A stretch of 58,196 bases of DNA from Ignavibacteria bacterium (GTDB lineage Bacteria > Bacteroidota > Ignavibacteria > Ignavibacteriales > Ignavibacteriaceae). Every line of letters starts with the position of its first letter. Within the stretch, counting starts at the first letter, position 1. The translations under genes were made by a program, and so were the position numbers. Where the stretch lies: the NCBI GenBank assembly GCA_030684555.1, contig JAUXVN010000130.1, forward strand, positions 1 through 58,196, in the 5' to 3' direction. The notes under the pieces are model-generated. The model ran no database searches and was not told the origin of the DNA. It was given only the letters and a program-made list of their open reading frames with translations. This document shows, one piece after another, positions 1 through 58,196 of this stretch.

Positions 1-24
1 AGAATCATTTAGATAAAATGATAA

Positions 25-777
25 ACGAGAATACAAAAGAATATAAAATCAAAAACAACATTAAATAGCTTTCTGAAAAAACGAACTTTTTCTAAAGTCT
101 GCCAGTCGATTTATAAAATGCTGTTTTTAGAGATGCCCTTATATAACAATACTGATGCAAATATTGATTTGAGTGGAATGTATCTAACTGATAATTTTTC
201 AAGTCCGACCAAATGGCAATTCCCAACAAATTCTATAATTGCTGCGAAAAATTATCTAATGGTTTGGGCTGATGATGGGGCCGGGACTATTGGTCTTCAC
301 GCAAACTTTAAACTTTCTGCCGATGGTGAACAAATAAGACTTTCAAACATTGATGCCTCAATTCTCGATACAGTTTCGTTTGGTGTACAGTTGGCTAATT
401 TATCGATGGCGAGAAAACCTAATGGAACAGGGCAATTCTTACAGGGAACTCCAACACCAAATTCAAACAATGATGGCACTTCTATAATTGAAATTGATGG
501 TAATGGGGAAACTCTTTATTTTGGAATTAAACAAAACTATCCCAATCCTTTCAATCCGATAACAAATATAGAATTTACTATCCCATCTTCCGGTTTAGTT
601 AAACTTACAGTCTTTGATGTACTTGGCAGGGAAATAAAAAATCTTATTAATACATACAAAGAAAAAGGAAGTTATTCCGTAAAGTTTGATGCTTCAAATT
701 TATCAAGTGGAATTTATTTTTATCAGTTAAGTTTGAATAAGCTAGTTCAAACAAAATCTATGATCGTAACAAAATAG
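25..777 (+). pseudogene. 5'-truncated T9SS cargo with lamin-tail domain
   Basis: The reading frame is open from 25 to the stop at 777, with its first ATG at 118. Residues from the ATG resemble the second half of a lamin-tail (LTD) domain (YNNTDANIDLSGMYLTDNF, then SADGEQIRLSN), and residues about 136-219 are a complete T9SS type A sorting domain starting NYPNPFNP. The first half of the LTD, where such proteins usually read (D)WIELYNN, is replaced by unrelated sequence (MLFLEMPLYNN), and there is no signal peptide or clear ribosome site. I therefore read it as the 3' remnant of a larger secreted protein, cut by rearrangement or frameshift. The next gene's AGGAGG overlaps this stop codon, so the pair was once co-translated. 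An intact short protein from ATG 118 is possible but could not be exported without a signal. Confidence 0.6.
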
Positions 778-787
778 GAGGTTGTGC

Positions 788-2626
788 GTGAAGATTAGTT
801 CAAGTAAAACAGAAATGAAGATTAAAGATGTAAGTTTTAGAAAGTACTTATCAATCATAAGATTGAGGTATAGTATTTTAGTATTACTGATTATTGTTTT
901 TCTTAGTGAAGTATATCCTCAAGCGTATGAAGGATATACATTATTCAGTCCAAATAATTCACGATATTCATATTTAGTTGATATGAATAATAATGTGGTA
1001 CATACATGGTCTCACACAACAACAGGAGGATACTCATGTTATCTACTTCCGGATGGTTCATTAATAAGATCAGCGGTTAGTGGTACTTCTTTAAATGGCG
1101 GGGGTGCAACGGGAATGCTTCAACGAGTATCCTGGAGTGGTACTTTATTATGGCAATATACATATAGCAGTTCAACATATCGCCTACATCACGATTTTGA
1201 AGTAATGCCAAATGGAAATATTTTAATGATCGCATGGGAAGTTAAAACTGCAGCTCAATCAATTGCTGCAGGTTTAAATCATAGTGCTACTCTTTGGCCT
1301 GACCACATTATTGAAGTGCAGCCTGTTGGAACTAACGGAGGAAATATTGTATGGAAATGGCACTTTTGGGATCATTTAATACAGGATTATGATGCGTCAA
1401 AAAGTAATTATGGTGTAGTGGCTAACCATCCCGAACTGCTTGATATAAATGTTGGAAGTGCTTCCGGAGATTGGATGCATGTAAACGGTGTCAGCTACAA
1501 TCCGGAAACAGATCAAATAGTTTTTTCTTCGCACAACTTAAACGAACTTTATGTTATTGATCATAGTACAACTACTCAAGAGGCAGCAGGTCATACGGGC
1601 GGCAATATGGGTAAAGGGGGAGACATATTATATCGATGGGGAAAACCTGCCAATTATAGAGCGTCAGGTTCGCAGGTTTTCAAAGTTGTTCATAACTCTA
1701 TTTGGATTGCCAATGGTCTTCCCGGTGCGGGTAATATTATGGCATTCAATAATAGAGAGGGACAGGGAACATCAATGGTGGTGGAAATCGTTCCTCCAAA
1801 AGACGAAGCCGGAAATTACATCCTCAATACCGGAGCTCCTTATGGTCCTGCTGATCCTATTTGGAGTTATACTGCAACGGGATTTTATTCAAATCACCTG
1901 GGAGGTAATCAACGTTTACCAAATGGAAATACATTAATAGCCGAATCAACAAGTGGTTATCTTTTCGAAGTCAATCAAGACGGTAATACTGTATGGAGTT
2001 ATAATCGGGGTGGGCAAATTGTTCGTGCTCAAAGATATCCTTATTCATACTCCGGTGTTTCAGCACTTCCTGTAGAGTTGACTTCTTTTAATGCGAATTT
2101 AGTTGATGGGAAAATAGAACTTTCATGGATTACGAATTCTGAAATCAATAACAATGGATTTGAAATTTACAGAAGTCAAGATGCAATTCAGTTTGATAAA
2201 ATTGGTTTTATATCGGGACGAGGCACCGACACTGATATTAATTCTTATTCTTTTCTTGATGCTCCAATTAGTAATGGAAAATATTATTACAAATTAAAGC
2301 AGATAGATTTTGACGGCAATTTTGAATACTCTAATCTTGTTGAAGTTGAATTCTATAATGAAATGGATTTTGCATTACTTCAAAACTACCCGAATCCATT
2401 TAATCCTAATACTACAATCGAATTTATACTTCCGGTTGCAGAAATTGTTGTACTAAAAATTTATAACCTTCTCGGAAGTGAAGTTGAAACCCTTCTGAGT
2501 GAATATCGAGAAGCAGGTAGACATTCGATTACTTTTAATGCTTCTAATCTTTCAAGTGGTGTTTATTTATATCGTTTAAGTTCTGGAAAATCGGTTCAAT
2601 CTAAACAAATGATTCTTGTAAAATAA
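788..2626 (+). CDS. Secreted arylsulfotransferase-like protein with T9SS sorting domain
   Basis: Start chosen at GTG 788 because AGGAGG lies at 776-781 with a 6-nt spacer; the TTG at 782 has no spacer and ATG 815 has no ribosome site. The N-terminus carries a basic stretch and hydrophobic segment (ILVLLIIVFL) ending near YPQA, a signal peptide. Residues about 40-420 resemble the arylsulfotransferase (ASST) beta-propeller: repeated blade motifs such as LVDMNNNVVHTW and LLPDGSL, and conserved His in RLHHDFEVMPNGN and KVVHNS. ASST enzymes move sulfate between phenols; activity here is inferred only. A fibronectin-III-like segment (about 425-515, ELSWITNSEINNNGFEIYRS) and a T9SS type A sorting domain (NYPNPFNP near 532) follow, so it should be exported and surface-attached or released. 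It sits between two other T9SS cargo genes. Confidence 0.8.
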   Translation: MKISSSKTEMKIKDVSFRKYLSIIRLRYSILVLLIIVFLSEVYPQAYEGYTLFSPNNSRYSYLVDMNNNVVHTWSHTTTGGYSCYLLPDGSLIRSAVSGTSLNGGGATGMLQRVSWSGTLLWQYTYSSSTYRLHHDFEVMPNGNILMIAWEVKTAAQSIAAGLNHSATLWPDHIIEVQPVGTNGGNIVWKWHFWDHLIQDYDASKSNYGVVANHPELLDINVGSASGDWMHVNGVSYNPETDQIVFSSHNLNELYVIDHSTTTQEAAGHTGGNMGKGGDILYRWGKPANYRASGSQVFKVVHNSIWIANGLPGAGNIMAFNNREGQGTSMVVEIVPPKDEAGNYILNTGAPYGPADPIWSYTATGFYSNHLGGNQRLPNGNTLIAESTSGYLFEVNQDGNTVWSYNRGGQIVRAQRYPYSYSGVSALPVELTSFNANLVDGKIELSWITNSEINNNGFEIYRSQDAIQFDKIGFISGRGTDTDINSYSFLDAPISNGKYYYKLKQIDFDGNFEYSNLVEVEFYNEMDFALLQNYPNPFNPNTTIEFILPVAEIVVLKIYNLLGSEVETLLSEYREAGRHSITFNASNLSSGVYLYRLSSGKSVQSKQMILVK

Positions 2627-2639
2627 TGTTAGTATAAAA

Positions 2640-4778
2640 ATGAAAAAAAATATTTTACTCTTAATTTTTGCTTTCTTCGTCTCAACAGTCGTTGCACAAG
2701 ACTGGTCATGGCAGAATCCATTGCCTCAAGGGAATAATCTTATGGCATCAAAATTCGTTTCCGAAACCATCGGCTATATTGTCGGTGATGGTGGTACTAT
2801 TATCAAAACCTCTAATTCAGGTGATAACTGGGTTCTTCAAAATAGCGGCACAAAAAATCTGTTAAACTCTGTTTCATTCGTTAATGAAGCCTTAGGATTT
2901 GCGGGTGGCAATAATGGTTGCATTGTAAAAACTGAAAATGGAGGAAACACATGGAGAGTACAATATAGTGATAGCTCATTCAATCTGTTTTCAATTCAAT
3001 ACATAAATTCGAATACCGGATATGCGGTTGGTGAAGATGTGTCGGGTACGGGAAGTGTAATTCTAAAAAGTATTGACGGAGGAAACACCTGGTCAAAGCA
3101 GATAAATCAAACAACAAGTTCTCTTTTTTCTGTCGAATTTTATAATGAATACATTGGATATGCTGTGGGAGTATCCGGTGCAATTCTTAAAACGACTGAC
3201 TCGGGGGCAACATGGATTGGGCAGAATTCCGGTTCAATATATAACTTATATGATGTTGCTGTCATTGATCAGAATAATGCACTTATAGCAGGAATGGGTG
3301 GCATTGTTTTAAAGACTACAGATGGAGGTGTAAACTGGCAAAATCAAACCAGTAATACTTTCAATTGGCTTAGTTCAATAAATGCGGAGTACCCGGGTTC
3401 AATTATTGCAACCGGATATTATGGAACAATTATAAAATCTACTGACCTTGGAATTTCATGGGTTGATTTAACTTCAGGCACTTATGATTGGCTATACTCA
3501 AGTTCATTCATTAGCTCTTCCACCGGATTTGTTTTTGGAGAATTCGGTACAATTCTAAAAACAACAAATGGAGGATTAGAGTGGAGTCAAGTTTCAACAG
3601 GAACAAAAGAATCACTCCATTCCATAAAATATTTTAATGATGGATTGGGCTTTGCGGTCGGTGATTTTGGAAGAATACTCAAAACAACAAATGGCGGCGA
3701 AGAATGGATGGAGCAAACAAGCGGCGTATTCGATCTTCTGCAAGATGTTCATTTTATTGACGAGAATAATATTTTTATTGCGGGTGATGGAGGTATAATT
3801 CTCAGAACAACCAATGGTGGAACAAATTGGGAATCACTAAATACTAATATTTTTGATTGGTTGTTTTCGATATATTTTACTAATTCAACTACCGGTTATG
3901 CAGGAGGTTTTTTTGGAACCATTTTAAAAACTACTGATGCCGGAAATAACTGGACCAATTTAAATACAAATATTAACAGCCAAATTAGCGATATAGTTTT
4001 TTTAGATGAAAACACCGGTATAGCTGTTGGTGGTGATCCTTACGGTGGAAATGGAATTATTATTAGAACTACAGATGCAGGTCTAACATGGGCTAATCAT
4101 TATACCGGTGCAGAAGAAATGTTGTGGTCAGTTAAGTTTATAGATCAGAATAAAGGTTTTGCTGTCGGTGGTTTGAATACAGGATTCAGTAGTAGAATTC
4201 TAAAAACAACTGATGCCGGTTTAACCTGGACACATGTTTCCGTTGAATGTGAATATATTCTTCATTCCGTTCACTTTGCAGATAGTAATTTCGGTTACAT
4301 TTCAGGTTACAACGGAACCATCTTAAAAACAACGAATGGAGGGAGTGATTGGTTCTTACTTAATTCCGGAACGAACAATAGTTTATTCTCAATCTTTGCT
4401 GCCTCAAAAGATACAGTTTATACAGTCGGCGGCGGTGGTACAATTCTTAAAACTACAAACGGCGGAATAGTTTCTGTTGAAAATCAAAGTTCTAATCACA
4501 TTTTTAAAAATTATGTTCTGGACCAGAATTACCCTAATCCGTTTAATCCGGAAACTGTAATTTCTTTTTCCATTCCTGTTAAAAGTAATGTTGAAATAAA
4601 AGTGTTTAACATTCTTGGGAAAGAAATTGCTACTTTGATTAATGAGGAAAAAAATGCCGGAAATTATAATGTGAAATTTAGTACAACTTCTTTGCATGAT
4701 TTATCAAGCGGAATTTATCTATATAGAATTATTGCAGGCAATTTTATTCAATCCCGCAAAATGATTTTATTAAAGTAA
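2640..4778 (+). CDS. Secreted Ycf48/BNR-like propeller protein, T9SS cargo
   Basis: Length 712 residues. A signal peptide (MKKNILLLIFAFFVSTVVAQ) is followed by roughly a dozen repeats of about 45 residues, each with the core G-G/T-T-I-L-K-T-T-(N/D)-G-G-x-x-W and a second motif (G-Y/F-A-V-G). These are the blade motifs of the Ycf48/BNR-like photosystem-assembly propeller family, used here as a secreted propeller with no link to photosynthesis. Residues about 628-712 form a T9SS type A sorting domain starting NYPNPFNP and ending ...KMILLK. It lies 13 nt after the ASST-like gene and is the last gene of the unit: a hairpin and an intrinsic terminator follow. Ligand or substrate cannot be told from the sequence. 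Confidence 0.85.
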   Translation: MKKNILLLIFAFFVSTVVAQDWSWQNPLPQGNNLMASKFVSETIGYIVGDGGTIIKTSNSGDNWVLQNSGTKNLLNSVSFVNEALGFAGGNNGCIVKTENGGNTWRVQYSDSSFNLFSIQYINSNTGYAVGEDVSGTGSVILKSIDGGNTWSKQINQTTSSLFSVEFYNEYIGYAVGVSGAILKTTDSGATWIGQNSGSIYNLYDVAVIDQNNALIAGMGGIVLKTTDGGVNWQNQTSNTFNWLSSINAEYPGSIIATGYYGTIIKSTDLGISWVDLTSGTYDWLYSSSFISSSTGFVFGEFGTILKTTNGGLEWSQVSTGTKESLHSIKYFNDGLGFAVGDFGRILKTTNGGEEWMEQTSGVFDLLQDVHFIDENNIFIAGDGGIILRTTNGGTNWESLNTNIFDWLFSIYFTNSTTGYAGGFFGTILKTTDAGNNWTNLNTNINSQISDIVFLDENTGIAVGGDPYGGNGIIIRTTDAGLTWANHYTGAEEMLWSVKFIDQNKGFAVGGLNTGFSSRILKTTDAGLTWTHVSVECEYILHSVHFADSNFGYISGYNGTILKTTNGGSDWFLLNSGTNNSLFSIFAASKDTVYTVGGGGTILKTTNGGIVSVENQSSNHIFKNYVLDQNYPNPFNPETVISFSIPVKSNVEIKVFNILGKEIATLINEEKNAGNYNVKFSTTSLHDLSSGIYLYRIIAGNFIQSRKMILLK

Positions 4779-4786
4779 TTTTACTC

Positions 4787-4808
4787 AACAACGAACCTCC
4801 TCGTTGTT
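4787..4808. repeat. Perfect 8-bp hairpin after the T9SS cargo gene
   Basis: AACAACGA, loop ACCTCC, TCGTTGTT: a perfect inverted repeat 8 nt after the stop codon at 4778. No T-run follows directly. It lies 13 nt before a second, canonical terminator hairpin, so it may be a 3'-end stabiliser or part of a double terminator. Confidence 0.6.
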
Positions 4809-4821
4809 CTAGTACCCACGG

Positions 4822-4857
4822 GGTTGAGAGTTTAAAATAAGCTCTCAACCTTTTTTT
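4822..4857 (+). terminator. Rho-independent terminator
   Basis: Stem GGTTGAGAG (4822-4830), loop of 11 nt, CTCTCAACC (4842-4850), then seven T (4851-4857). It ends transcription of the T9SS cargo genes before the trhO promoter. Confidence 0.85.
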
Positions 4858-4876
4858 AGCCTATTGAAAACTATCT

Positions 4877-4907
4877 TTTAATAATCCTTTATCTTTTACT
4901 ATTTTTG
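4877..4907 (+). promoter_or_regulatory. Bacteroidetes-type promoter of trhO
   Basis: TATTTTTG (4900-4907) matches the -7 consensus TAnnTTTG exactly and lies 19 nt after TTTA (4877-4880), one mismatch from the -33 TTTG. It directly follows the terminator at 4822-4857. It also argues against starting trhO translation at TTG 4905, which would lie inside the promoter. Confidence 0.5.
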
Positions 4908-4940
4908 TTCAAATCAATTAATCATTTAGAGAAGAGAAAT

Positions 4941-5825
4941 TTGGCTTTAAAAATCATTTCATTTTACAAGTACACTGAAATAGAGAATCCTGAAAAATTT
5001 AGGGATGAACATCAATCACTCTGTGAAAACCTATCCCTAAATGGAAAAATTTATATTGCGTTTGAAGGTATCAACGGAAATGTTTGCGGTGAAGAAGAAA
5101 ATATAAATCAGTATAAAAATAAACTTTCATCCCTTAAAGGATTCGAAAATATTATTTTCAAGGAAGATGAAATATCTGATTATGTTTTTCCGAAAATGCA
5201 TGTGAGGGTAAAGAAAGAGTTAGTAAATTTAAGCATTGAAGAACTTACAAACGAAAAAGGAGGAGAACGACTTTCACCCGAAAAGTTGCTGGAGTTCTAT
5301 GAAACAGGAAAAGATTTCATAGTCATCGACACCCGAAATAGTTATGAAAGTAAAATCGGACATTTTAAAAACGCACTTCAACCTGAAATGAAAAATTTCA
5401 GAGAATGGCCAATAGTTGTTGAAACCCTTTCGGAGTATAAAGATAAAACTATCGTCACATATTGTACCGGCGGCATACGATGTGAAAAAGCATCAGCCTA
5501 TCTAATAAAAAAAGGTTTTAAGAACGTTTATCAATTAGATGGAGGAATTCTAACTTATATCAAAAAATATCCCGATACTTTTTGGCATGGTGGAATGTTT
5601 GTTTTTGATGGAAGAAAGGTTGTTGAACCAAATACTAAAGATGAATTGAAACATACCGCAAATTGTGAACTATGCGGAAATCCTACTTCGTATTATATTA
5701 ATTGTCACAATCTTGATTGCGATAAATTAATTGTTTGCTGTAAGAATTGCACTACAAAGTATAATTATTGTTGCTCTCAAAAATGTGAAAAATCACCAAG
5801 AAAACGGGAAAGGATTTATGAGTAA
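4941..5825 (+). CDS. trhO: tRNA uridine(34) hydroxylase TrhO (YceA, rhodanese family)
   Basis: The 294-residue protein has an N-terminal ferredoxin-like domain (SFYKYTEIENPEKFRDEH, then GKIYIAFEGINGNVCG), a rhodanese domain with the active-site loop YCTGGIRCEKASAYL, and a C-terminal Cys-rich segment (CELCGNPTSYYINC through CCSQKCEKS) that probably binds metal. This order matches YceA/TrhO, which hydroxylates U34 of some tRNAs to 5-hydroxyuridine. The start is set at TTG 4941, preceded by AGAAGAG, giving MALKIISFYKY. The upstream TTG at 4905 would put the start inside the promoter. Transcription is likely from its own promoter, and the following genes are close behind (23 nt). Confidence 0.85.
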   Translation: MALKIISFYKYTEIENPEKFRDEHQSLCENLSLNGKIYIAFEGINGNVCGEEENINQYKNKLSSLKGFENIIFKEDEISDYVFPKMHVRVKKELVNLSIEELTNEKGGERLSPEKLLEFYETGKDFIVIDTRNSYESKIGHFKNALQPEMKNFREWPIVVETLSEYKDKTIVTYCTGGIRCEKASAYLIKKGFKNVYQLDGGILTYIKKYPDTFWHGGMFVFDGRKVVEPNTKDELKHTANCELCGNPTSYYINCHNLDCDKLIVCCKNCTTKYNYCCSQKCEKSPRKRERIYE

Positions 5826-5848
5826 TTATTTGAGAGGATTTTACTGAA

Positions 5849-6355
5849 ATGCTTCCCGAAGGTGCAAAGTATTATTCGAAAATGGATATTGTTAAAAAGT
5901 GGATTCCTTCAATAATCCTTATTCCGGTTTGTTATTTTTTTATTAGTAATTATCCCTCATATACCCTCATTGATAATTTTCACCTAATTGTTCATGAAGC
6001 CGGACATCTTGTATTTATGTTCTTCGGGGACTACATTCATGCATTAGGGGGAACATTGATGCAGCTAATAGTTCCGATTATTTTTATTTATTATTTTATC
6101 CTTGCAAAAAATAAATTTATGCTTCAGAGTTCAATTATTTTAATCGGTCATAGTTTTTTCAATATTTCTGTTTATGCCGCAGATGCACAAGCCCGAAAAC
6201 TTCCATTATTGGGGGGTGGAAAACATGATTGGTATTATTTATTAGGCGAGATTGGGTTAAGGGAGTCTGACAAGGAAGTTGGATTGGTTTTCTTTTATAC
6301 AGGTATTTTATTTTTTATAACAGCTCTTATTCTACCAATATTTTCGAGAGATTGA
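5849..6355 (+). CDS. Small multi-pass membrane protein with HEAGH motif
   Basis: 168 residues with about four hydrophobic segments (roughly 18-33, 70-86, 92-108, 143-163). HEAGH at residues 49-53 fits the HExxH zinc motif of M50 site-2-type proteases. A distinctive segment at 110-128 (AADAQARKLPLLGGGKHDW) looks conserved, with a His-Asp that could be a third metal ligand, but the usual M50 NxxPxxxLDG motif is not seen. I recall similar uncharacterised proteins but cannot assign a function, so protease activity is inference. AGAGGA lies about 10 nt before ATG 5849; ATG 5882 is an alternative. The stop overlaps the next start (TGATG), so the two are translationally coupled. Confidence 0.7.
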   Translation: MLPEGAKYYSKMDIVKKWIPSIILIPVCYFFISNYPSYTLIDNFHLIVHEAGHLVFMFFGDYIHALGGTLMQLIVPIIFIYYFILAKNKFMLQSSIILIGHSFFNISVYAADAQARKLPLLGGGKHDWYYLLGEIGLRESDKEVGLVFFYTGILFFITALILPIFSRD

Positions 6356-7185
6356 TGTTTAGACTTCTAATACTGGTTACTATTTTCTTTTTTGTAAGTT
6401 CGATTTCGGTTGTGTTTGGGCAAGTTGATTCGATAATCACTTATCACCAAAACGGACAAATTGAATCGATCATTCCACTTTATAATGGTGTTAGGGAAGG
6501 GGAAGCGAAATTCTTTAATCAAGACGGAATGTTAATTGAAGAAGTAAATTACTTGAACGGACGGGTAGAAGGGCTTGTCAAAATATATAGTGATTTAGGT
6601 TTTCTAAAGGAGATGTTCAGTATTGAAGAAGGTAAACGGGAAGGACCAACATCATTATTTGACTCAGTTGGTATTTATTTTGGCGACAAGGATTTTTTAA
6701 GCGGCAGATTAGTTATTAAGTTAGATGAACCGATTATTGATGAAAAAGAAAAAGTTTATGCTGAATCAGATACTCCTCCTGTTACTGAATCGAAGGTAGT
6801 CAAGAAGAATACATCAACCACCAAACAAAATACGACAGCAACATTACCTGCTGAAAATTACGAGGATAATCTTGAGGATGATCCGGCATATTTTATTAGT
6901 GTTGAAGTAACCCCTGAACCGGTTGGAGGTTTTGAGAGTATTCAAAAAAGAGTTTATTATCCTGAGTTGGCAAAGAAAAATAAAATTCAAGGGATTGTAA
7001 AAATTCGAGCTTACATCGATCGCTATGGAGATGTTGAGAAAACTGAAATAGTTGAAGGAATTGGCTACGGATGCGATGAGGCGGCAGAAATTACTGTTTA
7101 TTATACAAAATTTACCCCTGGATTAATAAAAGGGAAACCGGTAAAAGTGCAGTTAATTGTCCCTATTGAATTTAAACCGGATTAA
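6355..7185 (+). CDS. Exported MORN-repeat protein with TonB C-terminal domain
   Basis: The start is ATG 6355, overlapping the upstream stop as TGATG. Residues 1-23 look like a cleavable signal peptide (hydrophobic core then VFGQ). Residues about 28-110 hold MORN/YwqK-like repeats (YHQNGQIES, NGVREGEAKFFNQDGMLIEE, LNGRVEGLVKIYSDLG). A Thr/Lys/Pro-rich linker (about 140-165) leads to a TonB C-terminal domain (about 180-277: PEPVGGFESIQKRVYYPELA, GIVKIRAYIDRYGDV, VPIEFK). Classical TonB keeps an uncleaved membrane anchor, whereas this protein appears to be exported, so it may be a periplasmic scaffold rather than an energy transducer. Its 3' end overlaps the convergent pdxB by 14 nt. Confidence 0.75.
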   Translation: MFRLLILVTIFFFVSSISVVFGQVDSIITYHQNGQIESIIPLYNGVREGEAKFFNQDGMLIEEVNYLNGRVEGLVKIYSDLGFLKEMFSIEEGKREGPTSLFDSVGIYFGDKDFLSGRLVIKLDEPIIDEKEKVYAESDTPPVTESKVVKKNTSTTKQNTTATLPAENYEDNLEDDPAYFISVEVTPEPVGGFESIQKRVYYPELAKKNKIQGIVKIRAYIDRYGDVEKTEIVEGIGYGCDEAAEITVYYTKFTPGLIKGKPVKVQLIVPIEFKPD

Positions 7186-8326
7186 TTTCTAATTGGTTAA
7201 AGCCTAAGTTATCTAACATTAAACGTCTCTCTTCCGAAATAAGAGAAGCATCAAAATAGAAATTTTTAAATTCCCTTCTTAATAAATATTCTTTCCTGAG
7301 TGTATCAAAGTATTTACCGCGTGCGGGTTGTGAATAATTTAATATCTCTCGTAAATCTTTGTCATCTTTCTCAATCGGGAAAATTGATCTGAATATGAAA
7401 TTTAAAAATGTTGTATCATTTCCTATATCAGGAAGTGTAAGTTTATTATTTTTTACAGAAGGATATTCTGGTTCCCAACTTGGTTTGAATAAAAAACATT
7501 TGCATAAAGCATCAAAAATTATTTTTGTGCCATTAATTTTCCCCTCATATGAATAACCAGCAATGTGAGGAGTTGCTAAATCAAGATAGTGTAATAGTTC
7601 TGTTAAGATATTTGGTTCGGATTCAAAAACATCAAATGCAGTAAAAATTTTTTTCTTCTTCAATATTTCTGTTAAGGCGAGATTATCTACAACTTCACCA
7701 CGTGCCGAATTTATTAATATTGTACCTTCTTTTATGGAATCTAAAACTCTTTCATTAAAAAGATGATAAGTCGGGAATTGACCTTCACGGGTAAGTGGAG
7801 TGTGTATTGTAATTATGTCGCACTCTAAAATTTCCTCAAGAGGACGATAACTGTCTAATCCTGTCTGCTGTTGTAACGGAGGATCATTTAGAACTACATT
7901 CAAGCCAATTGTTTTTGCAAGTTTTTTTACTCTGCTTCCTATATTACCAACACCAACTATTCCAATTGATTTACCTTCAATATCTATATTATTTTTTGCT
8001 GCAATAAAATAGAGTGCAGTTAAAAAATATTCAGCAACAGCATCTGCGTTACATCCTTTGGCGTCCGAAAAAGTTATTTGATGTTTAGTAAGATAATCTT
8101 TATCTATATGGTCAGTCCCGATGGTAGCTGTCCCGACAAATTTCACATTACTCCCTGATAATAATTCTTCATTTACATTTGTTGTCGAACGGATTATTAA
8201 TGCATCGGCATTTCTAACAACCAAGTTAGTAATCATTCGTCCTTGTAAATAAAGTATATTTCCAAAACGGGAAAAAGCCTCGTGAGCATTTGTAACACTT
8301 TCATCAACTATTAGATTTAAAGCCAT
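7172..8326 (-). CDS. pdxB: 4-phosphoerythronate dehydrogenase PdxB
   Basis: 384 residues. It belongs to the D-2-hydroxyacid dehydrogenases and oxidises 4-phospho-D-erythronate with NAD in the DXP-independent branch of pyridoxal phosphate synthesis. The Rossmann motif is GVGNIG at 125-130, an acidic residue after the second strand is in LNDPP, and the catalytic triad is R209 (SARGE), E237 (FESEP) and H254 (TPHIAGYS). The early TIGTDHID and the His just before AGYS are typical of PdxB rather than phosphoglycerate dehydrogenase, and a C-terminal dimerisation domain follows. It is the last gene of the minus-strand run, 24 nt after the phosphatase gene, and overlaps the convergent TonB_C gene at its 3' end. 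Confidence 0.9.
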   Translation of the reverse strand: MALNLIVDESVTNAHEAFSRFGNILYLQGRMITNLVVRNADALIIRSTTNVNEELLSGSNVKFVGTATIGTDHIDKDYLTKHQITFSDAKGCNADAVAEYFLTALYFIAAKNNIDIEGKSIGIVGVGNIGSRVKKLAKTIGLNVVLNDPPLQQQTGLDSYRPLEEILECDIITIHTPLTREGQFPTYHLFNERVLDSIKEGTILINSARGEVVDNLALTEILKKKKIFTAFDVFESEPNILTELLHYLDLATPHIAGYSYEGKINGTKIIFDALCKCFLFKPSWEPEYPSVKNNKLTLPDIGNDTTFLNFIFRSIFPIEKDDKDLREILNYSQPARGKYFDTLRKEYLLRREFKNFYFDASLISEERRLMLDNLGFNQLEINPV

Positions 8327-8350
8327 AAAATTCCTTAATAAATAAGAATA

Positions 8351-9517
8351 TTATCGACCAAAATATCGAAAAGTTAATACTGTGATGTCATCAGATTGAG
8401 GAACATCTTTTGAGTAAAGAAAGACATCGTCAATGATATCTTTGGTTATTTCTTGAATATCTTTTGAATGAGAAAGTTTTAATTTCTCAACTAATCTTTC
8501 TTCCGAATAAAGATTTTCTTCTGCGTCCATTGCTTCAGTTACGCCATCAGTAAAAAGGAAAACCACTTCTCCCGGTTTCATTTCTAAAGTTTTTGAAGAA
8601 AAAGGCATTTCTTCCATCACTCCTAATGCAATTCCTCCGGTCATTAGAATTAAGTCGATTGTTCCATCCGTTTTTACAAGATAGGGCGGGTTATGACCAC
8701 CATTTGCATAGGTGATAATTCCATTTTCTGTATTCAAAATTCCATAAAATACGGTCACAAACATTGATGAGACGCTTTCAGAGCATAATAAATTATTAAC
8801 ATGATCTAAGCATTCATTAGGTGGAAGTCCTTTTAATGCAGTTGCTCTTAATAATGTACGACTCACTGCCATAAAAATTGCAGCAGGAATTCCTTTTCCA
8901 GAAACATCACCGATTACAAAACCAAAGTTATTTTCATCAATCATAAAGAAATCAAAAAAATCACCGCCAATATCTTTTGCTGCAGTCATTGATCCAAACA
9001 CATCAAAATCTTTTCTGTTCGGAAAGGGAGGAAAAACTTTTGGCAAAATAGCCTGCTGAATTATTTTGGCGGTATTTAAATCCTGTTTCAAAGCAATCAA
9101 CTGGTCATGTTCTGCTGAGGACTGTCTTAGTAAGGTTAATTGTTGTAATGTTTTGTTAATTGTAATTTCAAGATCACCAAAATCAATTGGTTTTGTGATG
9201 AAATCGAAAGCTCCGCGGTTCATTGCCGTACGAATATTTTCCATATCGCCATAGGCTGATACCACTACGGTTTTTAATACGGGATTATTTAATTCCGCAA
9301 TTTTTGAAAGGAGAGTTAACCCATCCATTTCCGGCATATTGATATCAGTAAGTATTATACCAATGTCGGGATGTTCGATCAGTCTTGCTAAAGCATCGAG
9401 TCCGTTGTGCGCAAACACAAAGTCCAAAGTTTCTTCACGGATTTGTCTTCTAAAACGTTGTCGAATAAGCGTTTCAAGATCCGGTTCATCATCAACCACC
9501 ATTAATTTTAGTCGCAT
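8351..9517 (-). CDS. Response regulator with RsbU-type PP2C phosphatase output
   Basis: 388 residues. The N-terminal receiver domain (1-125) has the acidic pair D9/D10, phosphoacceptor D58 (LTDINMPEMDG), S87 and K109 (ITKPID), so it should be phosphorylatable. The C-terminal SpoIIE/RsbU PP2C domain (about 160-388) has metal-binding motifs (DIGGDFFDFF, FVIGDVSGKG, YANGGHNPP, FLFTDGVTEA). Such proteins dephosphorylate STAS-type anti-sigma antagonists when the receiver is phosphorylated; no STAS or anti-sigma gene is seen nearby. The gene lies 73 nt after the propeller histidine kinase, its likely phosphodonor. Confidence 0.9.
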   Translation of the reverse strand: MRLKLMVVDDEPDLETLIRQRFRRQIREETLDFVFAHNGLDALARLIEHPDIGIILTDINMPEMDGLTLLSKIAELNNPVLKTVVVSAYGDMENIRTAMNRGAFDFITKPIDFGDLEITINKTLQQLTLLRQSSAEHDQLIALKQDLNTAKIIQQAILPKVFPPFPNRKDFDVFGSMTAAKDIGGDFFDFFMIDENNFGFVIGDVSGKGIPAAIFMAVSRTLLRATALKGLPPNECLDHVNNLLCSESVSSMFVTVFYGILNTENGIITYANGGHNPPYLVKTDGTIDLILMTGGIALGVMEEMPFSSKTLEMKPGEVVFLFTDGVTEAMDAEENLYSEERLVEKLKLSHSKDIQEITKDIIDDVFLYSKDVPQSDDITVLTFRYFGR

Positions 9518-9590
9518 AGATTTCCTTAAAATTGATTAGTCTAAGTATAGTAATATTTTAATCTATATTAAATGAAAAAGATAAATTGCC

Positions 9591-12500
9591 TCAACTCTGA
9601 TTTTTAGGAAGAGTTATAATAAATTCGGCGAACTCACCAATTACTGTGTCAACTTTAACTTCACCTTTGTGTTGTTGCACTACAATATCATAACTTAATG
9701 AAAGTCCTAAACCCGTTCCTGCTCCTGTAGGTTTTGTTGTGAAGAAGGGATTAAAAATTTTGTCAACTACATGTTTGGGTATACCTTCACCATTGTCTCT
9801 AATTCGAATTTCAATATACGAATCATAGTTTTTAGTTTTTACACTCAAAACAGGTGAATAAGCATCACGCAATTTTTTCTTTTTTTCATGGGTAGAATAA
9901 CAAGAATTGTTCACCATGTTTAGAAACACACGTGAAATATCCTGCGGTACAACTTTAATTTGTTCGAGTGATAAATCATAATCAGTTTCAATTTTTATAT
10001 TGAATGTTGAATCTTGAGCGCGCATTCCATGAAATCCGAGATTTACATATTCTGCAAGAAGTGCGTTAATATCAGTTAACTGTTTTTCTCCTGATTTGCC
10101 TCTGGAATGCAATAACATACCTCTGATTATACTGTCAGCACGCTTTCCGTGTTCATTGATTTTCAAATTATTATGTTTAAGGTCTCCGAGAATTTCCATT
10201 AGATAATCTTTTGTTTTAGAATCAATTGACTCATGGAGTCTTTCTATTTCAACTTCAATTTCTGATACTAAATCTTTGCTTAACTCGGCAAAATTATTTA
10301 CAAAGTTTAACGGGTTTTTAATTTCGTGAGCAATTCCGGCAGTTAATTGTCCAAGGGAAGCAAGTTTTTCAGCTTGAACTAACTGTGTTTGTGCGTTCTT
10401 TAAATTGTTCAAGGTAACTTGTAAATCTTCAAGTATCTTAGTTTTAATAAATGCGGAAATAATATGTTCTTTAATATTTTTCAGAAAGGAGATGTCTTTA
10501 ATTTTAAAAGCATCATTTCTGTGAGTGTTTTCAAGGATTAAAAATCCTTCAACTTTCTTTTCAACTTTAACTAAAAGCACAAGGAGAGATTTAGGTGATT
10601 CAATCTGATCAAACTTATTATTTACTGTTCGGGCTCGATAGTTTGAGGTGAAGAATAAATCCTCATACACTTCTTCAGTATATTTCAAATATTTCTCTTC
10701 GGCTTCAGTTTGTGTAAAACTATTTTCTTTAATACTCTCATAATTCCAACCGAAACTTGCTTTAAACTTATATGCGTTTGAGTTTTTGTCAAATACGAGT
10801 GCTGATGCCTTATCGATTCCTTTAACAACAGTAATTTTTTCAAGTATTGAATTTAGTAGATTGGAAAAATGTATTTCAGAATTAATCGATTTTACTATCA
10901 CATTAATTTTTTCCAGCTCATCATTTTTATCAGCCAGTTCAAGCGACTTTTCTTCAATCTCCTCCTTTTGTTTGATGATTTCAGAAGTCCTTTGTTCAAC
11001 AAGTTTTTGAAGAGCCTCTTTTTCTTTTTCTAACTGTCGTGAACGAAATCGTATTAGTCCAATAACAAATGTTCCTGCACAAATAAGATAGAAAATATAT
11101 GCCCAAATTGTTTTAAACCAGGGTGTCATAACTGTGAAGTAGTATTGTGTGATATTGCTTTCATGACCATAAATATTTTTAGCTTTTACGGAGAAAATAT
11201 AATCTCCTTCAGGAAGATTAGTAAATTCTTTTTGAGTTGACTTTGTCCAGATTGACCATGTTTCATCGAATCCTTCCAGATAGACACTGTACAAATTATT
11301 TCCGCGGGTTTTGAAACTTCCGGAACCATAGTCAAACCGAATTGTGTTTGTGTTATAAGGCAAATTTACACTACCGGTTGACTCCAATATTTTTATTCCA
11401 CCGCCATAAATAATGTTATCATCATTAACCGTAACTCTTCTGATTAGAGCTTGGAAATCATTTTTGTAGTTGTAATCCAGCTTATCATCAAAACGAATAA
11501 TTCCTTCCGGACCACCAAACCAGGTAATGCCATTTCCCTCCGACAAACAAGACCAAATTACAACATCACTTATCGGAAGAAAGGGGGTTTTTATTTGAGT
11601 GTAAATATTATTCTGATTTTTTGCTAAACTGATTGATGTTCCGTCACCATCGGCTAACCACAAATCACCGGTGGATTTATTTTCATACATTAGTGAGAAC
11701 CATAAATTAACTGAACTATCCTTAAATATCGGATTGGGTTTGAATGTTTTTGTTTGTTTATCATATTTCATTAATCCGCTTTCGGACGATATATACAAAT
11801 CGGAGGAGAAAGCGTAAATACGATTCCCCAAATTTGAAGGAAGTCCATTAGAAATATCATATCTGATAAAAGAGTTATCGGATAGATTATACCGAATTAT
11901 TCCTTTTGAAGAAGTTTCGAGAAAAACTATTCCTTCTTCAAATTCGATGGCTTTATTTATTTCTTCATTAATTCCTTTTAAATTTCCTTTATTAATCCAT
12001 TTCCCATTTATCAACTCAAATTCAATTACACCTTTTAATGTAGAAGCAAATATCCTATTGCTATCAATTAAAGATTTGTAAAGGGACAAATTAAACTCTG
12101 AATAGATTTTATTGATACCCTTTTCCGTAATCTCAAATATTCCGGAGGTTGTTGCTGCAAGCAGAGAGTTTTCACCCAAAACTAATGACCAGCAAGCGTT
12201 ATCAAAACCTTTTAACTGATGGAAATATTTCGCGGAATTATCAAAAACAAATAACCCTTGATAGGTTGCAACGTATAACTTATTATTGAATCTATTGAAA
12301 GCAGTAACTCCGCCTTTAATACCGGATCTTTCATCAAAGAATGTGAAGGGTGAAGAAATTTCAATAATAGATATTCCATTGTTTAATGCAGCCCAAATAT
12401 TATTTTCTTTATCAAAATAGATTGATTTTACAAGTTCATTTTGCAGTCCGGAATTTTCATTTATTATTTGTCGTAATGAAAAATCTTTATTTAGAATTAC

Positions 12501-13340
12501 AATTCCACCTCGAGCTGTTCCAATTGCCAAAGCTTCATTATCAGTTTCTTGCACACAAGAGATTCTATTCTTGATGAAGAAATCATCCATTTCGGTTTGA
12601 AGCGGTATTATCTGTCCGTCTTTAAGTTGATAAAGCCCTTGATTTGTAGTTGCATAAAGAGTAATACTGTTTTGCAGTTTAATTAATGACGCGAATTCCA
12701 ACGAAGGCAATAAGTTTTCAGATCCTGAAAGCTTAGTTAATTTTCCATCAATGAATGATTTTAAGCCGGCATCTTTTACATTACAGATTAATATATCATC
12801 AAGTAAAAACGCTGTAACTAAAGGCTGCTTTATATGCCACGAAGTTAATTTGTTGTTAGTATAATTAAATATCCTATTCTCAGAAATAAAATAAATACCG
12901 TTAGAATAAGGGATAATTTTAATTATGTCACTAAATTCAGTTTCGCTTTTTGAAAGGTTTATACTTAAACTTTTGAATATTGGCAATGATAAAGAATCAG
13001 TATCAACAAATCCAAATTCCCCCCGCGCACCCACATAAATTCTACCCGATTTATCTTTAGCTAATGAGGTAACCTTTGAATTATATTGAGTTGAAATAAT
13101 ACGCCATTCTATTCCATCATATTCAAGTAATCCCGAAAAATTTGCAACATAAATGATACCTCTATCGTCCTGAACAATATCAAAATTCTGTCCGTGGGCT
13201 TTGTATTCTTTTGGGTTATAATTCTTTAGGAATGTAAAACCAATTTCCGAATTATTTATTTGGGCTGACGAAACGAAAACTAATAAAATCAGTTGAACAA
13301 TTATCATATGAAACTTAAAGAAAAGATTAGACTGCTTCAT
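9591..13340 (-). CDS. Periplasmic-propeller sensor histidine kinase (two-component)
   Basis: About 1,249 residues from ATG 13340, chosen because AAAGGA precedes it and a signal peptide follows directly (MKQSNLFFKFHMIIVQLILL...SSAQ); an upstream ATG at 13370 would add ten basic residues. Order: two regulator-propeller blades (about 30-680), Y_Y_Y domain (about 680-740), one membrane span (about 750-770), coiled coil, GAF-like domain (about 845-985), HisKA with H1005 in GIAHEIKNPLNF, and HATPase with N box (NMVNNSCYS), DNGEGIP and GTGLGLS. The propeller should sit in the periplasm and the kinase in the cytoplasm. The start overlaps the MFS gene's end by 14 nt, and the REC-PP2C gene follows, so they are probably one unit. 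The ligand is unknown. Confidence 0.9.
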   Translation of the reverse strand: MKQSNLFFKFHMIIVQLILLVFVSSAQINNSEIGFTFLKNYNPKEYKAHGQNFDIVQDDRGIIYVANFSGLLEYDGIEWRIISTQYNSKVTSLAKDKSGRIYVGARGEFGFVDTDSLSLPIFKSLSINLSKSETEFSDIIKIIPYSNGIYFISENRIFNYTNNKLTSWHIKQPLVTAFLLDDILICNVKDAGLKSFIDGKLTKLSGSENLLPSLEFASLIKLQNSITLYATTNQGLYQLKDGQIIPLQTEMDDFFIKNRISCVQETDNEALAIGTARGGIVILNKDFSLRQIINENSGLQNELVKSIYFDKENNIWAALNNGISIIEISSPFTFFDERSGIKGGVTAFNRFNNKLYVATYQGLFVFDNSAKYFHQLKGFDNACWSLVLGENSLLAATTSGIFEITEKGINKIYSEFNLSLYKSLIDSNRIFASTLKGVIEFELINGKWINKGNLKGINEEINKAIEFEEGIVFLETSSKGIIRYNLSDNSFIRYDISNGLPSNLGNRIYAFSSDLYISSESGLMKYDKQTKTFKPNPIFKDSSVNLWFSLMYENKSTGDLWLADGDGTSISLAKNQNNIYTQIKTPFLPISDVVIWSCLSEGNGITWFGGPEGIIRFDDKLDYNYKNDFQALIRRVTVNDDNIIYGGGIKILESTGSVNLPYNTNTIRFDYGSGSFKTRGNNLYSVYLEGFDETWSIWTKSTQKEFTNLPEGDYIFSVKAKNIYGHESNITQYYFTVMTPWFKTIWAYIFYLICAGTFVIGLIRFRSRQLEKEKEALQKLVEQRTSEIIKQKEEIEEKSLELADKNDELEKINVIVKSINSEIHFSNLLNSILEKITVVKGIDKASALVFDKNSNAYKFKASFGWNYESIKENSFTQTEAEEKYLKYTEEVYEDLFFTSNYRARTVNNKFDQIESPKSLLVLLVKVEKKVEGFLILENTHRNDAFKIKDISFLKNIKEHIISAFIKTKILEDLQVTLNNLKNAQTQLVQAEKLASLGQLTAGIAHEIKNPLNFVNNFAELSKDLVSEIEVEIERLHESIDSKTKDYLMEILGDLKHNNLKINEHGKRADSIIRGMLLHSRGKSGEKQLTDINALLAEYVNLGFHGMRAQDSTFNIKIETDYDLSLEQIKVVPQDISRVFLNMVNNSCYSTHEKKKKLRDAYSPVLSVKTKNYDSYIEIRIRDNGEGIPKHVVDKIFNPFFTTKPTGAGTGLGLSLSYDIVVQQHKGEVKVDTVIGEFAEFIITLPKNQS

Positions 13341-16300
13341 GTTTTGTCCTTTTAATTTTATTTTTCTCATACAAAGAAGAAATAAGTCCGTCGGCTAAAT
13401 TGATATCATCATCAAGATACGAGTAGAGAATGTCCAATCTAAATTGAAGTAGAAGACAATCTGTTGCGGCGGTAAATTCGTTTTCTTCCTTTAAATAACC
13501 TGCATAATTAAATTCACCAATTATTGAATTTTGCGGGAACAAAATCACCTCTCCTGAAGATGTTGTACATTTGATCTCTCCATTTACAACAAGGAAATAG
13601 TAGTACATATAATTTTCGAAATGAGGAATTGCTTCCCCTTTTAACTTAGGAATTTCTAAAGAGCCGGAGACAAAATCTACAAGCTTTATCTCATCAACAT
13701 TCCTAAATATTGGAAGGGATTTCAACAACTTTACTTCATCCGTAGACAGCAGCAAATTATTTGTTTGAATGCTCAAGAGGTTCTTCTGTATATGTGCCGG
13801 GAATTGTTCAAATAATTCTCTGTAGAGTAATTGATCTATTGCCATCAGTGTTCTCGCTGCGTTTTCATAAATCATGAAATCGGGATTAATCAAATTTGCC
13901 GATATGGTTTTAAGTGTAGCTTTGTTGTTATAAAAAACCGTTAATTCGATTGCGCAAACTTTTGTCCAACGATTAATTAATGAAAAATCTTTGTTGATAA
14001 TATCAATTAACCGATCCGGCAAAGAGAGTTTTTGCTGCGGATATAAATGATCAAAAAGTGAAATGCCTTCTTCATAGGTAACATCTTCAAGAAGTGGAAT
14101 TAACATTTCCTTTATTTCCGGCAGCACAATCAAATCTAAAATTTCCAATGCATAAACCTTTTTTTCATTATCTCCCGATTCAATATTTTCTCGAATATGT
14201 TGAATGGTTTTGTAATCATATAGAAGCGATAGGAAGTGAAAAATACGTTCTCTTTTATTCCTTAGTTCTGACTCTAGTGAACTTATCAAGTGAACTGCTT
14301 TATCCGATTTTCTACAATCAATGATTGTTGCCATCAACCAGACTGTCATTTCTATTTCAGATTCAATAGTCTGAGATATAAATGAAAACTCAGAGTGGTT
14401 TGCATGATAATTTAATTTGCCTAAAGCAATCAAAACCCGGTCTCGAATATCTTTGTCGGGGTCAAGCATCTTAGAGTGTAAAATATCAATTGCAGTTTTA
14501 GTCCCAACTTTTTCAAATACTTTTAACAATCGCAATTTAGTAGATTTGTCCGTGGTCATCCGAACGAAAGCAGTATTCAAATCTCTTAATATCGGTTCAC
14601 CAATTATTTTCATTACTGAAATTGCAGAGTTGGCATAAGCCGGAACTGCTGCAAGAGCGATAATATTATTCCAAAGTTCAACACGTTTTATTTTTCCGGT
14701 GGCAATAATGGCGGTAGTTCTCACACGATGGTCGTTATCATTTAAGAAAACCTGAAGCAACTTAATAGCATCATATCTACCTGAGTAACCCAATAACCTT
14801 GAAGCCAGGATCCTATCTTCCACGAAATCTGAACCGCTTAGTTTTTCAATCTTATCGAAATCAAATTGTTCTTTAGATTTTAACACTTTTTCAACAACTT
14901 TTAATTTTTCAAAAAGAGGGCTGTTTTCATTTCGTGTCAGCAGTAATTCTATCTCGTCAATGGAAGTAATTATAACCCGCTCTTCAACTATTCTAAGGAT
15001 AATCTCTTTCTGTTTTAAATTTCCTTTTAACAGTAATTCAGGAAGGAATTCCTCAAGTTCAATCGGATCAATTTTATCAAACAATCGAACTAAATCGATT
15101 AGTTTATCACCATCTTCTTTTTCAATATAATCCTTTAATATTTTTAGAGATTCTTCCATTCTGTTTTTTGAAGAATCTTTTCTCTGTTGTTCCAAAATTG
15201 ATTTTAGAGTTGAACGGTATTCGTGATACATTTTAAATGCAATTCGAATCCAGAAAAATAAAACTATCAGGAAAATGAAATTATAATGGACTATATTTAA
15301 AAAAGTTAAACTTGTAAAAAGTAATAATGTTAATCCGCCAAGCGTATTGCCGATTGCTTTAGGAATGCCCTCCATCTTACTTTGGAATGTAAATCTTTCT
15401 TCAGCCGGAAGCGGTTGATACAAGATTTGAAATGCCGGATCTCCTAACGAACTTCGCAATACTCTTTCAGATAATTTCATCAGAGCTATAAATGCAAAAA
15501 ACAGTGCAGATGCTCCATATATAGCTCCCGAAAAGCCTGCCAACAAAGCACAAAGGGTGAGCATTAACGGAAGTATAGATAAACCAAGTTTAATTCCATA
15601 TTTACTTATTAATCGACCCGATAAAAATGTCTTAATAATGAATTCTGCAATAGCTGTAATCCCAAAGAAAATACCAAGGAATGATGCAAGAACATTACGA
15701 TCAGGGTATTCAATTTTTGTTTGATCCAAGAAAAGATAATCAACAAAATAAATAGAGAACATTGGAAGGAGTGCGAGTAAAAATAGATATGAAAAATATT
15801 TTGTCTTCAATAATTGAAATAATCCGGATTGACTGCTCATAGTAACAGTCGATTCTGAATTAGTATCTGAAGATGTCAGCTCGCTGCTAAATACTTTGGT
15901 GATATAAGTAAGAATTCCAATACAAAATACCAGCGCAATAAATGCAATAAAAATTAAGTCGGAAGCTGAAATGAATTGCAACAAAAGCGGGATTGAGAAA
16001 AACCCTATTATATCGGATATTACTTCACCGGAACTAATTAATCCAAATAATCGCTTACCCTGCCTAAGATTAAAAAGTCTTCCTGCTAAAATCCAAAAAA
16101 CTATCGCCCCGATAAATGTGAATGCTCTAATCCATATGTACATTAAAAACGAGAGCCATCTGAAAGGGAAAAAATATTCACTTAAACTAAATAGTAGTAC
16201 ACTAAATGTTAATAGTACAAGGTAAGTTATCAGGAGACTTGGAACAGAAAGTTTTTTTTCGAGTTTAGAAGAAATTACCCAGATTAAATATCCTGCAGCC

Positions 16301-16488
16301 CCCGATGCTATATAAGCATATGAAAGCATTTTAGTATCAAAATTCTCAAGGAATAATGAAGTTGCAGCAGTATAAAAGAAAGCGCTTGAGGTTCCCATAA
16401 AAAAAGAAAAAATCAACAAAAGAAGAATTGCAAGTTCTTCACCTCGCCGGATGTTAAGTGTCGATATGATTTTTTCTTTAATTTTCAT
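13327..16488 (-). CDS. MFS-type transporter fused to HEAT repeats and a cNMP-binding-like domain
   Basis: 1,053 residues. Residues 1-430 have about twelve membrane segments and resemble the MFS/ATP-ADP translocase-like group (RLFGLISSGEVISDIIGFF; LYQPLPAEERFTFQSKMEG). A soluble half follows: HEAT-like helical repeats (about 560-760, e.g. RILASRLLGYSGRYDAIKLL, DHRVRTTAIIATGKI, DKDIRDRVLIALGKL), then a C-terminal cyclic-nucleotide-binding-like barrel (about 925-1045; YYYFLVVNGEIKC...GEVILFPQNSIIGEF). The phosphate-binding cassette seems degenerate, so nucleotide binding is uncertain. The layout suggests a membrane transporter or receptor gated by an intracellular sensory module. It overlaps the histidine-kinase gene and lies 12 nt after the GNAT-like gene. 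Confidence 0.8.
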   Translation of the reverse strand: MKIKEKIISTLNIRRGEELAILLLLIFSFFMGTSSAFFYTAATSLFLENFDTKMLSYAYIASGAAGYLIWVISSKLEKKLSVPSLLITYLVLLTFSVLLFSLSEYFFPFRWLSFLMYIWIRAFTFIGAIVFWILAGRLFNLRQGKRLFGLISSGEVISDIIGFFSIPLLLQFISASDLIFIAFIALVFCIGILTYITKVFSSELTSSDTNSESTVTMSSQSGLFQLLKTKYFSYLFLLALLPMFSIYFVDYLFLDQTKIEYPDRNVLASFLGIFFGITAIAEFIIKTFLSGRLISKYGIKLGLSILPLMLTLCALLAGFSGAIYGASALFFAFIALMKLSERVLRSSLGDPAFQILYQPLPAEERFTFQSKMEGIPKAIGNTLGGLTLLLFTSLTFLNIVHYNFIFLIVLFFWIRIAFKMYHEYRSTLKSILEQQRKDSSKNRMEESLKILKDYIEKEDGDKLIDLVRLFDKIDPIELEEFLPELLLKGNLKQKEIILRIVEERVIITSIDEIELLLTRNENSPLFEKLKVVEKVLKSKEQFDFDKIEKLSGSDFVEDRILASRLLGYSGRYDAIKLLQVFLNDNDHRVRTTAIIATGKIKRVELWNNIIALAAVPAYANSAISVMKIIGEPILRDLNTAFVRMTTDKSTKLRLLKVFEKVGTKTAIDILHSKMLDPDKDIRDRVLIALGKLNYHANHSEFSFISQTIESEIEMTVWLMATIIDCRKSDKAVHLISSLESELRNKRERIFHFLSLLYDYKTIQHIRENIESGDNEKKVYALEILDLIVLPEIKEMLIPLLEDVTYEEGISLFDHLYPQQKLSLPDRLIDIINKDFSLINRWTKVCAIELTVFYNNKATLKTISANLINPDFMIYENAARTLMAIDQLLYRELFEQFPAHIQKNLLSIQTNNLLLSTDEVKLLKSLPIFRNVDEIKLVDFVSGSLEIPKLKGEAIPHFENYMYYYFLVVNGEIKCTTSSGEVILFPQNSIIGEFNYAGYLKEENEFTAATDCLLLQFRLDILYSYLDDDINLADGLISSLYEKNKIKRTKHEAV

Positions 16489-16500
16489 CTAACTTTTTAA

Positions 16501-17325
16501 CTAAATAGAAATATTCAAATCGTTATAACGTAATGCAAAAAACGAATTTCGTTCTGTGTGAAACCCGGCTCTAAGTAAATAAACAATTCTGAACTCTTTT
16601 TGAAGATAGATTTCCGTAATTTTATCAACTTCAAAATAAGGAATGATTTTGTAGTCAAAATCCAGCTTTGCTGTTTTAAGGAAGTTCTCCAATTTATTTA
16701 GGTCTATTCTGTTGGAAGTAAATCCCTCAATTGAGAGCGGAAATACTATATTAAAGCAGGTTCCGAGTCCGGTAAGGTCGGGATAAAATCCATCACACAT
16801 CCAACCGATTTTATTGACTAAAATTACAGTTGAGGAGAAGTTAGTAAGGTCAAGAAGTCCCCGCTTAGTTTTTGAACCACGCTTCATAGCAAGCAGTGAG
16901 GAATATTCAAGTAGTAGTTTGCCGATGTTTTTCCCTTTCAGAATATCATCTACTCCAAGTCGTAATGTGTACGACATCCTATCTTCGGTATCATAACCTA
17001 CTTCAAAAAGACACGCCAGGATTTTTCGTTCAGAATTTTCAATTAATAAGCCGTGACCAAAGTTGATGAATCTATACAGATCATATTTACTGATTTCTTC
17101 GGCTATCTCCTGTGTAAAACAAGCATATCTGTATTGAATGAAGACTTCTAATTTTTCTATGTCTTCGTTATGTGCTAAGCGAAAAACCAATCCATCTACA
17201 CTTATTAGTTTTTCAATTCTTTCTAAGTGATAATCGATAAACATCTCATTATTGTCAAAATATTTCCATTCAGTTGATTCATAACAAAGTTCAGTTGGTT
17301 TTCTGTAATCGAGAATTTTTTCCAT
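16501..17325 (-). CDS. GNAT-fold acetyltransferase-like protein
   Basis: 274 residues. The middle resembles a GNAT fold: strand LACLFEVGYDTEDRMSYTLRLGV followed by the acetyl-CoA loop and helix KGKNIGKLLLEYSSLLAMKRG (about 130-150, R/Q-x-x-G-x-G/A type), then TKRGLLDLTNFSSTVILVNKIGWMCDGF, where GNAT proteins often have an N-x-x-A-x-x-x-Y-x-x-x-G-F segment. Flanking N- and C-terminal parts (1-45, 190-274) are not recognised. Substrate unknown. It sits inside the minus-strand signalling block, 12 nt before the MFS fusion gene and 46 nt after the TonB receptor, so it is probably cotranscribed. A non-catalytic GNAT-like fold is possible. Confidence 0.55.
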   Translation of the reverse strand: MEKILDYRKPTELCYESTEWKYFDNNEMFIDYHLERIEKLISVDGLVFRLAHNEDIEKLEVFIQYRYACFTQEIAEEISKYDLYRFINFGHGLLIENSERKILACLFEVGYDTEDRMSYTLRLGVDDILKGKNIGKLLLEYSSLLAMKRGSKTKRGLLDLTNFSSTVILVNKIGWMCDGFYPDLTGLGTCFNIVFPLSIEGFTSNRIDLNKLENFLKTAKLDFDYKIIPYFEVDKITEIYLQKEFRIVYLLRAGFHTERNSFFALRYNDLNISI

Positions 17326-17371
17326 AAAAATTATTTTCCGAAATAAAGTGAATAGTGGTTAAATAAATAAT

Positions 17372-19987
17372 TTAGTAATCGAAATTAAGATCATATAAAA
17401 CTCTCAACATTAAATTACGTTCTCGTTGTGGAGTTCTTGAGGAATAGAACGAACCGTCTGCACTTCTGATGCCGGGGTCAAAATATTCTTTGTTTAAAAT
17501 ATTATTACAACTTAATTGAAAAGTTAAACCGGTTTCTAAAATATTCTGATAACTTAAACTTCCGTTTAGTAAAAAGAGAGAAGGAAATATTTCTGAATTA
17601 GAAGGGACACTTGTCCCTGTACCGGTTTTTCTTTCTCCAATATAATTTAACCGAAGATTAATGTTCAGTTTTTCGAAATATTTTGCATTAATACCGGAAT
17701 TAAAACGGTGACTTGCGATATCACCTATCCTGGACTCACTTCCAGCTTCTGTATTTCTTGGTTCGGTAAATGTATAGTTGGCATATATCTGATAGTTGTT
17801 AAAACTATAAGTGAATGTTGATTGAACTCCTTTAATCTGTAAAGAGCCGATAGGTTGGTTTTGTCCTGTAGTTCCTCCATTATATTCTACTATCTTTGTT
17901 CCAACAACTCCCGAATAATCTGCGCTATAAGCGGAAGTTTCAAAATAAAGCGAAGATAATAATTTTAAACCAATACTGAATTCAATATTCTTAACTTTTT
18001 CAGGTTCAAGATTCGGATTTGTAAGTTGACGTGCAGGATTTGTCGTAAACTTTGTCCAGTTTGAAGCATCTTTAATAGCTTCTGAATAGATACCTTTAAA
18101 TATAAAAATTGATGGTGTATATACTATTGCTATTCGAGGATTGAATTGTGTTCCATATCCACCAAATTCTCTAATCTTATTATAATCAAGTCTTCCGCCA
18201 AGAGTTATTTTTAATTGTTCGATCGGTTTGTAACTGCCTTGAACATATAAGCCCCAATCAACAATTTCATAACTGTTTCCACCCAAGACATTTCCCTGAC
18301 TAGTTTTACTTCCGCCAGCATATCCTGAATCAGAGGGAAACGGTTTGTAAGCAATATTATAATTCCCTTGTAATTGACTGTTACGAATCTCCAATCCCGT
18401 TAATAGATCAAACGTAGTAGAAGGTGAGTATAATACTTTTATTTCGTTTCGTAACTGTTTTGATAATTGATAATAATATTCAGTTACCCAAAATGGCTGC
18501 GAGTCTGATGCGAGATCAGCTAAGCCAAATGCACCATTTGAATAGTTTAATAAATAAACAGCTTTAGAATCATTATGAATACTGTGAACTTTATATTGAG
18601 TATAATTTGTAAAACTTAATTCATCTGTTATTGACTTATCATACTTTATAAAGAAGAAAGATTGTTCCGGTACCCAAATACTTCCATTGTGAGCACCGGC
18701 TTCGTTATTGTCTGTAAAATAATTTGTGCCACCTGAAGTATTTCGCCATTTTTGATATCCGATTGTAAAATCGTAAAGTTTAAGTTTGCCATATAGATAA
18801 TAAGAATTACTGATGTTACTGTATTTTATTTTGCTGCCGCCGACTGCTTCATTAATACCGTTCTTATCAAAATTTCTAGCAGCATCAATTCCGGCTTGCG
18901 TCAATTCAACAGAAATAGGATCCCCGTTATTGTCACGAACAATATTATAATATGGATTTCCATCAGTTAGGTTATTATTTGTTATATAAGTTTGAACATT
19001 ATCGTAAATATTTAACATGGAAGCATAATCGATACCGTCATAATAAGTTTGGCTGTAATCGTAATCGGGAAAACGAGATAAATCCATTTCATCAGAATAA
19101 AAATTTCGACCACTAAAGGAAAATGCAACATCACTTAGTTTGCCGGCTATTGTAATGTCATTGAAACGGGTATTCCATGAACCGATATTTGACTGAGCTG
19201 AGACACCAATTTTTTTATCTTTATAAATTTCTTCAGGCTCTTTTGTTATTACATTAATAACACCTACAAATGCGTTAGCACCATACATGGTTGAAGCGGG
19301 ACCATATACAACCTCAACTCGCTTGATGTTTGTTAAAGGGTATTGTCTTGATAGATATGTAATATTTGACCAAAGATCATTCTCCTCAACTCCATCAATT
19401 AAAAATATTGTACGGTCAGTATTGTTTGAACGATAACCTCTTTGATAGATATTTGAATATGTCGGTCCAAATGATCTTGAAATATCAAATCCCGGCAGAT
19501 CGCTCATTAATGCTTCTAAATCAGTATATCCTCTTTTTTGAATATCATCTTCATTAATAACTATAACGGTTGCCGGGGCTTCGGTAAGGGTTTCAAGTTT
19601 TTTTGAAACGGATTGAACCTGGGTGTTAACTCCGATTAATTTTAATTCGGTAATGAGTCTTACAAATTTTGGAGGATCGAATAAAGTAGGCTCAAAATTT
19701 GGGTCAATCCTAATTAACTGAGCGGCTGAATAATTAGCTAAATTTATTGAGTCTATGGCAATGTAAGTCATCGATAAAAGTCTGTACGCTTGTACCAATT
19801 CTTTTGATGAAAAACCTGTTTTTAGGCAAGGTTCAAGGATTGAAATTACCGACTCAAAATCACCGATCTCATATTTTTTTTTTGCTTCATTTAAAGAAAC
19901 ATCATCGCATCGGTTTTGTGAAATAATATTTTCTTGAAAGAAAGATACTATTAACAATAGCAACAATAACCCTTTTTTATTTATCAT
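17372..19987 (-). CDS. TonB-dependent outer-membrane receptor with N-terminal helical repeat
   Basis: 871 residues from ATG 19987, chosen because AAGGT lies upstream and the signal peptide starts there (MINKKGLLLLLLIVSFF); ATG 20008 lacks a ribosome site. Instead of a carboxypeptidase-like domain, residues about 30-115 form TPR-like helices (EAKKKYEIGDFESVISILEPCL). The plug follows (about 125-235: TEAPATVIVINEDDIQKRGY, DRTIFLIDGVEEN, RVEVVYGPASTMYGANAFVGVINVIT) and then the 22-strand barrel, ending in LRVLYDLNFDY with a terminal aromatic. Such receptors import siderophores, cobalamin or glycans; no substrate can be named, and no riboswitch or SusD partner is seen. It lies 53 nt after the STAND-ATPase gene. 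Confidence 0.9.
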   Translation of the reverse strand: MINKKGLLLLLLIVSFFQENIISQNRCDDVSLNEAKKKYEIGDFESVISILEPCLKTGFSSKELVQAYRLLSMTYIAIDSINLANYSAAQLIRIDPNFEPTLFDPPKFVRLITELKLIGVNTQVQSVSKKLETLTEAPATVIVINEDDIQKRGYTDLEALMSDLPGFDISRSFGPTYSNIYQRGYRSNNTDRTIFLIDGVEENDLWSNITYLSRQYPLTNIKRVEVVYGPASTMYGANAFVGVINVITKEPEEIYKDKKIGVSAQSNIGSWNTRFNDITIAGKLSDVAFSFSGRNFYSDEMDLSRFPDYDYSQTYYDGIDYASMLNIYDNVQTYITNNNLTDGNPYYNIVRDNNGDPISVELTQAGIDAARNFDKNGINEAVGGSKIKYSNISNSYYLYGKLKLYDFTIGYQKWRNTSGGTNYFTDNNEAGAHNGSIWVPEQSFFFIKYDKSITDELSFTNYTQYKVHSIHNDSKAVYLLNYSNGAFGLADLASDSQPFWVTEYYYQLSKQLRNEIKVLYSPSTTFDLLTGLEIRNSQLQGNYNIAYKPFPSDSGYAGGSKTSQGNVLGGNSYEIVDWGLYVQGSYKPIEQLKITLGGRLDYNKIREFGGYGTQFNPRIAIVYTPSIFIFKGIYSEAIKDASNWTKFTTNPARQLTNPNLEPEKVKNIEFSIGLKLLSSLYFETSAYSADYSGVVGTKIVEYNGGTTGQNQPIGSLQIKGVQSTFTYSFNNYQIYANYTFTEPRNTEAGSESRIGDIASHRFNSGINAKYFEKLNINLRLNYIGERKTGTGTSVPSNSEIFPSLFLLNGSLSYQNILETGLTFQLSCNNILNKEYFDPGIRSADGSFYSSRTPQRERNLMLRVLYDLNFDY

Positions 19988-20040
19988 ATTTACCTTAATG
20001 GAACTCATGAAAAATTGTATTTCTGTTTAATGCTTATTTC

Positions 20041-23000
20041 TTATGGTAAATTCAAATTAGATTTTTCGTATGGAATATCACCCCCAACGTATTTATACCA
20101 TTCTTCCCGGGTTAAATTTCTCTTAATTCTTTTCTGAAGTATTTCAGCCAATTGATTAGTTTTAATAATCTGGCGGCGGATTGTTTTATCCTCGCCGGCT
20201 GTGAAAACTTCTGTTCCATCCATCGAAAATGCGATATTATAAACCCATGAATCATGTTCATCAAGAATAACCGGAAGTTGATCAGGCTTTGTGAAGTTCC
20301 ACACCCTAACACTGCCATCAGAACTGGCGGTTGCAACAGTTTTATTATCATTCGAGAATGCAATGTCATTTACCGTTGAAGAATGTCCAATTAATTCAAT
20401 TGGTTTCGAAGAAATAGAATCAAAATTCCATAATAGTAATAATCCTTTTGAATTACCTGTCATAAAAGTTTTTCCGTCAGGACTAAATGAAATCGCGGAT
20501 ATTGCAGTTCCATTCTCGATTAGAGCTAATGATAAATCACTACTCAAATCGTAGAGTGATAATTTACCGTCATCACGACCCAAAATAATTTGATTTTTAT
20601 TTGGATGAAAAGCCGCTGTAGTATACCGGGATTTCGATTGTTCGATTATTCGGGATTCATTTAAATTGTTTTTCAAATTCCACAATCGCAATGTTCCATC
20701 AGAACTTGTTGATACGAGAAGAGAGTTTTCGTAGTTGAACGAGACAGAATTAACAACGAAAGAATGTCCTTTTAGTTGAATTATTGATGAGTTTTGATTC
20801 TCCAAATCTATGAGAAGTATAGTTCCTTCAAAAGTTCCGACTGCCAAAAGTCTATTATCACCCGAGATGTCAAGAGAACGAATACCTTTTTTTGCAACAT
20901 CGGGGAGTGCTATTAGTTTCGGTTTATTTAATGGATTGTGAATATCCCAAATCCTTATAGTACCATCATCACTACATGAAATTAAATTGCTTTTTGATAG
21001 TACAATACTTCTAACACCATCCTGATGTCCTCTAAAAACAACATTATCAGAAACTGAATAATTTAAAGCTTGATAAATATCCGGATCATTTTCCCAGCCA
21101 TCATTTTTCAGATTAAAATTATAAGCCTGAAGTGATAGTAATGAAGATAGTCCAGAATTGTTTTGAATTTTAACTGCTTGTATTGCCATTGATCTTGCAA
21201 TTGCAATAAGCCTTAAACGCATAGTATTTTTCTCGGAGATCTCAGCTTTAATTCTTTCTGCGTCAGCAATTTTTTTCTGATTTATTGCGTCTTGTTTTTG
21301 TTTTTCAGCTTCATCTTTGGATTTAATCGCAACAACTTTTGCAGCATCTGCCTGTTGTTTTTGGAGAAGAGCTTCTTGTTTTTGATGCTCGGCAATTTTT
21401 TGCTGTTCAAGAGCATATTGTTTTTGTTCTTCGGTAATGATCTGCTGTTGTTCAGCTATTTGTTGTTGCTGTTCAGCTATCCTTTTTTGTGATATTGCTT
21501 CCTTCTTCTGCTGATCAGCTTTTTTACTTTCCGATTGAGCAACTTTTTCTTTCTCTAATGCTTTCTTTTCACTTGCTTCGGCTTTAAAACGGAGATTAAG
21601 TGAAACCAAAAGAAAAATCAGTGAAATAACTGAAGCCGCACCAAGAAAAATTGCAAATCTTCTTGCACGAGTTAACTCACGTTGTTGCTGCCTTTCTTTT
21701 TTAGCAATTTCAAGTTCAAATTCACTTTTACTATAATTCAAAAACTCCATTGCCCTATCAAATGCATGGTCATATCGTTTTGCCCATGTAGCGTTAGGTT
21801 TATTTGTGTCGAGCCAGTTGAGTGCGAGTTGAAGTTCCGGATTTATCCAAAGTGCTGCTTTGCCATCCTGATATAGTTCGGCAGATTTCGATAGTCTTAA
21901 ATAAAGTTGAGCGGATTTAGTTTCATCCTCAACCCAGTCTTTTAATCTTCCCCATTTACGCATTATACTTTCATGTGAAATATCAATTATGCTTTCTTCG
22001 TCTAACTGGAAGTGGTGTGAAGGCATTAAAAATGCAACTCCGGGAGATCTAAAAATATCGATAATAGAAATAATTTCTGACTCTTTTGCTTCAGCAAGCG
22101 TGCAGATATCTTTTAATGGGGTTGGGCGCCTCGTCCCTCGACCAGTATTATCGCTGCCAAGGTCTGTGAGAGCTTTGAATAATTTTTCGGTTAAAAATTT
22201 TTGTCTCGGGTTCGGGAAATCTTGATATATTTTTTCAGCATGTTGAGAAATAGCTTCTGCCATTGTTCCAATAGCTTCATAATGGGCGAGGTCAATCGGT
22301 TCATCACCAATTCGATTAAGTATCCAATAATCCCAAGTGCGCATAAGTGCATGTTGCATAACCGGAAGTTGATCCGGATCATCTCCCACATCGTGGAGTA
22401 GTTGATTTACAAGTCGTTTAGAAATTTTACCGCCGCATACCTCAATTGGTCCGGTGATGGCAAGTTCTTTTTCATACTTAGACATTCGGACAACCAAATG
22501 ATGCCCTTTATTTATAGCTTCAGGAAGTCCTGTAAATTCGGTGCAATCACCTAAAAAATCCGATCTCATGGTAATTACGATGAAACAATTGCATTCTTCT
22601 TTAGAGGTTACTTCCAGAAGTAATTGTACAAAGCGGTCAGCTTCTGATTTTAAATTTTCTTTTTCAGCAACTTGTTGAAAACGAAATAATTCTTCAAACT
22701 GATCGATTACTAATAAAATATTTTTATTAAGACTGGTTTGTAATAAATCGATTAGCTCGCTTAAACTTGAATTGCCGCTGCTTAATATTGATTGGATGTC
22801 TGAAATCTTTGTAAATGGGGCTGTGTTAATATTTTCGGATTTGGCTATACTGAAAATCGCTTCACTCAATCTAAAGATTGGTTCATTTCCCGGTCTGAAA
22901 ATTTGATGATCCCATTCTTTGATGTTTTGAACATGTTTGCCCTTAAACAAAGAGGGGAGCAAACCGGCTCTAACTAAAGAGGATTTACCGCATCCGGAAG

Positions 23001-23148
23001 AACCGGTAATAGCAAGAAAACGGGTCTCATATAATCGCGGAATTAATTCTTTTATTTGGCTTTCACGACCGAAGAATAAAACATCTTCATCAGCCTCAAA
23101 ACTTCTGATTCCGGGGAACGGGTTAAGAAATAATTTCTTTTCCCCCAT
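20041..23148 (-). CDS. Membrane-anchored STAND ATPase (nSTAND1-like) with coiled coil and WD40 propeller
   Basis: The reading frame reaches TTG 23160, but ATG 23148 is preferred. Residues below are counted from the TTG. The N-terminal STAND NTPase has NPFPGIRSFEADEDVLFFGRE, a P-loop GSSGCGKSS (53-61) and Walker B NILLVIDQFEELFR (about 150-163), with a winged-helix region after it. One membrane span lies at about 499-521 (FAIFLGAASVISLIFLLVSL), then a Gln/Lys-rich coiled coil (about 530-640) and about seven WD40 repeats (about 705-1005; NLISCSDDGTIRIWD, ATASSDGSVRVWN). The propeller and ATPase lie on either side of the span. STAND proteins switch on ligand binding; no toxic effector domain is seen here, so a signalling rather than suicidal role is likely. 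It is the first gene of the minus-strand block. Confidence 0.85.
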   Translation of the reverse strand: MGEKKLFLNPFPGIRSFEADEDVLFFGRESQIKELIPRLYETRFLAITGSSGCGKSSLVRAGLLPSLFKGKHVQNIKEWDHQIFRPGNEPIFRLSEAIFSIAKSENINTAPFTKISDIQSILSSGNSSLSELIDLLQTSLNKNILLVIDQFEELFRFQQVAEKENLKSEADRFVQLLLEVTSKEECNCFIVITMRSDFLGDCTEFTGLPEAINKGHHLVVRMSKYEKELAITGPIEVCGGKISKRLVNQLLHDVGDDPDQLPVMQHALMRTWDYWILNRIGDEPIDLAHYEAIGTMAEAISQHAEKIYQDFPNPRQKFLTEKLFKALTDLGSDNTGRGTRRPTPLKDICTLAEAKESEIISIIDIFRSPGVAFLMPSHHFQLDEESIIDISHESIMRKWGRLKDWVEDETKSAQLYLRLSKSAELYQDGKAALWINPELQLALNWLDTNKPNATWAKRYDHAFDRAMEFLNYSKSEFELEIAKKERQQQRELTRARRFAIFLGAASVISLIFLLVSLNLRFKAEASEKKALEKEKVAQSESKKADQQKKEAISQKRIAEQQQQIAEQQQIITEEQKQYALEQQKIAEHQKQEALLQKQQADAAKVVAIKSKDEAEKQKQDAINQKKIADAERIKAEISEKNTMRLRLIAIARSMAIQAVKIQNNSGLSSLLSLQAYNFNLKNDGWENDPDIYQALNYSVSDNVVFRGHQDGVRSIVLSKSNLISCSDDGTIRIWDIHNPLNKPKLIALPDVAKKGIRSLDISGDNRLLAVGTFEGTILLIDLENQNSSIIQLKGHSFVVNSVSFNYENSLLVSTSSDGTLRLWNLKNNLNESRIIEQSKSRYTTAAFHPNKNQIILGRDDGKLSLYDLSSDLSLALIENGTAISAISFSPDGKTFMTGNSKGLLLLWNFDSISSKPIELIGHSSTVNDIAFSNDNKTVATASSDGSVRVWNFTKPDQLPVILDEHDSWVYNIAFSMDGTEVFTAGEDKTIRRQIIKTNQLAEILQKRIKRNLTREEWYKYVGGDIPYEKSNLNLP

Positions 23149-23160
23149 ATCAATATCCAA

Positions 23161-23435
23161 TCAATTAAGTTAATGCAAATATGTTTGTGCAACTTAGTTA
23201 GAATTCGGAGAAATATACTCAATAAGTCTATGAATTTTTTTTTGAAATTACAACGATTTATATTATAAATATTTTAGTAATCTTAATTTTTTATGAACAG
23301 TGTTAAGAAAATAAAGCATGCTGATTTTTTTTGTGGATGAATTAAAACACTTTTGGAATCTTCGGAAGAATGATAAATTAGACAGATGAAATTTTCACAT
23401 TTCGCCTATAATGTAACTAATTCAGAAAATGGAAG
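23161..23435. other. Divergent intergenic region
   Basis: 275 nt between the first gene of the minus-strand block and the plus-strand L,D-transpeptidase gene. It is very AT-rich and must hold promoters for both directions. A TATAAT-like box (around 23408-23413) lies 20-odd nt before the plus-strand start, and TATATTTC is seen on the minus strand without a matching -33 box. No ORF, RNA or hairpin worth naming. Confidence 0.4.
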
Positions 23436-25265
23436 ATGAGCTTAAAAAAAATTCTTTTCATATTAATATCATGTTGTTCAATATCCTTAAATTCATGTGA
23501 ATGGTTCAATAAAGAGAATGGCCTAATTGTACCGGGATTGAGCAAGGATAGTCTTTTCAACTCAATGATTTTGATAACGTCTGATTCAAACTATGTTAAC
23601 TCTATTTATGGAATTGAGAAAGAAATTATTGATACGCTTGTAAAAATCTATCAGCAGAACAATTACAATTCAATTTGGCTCACTGAAGAGACTGATACTT
23701 TACAAATAGAATCTTTTTTAAGTTACCTGGAGAATTCGTTTAAACATGGTCTAAATCCTGAGCGATATTATTTCACTCAACTGAATTCTAATTATCTCTC
23801 ATTAGTTAAGAATGCCAATAAAACCAGTTTGTATGATTATTCTTTGCTGGCAAATTTTGATTTCCTTCTTTCGGCATCATTTTTACAATATCAGAAAAGT
23901 ATTCTCTTTGGAGTGATTAATCCGCGTGAATACGACCCGGAGAATTATGATATCCCGTTACCTGATAGAAAGATAGATTTGTTTGCTAATCTATTAAATC
24001 ATAATAAACAGGATGTTCTGGAAAAGATTCAACCTAAGAGTTTGCGTTATATCGGACTTCAAAATGCGCTCCAATTTTATAAAGAATTTGCAAATACAGT
24101 GAATTGGATTCAAGTCCCCGGTATTACAGGAAAAATAGAACTCGGACAACAATCAACAATTTTGAAACCTATGGTTGAAAACTTTGTTTCGTTAGGATTG
24201 CTTGATTCCTCATATCATCTATCATTCCCACCGAGATATGATTCGGTTCTATTTAATGCAGTGAGAAAATTTCAAAGTCTTTATGGATTAAAAGATGATG
24301 GCGTTATCGGTTTTCAAACTATCGAACAACTCAATATTACTCCATCGGAAAGAGTTGAACAGATAAAAGTAAATTTGGAACGTTTCCGTTGGACGACTTA
24401 TACCGACTCATTAACTTATGTATTAGTAAACATTCCTGATTTTACGTTGTATGCATATAAAGATGGCGCTTTACAAACATCAATTAAAGTATGCGTTGGA
24501 CAAAAACGTGAACGCAACTATGAACAAAAAATAGCTGTCTATAAGAAAACAAAAAGATGGATTCACTTACCTAAAAATTTTGAAACCCCGCAAGTCTATA
24601 GCCGGATTAACCAAATTATTACAAATCCACCATGGAATGTTCCGACAAGTATAGCGAAGAACGAAACCTATTATGAAGTAATGAAAGATCCAGATTATTT
24701 GAATGACAAAAAATTCAAAGTCTTTCAAGGTGGTAAAGAGATTGATCATAATGAGATTGACTGGCGAAAATACTCACCTACAAATCTTCCATTTACTTTT
24801 GTGCAAGAGCCGGGGGGAGCAAATGCTCTTGGTAAAATTAAATTTATGTTCAATAATAAATATTCAATTTATTTACATGATACTCCGACTCGCGCTCCAT
24901 TCTCAGCCGCTAACCGTGCTGTAAGCCATGGATGTGTTCGGGTTGAAAAACCATTAATGTTCGCAGAGTATATAACCGGTCAGGTTACAAATCTAACTCT
25001 CGATGATGTTAAAATTGAATTGGGAATCAAACCCGAGGATAAAGAGAAGATGAAAAATTTTAAGGGGTATCATAATAAAACAAAATTTTTAGAACTTAAC
25101 CGGTCTATAGCACTATTTGTTGACTATTTTACTGTTTGGACGGATACAAAAAACAGTCTTCAATTTAGACCGGATGTTTATGAAAAGGATAAAAAATTAT
25201 CACTAGCTTTAGCGGAAATTGAAACACCTAATCATTTGGAGCTGGCATTACTACCCACAAAATAA
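23436..25265 (+). CDS. L,D-transpeptidase lipoprotein (YcbB/LdtD-like)
   Basis: 609 residues. The N-terminus is a lipoprotein signal with lipobox Cys 21 (SLNSC). Domains: a YcbB-type scaffold region (about 50-240; YQQNNYNSIWLTEETDT, LENSFKHGLNPERYYF), a peptidoglycan-binding domain (about 260-300; AVRKFQSLYGLKDDGVIGFQTIEQLN), and a YkuD catalytic domain with His in IYLHDTP and the active-site motif SHGCVR (496-501). It would form 3-3 peptide cross-links in periplasmic peptidoglycan. Its 3' end overlaps the convergent pspC-like gene by 38 nt. Family assignment is firm; exact substrate preference is not visible. Confidence 0.9.
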   Translation: MSLKKILFILISCCSISLNSCEWFNKENGLIVPGLSKDSLFNSMILITSDSNYVNSIYGIEKEIIDTLVKIYQQNNYNSIWLTEETDTLQIESFLSYLENSFKHGLNPERYYFTQLNSNYLSLVKNANKTSLYDYSLLANFDFLLSASFLQYQKSILFGVINPREYDPENYDIPLPDRKIDLFANLLNHNKQDVLEKIQPKSLRYIGLQNALQFYKEFANTVNWIQVPGITGKIELGQQSTILKPMVENFVSLGLLDSSYHLSFPPRYDSVLFNAVRKFQSLYGLKDDGVIGFQTIEQLNITPSERVEQIKVNLERFRWTTYTDSLTYVLVNIPDFTLYAYKDGALQTSIKVCVGQKRERNYEQKIAVYKKTKRWIHLPKNFETPQVYSRINQIITNPPWNVPTSIAKNETYYEVMKDPDYLNDKKFKVFQGGKEIDHNEIDWRKYSPTNLPFTFVQEPGGANALGKIKFMFNNKYSIYLHDTPTRAPFSAANRAVSHGCVRVEKPLMFAEYITGQVTNLTLDDVKIELGIKPEDKEKMKNFKGYHNKTKFLELNRSIALFVDYFTVWTDTKNSLQFRPDVYEKDKKLSLALAEIETPNHLELALLPTK

Positions 25266-25413
25266 TATAGACTAAAATTCCAGGAAATGCTGCACTTAAT
25301 GTTGAAAGTAGAACATAACCAACCCTAACAATTGTTGGATCCCATCCAAGCCAGTCTGCAATACCTCCGCAAACCCCGGCAATCATTTTGTTGTGCGATT
25401 TTTTCAATACCAT
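25228..25413 (-). CDS. PspC-domain membrane protein
   Basis: 61 residues. VLKKSHNKMIAGVCGGIADWLGWDPTIVR followed by a hydrophobic helix (VLLSTLSAAFPGILVYIILWVVMP) is the PspC domain, linked elsewhere to phage-shock/envelope-stress responses. The start is ATG 25413 with GGAG 7 nt before it; a TTG at 25425 would extend it by four residues. The 3' end overlaps the convergent transpeptidase gene by 38 nt. No pspA-like gene is nearby. Confidence 0.85.
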   Translation of the reverse strand: MVLKKSHNKMIAGVCGGIADWLGWDPTIVRVGYVLLSTLSAAFPGILVYIILWVVMPAPND

Positions 25414-25551
25414 TAATTTCTCCAATTATTAAAAATCATTATTGGTAAAATATCAAAATATTCATAGTTATAAAATCGTTTGTTTGCGAAAAGGGATGCC
25501 ATTCACTAATTTCACATTGAGATTCAAACAAAATTGTAAAGAGGTTGAAAA

Positions 25552-27066
25552 TTGGGCAATGTCGAACAAAAAGAAATCTATAAGAAAGCTGAAGAACTTT
25601 CTTCTCCATTTGATTATTCATTAAATGAAGCTGCTATTATTCTTGCTGCAGGTCATGGTAAAAGAATAAAATCTCATCGTTCAAAAATGTTGCATAATAT
25701 TTGGGGTATCCCTACTGTTGAACGCGTTTTTAACGCTTGTCAAAAAACTGAAGAAGCAATTAACGCCATATTGGTTGTTGGGATTAAAGCATTAGATGTT
25801 ATGAGTGTAATCGGGAAAAGAGAAAAAACTATTTTCTCATATCAAGCTGAACAAAAAGGTACAGGACATGCAGTTCAAATTGCTTTAGAGAAAATCGAAA
25901 AGGATTTTGATGGTGTAATTTATGTCCTGCCGGGGGATATGGGATTAATTGATAAAACGACTACTACAATGTTCCGACACGTTTTTAAAGATTCTAATGC
26001 GGACATGATGGTGTTAACCGGAATTTACGAAGGTGATAGTAATCAAAATTCTTACGGAAGAATTGTTCGTGTGAAAGAGGTTGATACTTCAGGTAAACCC
26101 TCCGGTGAAGATTTCGGAAATGTAATTGAAATTATAGAACACAAAGATATTCTAACTATAAAAGAGGATGAAGAGTATACAGTTCAATATAACGACAGAA
26201 AATATTCTTATTCAAGAAATGAACTAATAGAGAATAGAGAATATAATTCAGGCGTTTATGCGTTTGATTATAAAAAACTGATTCAACTTGTAAATCAACT
26301 TTCAAGCAATAATGCTCAAAACGAAATTTATATTACTGACCTTATCGCTTTGTTTAATAAGCATAAATTTAATGTTACTGCTATCAGTCCGCATGATCAA
26401 TACGTTGTAATGGGATTTAATGATAAATCAGTACTGAAGGACATGGAAAATTTATTCCGTAATCAAGTATACACAAAACTTAAAAATATAATTGAGATTG
26501 CGGATCCGGATGATTTTTTTATTCATGAAGATGTAGTTGAAGATATTTTTAGAATGGACAAACTTGGTGAACCATTAGATATTAAAATTGGTTCGGGAGT
26601 TTACATTGGTAAAGGAGTAAGGTTAAACTACAATATTGAATTTAAAAAAAATGCTTACATCGATGGAAATGTTCAATTCGGAAATGATGTGACAATTTGG
26701 GAAAATGTTCATTTATCCTGTTTTACAAATCAATCCTTTGTAATCGGAAATAATGTGGAAATTCTTTGGGGTGATATTATAAAAGGGAATATTACTATCG
26801 GTGATGGTTCAAGAATTGAATCAAGTGTTAACATGACAGGTTCCGATGAATTCCCATTACACATTGGCAAAAATGTGCTGATTAAAGGGACAAGTTATAT
26901 TTTCGGTTCAATCATTGAGGATGAAATTCATATTGAGCATAGTGTTATTATTAAAAAGAAAGTGAATAGATTAGTAAAACGTAATGGTCAAGTGCAGAGA
27001 ATCCGATTCTATCTCCCAATGCCATCGGGAATAGATGCAGTAGAACATCTCGAAGATTTAGATTAA
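25552..27066 (+). CDS. GlmU-like sugar-1-phosphate nucleotidyltransferase with left-handed beta-helix
   Basis: 504 residues from a TTG start (25552) with GAGG 7 nt upstream. Residues about 23-290 form a nucleotidyltransferase: LAAGHGKRIKSHRSKMLHNI (GlmU reads LAAGxGTRMxSxxPKxLH), QAEQKGTGHAV and VLPGDMGLI, all pyrophosphorylase motifs of the UDP-GlcNAc type. Residues about 350-480 are hexapeptide repeats (left-handed beta-helix: IGSGVYIGKGVRLNYNIEF, NAYIDGNVQFGNDVTIWENV). The tail differs from bifunctional GlmU and the acetyltransferase His is not recognised, so it may be a uridylyltransferase only, or use another sugar. A ~23-residue N-terminal extension is unusual. A weak hairpin (27074-27101) follows. 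Confidence 0.75.
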   Translation: MGNVEQKEIYKKAEELSSPFDYSLNEAAIILAAGHGKRIKSHRSKMLHNIWGIPTVERVFNACQKTEEAINAILVVGIKALDVMSVIGKREKTIFSYQAEQKGTGHAVQIALEKIEKDFDGVIYVLPGDMGLIDKTTTTMFRHVFKDSNADMMVLTGIYEGDSNQNSYGRIVRVKEVDTSGKPSGEDFGNVIEIIEHKDILTIKEDEEYTVQYNDRKYSYSRNELIENREYNSGVYAFDYKKLIQLVNQLSSNNAQNEIYITDLIALFNKHKFNVTAISPHDQYVVMGFNDKSVLKDMENLFRNQVYTKLKNIIEIADPDDFFIHEDVVEDIFRMDKLGEPLDIKIGSGVYIGKGVRLNYNIEFKKNAYIDGNVQFGNDVTIWENVHLSCFTNQSFVIGNNVEILWGDIIKGNITIGDGSRIESSVNMTGSDEFPLHIGKNVLIKGTSYIFGSIIEDEIHIEHSVIIKKKVNRLVKRNGQVQRIRFYLPMPSGIDAVEHLEDLD

Positions 27067-27073
27067 ATTTTAT

Positions 27074-27101
27074 GCCATCAGAATAAACATATTTTGATGG
27101 C
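27074..27101. terminator. Possible hairpin terminator between convergent genes
   Basis: GCCATCAGAA (27074-27083), loop TAAACATA, TTTTGATGGC (27092-27101): ten pairs including one G-U. Only a short, broken T-run follows, so a terminator role is tentative. Confidence 0.4.
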
Positions 27102-27115
27102 TAATTTTCTTCTGA

Positions 27116-27328
27116 CTAATTAATCTCTTGAAGTTGATTTAATTCTTTTACAAAATTTTCAATTTGTTCAGATGAAAATCCTTTTTCCAATGCTGATTGC
27201 TCTAAAGTTCCCCAAATCGGTTCACCGCAAACGAGGCAGCGTATTCCGTTTTGCATTAAGTATTTTACCGAAAAAGGATAATCGTTTACCAAATCTTCAA
27301 TTAAATAATCTTTAGTTATGGTCTTCAT
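27116..27328 (-). CDS. DUF1858-domain small redox protein
   Basis: 70 residues. ITKDYLIEDLVNDYPFSVKYLMQNGIRCLVCGEPIWGTLEQSALEKG matches the DUF1858 domain, a short fold often found with hybrid-cluster proteins and carrying a Cys-x-x-Cys pair (CLVC). Probably a redox-active disulfide or metal-binding protein; its partner is unknown. It overlaps the end of the upstream DUF6132-like gene by 17 nt, so the two are co-translated. Confidence 0.8.
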   Translation of the reverse strand: MKTITKDYLIEDLVNDYPFSVKYLMQNGIRCLVCGEPIWGTLEQSALEKGFSSEQIENFVKELNQLQEIN

Positions 27329-27527
27329 TTTGAACTTCTTTTTTCTTTTTATCGGGGAGAGTTAATACCAGCCCTATTAGAGCTCCGTACAAAGTACTAA
27401 AATAAGGATTACTCTGAATCGGACAACTCCCGGAATTACAGCCGATAAAATAGTAATATGCAAAACCGGCTACAGCACCTAACGGAATAAATAAATAACG
27501 GACTTTATTTCTTAAAAACTCTTTCAT
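27312..27527 (-). CDS. DUF6132-like small membrane protein
   Basis: 71 residues. Two hydrophobic segments (YLFIPLGAVAGFAYYYFIGC and YGALIGLVLTL) flank GCNSGSCPIQSNPYFSTLYGAL, a Cys pair and Cys-Pro-Ile motif I associate with the DUF6132 family often found beside rhodaneses and sulfur-transfer proteins. The C-terminus is charged (PDKKKKEVQNEDHN). It precedes and overlaps the DUF1858 gene. Function unknown; a role with thiols or sulfur is inferred from the Cys pairs in both proteins. Confidence 0.65.
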   Translation of the reverse strand: MKEFLRNKVRYLFIPLGAVAGFAYYYFIGCNSGSCPIQSNPYFSTLYGALIGLVLTLPDKKKKEVQNEDHN

Positions 27528-27622
27528 TGCTCCTCTATTTTTTGTGGTTTGATGATAAAAAAAAGGAAAAGATTCTTAAATTTACCTGAAGTTATTCAAG
27601 TAACAATTATTTAGTAAAAAGT

Positions 27623-28039
27623 ATGTATGCAATTTATCAAAGTGAAATAAAAATTCGTCCGGACGATATTGATCTTAATAATCACGTCCATAATACGAAG
27701 TATTTAGATTATATTCTTGCTGCACGTTACGAACAAATGCGTGATGATTACAAAATGCCCATGAATGATTTTCATAAACTTGGTTATAACTGGGTTATTA
27801 GTGTAACAAACATTGAATATAAAAGAGCATTAAAGTTAGAAGATAAAATAATAGTAAAAACTCAGGTTGACTCAATTAATGGAGCACAAGTGAAAGTTAA
27901 TTTTTGGATAGTTTTTAACGAGACAGAAAAAATAGCAGCCCAAGGTTATATCACTTATACAATGATTTCAATTAAAAATGGTAGACCGGTTAGGATTACG
28001 GATGAAATTATTGCCCATTACACAAGTAATACAATTTAA
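27623..28039 (+). CDS. Acyl-CoA thioesterase, hotdog fold (4HBT/YbgC type)
   Basis: 138 residues. IRPDDIDLNNHVHNTKYLDYILAARYEQM is the hotdog 4HBT signature (R-x-x-D-x-D-x-x-x-H-V-x-N-x-x-Y), with the Asp-His pair expected for YbgC-type thioesterases; RALKLEDKIIVKTQV and the conserved GYITYTMISIKNGRPVRI follow. It would hydrolyse acyl-CoA thioesters; chain length unknown. The ribosome site is weak. It stands alone between the divergent DUF6132 gene and the PorV-like gene. Confidence 0.85.
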   Translation: MYAIYQSEIKIRPDDIDLNNHVHNTKYLDYILAARYEQMRDDYKMPMNDFHKLGYNWVISVTNIEYKRALKLEDKIIVKTQVDSINGAQVKVNFWIVFNETEKIAAQGYITYTMISIKNGRPVRITDEIIAHYTSNTI

Positions 28040-28125
28040 TTTGAGCCTAAGAAAATTGACCTTGATTTTGAAGTGTGATTTACCAAATTTTTGAAAGATT
28101 AAATCGAATCTTTAACGGAGTACCA

Positions 28126-29154
28126 ATGTTTAAGAAATTTTTCGCAATACTTTTTATCTTACTATCAGTATCACTGCATTCCCAAACGGTTTTTAGCAAA
28201 TATGCCGGGGAGTTTTTATCAATTGGAGTTGGCGGCAGGGCGCTTGGAATGGGAGGAAGTTTTGTTGCAGTAGCAAATGATGTGACGTCAGGTTATTATA
28301 ACCCCGCGGGTCTTGCCAATCTAAATTATCCCCAAATATCATTAATGCATGATGAAAGATTTGGCAACCTTGTAAACTATAATTATGCAGCGGTAGCAAT
28401 TCCATATGGTAAATCATGGAGTTTTGGTTTAAGTATAATGCGGTTAGGTGTTGATAAAATTTATGATACGCGAGAAGCATTAGTTGATAAAAATACCGGA
28501 AAAGTTATTTACGATATAACACTTCCTTCTGCACGAATAGATCCATCACTCATTAAAGAAGTCAGCAATCAAGATTGGGCATTTTATTTCACAGGTGCTA
28601 AAAGACATTCAGATAAATTCTATTACGGCGCTAATGTAAAAATTATTAAAAGAGACATTGCTGAAGCATCTGCATTCGGAATTGGTTTTGATCTTGGAGC
28701 TTTATACAAACCGGATGAAAATCTAGTGATAGGTGCAAACCTGCAAGATGCAACTACTACTTTTGTTTCATGGAGCACGGGACGTACAGAACTTATCACT
28801 CCAACTTTAAAACTTGGTGCGGCTTATAGTCTCAACTTTTTAGGTGGAACAATTTTACCGGCACTTGATTTTGATATTAGATTTGAGAACAGAAGGTTTG
28901 CTTCCCAATTCAATATTGGTCCTGTCAGTTTTGATCCACACTTTGGGCTTGAATACAACTTTAGAAATTTATTTGCAATTAGGGGCGGGTATAATGATAT
29001 TAAACAACTCACAGTTGGTGCCGGAGTTAAATTACCTAAACTTAATATAGATTATTCATTCGCGCGTTTTGCTATGTCAGAGGAAGACCGATTACCTGAT
29101 ACTCATAGAATATCATTAATCTTAACTCTTGAAGAAGCACGATTTTTGAGATAA
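28126..29154 (+). CDS. PorV/PorQ-family outer-membrane protein
   Basis: 342 residues from ATG 28126, chosen because GGAG precedes it at 6 nt and a signal peptide follows (MFKKFFAILFILLSVSLHSQ); a GTG at 28075 would add 17 residues. The core (AGEFLSIGVGGRALGMGGSFVA, DVTSGYYNPAGLANL) is the PorV/PorQ (UPF0164) signature of FadL-like barrels used by the type IX secretion system: PorV shuttles cargo to the attachment complex. Many paralogues occur in this group, so it may be a T9SS component or just a relative. The T9SS cargo genes elsewhere in the window fit the first view. Confidence 0.85.
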   Translation: MFKKFFAILFILLSVSLHSQTVFSKYAGEFLSIGVGGRALGMGGSFVAVANDVTSGYYNPAGLANLNYPQISLMHDERFGNLVNYNYAAVAIPYGKSWSFGLSIMRLGVDKIYDTREALVDKNTGKVIYDITLPSARIDPSLIKEVSNQDWAFYFTGAKRHSDKFYYGANVKIIKRDIAEASAFGIGFDLGALYKPDENLVIGANLQDATTTFVSWSTGRTELITPTLKLGAAYSLNFLGGTILPALDFDIRFENRRFASQFNIGPVSFDPHFGLEYNFRNLFAIRGGYNDIKQLTVGAGVKLPKLNIDYSFARFAMSEEDRLPDTHRISLILTLEEARFLR

Positions 29155-29195
29155 TAAGTGATGTTTTAATTCTGTCTGCTTATCAAATTCGAAAT

Positions 29196-29582
29196 TTATT
29201 TTTTTGAAGAATGATTTCTATACTTAACCATTCCACCAAGAACATTTTTTGCGTTAAATCCTTTTGACCGCAAAAAGTCAGTTCCGAATGTAGAGCGGTT
29301 ACCTGTTCTGCATATTACTGCAATGTCTTTATCTTTATATTTTGATAGTTCTGAAAATCGTGTTGAAATTTCTTGAACCGGAATATTTATAACTCCATCA
29401 ATTTTACCGAGTGGACCGGCTAACTCACCTGGTGTTCTAACATCAACGATTACCAATGATTTATTCGTCTTCATTTCCTCTATTAAAGTTGAAATGGACA
29501 TTTCAGATTCGGTATTTACTTGTGCTTTTGAAAAGATATTGAATATTGAAAACATAATTATTAACAGTAATCCTTTGCTCAT
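29196..29582 (-). CDS. Exported single-domain rhodanese
   Basis: 128 residues. A signal peptide (MSKGLLLIIMFSIFNIFSKAQ) precedes one rhodanese domain with VIVDVRTPGELAGPLGKIDGVINIPV and the active-site loop CRTGNRS, so Cys should carry persulfide in the periplasm. It is the last gene of a minus-strand run downstream of the ECF sigma factor and FmdB genes (21 nt after FmdB). Family is firm; physiological sulfur donor unknown. Confidence 0.85.
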   Translation of the reverse strand: MSKGLLLIIMFSIFNIFSKAQVNTESEMSISTLIEEMKTNKSLVIVDVRTPGELAGPLGKIDGVINIPVQEISTRFSELSKYKDKDIAVICRTGNRSTFGTDFLRSKGFNAKNVLGGMVKYRNHSSKK

Positions 29583-29603
29583 AGATTTCTTTCTATTTGA
29601 TAT

Positions 29604-29852
29604 TTAATTTAGACCGCACATCCCGGATGAACATGGAGATTGAGAATTAACAGAACAATTTCCACTACTGCATGTATCATCATAAGAGTAAGAAATAGTG
29701 GCAGGAATTTTTGCGCTAAATGATGAAATTAACTTTTTTATATTTTTTGTATTGCATTTTGGGCACGTAGCATCTTCACTATTTTGTGTGGTTTTATGAA
29801 GTATTTCAAATTTTGAATTACAATCCAAACAGCGGTATTCAAATATCGGCAT
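29604..29852 (-). CDS. FmdB-family zinc-ribbon protein with Cys-rich tail
   Basis: 82 residues. MPIFEYRCLDCNSKFEILH and ATCPKCNTKNIKKLIS form the FmdB zinc ribbon (two CxxC pairs). After residue 58 there is an added Cys/Ser/Gly-rich tail (CSSGNCSVN, PCSSGMCGLN) with four Cys. FmdB proteins are small putative regulators; molecular role unresolved. It lies 21 nt after the anti-sigma gene and 21 nt before the rhodanese gene. Confidence 0.85.
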   Translation of the reverse strand: MPIFEYRCLDCNSKFEILHKTTQNSEDATCPKCNTKNIKKLISSFSAKIPATISYSYDDTCSSGNCSVNSQSPCSSGMCGLN

Positions 29853-29873
29853 ATTTTATTCTCCTAAAATTAA

Positions 29874-30113
29874 TTATTCGTTTTCAAGATTTAATATTTT
29901 CATCAATCTGTTATGAGCGTCATCCGGCAAATCAACATTATACAATTTATAAAAATCGATTGTGTGTTCAACAGAATGAAAATAATTTTGACAAACACTA
30001 CAACTCTCTAAATGAGATTTGATGGCTCTACACTTCGGCGACTCCAAATCTTCTCCTAAACTTTCGCAGACATGTTCCATCACATCTCTACAAGTTACTT
30101 TTTCCTTTTTCAT
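29874..30113 (-). CDS. Zinc-finger anti-sigma factor-like protein (zf-HC2)
   Basis: 79 residues. Two conserved elements, CRDVMEHVCESLGEDLES and CRAIKSHLESCSVCQNYF, give the zf-HC2/ZAS pattern H-x3-C-x2-C (HLESCSVC). No membrane segment, so a soluble anti-sigma factor. Its start overlaps the sigma-factor stop by 4 nt (ATGA), the usual arrangement of an ECF sigma with its cognate anti-sigma. A redox or metal signal through the Cys cluster is likely but inferred. Confidence 0.8.
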   Translation of the reverse strand: MKKEKVTCRDVMEHVCESLGEDLESPKCRAIKSHLESCSVCQNYFHSVEHTIDFYKLYNVDLPDDAHNRLMKILNLENE

Positions 30114-30670
30114 ACTTGAAATGCTTTCGAAATTTCTTTTCTTAAAAATGCTCTTGCTCTGTGTAACCTTGATTTTACTGCCGGGATACTTAACTTGGTA
30201 AGTCCAGCTGTCTCTTCAGTTGATAATTGTTCTACATCTCTCAAAGTAAAAACGATTCGATATTCGGGTACAAGTTTACTTATCGCATCATCAAGTATTC
30301 TACGAAGTTCTGTATTCTCCAGATTTTTAAGCGGTAACGAATTCCAATCTGCGATATATTTTTCATCAAATAAACTATCGTCAGTTTCTACATCAACATA
30401 TAAATAACGCTTATTTTTTCGCGCTTCCATCAAACAGTTATTCACCACAATTCGATACAGCCATGTAGATAGTTTTGATTTACTATCGAATTGATGAAAT
30501 GATTTTATCATGCTCAAGAAGGTTTCCTGCATAGTATTTTCAGCCTTCTCGCGGTCTCTACAAATCTTATATGAAAAATTGTAAACAGTTTTTTCATATT
30601 TTTTTACTAAAAAAGCTAAAGCCTTGCGGTCACCGTCTTTTGCATTTGATATTAAAATTTCTTCATCCAT
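30110..30670 (-). CDS. ECF-type RNA polymerase sigma factor
   Basis: 186 residues. Region 2 (VKKYEKTVYNFSYKICRDREKAENTMQETFLSMIKSFHQFDSKSKLSTWLYRI, ending VVNNCLMEARKNKR) and region 4 (LVPEYRIVFTLRDVEQLSTEETAGLTKLSIPAVKSRLHRARAFLRKEI) are both present, the compact layout of ECF sigma-70 proteins. It directly precedes and overlaps the zf-HC2 anti-sigma gene. A possible self-controlled ECF promoter lies just upstream (30678-30702), unusually close to the start codon. Confidence 0.9.
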   Translation of the reverse strand: MDEEILISNAKDGDRKALAFLVKKYEKTVYNFSYKICRDREKAENTMQETFLSMIKSFHQFDSKSKLSTWLYRIVVNNCLMEARKNKRYLYVDVETDDSLFDEKYIADWNSLPLKNLENTELRRILDDAISKLVPEYRIVFTLRDVEQLSTEETAGLTKLSIPAVKSRLHRARAFLRKEISKAFQV

Positions 30671-30677
30671 TTGGTTT

Positions 30678-30702
30678 GATGTATCTTGTTTTAAAAAGTT
30701 TC
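30678..30702 (-). promoter_or_regulatory. Possible autoregulated ECF promoter
   Basis: On the minus strand GAAAC (30702-30698, in TGTTGAAACTTTTT) is followed after 16 nt by CATC (30681-30678), like ECF -35 (AAC) and -10 (CGTC-type) elements at the expected spacing. The -10 lies only 7 nt before the sigma start codon, implying a nearly leaderless mRNA if real. Confidence 0.35.
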
Positions 30703-30756
30703 AACATTTTTTTATAATATGAAAGATAATAAATCACTTCTATCTTAAAGAAGCAT

Positions 30757-31386
30757 TTATTTAGGGATAGCAATTTTTTCATCGAGACTTTTCCATAAAT
30801 ACCACGCAGCAATTGAATTATAAGGTCCCCATTTATTTTTCTTTGAAATTTTTTCTACTTTAATTTCAGAAGGTAATTCTTTAAGTGAATATATTGTCTT
30901 AATAGCTTTTTTTATCCCCAGATCTCCGGTTGGCAGAACGTTTAATCTTGCCAAAGTAAAAATAAGGAACATTTGGGCAGTCCAAACACCAATGCCTTTA
31001 ACTTTGGTTAGAAGTTCGATTATTTCTTCATCAGTCTTGGTTGTAATACCTTTAAATGTAATCTCCATACTTTCAATTTTTGCAGATAAATCCTTTATAT
31101 ATTTAATTTTCGAGTAAGATATGCCCAATTTCCTCAATTCTTCAGTGTCAGTATCCAAAATTAATTTTGGTAGAAATTTTCCGGAAAAATAATTCTGAAA
31201 TCTCTCAACGATTTTATTTGCAGCATGTATGGATAATTGCTGACCAATAATTGAAGTTACTAAACTTTCAAAATATTTTTTTGATGGAGTTATTGAATAT
31301 TGAGACGAATTTTCAATTATATATCGCATTTTATAATCATTATTTTTTAAGTGCCTGATACCGTTTAATATTTCCAAATTATTCAC
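30757..31386 (-). CDS. DNA-3-methyladenine glycosylase (AlkA/HhH-GPD family)
   Basis: 209 residues from a GTG start (31386). SLVTSIIGQQLSIHAANKIVERF opens the helix-hairpin-helix GPD fold; the hairpin is LLTKVKGIGVWTAQMFLIFTLARLNVLPTGDLGIKKA, where the Asp of PTGD is the catalytic residue of AlkA-type base-excision glycosylases. It would remove alkylated purines. It stands divergent from the following kinase-like gene and 87 nt upstream of the sigma-factor start on the same strand, so it may or may not share its transcript. Confidence 0.85.
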   Translation of the reverse strand: MNNLEILNGIRHLKNNDYKMRYIIENSSQYSITPSKKYFESLVTSIIGQQLSIHAANKIVERFQNYFSGKFLPKLILDTDTEELRKLGISYSKIKYIKDLSAKIESMEITFKGITTKTDEEIIELLTKVKGIGVWTAQMFLIFTLARLNVLPTGDLGIKKAIKTIYSLKELPSEIKVEKISKKNKWGPYNSIAAWYLWKSLDEKIAIPK

Positions 31387-31424
31387 TATTATTACCTTGA
31401 TTAAAAAAACTAATGAGAAAATAA

Positions 31425-33644
31425 ATGATATCTCAAATAAAAGCCCTTACCTTGATAAAATCAAACAAATTGTTTGCACATATCGAAAACCAATATCCGC
31501 AATTTAATTTTAATCAGAAAAGCTTGAAAGAAATTTCTGAAGGGGAAATAATTTTTCAACCGGAAGATTCAGCGGAGCAAATTTATTTAATTCTCGAAGG
31601 TAAAGTTAAAATAAAACACAGAACTTATATTGATGGGCAGCGAATATTTATTAAACAAGACGGCGATTTCTTTGGGGAGAAAGAGTTTATCGAACATCAG
31701 AAACGAGACTCCTCATCAGTTGCAGAAACAAACTGTACTCTTTATCTATTATATCATGATGATATTGATTCATTAACTTCTCAAGATAAACGGGTATTAA
31801 ATAATCTTCAAGGGATAGAGTATTTTGAAGTGAAGCCTTCGGTAATTGAAGAAAAACCACCATTAGAATTAACTGAGGATAACAGTGATAGCCAATCACC
31901 AAATATAGAAGATGAGATAACCCCAACCTCAACTTTCTCAGAAGAATCATCTGAATTTACTTACAAAGATATATCGGAAGATATTGTTGACTCATTTGAT
32001 TTTAATGCTTTTAAGGAAACCGATTCTTCCCTGTCCGAGAAGATTAAAAATTCTATTGAAGAAGGATCTCCAACTGTTAGCGAGGAAGCTGATACCTTTG
32101 AATGGGATTTTGGAGAAGCTGATGAAATTCCTCTAATAGATGATGAAGAAGCTGAATTGACGCCCCCTGCATGGGATGATGATGAAAATAAAATTAATTG
32201 GGGAATAAAGGATGAACCTCAAGAAGAAAAGATATTTGATTCAAAAACAGATTGGAATTTTAATTCAGAACCATCTGAGGATGTATTAATCAATGATGAG
32301 AAAATAGATATAATTGAAGATGCCTCACCTTTTAATAGTTTTGAACCTAAAGATGAACCGGGTGGCTACTCTATTGAGACGAGTAATTCCGAATATGAAC
32401 ATGTAGAGGATGAACCAATAAAAGAGACTTCCTTGAAAGCGGAAGATTTTTTTACTGTCAATAAACATAATTTTTCACCGGAACAATTGAGATTAATTAT
32501 TGAAGCAGCAGAAAAAGTAAATTCAAATATTAAACTTGATGAGGTTCTTAAATCAATTATTTCAGCCGCTTCATTGTTGACTGAAGCTGACAGAGGAACC
32601 CTTTATATCCTCGACAGGGAAACAAATGAATTGTGGTCAAAAGTAGTTCGCGGAGATAATATTCAAGAAATAAGATTACGAATTGGTCAGGGTTTAGCTG
32701 GATGGGTTGCGCAAACAGGTGAAGTAGTGAATATACAAGATGCTACTGTTGATGATAGATTTGATTCCGATATCGACAAAAGTTCAGGTTATAAAACAAA
32801 CTCTATGCTCTGTTATCCGATTAAAAATAAAAATGGGGTTGTTATAGGTGTGCTTCAATTGCTGAACAGCCATAAAGGTTTCTTTGTCCCAATTGATGAA
32901 GCTTTTCTTGAAGCCCTTTCTGTACATGCCGCCTTAGCACTTGAAAATGCCGAACTTGTACAGCAAATATTACGAACTGATCGATTAACATCAATTGGGA
33001 AAGTGGCAAATTTTATTATTACTGATATTAAAAAACCGATCTTAACAATTAAACATTATGCCGAGCACATCAAAAAGAAAGACATAACACAAGACGTTAA
33101 GCAAGTACTCGATATGATTATTGAACAAGCAAATACTGTATCAGATTTAGTTCAAACAACTCTGAGTTATTCAGAAGGTAAATCGATCCTTCAAACAAAA
33201 AAACAGAGCATTAATGCGACGTTGGAATATATTCTTGAGTTATTAGCTGAGTATGTGGATTCTAAAAAAGTTAAATTATTCAAGAAGTTTGATAAGGATG
33301 CAATTGTTCAAATTGATAAAAAAGAATTTTATCAAGCATGTTTTCAAATTGCTAAAAATGCTTGTGAGTCTATGGGAACCGGTGGAAATTTATATATATC
33401 TACAACACTTGGCGAAGCTTCCGTATCTATTTCTTTTAAAGATTCCGGTCTCGGAATCCCGGATAGTCTGATCGATAAAATTTGGGAACCCTTTATGAGT
33501 CATGGAAAGAAAAATGGAGTTGGACTTGGATTACCAATTGCAGAGAAAATTATAAAAGAACATGGTGGAACAATTGCAGTTGAAACCGATTTGGGTACCG
33601 GTACTACTTTTACAATCAAACTCCCGATAGTTAATAATGAATAA
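31425..33644 (+). CDS. cNMP-GAF sensor with histidine-kinase-like module lacking phosphoacceptor His
   Basis: 739 residues, no membrane segment. Order: cyclic-nucleotide-binding-like domain (about 25-125; EGEIIFQPEDSAEQIYLILEG), a long acidic disordered linker (about 135-345) with repeated Trp/Phe-Asp/Asn motifs (FEWDFGEADE, PAWDDDE, DWNFNSEP), GAF domain (about 370-510; GQGLAGWVAQTGEVVNI), then a DHp-like helix and HATPase (about 620-735; DSGLGIP, GVGLGLPIAEKI). The helix reads LTSIGKVANFIITDIKKPILT; compared with the propeller kinase's [21 protein letters not shown], the His is replaced by Thr 533. ATP binding looks intact. Its stop overlaps the miaA start by 1 nt. Confidence 0.85.
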   Translation: MISQIKALTLIKSNKLFAHIENQYPQFNFNQKSLKEISEGEIIFQPEDSAEQIYLILEGKVKIKHRTYIDGQRIFIKQDGDFFGEKEFIEHQKRDSSSVAETNCTLYLLYHDDIDSLTSQDKRVLNNLQGIEYFEVKPSVIEEKPPLELTEDNSDSQSPNIEDEITPTSTFSEESSEFTYKDISEDIVDSFDFNAFKETDSSLSEKIKNSIEEGSPTVSEEADTFEWDFGEADEIPLIDDEEAELTPPAWDDDENKINWGIKDEPQEEKIFDSKTDWNFNSEPSEDVLINDEKIDIIEDASPFNSFEPKDEPGGYSIETSNSEYEHVEDEPIKETSLKAEDFFTVNKHNFSPEQLRLIIEAAEKVNSNIKLDEVLKSIISAASLLTEADRGTLYILDRETNELWSKVVRGDNIQEIRLRIGQGLAGWVAQTGEVVNIQDATVDDRFDSDIDKSSGYKTNSMLCYPIKNKNGVVIGVLQLLNSHKGFFVPIDEAFLEALSVHAALALENAELVQQILRTDRLTSIGKVANFIITDIKKPILTIKHYAEHIKKKDITQDVKQVLDMIIEQANTVSDLVQTTLSYSEGKSILQTKKQSINATLEYILELLAEYVDSKKVKLFKKFDKDAIVQIDKKEFYQACFQIAKNACESMGTGGNLYISTTLGEASVSISFKDSGLGIPDSLIDKIWEPFMSHGKKNGVGLGLPIAEKIIKEHGGTIAVETDLGTGTTFTIKLPIVNNE

Positions 33645-34555
33645 TGTCCCATAATTTAATTTCGATTCTCGGTCCTACAGCTTGCGGGAAAACAAGTTTA
33701 GCTGCTAAACTCGCACTTCATTATAATGGTGAAATAATCTCTGCTGATTCAAGACAAGTCTACCGTTACATGGACATCGGTACAGGAAAGGATATTAGCG
33801 AGTATAATATAAACGGAATGCAGATCGCTTACCACCTAATAGATATTATAGATACTGATAAAGAGTATAATATCTACAGATTTCAAGAAGATTTTTTTGC
33901 TGTTTATAAGCAAGTAATATCAAAAAATAAAATACCATTTCTTACCGGAGGATCAGGTTTATATTTGGCGGTAATAATTCAAAACTACCTTCTGAACAAA
34001 GCAGATTTTTATGCAAATGAAATTGATAAAAAAAAAGACGAAGAATTACGTGAATTACTTCTTCAATTAAAACCTAATCAACATAACCAAACAGATTTAG
34101 TTAACCGTAATCGATTAGTCGCAGCCGTAAAAGTTGCGTTTAGTGAAAACAATTCACAAGTAGATTTAACAAAACAAAAAAAGATAAATTCGCTTAACAT
34201 TGGAATTGCTCCTGATCGTGAACTTATTAAAAGAAGAATTACAGAACGATTGAAAAAACGATTGAATGAAGGGATGATTGAAGAAGTCGAGAAATTACTT
34301 TTGCGCGGAATATCCCATGACAGACTTCAGTTATTCGGGCTTGAGTATAAGTATATTTCACTCTACTTAAAAAGTGAAATTAACTATAACGACATGTTTC
34401 AAAAATTAAATAGCTCAATCCATAAATTCGCAAAACGGCAAATGACATGGTTTAGAAAAATGGAGAAAGAGGGAGTTCAAATTCAATGGCTTGAGTCGCC
34501 GAATTATGAGTCGGCAAAAAGAATAATCGATTCTGCAAGAATTAATTTAGTCTGA
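33644..34555 (+). CDS. miaA: tRNA dimethylallyltransferase MiaA
   Basis: 303 residues. The P-loop GPTACGKTSLAAKLA, then ISADSRQVYRYMDIGTGKD and FLTGGSGLYLAVIIQ, are hallmarks of IPPT/MiaA, which adds a dimethylallyl group to N6 of A37 in tRNAs reading UNN codons. RQMTWFRKME near the C-terminus is the expected conserved end. The linker MDIGTGKDISEYNINGMQIAYH and the modest length suggest a variant or second paralogue in this group. The start ATG overlaps the stop of the kinase-like gene (TAATG). Confidence 0.85.
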   Translation: MSHNLISILGPTACGKTSLAAKLALHYNGEIISADSRQVYRYMDIGTGKDISEYNINGMQIAYHLIDIIDTDKEYNIYRFQEDFFAVYKQVISKNKIPFLTGGSGLYLAVIIQNYLLNKADFYANEIDKKKDEELRELLLQLKPNQHNQTDLVNRNRLVAAVKVAFSENNSQVDLTKQKKINSLNIGIAPDRELIKRRITERLKKRLNEGMIEEVEKLLLRGISHDRLQLFGLEYKYISLYLKSEINYNDMFQKLNSSIHKFAKRQMTWFRKMEKEGVQIQWLESPNYESAKRIIDSARINLV

Positions 34556-34556
34556 T

Positions 34557-35888
34557 ATGTTGAGTAAAATCCCTCATTATGTAACAAAATATCAAACCAA
34601 ATTTGCTCTTGAAAATTGGCAAATTGGAACGACATTAGCTGATAGTTTTGAAATAATTATAATAATCCCGGCAATCAAAGAGTTCGAGAACATAAAGAGA
34701 CTTGTTAAGTCTTTACTCTTAAACGATAATAAATATTTTAAGAAGACTTTGATATTATTCGTTGTAAATAACGATGTTAGTACTGATGATGAAATCAAAT
34801 CTGATAATAAAAAGTCATTGGAGTTTTTGTCTAAACTGGCTGGACAAGACAATGTATCTAATATGATGATTTCACTTGAGAATAAATCGGACCTTACAAT
34901 TTCTTTTATTGATGCTTCTACAAACGGAAATGAACTTCCGTTAAAGGACGCTGGAGTTGGTTTAGCTCGAAAAATTGGAATGGATTTGGCACTTAATTAT
35001 TTTAGTTATGAAAAATCTAAACCTATTCTTGTTTGTTTGGATGCAGATTGTGAAGTCTCAAGTAATTATATAACTGAGATTTACGAGAAGTTCAATTCAA
35101 GCAGCATTGAAGCAGCTTCAATTAGGTTCGAGCATAAGTTAGAAGAATTAGAAGATATTAATAAAGCCATAATTAATTATGAATTATTCCTTCGCTATTA
35201 TGTTTTGGGATTAAAATATGCTAACTCTCCGTATAGTTTTTTTACCATCGGTTCTTCGATGGCTTGTACTGCAGAGGTTTACTGCAAAATTGGTGGAATG
35301 AATAAAAAAAAAGCGGCAGAAGATTTTTACTTTTTGGAGAAACTCTCAAAAAATTATCCAATTGTAAATATTAATAGTTGCACGGTTTTTCCATCCTCTC
35401 GATGTTCGTGGCGTGTCCCTTTTGGGACGGGGCAGAGAGTTAATCGGTTTTTATCAAATGTGCAGAATGAGTATGTTTTATATAATCCTTTGTCTTTCGT
35501 TATTTTGAAAAATTGGTTAGAAGTTTTTATGATGGATCAGGCAGTTTCCGCTGATGATTATCTTAACGAAGCGATAAAAATTAATCCAGGTTTGGCACAA
35601 TTTCTTTCAGATCAAAAATTTGAAATAGAGTGGACAAAAATAGTCGAAAACTCTAAGTCAGCAGAACAATTAATGAGGCAGAAAAAATATTGGTTTGATG
35701 GATTTCGAACACTTAAGTTAATTCATTTTTTAAGAGATCATTCACTCGGTTTAAGCCAGATGTTTGATGCCCTGGATGAGTTATTTATGCTGATGGGTAT
35801 ACAAAAACCTATTAATAGAAATTCTTCTTTCCCATCACAAGATGAGCAAAAAGAATATTTGTTCATTTTACGTGAAGTAACTAATTGA
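34557..35888 (+). CDS. Family 2-like glycosyltransferase
   Basis: 443 residues. The start IIIIIPAIKEFENIKRLVKSLL is the nucleotide-binding strand of a GT-A fold; PILVCLDADCEVSSNYI is the DxD-like metal site; GGMNKKKAAEDFYFLEKLSK carries the ED acidic motif of GT2 enzymes. The C-terminal 130 residues are not recognised. Acceptor and sugar unknown. It begins 1 nt after miaA, so the kinase-like gene, miaA and this gene are one unit. Confidence 0.75.
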   Translation: MLSKIPHYVTKYQTKFALENWQIGTTLADSFEIIIIIPAIKEFENIKRLVKSLLLNDNKYFKKTLILFVVNNDVSTDDEIKSDNKKSLEFLSKLAGQDNVSNMMISLENKSDLTISFIDASTNGNELPLKDAGVGLARKIGMDLALNYFSYEKSKPILVCLDADCEVSSNYITEIYEKFNSSSIEAASIRFEHKLEELEDINKAIINYELFLRYYVLGLKYANSPYSFFTIGSSMACTAEVYCKIGGMNKKKAAEDFYFLEKLSKNYPIVNINSCTVFPSSRCSWRVPFGTGQRVNRFLSNVQNEYVLYNPLSFVILKNWLEVFMMDQAVSADDYLNEAIKINPGLAQFLSDQKFEIEWTKIVENSKSAEQLMRQKKYWFDGFRTLKLIHFLRDHSLGLSQMFDALDELFMLMGIQKPINRNSSFPSQDEQKEYLFILREVTN

Positions 35889-35966
35889 TTCTAAATAAAA
35901 AAGAGACTCTCATTTCAGGTAATCTTATAAAGAAGTTTTATTATATTTGAAAAATTTTGGTAGAAA

Positions 35967-36545
35967 ATGGATCCAATAAATATTCTAATTGCAATAAATA
36001 TTATCGCAACCTTTGGTGCTAATTTTTCGGGCGCTAAAAAAGGGCTTAAAACATCAATCACCAAAGTTAGAGAAAAACCAAAAACATATTTACAGACTGT
36101 TCCGACAGCAATAGCAACGTTAACGCTTGTATTACTTATTGTTTCTTTATTCGAGGTAGGTACATTTACTTATTCGGAAGGGAACTTTAATATCAGGTTG
36201 ATTGCTTTTGTATTATATGTCATTTTTTCATGGATTCAAATTTTGTCATATCGTTCCTTGGGAGATAGTTACTCACAGGATATTGTTATACTTAATAATC
36301 ATAAGTTGATTAACAGCGGAGTTTATAAATACATCCGGCATCCGCAATATTTGTCTCAAATGATAGTTGATATTACCGCTGCGATAGCTGTTATGAGTTA
36401 TTTATTAGCACCGTTGGCAATCATTGAAATTTACTTTTTATTTAAAAGAGCTTTAATGGAAGAAAATCTTTTACTCAAACACTTTAAAGATGAATTTGTT
36501 TTATACAAAAAAAAGAGCGGTTTTATGTTCCCGTTCATAGGTTAA
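35967..36545 (+). CDS. Isoprenylcysteine/phospholipid methyltransferase-like membrane protein
   Basis: 192 residues with about five membrane segments. LINSGVYKYIRHPQYLSQMIVDITAAIAV and EENLLLKHFKDEFVLYKKKSGFMFPFIG match the ICMT/PEMT signature (R-H-P-x-Y and E-E-x-x-L-x-x-x-F-x-x-x-Y), which binds S-adenosylmethionine at the membrane. Substrate unknown in bacteria without prenylated proteins; a lipid or quinone is likelier. It lies 3 nt before the amidase gene. Confidence 0.8.
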   Translation: MDPINILIAINIIATFGANFSGAKKGLKTSITKVREKPKTYLQTVPTAIATLTLVLLIVSLFEVGTFTYSEGNFNIRLIAFVLYVIFSWIQILSYRSLGDSYSQDIVILNNHKLINSGVYKYIRHPQYLSQMIVDITAAIAVMSYLLAPLAIIEIYFLFKRALMEENLLLKHFKDEFVLYKKKSGFMFPFIG

Positions 36546-36548
36546 ATA

Positions 36549-38111
36549 ATGAAATTATTTTTTATAATATTTCTGTTCGCATGTTCAATATTTTCACAAT
36601 CGATTTCAAAAAAGACGATTGAGTATAATGATAAGAAAGCTAATGTCTCTTCGTTTGAAAAAGGAAATATAAACTATGTTTCGATAAACGACATTGCTCA
36701 ATTGTTGAATTATAATGTTTATGTAAACTCAAAGACAAAAAAAATAGAACTTAAATCCGAAAAAGAGACTATTAAATTTTCTGCCAACAACCCATTTATT
36801 GTCATATCTGCCCGCACAAATTCTGAAAATACAATCATCCAAATCCCGGTATCTGTTTTACAGATTGGTAATGTTATGTACATGCCCTTTGAGTACACAA
36901 CATCTATTTTAACACGAAATATGTTAGGTGAGTTAAGATTATCCGGTGAAAATATAAGTTCACCTTTTGTAGTTGATGAGGTGAAGATTCCTTTCGAAAT
37001 AACTCCACCAAATATTCCAGGAAAAGCCGTTTTACTTAAATCCGACATCGTAATTAATAAAGTAAGTATAGATGAAAAAACGAACGGCACATTATTAAAA
37101 TTTAGAGCCGATAAAAAGATCCCGGCACTTTCTCATTCAATTATGAATGACAATATTATCATCAAACTAAAGGGGAGTAATGTTGATGCCGGTAAAGTTG
37201 ACCAGACTCGAGGCAAAAGTGTTGTTAAAGAAATTTCAACACGTAACGAAGAATTTAATTCAATTATAGAAATTGCACTTTCAAAAGATTATTCATCTTA
37301 TGAAATTATGCAAGGTGATCGCGGAAATGAAATATTGGTTACAATACATAACAAAATATTTGATCGGAAAATTGATAAAACATCAAACAAAAAGGATAAA
37401 TGGATTTTCGATGTAGTAGTTATCGATGCGGGACACGGTGGTAAAGATTATGGCGCTATAGGTGTAAATAACACAATTGAAAAGGAGATAAATCTAGCAA
37501 TCTCTCTAAAACTCGGCAATCTTATTAAAAACAATTTAAAAGATATAAAAGTAGTTTATACAAGATCTGATGACCGATTTATTGAACTGTATAAAAGAGG
37601 CAAGATTGCTAATGAAAATAATGGAAAATTATTTATTTCTATACATTGCAACTCTGCACCGAAGAAAAATAGTAAACCAAACGGATTTGAAGTCTATTTA
37701 TTACGCCCCGGCAGAACGGCTGAGGCAATTGGGATTGCGGAGTGGGAAAACAGCGTAATAAAATATGAGGATAATCCAAACAGATACCAAAAATTGACAG
37801 ATGAGAATTTTATTTTGGTTAGTATGGCTCATTCCACTTATATGAAATATTCTGAAAAATTTGCTGATTTGACTGTTAAGCAGTTTGAGCAAAATCTGAA
37901 ACTTGCTTCTAGGGGAGTTAAACAAGCGGGATTTTATGTATTAGTCGGAGCATCTATGCCAAGTGTGCTTGTTGAAACCGGTTATGTTTCTAATGAAAAA
38001 GATGCCAGATATTTACGCAGCGAACAAGGACAAAATGAAATTGCTCAATCAATATTTAATTCGGTTAAAAATTTTAAAACTTATTACGACCAAATCATTG
38101 ATGTCGAATGA
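36549..38111 (+). CDS. N-acetylmuramoyl-L-alanine amidase (AmiC/Amidase_3)
   Basis: 520 residues. A signal peptide (MKLFFIIFLFACSIFSQ) is followed by a copper-amine-oxidase-N-like fold (about 40-120; VSINDIAQLLNYNVYVNSKTKKIELKS), a middle AMIN-like beta region (about 165-275), and the Amidase_3 catalytic domain (about 290-510) with zinc ligands in VVIDAGHGGKD, EKEINLAI and SIHCNSA and the catalytic Glu in VLVETGYVSN. It cleaves the amide between N-acetylmuramic acid and L-Ala in the periplasm during cell separation. Starts 3 nt after the methyltransferase gene and is followed by a cytochrome c gene. Confidence 0.9.
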   Translation: MKLFFIIFLFACSIFSQSISKKTIEYNDKKANVSSFEKGNINYVSINDIAQLLNYNVYVNSKTKKIELKSEKETIKFSANNPFIVISARTNSENTIIQIPVSVLQIGNVMYMPFEYTTSILTRNMLGELRLSGENISSPFVVDEVKIPFEITPPNIPGKAVLLKSDIVINKVSIDEKTNGTLLKFRADKKIPALSHSIMNDNIIIKLKGSNVDAGKVDQTRGKSVVKEISTRNEEFNSIIEIALSKDYSSYEIMQGDRGNEILVTIHNKIFDRKIDKTSNKKDKWIFDVVVIDAGHGGKDYGAIGVNNTIEKEINLAISLKLGNLIKNNLKDIKVVYTRSDDRFIELYKRGKIANENNGKLFISIHCNSAPKKNSKPNGFEVYLLRPGRTAEAIGIAEWENSVIKYEDNPNRYQKLTDENFILVSMAHSTYMKYSEKFADLTVKQFEQNLKLASRGVKQAGFYVLVGASMPSVLVETGYVSNEKDARYLRSEQGQNEIAQSIFNSVKNFKTYYDQIIDVE

Positions 38112-38159
38112 AAATAATTTTGTAAATTCAATTTCAATTCTATTATTTAAGGAAAACGT

Positions 38160-38579
38160 ATGACAAAAACTCAAATATGGACTTCAGTTTTTTTAGGATT
38201 ATTTATATTACTTTTTTTCTTGCAGCAACTAACAAAACAAGAAGAGGTTAAATCACCTCCGGCAATGAAGGAAAACTATCCTGAAGAAACCGTAACTCAA
38301 GAATTAAACGGGATGCAATTAATTAATAGTTTCGGATGTATCACTTGCCACGGCGGGGATTTGAAGGGAAGTCCAAAGGCGCCGACCCTTTATGGACTTA
38401 ACGAAAACTATTCAAGAGATAAACTGATTAACTATTTACGAAATCCGAATTCATTTATGGATTCAGATAGATTTAAAGAATTTAAAGAAAAATATAAAAA
38501 TGTAATCATGCCCTCTTATAACAATCGAGATGTAAAAGATTTAGGAAAAATGGCTGACTATCTTCTAACACTGCAATAA
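38160..38579 (+). CDS. Membrane-anchored monoheme cytochrome c
   Basis: 139 residues. A single N-terminal span (IWTSVFLGLFILLFFLQQL) anchors a class I cytochrome c domain: heme-binding CITCH (in SFGCITCHGGDLKG) and a likely axial Met in VIMPSYNNRD, with the final helix DLGKMADYLLTL. An electron carrier on the periplasmic face; partner oxidase not in this window. Preceded by the amidase gene (49 nt), followed by a strong terminator. Confidence 0.9.
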   Translation: MTKTQIWTSVFLGLFILLFFLQQLTKQEEVKSPPAMKENYPEETVTQELNGMQLINSFGCITCHGGDLKGSPKAPTLYGLNENYSRDKLINYLRNPNSFMDSDRFKEFKEKYKNVIMPSYNNRDVKDLGKMADYLLTLQ

Positions 38580-38605
38580 TTATCTGTTATTAAAAATAAA
38601 AAAAA

Positions 38606-38630
38606 GGGATGTGTGAACATCCCTTTTTTT
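38606..38630. terminator. Bidirectional intrinsic terminator
   Basis: GGGATGT (38606-38612), loop GTGA, ACATCCC (38617-38623), followed by seven T (38624-38630) and preceded by an A-run, so it works on both strands, between the convergent cytochrome and aldolase genes. Confidence 0.9.
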
Positions 38631-38641
38631 ATGAATGGAAT

Positions 38642-39691
38642 TTAAGCTATTGTGACTTCCTTTGTCAGATAGACATCCTGTATCAAATTCAATAATTTGA
38701 CACCATCTTCCATTGGACGTTGAAAAGCTTTTCTACCCGAAATTAAACCCATACCACCGGCGCGCTTATTAATTACAGCAGTTTTTGCTGCTTCTGCAAA
38801 ATCATTCTCACCTGATGCTCCGCCACTGTTAATTAATCCGGCTCTGCCCATATAATTATTAATTACTTGATAACGTGTTAAATCAATTGGGTTATCGGTG
38901 CTCAAATCGGTATAAACTTTTTTATGAGTTTTACCAAAATTTTTAATTGAGTTATAACCGCCATTATTTTCAGGTAATTTTTGTTTAATAATATCCGCTT
39001 GAATTGTAACTCCAAGATGGTTCGCCTGACCGGTTAGATCTGCAGAAACGTGATAATCTTTGTCAGATTTAAATGCATTATTTCTTGTATAGCACCATAA
39101 GATTGTAGCTAAACCTAATTCATGCGCATATTGAAATGCTTCACTAACTTCTATAATTTGACGTGAACTTTCTTCAGAACCAAAATAAATTGTTGCTCCA
39201 ACAGCTGCACAGCCCATATCGTATGCCTGTTCAACTCCAGCAAACATGATTTGATCAAATTTATTGGGATAAGTTAATAACTCATTATGATTAATCTTTA
39301 ATATGAGTGGAATTTTGTGAGCATATTTTCTTGCAACAATTCCTAAAACACCGAGAGTAGATGCAACTGCGTTACAACCACCTTCCATAGCAAGTTTTAC
39401 AATATTTTCCGGATCAAAGTAATCTGGATTTGGCGCAAATGATGCTCCGGCTGAATGTTCGATTCCCTGATCAACCGGAAGAATTGACATATACCCGGTA
39501 CCTGCTAATCGACCGGAATTAAACAATGATTGAAGATTTCTCAAAACATTAATGTTTCTGTCTGAAGCGGCAAAAATTCTATCTACGAAATCCGAACCGG
39601 GTAAATGCAATTTCTCTTTTGGGAATTTTGCTTTATAATTTAGAAGACTATCGGCTTCAGCACCGAGAAGTTCATGAATTTTATTGATCAT
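38642..39691 (-). CDS. fbaB: Class I fructose-bisphosphate aldolase (FbaB/DhnA type)
   Basis: 349 residues from ATG 39691, chosen because GGAG precedes it at 8 nt and the extra 28 residues from ATG 39775 look non-coding. The chain ([98 protein letters not shown]) is the DhnA/archaeal-type TIM-barrel aldolase that splits fructose-1,6-bisphosphate via a Lys Schiff base. Glycolysis/gluconeogenesis, cytoplasm. It is divergent from dnaN and not part of the replication cluster. Confidence 0.9.
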
Positions 39692-39901
39692 GGCATACAC
39701 TCCATTTTTCTTTATTAAAATAATTAGAATTTCAAGTATCAAAAATAGAGTTAATTTAGATTTCAAACAATTCAATACGAAATAAAAAACAAAAGCGGGA
39801 GAGTAAAATGAATGTTTTTTTGCAACAGAATACCCTATTTCTCAAGGTTTAGAGAATAACCGGGAAACCAGAATAAATTTTATATAAATAGTAAGAAATT
39901 A

Positions 39902-39933
39902 ATTGAAAATCACCCATTAATTTCGTAAATTTT
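39902..39933 (+). promoter_or_regulatory. Possible dnaN promoter
   Basis: ATTG (39902-39905), 20 nt, TAAATTTT (39926-39933), close to the TTTG-N19/20-TAnnTTTG consensus. It lies 22 nt before dnaN, whose GGAG is at 39947-39950. No DnaA box (TTATCCACA) was seen in 39776-39955. Confidence 0.35.
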
Positions 39934-39955
39934 CCCACTTAATCTGGAGAAAAAA

Positions 39956-41068
39956 ATGATATTTAGCACAAATAGTAAAGTTCTTGAAAAAGTTTTATCT
40001 AAAGTTTTTCCTGCCGTACCGGCAAGAACACCAATGCCGATTTTAGAAAATTATCTATTTCAAATTGAAGAAGGTAAATTAACAATAACTGCAACTGATA
40101 TAGAGATAACGCTTCGTAGTTCTATTTTTATAGATTCTACAGAAAATGCTGAGATGGTTGTCCCTGCAAAATTATTGTTTGATATTGTAAAATCTTTAGG
40201 CGATACGCTTATTAATTTTGAAGTTGATCCGGTTAATAGTAAGATGAAACTTAAAACGGAAACCGGTTACTATAATATCGGTTATGCAAGTGCTGAAGAA
40301 TTCCCCAAAATTCCGGATGTTAACCATGATAAGAAATTCGGCATCGCCGCTCGACAATTGAAAAAATCATTAGACCAAACAAGTTTTGCTGTTAGCAAAG
40401 AAGCTATTCGTCCGGCGATGATGGGATTGTTAATCGAATTTAATATGGAAGGTTTGAGATTCGTTGCAACTGACGGTCACAGGCTGGTAAGATATTCACT
40501 ACTTTCAGAAAAAAGTGAAATACCGGAACAATATGTCGTTCCTGAAAGAGCAACATCTGTTCTATCGAAATTATTGGTTGAAGGAAATGTGGAAGTTGCA
40601 CTGAATGATTCAACTATCTCATTCCTTTTAGAGGATGTTGAGTTGACTTCGAGATTAATAAATCAAAAATATCCTGATTATAGCAGTGTTATTCCATTGG
40701 AGAATGAATTTAGATTAAAGGTGAAAAAATCAGAACTTCAATCTTCAATAAAAAGAATGTTACTATTTACAACAACTAATTATCAACAAGTGAAATTGAC
40801 ATTAACAACTGATCAATTAGAAATTACAGCCGAAAATATTGAACATGGTTCAAGCGCTAAAGAAATGGTCTCCTGTGAATATATGGGTGATGCTATGTCA
40901 ATTGGCTTTAATGCCGGTTTCTTAAATGATGTTCTTTCTCATCTTGATGATACCGAAGCAGTTTTTAAATTACATTCACCTACAAAAGCGTGTATCATTG
41001 AACCGCTAACACAAAAGGAAAATGAAGATTTAATGATGTTGTTAATGCCGGTGCGAATTAATAATTAG
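39956..41068 (+). CDS. dnaN: DNA polymerase III sliding clamp (beta subunit)
   Basis: 370 residues, the usual length. Three clamp domains: the N-terminal MIFSTNSKVLEKVLSKVFPAVPARTPMPILENYLF, a central LEFN-type segment GLLIEFNMEGLRFVATDGHRLVRYS, and the C-terminal MMLLMPVRINN that ends typical clamps. It encircles DNA and tethers polymerase III. It opens the dnaN-recF-DUF721-gyrB-gyrA operon with GGAG upstream. dnaA, often the preceding gene, is absent here. Confidence 0.95.
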   Translation: MIFSTNSKVLEKVLSKVFPAVPARTPMPILENYLFQIEEGKLTITATDIEITLRSSIFIDSTENAEMVVPAKLLFDIVKSLGDTLINFEVDPVNSKMKLKTETGYYNIGYASAEEFPKIPDVNHDKKFGIAARQLKKSLDQTSFAVSKEAIRPAMMGLLIEFNMEGLRFVATDGHRLVRYSLLSEKSEIPEQYVVPERATSVLSKLLVEGNVEVALNDSTISFLLEDVELTSRLINQKYPDYSSVIPLENEFRLKVKKSELQSSIKRMLLFTTTNYQQVKLTLTTDQLEITAENIEHGSSAKEMVSCEYMGDAMSIGFNAGFLNDVLSHLDDTEAVFKLHSPTKACIIEPLTQKENEDLMMLLMPVRINN

Positions 41069-41071
41069 TAA

Positions 41072-42184
41072 ATGATTCTACAAGAATTACGGTTACGAAA
41101 TTTTCGCATTCATAGAGATACTAATGTATCTTTTTCAAGCGGAATAAATTATATAGTCGGTGGTAACGGGCAGGGAAAAACTTCCATCTTAGAAGCTATA
41201 TATTCGTTATGCACGACAAAGAATTTCAAATCATCTTCGGATGTTGATATTCTAATGTTTAATGAAGATAATTATGAAATTATCGGTTTAATTGAAGATT
41301 TGACTCAAGATTCAGTTCGTATTTATTTTAACAGAAATGACAAAAGACGGTTCTATTTGCAGAATAGTAAGCAAATTAACCGATCAGCGGATATCATCGG
41401 GAAATATCCGGTTGTTCTTCTTACCCCTGACGATCATGCCCTAACGCAAGGCTCGCCTTCCGAAAGAAGAAAATTTGTTGATTCAATACTCTCTCAAGCT
41501 AATAGATCATACCTTGACTATTTTCTTGATTATAGCCGTGTGTTAAAGCAGCGAACCAGTTTATTAAACTTAATACAGTTTCAAAGAAACGGCGATTTAT
41601 TAAAACAACTTGATGCCTGGGATGAAAAGTTGATTTCGTCGGGAACAGAATTGATAAAATATCGTATTCAGTTTGTTGAATTGTTTAATGATTTTATGTC
41701 TGAATCTTATTCAAGAATAATGAAGACAGAGGAAGTCCCCGGTATAATTTATTCGTCTTCACTGTTGACAAAATCAGATGATATTTCGGACTTGTTTGCC
41801 AGGTTAGTTAGAGAAAAACGTGAAGAAGAAATACGAAGAGGGACAAATCTTCTTGGTCCGCATAGAGATGATTTCATTTTTAATATAAATGATAAACCAT
41901 TGAAAATATATGGGTCTCAAGGGCAGCACAAAACTTTTCAAGTTGCATTAAGATTTGCACAATATTTTTATCTGAAGGAACAATCAAATAGAAATCCGAT
42001 TTTCCTTCTTGATGATGTTTTTGGAGAATTGGATTCAAACAGAGCCTTAAAGATTAGTGAATATCTTTGTGAAGTTGGGCAGACATTTATAACTTTAACA
42101 GATTTTTCAAATTATAACTTTCTTCATAAAAATGAAGGTGACCGTTTTCTAAAAATTAATAATGGAAACCTTAGTTATGTATAG
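41072..42184 (+). CDS. recF: DNA replication and repair protein RecF
   Basis: 370 residues. LRLRNFRIHRDTNVSFSSGINYIVGGNGQGKTSILEAIYSL carries the P-loop, and QGQHKTFQVALRFAQYFYL plus NPIFLLDDVFGELDSNRALKI carry the ABC signature and Walker B/D-loop of the SMC-like RecF ATPase, which helps load RecA at gaps. Starts 3 nt after dnaN. Confidence 0.95.
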   Translation: MILQELRLRNFRIHRDTNVSFSSGINYIVGGNGQGKTSILEAIYSLCTTKNFKSSSDVDILMFNEDNYEIIGLIEDLTQDSVRIYFNRNDKRRFYLQNSKQINRSADIIGKYPVVLLTPDDHALTQGSPSERRKFVDSILSQANRSYLDYFLDYSRVLKQRTSLLNLIQFQRNGDLLKQLDAWDEKLISSGTELIKYRIQFVELFNDFMSESYSRIMKTEEVPGIIYSSSLLTKSDDISDLFARLVREKREEEIRRGTNLLGPHRDDFIFNINDKPLKIYGSQGQHKTFQVALRFAQYFYLKEQSNRNPIFLLDDVFGELDSNRALKISEYLCEVGQTFITLTDFSNYNFLHKNEGDRFLKINNGNLSYV

Positions 42185-42467
42185 TGGAATTAAGAGTTTA
42201 AAGGAAATAGTAGCAGGCGAAGACGAGTTTAAATCTATTCGTTTAATGATAAAAGAGAGTGAAATAATAGACAAGTTTTTTGAAATATTTCCTCATTTAT
42301 CAAAAATGGTTGAACCGTTAAAGATGGAAAAATCAACACTTCACATCTATATTGAAAATGCATCGCTGAGGAATGAAATAAAATTCCATGAAACAGAAAT
42401 CATAAAAAAAATAAATGAATACTTTAAAGAAAAAAGGGTTCGTCACATCAAACTACTTGGTGTATAA
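42162..42467 (+). CDS. DUF721 (DciA-like) protein
   Basis: 101 residues from ATG 42162 (ATG 42177 is an alternative). The pattern KSLKEIVAGEDEFKSIRLMIKESEIIDKFFEIFPHLSKMVEPLKMEKSTLHIYIENASLRNEIKF is the DUF721 fold: a short KH-like domain found in DciA, the ancestral loader of the replicative helicase. Its place between recF and gyrB fits. Overlap with recF (8-23 nt depending on the start) shows translational coupling. DciA function here is inferred. Confidence 0.8.
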   Translation: METLVMYSGIKSLKEIVAGEDEFKSIRLMIKESEIIDKFFEIFPHLSKMVEPLKMEKSTLHIYIENASLRNEIKFHETEIIKKINEYFKEKRVRHIKLLGV

Positions 42468-42497
42468 GAAACCAGGTTTATTGAATTATATAAGTGA

Positions 42498-44486
<1,989 letters not shown>

Positions 44487-44531
44487 ATAAATTATTAGTA
44501 AAAGAATTTAATAAAATAGTAAAAGTAAAAT

Positions 44532-46979
44532 ATGTCTACTACAATGTTTGATAAAATTATTCCTGTTTCAATTGAAGAGGAGATGAAGTCTTCATATATC
44601 GATTACTCCATGTCGGTAATCGTTGCAAGAGCACTTCCGGATGTTCGTGACGGATTAAAACCCGTGCACCGAAGAGTTCTATTCGGAATGCATGAACTTG
44701 GAATGGCACACAATAAACCGTATAAAAAATCTGCAAGAATTGTGGGTGAAGTTCTTGGTAAGTATCACCCGCATGGTGATTCTGCGGTTTATGATACTAT
44801 GGTTAGAATGGTTCAAGATTTTTCATTAAGATATCCATTAGTCGATGGTCAAGGGAACTTCGGCTCGGTAGATGGTGATTCTCCCGCAGCTATGCGTTAT
44901 ACAGAGGCGAGGCTCGCAAGAATAGCTGATGAAATGCTAAGAGACCTTGATAAAAATACTGTAAACTTCGCTTCCAACTTTGATGATACTTTACAAGAAC
45001 CAACAGTTATGCCTGCGTATCTTCCTAATCTTCTTGTTAATGGATCAAGTGGTATTGCTGTTGGAATGGCAACAAATATTCCCCCCCACAATTTGGTTGA
45101 AGTTATTGATGGATTAATCGCTATGATAAAAAATCCTGACATAACAATCGAAAAATTGATGAAGTATATAACTGCACCGGATTTTCCAACCGGCGGGATT
45201 ATATTTGGTTATGAAGGGGTTAAGGATGCCTATTTAACGGGTCGGGGAAAAGTTATCGTCCGTGCTAAAGCGAATATTGAGACTCACAAAAATAATCGTG
45301 AAACCATCATTATAACAGAACTTCCATATCAAGTTAACAAAGCAAATCTTATTGAAAAAATTGCTGATCTGGTAAAAGAAGGAAAAATTACTGAAATATC
45401 CAATATCAGAGATGAATCTGATCGCGATGGTATGCGCGTTGTTATTGAGTTAAAGCGAGATGCGCAGCCTCCGGTCGTGTTAAACCAGTTGTTTAAACAT
45501 ACTCAAATGCAAACTACATTTGGTGTAAACATGCTGGCTTTGGTTCATGGTGTCCCTAAAGTTTTGAATCTTAAAGAAATGATGCATCACTTCATAGTGC
45601 ATCGCATGGAAGTATTGATTCGCAGAACAAAATATGATCTTGATGCTGCTGAAAGACGTGCACATATTTTAGAAGGTTATATAATTGCACTTGACAATAT
45701 CGATGAAGTAATCGAAACGATTAAAAAATCCCGGGATGCTGAGACCGCTAAACACAACTTGATTCGAAAATTTAAACTTTCAGAAATTCAAGCCAAAGCA
45801 ATTCTTGATATGCGGCTTCAAAGATTGACTGGACTTGAAAGAAAGAAAATTGAAGACGAATACAAAGAAATAATAAAGTTAATCGAAAAATTGAAAAGCA
45901 TACTTGATAGTGAAGAGAAGAGAAATCTTATTATCAAAGAAGAACTTCTTTCCCTGAAAGAAAAATATGGTGATGAAAGAAGAACCGAAATCATTTACAA
46001 CTACGAAGAATTTTCACTTGAAGATATAATTGCTGAAGAAGATGTTGTAGTTACAATTTCGCATAAAGGATTCATCAAACGCTTCCCGGTTAGTGGTTAC
46101 AGAAAGCAGGCTAGAGGCGGCAAAGGCGTAACCGGTGCAGGAACAAAAGATGATGACTTTATTGAACATATGTTTATCGCAACTACACATCAATATATTT
46201 TATTCTTTACAGATAAAGGTAAATGTTATTGGCTCAAAGTTCATGCACTTCCTGAAGGAGGCAAAGCTACGAGAGGCAGGTCAATATTGAATTTGATTGA
46301 AAAAGAAAAAGATGAGAATATCACTGCATTCCTGGCAGTCAAAGAGTTTAATGATACAACTTATTTAATAATGGCAACAGCACAAGGGACAATCAAAAAA
46401 ACTGTTCTTTCTGCATACGGAAATGTTAGAAAAGGGGGCATTAACGCTATCAACTTGAATGATGACGATAGACTAATAGCAGTAAGAATGACAGACGGAA
46501 CCAATGATATCGTCCTGGGAACCAAAAAAGGAAATGCAATTCGTTTCCATGAAAAAGATGTTCGTGATATGGGCAGAACAGCTACCGGTGTCCGCGGTGT
46601 TACTCTTGGTAAGGGTGATGTTGTAGTTGGACTTCTGGTGATTAAACGTCAAGGAAGTATTCTTGTTGTTACAGAACATGGTTATGGTAAACGTTCAGAT
46701 ATTAATGACTATAGAATTACAAGACGAGGCGGCAAGGGAGTTATTACCGTTAAGACAAGTGATAAAGTTGGTGATATGATTTCAATGATGGAAGTAACTG
46801 ATAACGAAGAGTTAATGATTATATCAACACAAGGTATGGTTATACGTCAAGGTATTAAAGATATTCGAGTAATGGGACGAAATACACAGGGAGTTAGAGT
46901 CATTCGGTTAAAAGAGAATGATTCAATTGCCGATATTGCAAAATTTGTTCCTGAAGAAGATGAAAACGGTGTCGAGTAA
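44532..46979 (+). CDS. gyrA: DNA gyrase subunit A
   Basis: 815 residues. The winged-helix cleavage domain includes the catalytic Tyr in [14 protein letters not shown], and the C-terminal propeller holds the GyrA-box (QARGGKG, about residues 525-531), which marks gyrase rather than topoisomerase IV. The quinolone-resistance region [18 protein letters not shown] is wild-type in appearance. Cotranscribed with gyrB and closed by a terminator at 47006-47034. Confidence 0.95.
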
Positions 46980-47005
46980 TATATAGTGAAGTCATTACAA
47001 AAATG

Positions 47006-47034
47006 GGTGGCTGCACAATAGCCGCCTTTTTTTT
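47006..47034 (+). terminator. Terminator of the dnaN-gyrA operon
   Basis: GGTGGCT (47006-47012), loop GCACAAT, AGCCGCC (47020-47026) with one G-U pair, then eight T (47027-47034). Confidence 0.85.
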
Positions 47035-47147
47035 GATGCTTTAATTTGCGTAAATTATAATTGAAGTTTTTGTTATAAGTAGAACTTATTTCGTACTGAA
47101 AATGTTTGTTATTGTGACGCAAAAAACAAATATTAATAAGGGAAAAG

Positions 47148-47717
47148 ATGAAAATTGCAATTTTATTAGGTTCGGTTAGAAATAATAGAGAAGGTAACAG
47201 AGTCGGGAAGTTTGCAAAGAAGATAACCGAAGAAAGAGGCTGGGAAGTTGAGATTGTTGATCCTATTGAATATGAACTTCCGATGTTGGAGCAAGTTTAT
47301 AGACAGATGAAAAATCCAGAAGAAAAGTTTGTTAAGATTCACAATATATTGCAAGATGCAGATGGATTTATAATGGTGACAGCAGAGTATAATCACAGCA
47401 TTCCGCCGGCACTTAAAAATTTAATTGATCACTTTTATTTTGAATATTTTTATAAACCAACTGCAATAATTTCATATTCTTCGAGTTCATTCGGAGGTGT
47501 TCGTGCAGCAGAACAATTAAAATTAATATGCTCGGAGTTAAGAACAATTCCAATTCCGATTTCATTACCGATTTCAAAAGCACATGAAAGTTTAAATGAT
47601 GATGGAACTTCGGTAAATGGTGATTACGAAAGAAGAAGTAAAAAGTTCTTAGACGAATTTCAATGGTACCTCGAAGCCTTGAAAAATCAACGAGAAAAGA
47701 GAATTCCATCAAATTAA
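47148..47717 (+). CDS. NAD(P)H-dependent FMN reductase-family protein
   Basis: 189 residues. KIAILLGSVRNNREGNRVGKF is the flavodoxin-like FMN phosphate loop and MVTAEYNHSIPPALKNLIDHF is the hallmark second motif of NADPH-dependent FMN reductases (SsuE/ArsH/chromate-reductase group); SSSFGGVRAAEQLKLICSEL follows. It would reduce flavin, quinone or metal with NAD(P)H. It lies 12 nt before the SDR gene; the two likely form one unit. Confidence 0.85.
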   Translation: MKIAILLGSVRNNREGNRVGKFAKKITEERGWEVEIVDPIEYELPMLEQVYRQMKNPEEKFVKIHNILQDADGFIMVTAEYNHSIPPALKNLIDHFYFEYFYKPTAIISYSSSSFGGVRAAEQLKLICSELRTIPIPISLPISKAHESLNDDGTSVNGDYERRSKKFLDEFQWYLEALKNQREKRIPSN

Positions 47718-47729
47718 GAAAGAGTTGTT

Positions 47730-48695
47730 ATGGAAGAGAAAAGTAAAAAACATTTGATTGTAGGATTTACAGGCGGTATCGGTAGAGCAACAGCAAAAGC
47801 ATTAGTTGAAAAAGGTGAATCTGTTGTCGTCTTCTCACGAGATAGGACAAAAACGGAAAAATATGCCGAAGGACTTAATGTTGAAATAGTTTCAGGTGAT
47901 GCTTCAAATCTAAATGATTTGAGTATGGCAGCAAAAGATGCATCTACTTTATATTATTGCGTTAATGTTCCATATCCGATGTGGTATTCTCAGAGCAGAG
48001 AGCTGCTAAAAGCATCTTTGCAAATTGCCAAACAAAATCAAATGAAATTTATTTTTCCGGGTAATGTCTACGTTTATGGTAAACCACAATTTAATCCGGT
48101 AACTGAAGGACATCCTCATTATCCGAATTCCCGCAAAGGAAGAATTAGGGTTGAAATGGAAAACATGATAATACAGGCAGGGATAAAAGAAAATCTCGAC
48201 TATTCAATAGTTAGGTTTCCTGATTTTTATGGACCCTATGTTGTTAATGGATTCTCCGAGCAAATATTTATTAATGCTCTGAAGGGTAAAAAACTAAAAT
48301 GGTTTGGGGATAAGAATGTTAAAACAGAATTTATTTTTATCGAAGATGCCGGAAAAGCAATGGCAATTGCCGGACTTTCAGAAAAAAGTAATAAACAACA
48401 TTTTAATGTCCCGGGATTTACTCCCATCACAGCGAAACAATTTTTTGAGAAGCTGATAAGCCTTTCTGGAAAAAAATCTAGTTATTCGGTTTTGAATTCA
48501 TCATTCCTTGTAAGCATGGCAGGGCTGTTCGATAAAATAGTTTATGAATTTCAGGAGATGATGTATCTAAAGCAAGAAGTACTACTCCTTAATGGGGAAT
48601 TATTTAAATACACTTTTGGTCAGCTTCCAGCAACTGATTACGAAACCGGAATTAAAAAGACATTTGACTGGGTAAAATTATTCTATAAACCGTAA
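47730..48695 (+). CDS. NAD-dependent epimerase/dehydratase-family (atypical SDR) protein
   Basis: 321 residues. The Rossmann start HLIVGFTGGIGRATAKALVEKGESVVVFSRD binds the dinucleotide, and IFPGNVYVYGKPQFNPVTEGHPHYPNSRKG followed by RIRVEMENMI and IVRFPDFYGPYV is typical of atypical/extended SDRs. The usual YxxxK catalytic pair is not obvious (SRKGRIR instead), as in several atypical SDRs. Substrate unknown. Confidence 0.75.
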   Translation: MEEKSKKHLIVGFTGGIGRATAKALVEKGESVVVFSRDRTKTEKYAEGLNVEIVSGDASNLNDLSMAAKDASTLYYCVNVPYPMWYSQSRELLKASLQIAKQNQMKFIFPGNVYVYGKPQFNPVTEGHPHYPNSRKGRIRVEMENMIIQAGIKENLDYSIVRFPDFYGPYVVNGFSEQIFINALKGKKLKWFGDKNVKTEFIFIEDAGKAMAIAGLSEKSNKQHFNVPGFTPITAKQFFEKLISLSGKKSSYSVLNSSFLVSMAGLFDKIVYEFQEMMYLKQEVLLLNGELFKYTFGQLPATDYETGIKKTFDWVKLFYKP

Positions 48696-48703
48696 ATATT
48701 GAG

Positions 48704-48734
48704 TTGTATCGTTTTTGAATTTAATCTATATTTA
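48704..48734 (+). promoter_or_regulatory. Promoter of the carAB leader
   Basis: TTG (48704-48706), 20 nt, TATATTTA (48727-48734): one mismatch from the -7 consensus TAnnTTTG. It precedes, rather than follows, the terminator hairpin at 48811-48838, and no equally good promoter is seen between that terminator and carA. Confidence 0.45.
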
Positions 48735-48744
48735 CAAAAAAAAA

Positions 48745-48777
48745 ATGAACGAAGTTGGAAAAAGAAGAAGTAATTAA
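48745..48777 (+). other. Possible leader peptide before carAB attenuator
   Basis: ATG AAC GAA GTT GGA AAA AGA AGA AGT AAT TAA encodes MNEVGKRRSN with adjacent Arg codons, starting just after the predicted promoter. It has no ribosome site. A second small frame from TTG 48755 to TAA 48847 (30 residues) runs through the hairpin. Either or neither may be translated. Confidence 0.25.
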
Positions 48778-48810
48778 AAAAATATCAATAGACGATTTTG
48801 TTATTTGGAC

Positions 48811-48839
48811 AGCCACTCCGAAAGAGTGGCTATTTTTTT
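48811..48839 (+). terminator. Intrinsic terminator/attenuator in the carAB leader
   Basis: AGCCACTC (48811-48818), loop CGAAA, GAGTGGCT (48824-48831), then A and seven T (48833-48839). A strong stem 48 nt before carA. It could terminate the upstream SDR unit, but the promoter at 48704-48734 would place it in the carAB leader, as an attenuator. Confidence 0.8.
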
Positions 48840-48886
48840 GTCTTTAAGTTAAAAACTGATTTTTATAAATAAATTAATAAGTTAAA

Positions 48887-49960
48887 ATGAAAGCAAGCGG
48901 AACACTCTATCTAAACGATGGTTCATCCTTCACCGGAACACTATTTGGGAAAGCAAAAAATATTAACGGCGAAGTGGTATTTAATACAGGAATGGTTGGT
49001 TACCCGGAGACCTTAACTGATCCTTCATACAAAGGACAAATATTAGTAATGACCTATCCTTTAATCGGTAATTACGGTGTGCCCGGTAGTGAAAGAGAAA
49101 ACGGGTTGTTGAAATATTTTGAATCAGAAAAAATTCATTTACAGGGATTAATAATTTCGGATTACTCAGCAGAATATTCACATTGGAGTGCAGTAAAATC
49201 ACTGCATCAATGGCTTGAGGAGGAAGATATTCCCGCTATTTATGGTGTTGATACACGAATGATTACCAGAAAGCTTCGTGAATATGGAAGTATGCAGGGA
49301 AAAATTATTATTGATGGAGAGTCACAGGAAGCCATCCCTTTTGACGATCCTAACCAACGTAATCTTGCCAGCGAAGTATCGATTAAAGAGCCGATACTTT
49401 TTTCTAAAGGAAATCAAAAAGTTGTTATAGTTGATTGCGGGGCAAAGAATAATATTCTTCAAGCTTTTCTTAGAAGAAACATCACAGTTTTATTAGTGCC
49501 GAGTGATTATAATTTTGCAGATGAAAAATGTGATGGAATAGTAATTTCAAATGGACCGGGAGATCCCAAAAAATGTACTTCAACAATAAGGCAGACTCAA
49601 GAAGTTATTAAAAAAGGAATGCCGATTCTTGGGATTTGTCTGGGATGTCAAATTCTTGCTCTTGCTTCAGGAGCAGACACTTATAAATTAAAATATGGAC
49701 ATAGAAGTCATAATCAACCGGTAAATGAAGCCGGTACAAAACGATGTTATATTACTTCACAAAATCATGGTTATGCAATTGATTCACAAACACTGCATGA
49801 AGACTGGCGTGAGTGGTTTACGAACGATAATGATGGTACAAACGAAGGTATAATCCATATATCTAAACCGTTTTTCGGTGCACAATTTCATCCGGAAGCA
49901 TCACCGGGACCGGATGATACAGAATTTATTTTTGATATGTTTGTCAGAGGTTTGAAATGA
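48887..49960 (+). CDS. carA: Carbamoyl-phosphate synthase small subunit
   Basis: 357 residues. The N-terminal domain (GTLYLNDGSSFTGTLFGKAKNINGEVVFNTGMVGYPETLTDPSYKGQILVMTYP) is specific to CarA; the class I glutamine amidotransferase has Cys 251 (GICLGCQI), KYGHRSHNQPV, and His-Glu in FHPEASPGP. It releases ammonia from glutamine for CarB, feeding arginine and pyrimidine synthesis. Its stop overlaps the carB start (ATGA). Confidence 0.95.
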   Translation: MKASGTLYLNDGSSFTGTLFGKAKNINGEVVFNTGMVGYPETLTDPSYKGQILVMTYPLIGNYGVPGSERENGLLKYFESEKIHLQGLIISDYSAEYSHWSAVKSLHQWLEEEDIPAIYGVDTRMITRKLREYGSMQGKIIIDGESQEAIPFDDPNQRNLASEVSIKEPILFSKGNQKVVIVDCGAKNNILQAFLRRNITVLLVPSDYNFADEKCDGIVISNGPGDPKKCTSTIRQTQEVIKKGMPILGICLGCQILALASGADTYKLKYGHRSHNQPVNEAGTKRCYITSQNHGYAIDSQTLHEDWREWFTNDNDGTNEGIIHISKPFFGAQFHPEASPGPDDTEFIFDMFVRGLK

Positions 49961-52900
49961 TAAAAAAAGGAAAACCAAAAAAAGTATTAATACTTGGCTC
50001 AGGCGCTTTACAAATAGGACAAGCAGGAGAGTTTGATTATTCAGGAAGTCAAGCGATTAAAGCATTAAAAGAAGATGGTGTAGAATCTGTTCTAATCAAT
50101 CCCAATATTGCCACGATTCAAACTTCCGAACACTTAGCTGATAAAGTCTATTTTCTTCCCGTTAAACCTGAATTTGTTGAACGAGTTATTGAGAAAGAAA
50201 AACCAGATGGAATTCTTCTCGGATTTGGCGGGCAAACTGCTTTGAATTGTGGTGTTGAATTATTTGATACAGGATTCCTCAAAAAACATAATGTTAAAGT
50301 ATTGGGTACTTCCGTTGAAACAATTAAAGATACTGAAGATAGACTTTTATTCTCGGAACGAGTTATAGAAGCCGGATTGAAAATTGCTTTAAGTAAAACA
50401 GTATCTAACAAGAATGAAGCATTAACCGCAGCGAAAGAAATCGGTTATCCGGTAATGGTTAGAATTGCTTATGCTCTTGGTGGACTTGGCTCCGGTATAG
50501 TTAATAATGAATCTGAGCTTCTCGAAAAAATAAATCGAGCTTTCGCATTTACCAACCAAATTTTAATTGAAGAATCACTTTACGGCTGGAAAGAGGTTGA
50601 ATATGAAATAGTTCGCGATAAATATGATAATTGTATTACCGTTTGTTCTATGGAAAATGTTGATCCGATGGGAATTCATACTGGCGATAGTATTGTCGTT
50701 GCTCCTGTTCAAACACTTTCAGCGCAAGAGAATTTTAAATTGCGATCTATTGGAATAAAATTAATTCGACATTTGGGAATTGTTGGTGAGTGCAATATTC
50801 AGTATGCACTTAATCCGAATAGAGATGATTACAGAATTATTGAGGTAAACGCAAGGTTAAGTAGAAGTTCTGCATTGGCATCAAAAGCAACAGGTTATCC
50901 GCTTGCTTTTGTCGCAACAAAACTTTCACTTGGATATGATCTTAACGAAGTTGAAAATATTATTACAAAAGAAACTTCTGCATGCTTTGAACCCGCATTA
51001 GATTATATTGTTCTGAAATACCCTCGCTGGGATTTACAAAAATTTCGTCAAGTAAGCACACAACTTGGTTCTGAAATGAAATCAGTCGGTGAAGTTATGT
51101 CAATAGGTAGAACTTTTGAGGAAGTTTTACAAAAAGCAATTAGAATGCTTGATATAGGGATGAAAGGTTTTACTTGTAATGATTTTGCGGATAGTTTTAA
51201 TCTTGATGAAGATATTGCTAAACCAACAGATAAAAGAATTTTCTACATCGCTGAAGCCTTAGAAAAAGGTTACTCAATCGATAAAATTCACGACTTATCT
51301 AAAATTGATAAATGGTTTTTATATAAAATGAAAAACATTATCTCTGCAAAAAAAGGTATTGAAAAATTCAATTATGACAACCTTCCAAATGATGTTTTGT
51401 TGAGATCAAAACAATTAGGTTTTTCGGATAGACAAATTGGCGAACTAATTCAAACTGATGAAATGTTGGTTCGTTATTTGAGAAAAGAGAAAAACATTAT
51501 TCCAGTCGTCAAGCAGATTGATACACTTGCTGCTGAATATCCTGCCCAAACAAATTATCTTTATATGACATATAATGGGACAGAAGATGACATCCCCTCA
51601 ATCGATAAAAATCAAATAATTGTACTTGGAAGCGGGGCATATAGAATTGGTTCATCAGTTGAATTTGACTGGTGTTGTGTTAATTCAGTCCTCTCACTAA
51701 ATAAACTAAACTATAAAACTATCATGATAAATTATAATCCTGAAACAGTGAGTACAGATCATGATACTTGTGATAAACTTTATTTTGAAGAAATTTCACT
51801 TGAACGGGTTCTTGATATTTATGAAAAGGAAAATCCCATCGGAGTTATAGTTTCAGTAGGAGGACAAATTCCGAATAACCTTGCAATGAAACTTCATAAA
51901 CAAAAAGTTAAAATCATCGGAACATCACCGGAACAAATTGACAATGCAGAAAATAGACATAAGTTCTCTCAAATTTTGGACGAACTAAATATTGATCAAC
52001 CTGAATGGCGTGAATTGACAAACTTAGACGAAGCAAAATTATTTGCTGCCCATGTAAATTATCCGGTATTGATAAGACCGAGTTATGTACTTAGTGGTGC
52101 AGCAATGAGCATAGTCCTTTCTGAAAATGAATTGGAAGAATATCTAAAAAAGGCTTCAGATATAAGCAACGAACATCCGGTGGTCATTAGCAAATTCATT
52201 ACAGATGCACGCGAAATTGAAGTTGATGCAGTTGCAGATCAAGGTGAGTTGTTTTGTTATGCAATTTCAGAGCATGTTGAAAATGCCGGGGTTCATTCAG
52301 GTGATGCAACTATTGTTCTTCCTCCTCAAAGAACATATCTTGAAACGATGAGACGTGTAAAAATTATAACAAAAGAGATTGCCAGATCTTTGGAAATAAC
52401 GGGACCATTCAATATTCAATTTATTGCTAAAGATAATGATGTAAAAGTAATCGAATGTAACTTAAGAGCTTCAAGAAGTTTCCCTTTTGTCTCTAAAGTA
52501 TTGAAAAAAAATTTTATTGATATTGCTACACGATTAATGGTTGGTGAGAAAGTTCCAAAGATCGATAAATCCACGTTTGACCTTGATTATGTAGGGGTAA
52601 AAGCATCCCAATTTTCTTTCACAAGATTGAAAGGTTCCGATCCGGTTACCGGTGTTGAGATGTCTTCAACAGGTGAAGTTGCTTGTCTTGGTGATGATTT
52701 CAACGAAGCCTTCTTAAAAAGTTTAATCTCTACAGGTTTTAAAATTCCTAAAAAAGCCGTACTACTTTCAACCGGAACGATGAAAGAAAAAGCAGAGTTT
52801 TTAGAAGAAGTACGTTCGCTTAAAAGAATGGGACTCAAATTTTTCGGCACAAAAGGAACTGCCGATTTTTATATGAAGAATGGAATTGATGTCGAAATTT

Positions 52901-53154
52901 TGGCAAGACCATTCGATAACGATGAACCAGGTATTCTTTCCTATCTCGCAAATGGTGAGATTGACTTAGTTATCAATATCCCAAAAACTGCTGAAAAAGT
53001 TGAACTCGATAGTGATTATATTATCAGAAGACGTGCGGTCGATTTGAACATTTCACTTATAACAAATATTCAATTTGCGAAAAGATTTGTAAAAGCATTG
53101 AACAGATATGAGATTAAAGATTTACTAATTAAAAGCTGGGATGAGTATAACTAA
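49957..53154 (+). CDS. carB: Carbamoyl-phosphate synthase large subunit
   Basis: 1,065 residues, full length. Two ATP-grasp halves (first with LGSGALQIGQAGEFDYSGSQAIKAL and TEDRLLFSERV; second with LGSGAYRIGSSVEFDWCCVNSVL and AENRHKFSQIL), an oligomerisation region between them, and a C-terminal MGS-like allosteric domain (about 930-1065; LSTGTMKEKAEFLEEVRSLKRMGLKFFGTKGTADF). Makes carbamoyl phosphate from bicarbonate, ammonia and two ATP. Translationally coupled to carA. Confidence 0.95.
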   Translation: MIKKGKPKKVLILGSGALQIGQAGEFDYSGSQAIKALKEDGVESVLINPNIATIQTSEHLADKVYFLPVKPEFVERVIEKEKPDGILLGFGGQTALNCGVELFDTGFLKKHNVKVLGTSVETIKDTEDRLLFSERVIEAGLKIALSKTVSNKNEALTAAKEIGYPVMVRIAYALGGLGSGIVNNESELLEKINRAFAFTNQILIEESLYGWKEVEYEIVRDKYDNCITVCSMENVDPMGIHTGDSIVVAPVQTLSAQENFKLRSIGIKLIRHLGIVGECNIQYALNPNRDDYRIIEVNARLSRSSALASKATGYPLAFVATKLSLGYDLNEVENIITKETSACFEPALDYIVLKYPRWDLQKFRQVSTQLGSEMKSVGEVMSIGRTFEEVLQKAIRMLDIGMKGFTCNDFADSFNLDEDIAKPTDKRIFYIAEALEKGYSIDKIHDLSKIDKWFLYKMKNIISAKKGIEKFNYDNLPNDVLLRSKQLGFSDRQIGELIQTDEMLVRYLRKEKNIIPVVKQIDTLAAEYPAQTNYLYMTYNGTEDDIPSIDKNQIIVLGSGAYRIGSSVEFDWCCVNSVLSLNKLNYKTIMINYNPETVSTDHDTCDKLYFEEISLERVLDIYEKENPIGVIVSVGGQIPNNLAMKLHKQKVKIIGTSPEQIDNAENRHKFSQILDELNIDQPEWRELTNLDEAKLFAAHVNYPVLIRPSYVLSGAAMSIVLSENELEEYLKKASDISNEHPVVISKFITDAREIEVDAVADQGELFCYAISEHVENAGVHSGDATIVLPPQRTYLETMRRVKIITKEIARSLEITGPFNIQFIAKDNDVKVIECNLRASRSFPFVSKVLKKNFIDIATRLMVGEKVPKIDKSTFDLDYVGVKASQFSFTRLKGSDPVTGVEMSSTGEVACLGDDFNEAFLKSLISTGFKIPKKAVLLSTGTMKEKAEFLEEVRSLKRMGLKFFGTKGTADFYMKNGIDVEILARPFDNDEPGILSYLANGEIDLVINIPKTAEKVELDSDYIIRRRAVDLNISLITNIQFAKRFVKALNRYEIKDLLIKSWDEYN

Positions 53155-53193
53155 TAGATTTTATTGTAATAATTAAAAATCTTTTCCCCCGGC

Positions 53194-53215
53194 TGTCGAG
53201 AACCACTTCTCGACA
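53194..53215. repeat. Perfect 9-bp hairpin element
   Basis: TGTCGAGAA, loop CCAC, TTCTCGACA, 39 nt after carB. No T-run follows, so not a standard terminator. Its form resembles the small dispersed palindromes of Bacteroidetes-group intergenic DNA. Confidence 0.7.
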
Positions 53216-53308
53216 TTGCTCTCAAGCGGTGTATATTTGTATGAACTAAGCTCAAATGAGTATAAATCCACCCAAAAACTACTGTTGAAATTGTTGATAA
53301 AACCAAAA

Positions 53309-53339
53309 AACCTTCGAGGTTTTCAAAACCTCGAAGGTT
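53309..53339. repeat. 31-bp near-perfect palindrome
   Basis: AACCTTCGAGGTTTT, one C, AAAACCTCGAAGGTT: two 15-nt arms fully complementary with a single central base. I recall near-identical palindromes scattered in genomes of this group, so a dispersed repeat (REP-like) is likely; no transposase is adjacent. Confidence 0.8.
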
Positions 53340-53563
53340 AATGGTTGGATGTAAAACAACAAATTTTTGCTAAATTTCGCTTTACCACGGAGAGGATTTT
53401 ATATAACGCACTTATTCTTGCTGATTGTACTGATAAATATTCATCTCAACCAATAATAACAACCTTTTGAGTATAGTAAGTGTTTCCATTTTCCCAACCA
53501 TTTTATCGGTTATTATTGTTAATAAAATGCTATAAATATGCTCAAACAGTAACTATTTATATA

Positions 53564-53603
53564 TTTTCATATCTTCATATCTTCATATCTTCATATTTTC
53601 ATA
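53564..53603. repeat. Five 8-bp tandem repeats (TYTTCATA) abutting a promoter
   Basis: TTTTCATA, three exact TCTTCATA, TTTTCATA: 40 nt in exact 8-nt register. The array ends at 53603 and the -33 TTTG of the promoter begins at 53604, so copy-number change would alter what lies just upstream of the promoter. Confidence 0.85.
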
Positions 53604-53634
53604 TTTGTTGTGGATAAATAATTTTTTATATTTG
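53604..53634 (+). promoter_or_regulatory. Bacteroidetes-type promoter with perfect consensus
   Basis: TTTG (53604-53607), exactly 19 nt, TATATTTG (53627-53634): a full match to TTTG-N19-TAnnTTTG. A TGTGGATAA (53609-53617, DnaA-box sequence on the minus strand) lies in the spacer. Confidence 0.7.
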
Positions 53635-53692
53635 AGACGTGTAAATAATAGTGCTTGTTATCCTAACAGTTACTTAATACAAAGGGGAGCTT

Positions 53693-53887
53693 ATGATAGA
53701 TAGGTTCGTTAATTACTACTACCGGAACTTTTCCCGCAAATTATCCGGTGAGGATGTATTAAGTAATTCTGTTTCTTCTTTTCTTTCATTATCTCTTTTC
53801 TTCTGCTGCAACAAAAATATAATAACTATTATCCCCATAAATAACGGTTACAACCAAATTACAACTAAGAGGCAATTATGTCCTTAA
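53693..53887 (+). CDS. Small ORF of unknown function upstream of the propeller lipoprotein
   Basis: 64 residues. GGGGAG lies just before the ATG, the best ribosome site in this area, and a consensus promoter precedes it, so translation is likely. The peptide has a basic N-terminus with a run of Tyr (VNYYYRNFSRKL), a Ser/Leu/Phe-rich stretch (SSFLSLSLFFCC) and a polar tail; no family recognised. Its end overlaps the next start by 10 nt, so it may be a leader peptide that couples translation. Could be a chance ORF. Confidence 0.45.
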   Translation: MIDRFVNYYYRNFSRKLSGEDVLSNSVSSFLSLSLFFCCNKNIITIIPINNGYNQITTKRQLCP

Positions 53888-55182
53888 ACTCATTAACCAA
53901 ACTATTAGTTATAATATTACTCCCGTTACTCTTTACTGCAGTGAGTTGTAATAAGCCTACGGAGCCGAACACCGGTAACGTAACAATAGCCATGGAAGAT
54001 GCTTCTTGTACTGAAGTTTGGCTGAAAATAACTGCCGGTAGTAATGCCCTTGTACAAGATTACATCCTCTACGAAAACGATAATAAAAAACTTGATATAA
54101 CACTAAAACAAAGAGATACAGTAATTGCCATTGAAAACTTACTCCCAAAGCATAACTACCGTTATAAATTAATGAACTCCAATAATGTGAGTAATGAAGC
54201 ACTTGCAATAACCCTTGACACCACAAGCCACAACTTTACCTGGCAAGTGTTTGAATTTGGGCAGAGTGGTAGTTGGTTTCTAGATGCATTCATAATAGAT
54301 GAAAACAATATTTGGGTTGTAGGAGAAGTAAATATCTATAATCCGGCAGATGGAACAATAGATATATACAATGCTGCACATTGGGATGGTACAGATTGGG
54401 AATTAAAAAAGATAAATGTTGTATTTTTAGGGAATACAATAACACCACCACTTGATGGTATCTATGTTTTTAATGAAAATGATATGTGGTTTGGTTGCAG
54501 CTTACCTATGCATTGGGATGGAGAACGCTGGAATTTATATGATATAAGGACAACAATTAGTCCGGAACTTTCAATAACCAAAATTGTAGGTCTAAATAGC
54601 AAAGAATTATATTTTGTCGGAGGGAACGGGACAATTGTATACTATACAGATACATATTGGAGAAGAATTTTTAGTGGGACAATGATTCAATTTTCAGATA
54701 TTATTTTATTCAACAATAGAGATGTATATACAATAGGTTCAAATAGAAATGAACCGCCATGGAATCCAACATTACTAAAAATTACAGGGACTACGGTAAA
54801 GAAGATAGAAATAGAAGGAACAGACTTGCCATTGATAAGAATGTGGGGGAAGTCAGAAAAAAAGGTTTATCTTGGCGGAGCAGGCTTGTATCAAGGAGCA
54901 ATAACCGGGGGAAAAATTAACGTAAAGCAAATAGCAAAGGAAACAATAGACTGGTGGCTATACGGGATTAATGGAACAGATTATAATGACATATTTGTTG
55001 TCGGTTCATTCGGTTGGGTTGTACACTTCAATGGACTTAGCTGGAAAAAGATTCCTATTGGGGAGATTCAAGAATTCGATGGAGCATGGCAGAGGATAAC
55101 AATAAAAGAAAAAATAGCATGCGCAGTTGGTTCAGAGGGACCGGGTAAAGCAAAAATATTACTTGGGAGGAGGATTAATTAG
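53878..55182 (+). CDS. Lipoprotein with FnIII-like and beta-propeller domains
   Basis: 434 residues. The lipobox is AVSC (Cys 25) after a hydrophobic stretch (LLVIILLPLLFTAV). Residues about 30-120 look like a fibronectin-III-like domain (EVWLKITAGSNALVQDYILYEND, LPKHNYRYKLMNSNNV), then a propeller with blade motifs ending W-D/N-G-x-x-W (HWDGTDWELKKI, HWDGERWNLYDI, HFNGLSWKKIP) and DIFVVGSFG-type strands. This architecture is common in surface lipoproteins of this group; ligand unknown. It overlaps the small ORF by 10 nt. Confidence 0.75.
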   Translation: MSLNSLTKLLVIILLPLLFTAVSCNKPTEPNTGNVTIAMEDASCTEVWLKITAGSNALVQDYILYENDNKKLDITLKQRDTVIAIENLLPKHNYRYKLMNSNNVSNEALAITLDTTSHNFTWQVFEFGQSGSWFLDAFIIDENNIWVVGEVNIYNPADGTIDIYNAAHWDGTDWELKKINVVFLGNTITPPLDGIYVFNENDMWFGCSLPMHWDGERWNLYDIRTTISPELSITKIVGLNSKELYFVGGNGTIVYYTDTYWRRIFSGTMIQFSDIILFNNRDVYTIGSNRNEPPWNPTLLKITGTTVKKIEIEGTDLPLIRMWGKSEKKVYLGGAGLYQGAITGGKINVKQIAKETIDWWLYGINGTDYNDIFVVGSFGWVVHFNGLSWKKIPIGEIQEFDGAWQRITIKEKIACAVGSEGPGKAKILLGRRIN

Positions 55183-55204
55183 GCTAAAGAAAACCAGATA
55201 AAAA

Positions 55205-55236
55205 GCCGCTCCGGTGATTACGGCACCGGAAGCGGC
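55205..55236 (-). terminator. GC-rich hairpin with minus-strand T-run
   Basis: GCCGCTCCGGTG (55205-55216), loop ATTACGG, CACCGG-A-AGCGGC (55224-55236; one bulged A). On the minus strand it is followed by TTTTT, the terminator layout, yet no minus-strand gene is near; on the plus strand there is no T-run after it. It may act as a 3'-end stabiliser for the lipoprotein transcript. Confidence 0.55.
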
Positions 55237-55349
55237 AGAATGAAAACAATTAAAGGGAAAATTAAGCTTAGCCCGCTCAACTCCTTTTTGTCTTCATTCA
55301 AACATAATTAACTCCGTAACAAAATAAAATGTAAATAATGGAGTTTAAG

Positions 55350-57134
55350 ATGTTAAAGTCAATTTTGTTATTTGTTATATTTTTTGGCGGTAATGTTTTT
55401 GGTCAGTACTCAATTTCGTTTGACCAAAAACTATCAAATGGTAATTCATACGGAAAAATAGGTGTTTGGGTTAACAACAGTTTCAACGAAACCAATGTAC
55501 CATTTACAACTATCCTGCCGTGGGGAACCAACTTTTTCAGAGCTGATACAAATGTTATAAATTTGAGTAACCCTGAGAAGTTTCATAATTGGAATACTGG
55601 CCAAGATTATCGAAACTTTAAGGTAGAGAATATCACATCGTCCGGCAATTTTAAATCCTACCTCAAGCCAATCGGCACAGCAAAAATAAAGAATTTATTT
55701 GAGCAAAAGTATGTACCGGGAGAGCCTATTCAGCCAGATCCAATTGATTTGAGTGGGTTATATTTAGGATTTATTGATCCCTGGTTAAGGGTGGATGAAA
55801 GTATACCGGCAAAAGGGCTGCGCAATTATGGAATTGATGCGACATGGCGTATTATTAATAATGGGGAAGAAATGACACTTAATTCTCACTATAAAGGGGT
55901 CTTCCTGAATCAAAATCCTCAATTTCAGAGTAATATTCCTCACTATTCTGTTTATGCTCCCGATTATCAAATATGTTTGCCAAACGGTAATGGCGGGGCA
56001 TGCAACCCATATGATTTTCATTTCCAAAGCTGGGTTAGTAACGGAAAAGCGTCGTTTAAATATACTAATAACTATTACAGTGGTGTTGTTTTTACACAAA
56101 GCAATGCTGAGTTATATACACAATATAAAGGAGTTGGGATTACAGATAAAGCATCTGCTTTCCAAAGTAACAGTCAACGAAAAGTGGTAAAAACCACACA
56201 GCATGTTGCAGTAGGTCCATTAATGTACAGGATATATGAGAGTATGGGGGATATATGGATTGAAAGAAGCAGCAATAATGGTAATTTCTGGACATTATGG
56301 AATGACAAAGTGAAATTGAATACTGTTCCGGCTCATTCTCCTTCAATAGATAACGTAATTAATACCGGTGAAGACTGGTTAGTAGTCTCTTATGTTGAAG
56401 GAGTAAATCTGGTCATGAAGGTTTTACCTACAAGAAAATGGTCAAATACGCCTGCATGGGTTGGAAAAGCTGAATACTTGTTGGGAATTAATACTAGTTC
56501 AGCAGACCTAACAATTGCTGGTTATGATAACAATAAATTTATCGTTGTTTTCCGAATTCCTGAAGCAGAAGACGGACTCTACGCATTGTATGGTGAAATT
56601 ACTGTAACTGAAAATATCCCTTCAATAACACTAAGAGAACCTACCGAAATACCAGGAACAAATAGTAATTCTATTAATCCCTCAATAGCTGTTCTGGAGT
56701 CTGGAAGTAACCATATTTATCATTTAGCTTATGAAGAATCCAATGCGATAAGATATGCTAAACTGCAAAGGAGTAGTAATCAGTATGTTTCGGTCGATTT
56801 ATTAACAAGTAATACCCTTTCAACCGGCAGCGGTCACCTATATAACCGTTACCCATCGCTTATAGTAATGAATGATAACTATGCCCGTGTAACCTGGCAA
56901 GGAACAAGATATGAAGAAGAACAAAGAATGGACCTAAGAAAAGTAAAGAAAGGGGAGGACCAAAACAGCAGTGAGGGAACAGAAAGAACAAGGATTGTAT
57001 TCAAGTCATCAGATTTTAACTATTTCTGGTCTTTCGGGAACAATACCGGAAAACCAAACATTAACCGTCATTCAACCGCCTATGCAGTAGCCTGGAGCGA
57101 GAATAATGGAAGTAGTGTCTCGTCAAGCTTGTAA
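55350..57134 (+). pseudogene. Secreted protein of unknown function, 3' end apparently cut by an IS
   Basis: 594 residues from ATG 55350 (GGAG at 55340-55343, 6-nt spacer; ATG 55338 has no ribosome site). A signal peptide (MLKSILLFVIFFGGNVFGQ) precedes an unrecognised N-terminal domain with an immunoglobulin-like look and then a sialidase/BNR-like propeller region (about 260-590; IWIERSSNNGNFWTLWND, GEDWLVVSYVEG). Secreted relatives here end in a T9SS sorting domain; this one stops at ...WSENNGSSVSSSL with none. The last residues lie in what looks like the left end of an IS630 element (TA at 57113-57114), so the protein is probably truncated. Confidence 0.6.
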
Positions 57135-57191
57135 TGTCGTATAATATTTAGTATATTAACTCCGTCAAATAAAAACAATGATGGAGAAGAA

Positions 57192-57665
57192 ATGAAAAAG
57201 TATAAGGTTACTCTAACCAAGCAAGAACGTGAAGAACTAATTGCAATAACTCAAAAAGGCAAACACCGTTCACAAAAAGTCTTGAATGCCCTGATATTAT
57301 TAAATTGCGATGAAGGAGGTTTTCAAGAAAACCGGATAAAGAATGTAGATATTTCCAGTGTATTGCAAATAAGCATGCGAAAAATTGATCGGACTAAAAA
57401 AAGTTTTGTAGAAGAAGGATTAGAAATAACCTTAAACGGAACAAAGGGGCAAAGAATATATGCAAAGAAAGCCGATGGTGACTTTGAAGCTCATTTAGTC
57501 GCTTTGAGTTGTAGTGAACCTCCGGAAGGATTTTCAAGATGGTCTTTACGATTGCTCTGTGATAAAGTTGTTGAATTGAATTATGTAGATAAAATTTCAC
57601 ACGAAACAATACGGCGAGTATTAAAAAAAACGAAATTAAGCCATGGCGTAAACAAGGTTGGGTAA
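57192..57665 (+). CDS. IS630-family transposase, N-terminal part (OrfA)
   Basis: 157 residues with GGAG 5 nt before the ATG. KYKVTLTKQEREELIAITQKGKHRSQKVLNALILL and the helix-turn-helix SSVLQISMRKIDRTKKSFVEEGLE are DNA-binding helices of IS630/Tc1-like transposases; RWSLRLLCDKVVELNYVDKISHETIRRVLKK is the segment just before the catalytic domain. The frame then reads out of family (TKLSHGVNKVG) after an A-run, so full-length transposase needs a -1 shift. Confidence 0.85.
   Translation: MKKYKVTLTKQEREELIAITQKGKHRSQKVLNALILLNCDEGGFQENRIKNVDISSVLQISMRKIDRTKKSFVEEGLEITLNGTKGQRIYAKKADGDFEAHLVALSCSEPPEGFSRWSLRLLCDKVVELNYVDKISHETIRRVLKKTKLSHGVNKVG
57623..57629 (+). promoter_or_regulatory. A-AAA-AAA slippery heptamer, likely -1 frameshift site
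   Basis: Zero-frame codons are TTA AAA AAA ACG; the heptamer A AAA AAA is in the X-XXY-YYZ register for -1 slippage. After the shift the frame reads NEIKPWRKQGWVIPPE, exactly the family sequence expected after LKK. Programmed shifting is inferred; a genuine one-base error in the A-run would look the same. Confidence 0.6.
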
Positions 57666-58196
57666 TACCGCCAGAGCAAAACGGTGAATTTGTTGCTCAT
57701 ATGGAAATGGTTTTAGACATTTATAAGAGAGCTTATAATTCCAAGTTTCCAGTTGTGTGTATGGACGAATCACCAAAGCAGTTAATCAAGGAAACCAGAC
57801 AGTCAATTAACGCACATCCGGGGAAATTAGCGAAGTACGATTATGAATATGAACGATGCGGGTCTTGTAATATATTCCTTGCAAACGAACCCTTAGTGGG
57901 AAAAAGATATTTGAAGATTACTGAAAGGAGAACAAAACAAGACTGGGCAATCTTTCTAGAAGAAATTGCTAAGAACTATGAAACTGCCGAGAAAATCATC
58001 TTAGTTATGGACAATTTGAATACACATAAGCCTGGATCTCTTTATGAAGTATTTACACCTGAAAAAGCAAAAGCATTATGGGATAGGTTTCAGTTTGTAC
58101 ATACACCAAAACACGGTAGTTGGTTAAACATGGCGGAAATTGAATTAAACGTTCTGAATGGGCAGTGCTTGAATAGAAGGATAGAAAACTTAGCAA
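57629..58196 (+). CDS. IS630-family transposase, catalytic part (-1 frame, runs off the window)
   Basis: Open from the slippery site to the window end (189 complete codons; first ATG 57701). The DDE catalytic triad is visible: first Asp in VVCMDESPKQL, second in ILVMDNLNTHKPGSLYE, and Glu in HGSWLNMAEIELNVL. The stop and the right inverted repeat lie outside the window. Translation most likely comes by -1 frameshift from the preceding frame. Confidence 0.8.

Follow-up and report, generated by a model that had tools for sequence, protein, structure and literature searches.

The locus and the encoded protein

The window analysed here, i.e., the whole stretch of 58,196 nucleotides, corresponds to positions 1 to 58,196 of contig JAUXVN010000130.1 (forward strand) in assembly GCA_030684555.1 of an Ignavibacteria bacterium (GTDB order Ignavibacteriales). 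An open reading frame at 31425..33644 on the plus strand, where all coordinates below lie unless stated otherwise, encodes a protein of 739 aa in which Pfam and composition delimit a cNMP-binding domain, an acidic linker, a GAF domain, a DHp region without the phosphoacceptor histidine and a HATPase_c (CA) domain, the layout of a putative pseudo-histidine kinase. The same domain order had been described in the first-pass annotation, which was made from the letters alone, as had the absence of a membrane part; the highest mean hydropathy over 19 residues was only 1.34, therefore no membrane helix is suggested.

The cNMP-binding domain (residues 35–120, 31527..31784) scored above the Pfam cut-off and keeps Glu85 and Arg94 of its phosphate cassette, the Ser after the Arg being replaced by Asp95. 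It is followed by the acidic linker, defined by composition (residues 133–345, 31821..32459), in which D and E make up 31% of the residues, the net charge is −52, and the motifs WDF, WDD, and WNF occur at 227, 250, and 277, respectively. The GAF domain (residues 371–506, 32535..32942; above cut-off) retains N481, F487, D491, and E492 of an NKFDE-like motif, with Ser482 in place of the Lys. The DHp region (about residues 519–590, 32979..33194) was recognised from a HisKA match below the cut-off (534–584, 19.0 bits vs. 26.9; 41.4 bits in L110, a kinase from a sister order) and from two long helices in the structural model. The HATPase_c domain (residues 631–735, 33315..33629; 70.6 bits, above cut-off) has N645, D673, G675, G677, G700, and G702 intact in the alignment, and its G1 box, F690, and G2 box are kept. 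The ATP motifs had been called intact in the first-pass annotation, which is correct for DSGLGIP (from 673) and GVGLGLPIAEK (from 698) but passes over the first N-box Asn of the sister kinases, replaced here by Gln641 (codon 33345..33347).

The position of the phosphoacceptor is taken by Thr533 (codon 33021..33023), which lies inside LTSIGKVANFIITDIKKPILT (beginning at 521) and falls on the phosphoacceptor His of ZraS in a phmmer alignment. The propeller-kinase peptide with which this helix had originally been compared is real and belongs to another ORF of the window (9591-13370, minus strand; residue 1003). Two further positions of the helix recur below, namely Lys537 (33033..33035) at the phosphatase N/T position (H+4) and His548 (33066..33068) at H+15. 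Among the best 25 of 80 matched NCBIfam models, no named kinase reached its curated cut-off (top match AtoS, 139.4 bits vs. 646), and the closest named sequence was that of an Ignavibacteriaceae MAG contig (L031, 65% identical). Immediately downstream lies miaA (IPP transferase, 33644..34555), the start of which overlaps the stop of the pseudokinase gene by one base. On the other side, at 29196-31386 (minus strand), the window holds rhodanese, ECF sigma factor, and HhH-GPD (AlkA-type) genes, which recur beside the pseudokinase gene.

Distribution and gene neighbourhood

Matches were found in all 59 genomes of the set of relatives. Synteny was read at the best-match loci of 50 of these genomes and on one named contig (L032), 51 loci in total, where the usual downstream order is miaA followed by a glycosyltransferase; an ECF sigma gene is located upstream on the opposite strand in 41 of the 51, often with an AlkA-type gene in between. 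For the other nine genomes the region upstream of miaA was inspected: five hold the gene or a remnant, three (G005, G040, and G042) have the neighbours joined directly with the gene absent, and the one miaA seen in G016, which is counted in neither group, is a distant one. Hence 55 of the 59 relatives hold the gene or a remnant of it, and these, together with 11 further genomes of the order and L032, provided the 67 rows used below (two of these, L061 and L074, run into contig ends, and a third, L063, is split). The stretches fetched for 64 of the 67 rows include a downstream miaA in the same orientation, no more than 100 bases away in 62 of the 64; L042 and L044 have no miaA nearby and L061 stops at the contig end. 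The idea that the gene works together with miaA or the sigma factor was rejected: synteny is its sole basis, and the neighbours stay joined where the gene is missing (L177–L179).

Another candidate partner was considered in the genome of the window (G000:C152), where L217:1108-2292 (+) encodes a protein with a pseudo-receiver, a GAF domain, and C-terminal helices. All 13 of its 13 rows have Glu where the phospho-Asp belongs, and its C-terminus resembles, by reading, a decayed form of the DHp that the GAF kinases in L242/L246 have. It occurs in 17 of the 59 relatives vs. 55 of 59 for the pseudokinase gene or its remnants, i.e., the two are not co-distributed, and it was therefore rejected as an obligate partner.

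Sister kinases and phylogeny

The order alignment was used for a class-wide search (103 of 245 genomes at E ≤ 1e-60, order members included) and a phylum-wide one (42 of 296 genomes at 1e-50). The sister set comprises 62 loci in 60 genomes from other orders of the class, with proteins of 530–625 aa in 60 of the 62 and a recognisable cNMP cassette pattern in 54. One of them, L110 (545 aa), agrees with the window protein in its four Pfam domains and their order, and 16 sister rows are 35–42% identical to the latter over GAF-DHp-CA. The sister kinases have the His, the phosphatase Asn or Ser and the N-box Asn, and usually the cNMP Ser and the GAF Lys as well; no miaA-like ORF was found in their 62 stretches of 2.7–4.5 kb. 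Their linker has a median of 22 aa (50 of 62 rows) vs. 210 in the window's order (60 of 67 rows), lengths that were obtained with a regular expression for the domain end and include some 0 values that are artefacts. The sequence comparison shows that the nearest relatives are cNMP-GAF-HisKA-HATPase kinases with His in sister orders, and that a short linker became a long acidic one.

The linker reaches 1133 residues in L042. Across the orthologues it contains 36 W-[DN] motifs vs. 9.9 ± 3.2 in shuffled sequences and 101 [FW]x[FW] motifs vs. 50 ± 6.3, with enrichment absent or weak for the other patterns tried. These may be repeated short binding motifs.

Searching the genome of the window with L110 retrieved the window gene as best match (316.7 bits; the next, at 144, was a GAF-only match), and the two are reciprocal best matches; paralogue confusion, with the true orthologue being a His-bearing gene at another place in the genome, was on this ground rejected for G000, the window's genome. 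Nine further loci (L239–L247), kept out of the 62, all have the His, including L239 from another class. Three of them (L240, L241, and L243), the GAF paralogues that were read within the order (kinase-like ORFs in L038 and L062 were left out), encode a separate His-bearing GAF kinase of 410 aa with the motif HEIRTP; genomes of genus g37 carry this second, His-bearing kinase with a similar GAF. Related GAFs were also noticed, by reading, in GAF-SpoIIE-like proteins (L231–L234 and L236–L238), one of which (L238) has a cNMP-like N-terminus.

A quick tree of 86 rows (66 from the order and 20 of the 62 sisters) was computed after removal of the trait columns. A single branch with an SH-aLRT of 100% divides the order from the sisters, and the window falls into a clade of 43 rows (SH-aLRT 91, drawn open), hereafter the window's clade. 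The tree is unrooted and gave long-branch warnings; only this clade and the deep split were used.

Loss of the phosphoacceptor histidine

In the alignment, His at 533 occurs in 0 of the 66 readable rows of the order (67 gene copies minus one without a letter at this site) vs. 62 of the 62 sister rows. The order has instead Q (30 rows), S (14), N (5), K (5), D (3), E (3), G (2), R (2), T (1), and A (1). These counts include the most divergent rows (L072, L075, L176, L181–L184, and similar ones), for which the alignment at 533 is not secure. Within the window's clade, 29 rows have Q and 10 have S, with K, T, N, and E in a single row each. The surroundings of the site are largely kept, with an acid at 534 (D in 51 and E in 10 of the 67 rows), the H-box Pro in 56 of 67, and, within the window's clade, D at 534 in 41 of 43 and K536 in 43 of 43 rows, while 62 of 62 sister-order relatives read H-D-[ILM]-K-[NS]-P. 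Given a published share of HisKA domains without His of 0.9% (722 of 76,471, as reported in the excerpt of PMC12632262), 0 of 66 against 62 of 62 is not a matter of chance. A sequencing error or a single-gene oddity was rejected as well, since other genomes have other non-His residues in the same context. Among the remaining kinases of the window's genome, the H-box His was seen in 28 of the best 30 HATPase loci (no DHp was recognised in the other two); these were drawn from 82 HATPase matches, the other 52 including the window gene itself, and the pattern demanded His, so that it could confirm, and not find, substitutions.

The replacement of the His by Thr noted in the first-pass annotation is accordingly borne out, and at the level of sequence the loss of the His is confirmed as real and family-wide across the sampled members of the order. 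The annotation had named, as evidence that would count against it, homologues with His and a Thr unique to this sequence: Thr is indeed unique to the window protein, but the His is found in the sister orders and not in the homologues of the order. Since Thr is confined to 1 of the 66 rows, Thr533 does not qualify as a conserved replacement for the phosphoacceptor and was rejected in this role. The presence of the His in the sisters, the outer relatives, and the other kinases of the genome makes a loss on the stem of the order the simplest polarity, and we infer that it was lost once, on that stem.

Other replaced and retained positions

The motif residues discussed here are the phosphatase position 537, the N-box position 641, the GAF Lys, and the cNMP Ser. 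We scanned 387 columns, from the GAF domain to the end, for a residue shared by no less than 97% of the 62 sisters and retained by no more than 10% of 43 core rows. This gave seven positions (477, 533, 570, 578, 581, 637, and 641), two of which are catalytic by position, the phosphoacceptor 533 and the first N-box Asn 641. The core rows were chosen for having His548 and all six ATP-box residues, the conservation of which is there by construction; the window's clade avoids this circularity. Position 641 is Asn in 62 of 62 sisters and His (25), Gln (15), or Asn (3) in the window's clade; Glu occurs in 3 of the 67 order rows, and the window has Gln. Position 537 is Asn (56 of 62) or Ser (6 of 62) in the sisters. 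In the window's clade, 40 of 43 rows have Lys there, and the 24 order rows outside it vary (Thr 5, Ser 4, Ile 4, and others). The sensor domains changed too: where 59 of 62 sisters have the Lys of the GAF NKFDE motif, 46 of 67 order rows have Ser, and in the cNMP cassette the Arg is followed by Ser in 4 of 36 measured order rows vs. 54 of 54 measured sisters. The latter count covers 36 of the 67 order rows and 54 of the 62 sister rows and used a pattern that required Ala or Ser at 96, therefore only position 95 is informative. Of the 67 order rows, 56 have N645, D673, G675, G677, G700, and G702 all intact; within the window's clade 42 of 43 do, and the one that does not is truncated.

Another His in the helix, which the first-pass annotation had mentioned as a possible site of phosphorylation, does exist: in the window's clade 42 of 43 rows have His548 (and as many have Glu547), as do 45 of the 66 order rows with a letter there, vs. 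0 of 62 sisters. Its offset from 533 is +15, the same as that of T275 from His260 in HK853, where His260 is the reference histidine (title of PDB 6rh8) and T275 is among the residues mutated to rewire the response-regulator interface (title of PDB 4jas). From this register, His548 would sit at the response-regulator docking position and not where ATP is expected to reach.

An AlphaFold2 model of residues 345–739 (44-row alignment; mean pLDDT 89.3, pTM 0.67) has an ordinary GAF domain, two long DHp helices, and a CA domain. The two-helix form of a DHp dimerisation domain is thus present in the model, with dimerisation itself predicted. Foldseek matched it with ZraS (E 7.8e-18), HK853, and DivL (E 9.5e-15), at TM-scores by query length that are low (0.39–0.47), probably because the domains are jointed differently. 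The nearest solved relatives of the GAF domain are those of a cyanobacterial adenylate cyclase (1ykd, E 1.5e-64) and of PDEs.

Selection and later fate of the gene

Selection was estimated in ten core pairs, many of which have dS > 1, so the dN/dS ratios are rough. In the His-less DHp the ratio was 0.01–0.07 (eight core pairs with finite dS), and the pairs with finite dS gave 0.02–0.09 for CA, 0.02–0.06 for GAF, 0.03–0.09 for cNMP, and 0.18–0.33 for the linker. The closest pair of the window (L033/L034) had finite values only in CA (0.07) and the linker (0.19); because its dS is saturated in DHp, the result rests on the other core pairs. For the window's clade, these sequence-based estimates show strong purifying selection on the putative dimerisation helices. 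Pairs from side branches were looser (L068/L070, DHp 0.20; L077/L079, CA 0.20).

The ATP boxes are degenerate in L072, L076–L079, L176, L183, and L184, with single changes in L067 and L071. The Pfam GAF is missing in L181, L183, and L184, and L176 has no GAF by reading. Shrunken genes encode 369 aa in L181, which keeps HATPase_c (58.4 bits) and a sub-threshold cNMP, and 361 aa in L183, where, as in L184, cNMP is the only Pfam match. The gene has gone from between its neighbours in L177, L178, and L179. Lineages with lost ATP-box residues, remnants, or no gene indicate that the protein is dispensable there.

Function and alternative explanations

We consider it fairly probable, from the pattern of kept and replaced residues, that the protein is a pseudo-histidine kinase, a nucleotide-binding, non-phosphorylating sensor or scaffold working like DivL. 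It would bind ATP or ADP, as its motifs suggest for ATP, without autophosphorylation or phosphate transfer, and would probably signal by binding and shape change instead of passing phosphate. Gln at 641 in the window's branch and Lys at 537 make canonical kinase and phosphatase chemistry unlikely, and for this reason most weight is given to a nucleotide-binding, docking-only protein; the regulatory ATP-binding protein named as the second option in the first-pass annotation fits the data. The cNMP and GAF domains, together with the nucleotide occupancy of CA, may set the conformation of the DHp dimer. As output, another protein, most likely a receiver of the response-regulator type, would dock on DHp helix 1, where Lys537, Leu540, Glu547, and His548 would form a re-specified face, and the acidic linker possibly helps docking. 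A wider version, to which we give some but rather little credence, has an order-wide allosteric hub in which all modules were re-tuned together (the cNMP cassette Ser, the GAF Lys, the phosphoacceptor, the phosphatase and the N-box positions), again without phosphotransfer; cyclic nucleotides or other ligands and ATP/ADP would be its inputs, and a multivalent acidic linker with repeated W-[DN] and the new DHp docking face its outputs.

GHKL-type Ser/Thr kinases are known, PDK and SpoIIAB being examples, and the Ser-kinases of this kind (PDK, BCKDK, and SpoIIAB type) have a general-base Glu in the N box. The first-pass proposal of a Ser/Thr kinase is weakened: for the family, autophosphorylation at this site is not supported, Thr being present in 1 of 66 orthologues, and the related idea that the HATPase phosphorylates Ser or Thr elsewhere in the protein or in a partner is unlikely. 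Although the nucleotide boxes are intact in 56 of 67 rows and 641 is His in part of the family, where it could act as a base, there is no conserved Ser/Thr at 533, and the window protein, like its close kin, has Gln at 641 instead of the general-base Glu (3 of 67). Likewise, an ECF sigma-factor gene is located two genes from the window gene, but on the opposite strand, and it remains where the pseudokinase gene is absent. A precedent is CSK, the chloroplast sensor kinase of plants, a His-less protein with a GAF sensor that is reported to autophosphorylate on Ser188 and has a sigma factor as proposed target (excerpt of PMC6949291), from which it follows that loss of the His does not prove lost kinase activity.

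A gene whose function was lost on the stem and which has been decaying piecemeal since then would explain the remnants (L181, L183), the copies without GAF (L184, L176), the missing genes (L177, L178, and L179), and the ATP boxes that are degenerate (L072, L076–L079, L176, L183, and L184) or singly changed (L067, L071). It is improbable for the family at large in view of the dN/dS of 0.01–0.09 in DHp and CA of the core pairs where dS is finite and of new residues that are near-fixed in the window's clade (Lys537 in 40, Glu547 in 42, and His548 in 42 of 43 rows); the weaker constraint in the side-branch pairs (0.20) means that decay may be real there. The phosphatase motif of HisKA is E/D-x-x-T/N, and the acid at 534 is kept (D 51 and E 10 of 67), as expected of a histidine kinase that only dephosphorylates a response regulator, an activity for which the His is described as not essential (excerpt of PMC12632262). 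Since Lys stands in for the catalytic Asn/Thr in the window's clade (40 of 43 rows), though 9 of the 24 others have Thr or Ser, we regard this reading as very improbable. Least probable of all, and barely credible, is that His548 became the new phosphoacceptor, 15 residues further on in the same helix: its occurrence in the window's clade (42 of 43 rows), in the order (45 of 66), and in 0 of 62 sisters speaks for it, but it lies four helical turns off the catalytic register, it is missing from most of the more divergent rows, and its HK853 equivalent T275 belongs to the response-regulator interface mutants (title of PDB 4jas).

If the protein is the docking-only pseudokinase preferred here, the family offers a natural series in which to study what a histidine kinase does when it is unable to transfer phosphate. 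The His type survives in the sister orders, and the loss fits a single stem. Strong selection still acts on DHp and CA in many of the descendants, and the side branches have dropped ATP-box residues, the GAF domain, or the entire gene, depending on the branch. To our knowledge, few natural His-less HisKA cases have a traced origin, and this one would be a clean set in which to test the importance of the individual replacements.

Comparison with known systems

Pseudo-histidine kinases are a recognised kind, defined in the excerpt of PMC12632262 as kinase homologues that, by sequence, are without at least one kinase function, and the window protein belongs there on the basis of its lost His, phosphatase Asn, and N-box Asn. 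Such proteins are also described there as part of a two-component network; the single candidate partner examined for the window protein, encoded in L217, was negative. It falls outside the HisKA histidine kinases, which have a phosphoacceptor His in the H box, where it has Thr533. The kind is already known and the family is new; nothing on it was found in the literature searched (titles and the starts of abstracts, among the matches listed).

DivL of Caulobacter (excerpt of PMC4211667; PDB 4q20) has, like the window protein, a His-less DHp with the other histidine kinase boxes kept and the fold of a histidine kinase, and matched the window model with Foldseek E 9.5e-15 (TM-score 0.39 by query, 0.67 by target). 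According to the same excerpt, DivL has neither kinase nor phosphatase activity, retains ATP motifs yet binds nucleotide weakly, and binds DivK~P via R553, T557, and Y562, i.e., +3, +7, and +12 from Tyr550 on helix 1; the window protein has Lys536, Leu540, and Tyr545 at these offsets. The site itself is a fixed Tyr in the alphaproteobacterial homologues that it covers (Ala in one), in contrast to the variable site of the window family, and DivL has PAS sensors, with no cNMP domain or acidic linker in that description. With Thr, Gln, or Ser at the site and cNMP and GAF domains instead of Tyr and multiple PAS domains, the window family lies outside the DivL family.

CSK (excerpts of PMC5054060 and PMC6949291) shares with the window protein a GAF sensor and a His-bearing ancestry, its core coming from the His-bearing Hik2, and also the variable site, the His having become Tyr or Gln in green algae and Glu in higher plants. 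It lost the His in step with the loss of its response regulator. CSK differs in being a chloroplast protein with an iron-sulfur cluster and reported Ser autophosphorylation, and these excerpts mention no cNMP domain. In Corynebacterium glutamicum, a pseudokinase variant of ChrS (excerpt of PMC9491836) is inactive and matters through another kinase, heterodimers being involved; that variant is a laboratory-evolved frameshift in CA, whereas the window protein lost the acceptor side and keeps its CA domain.
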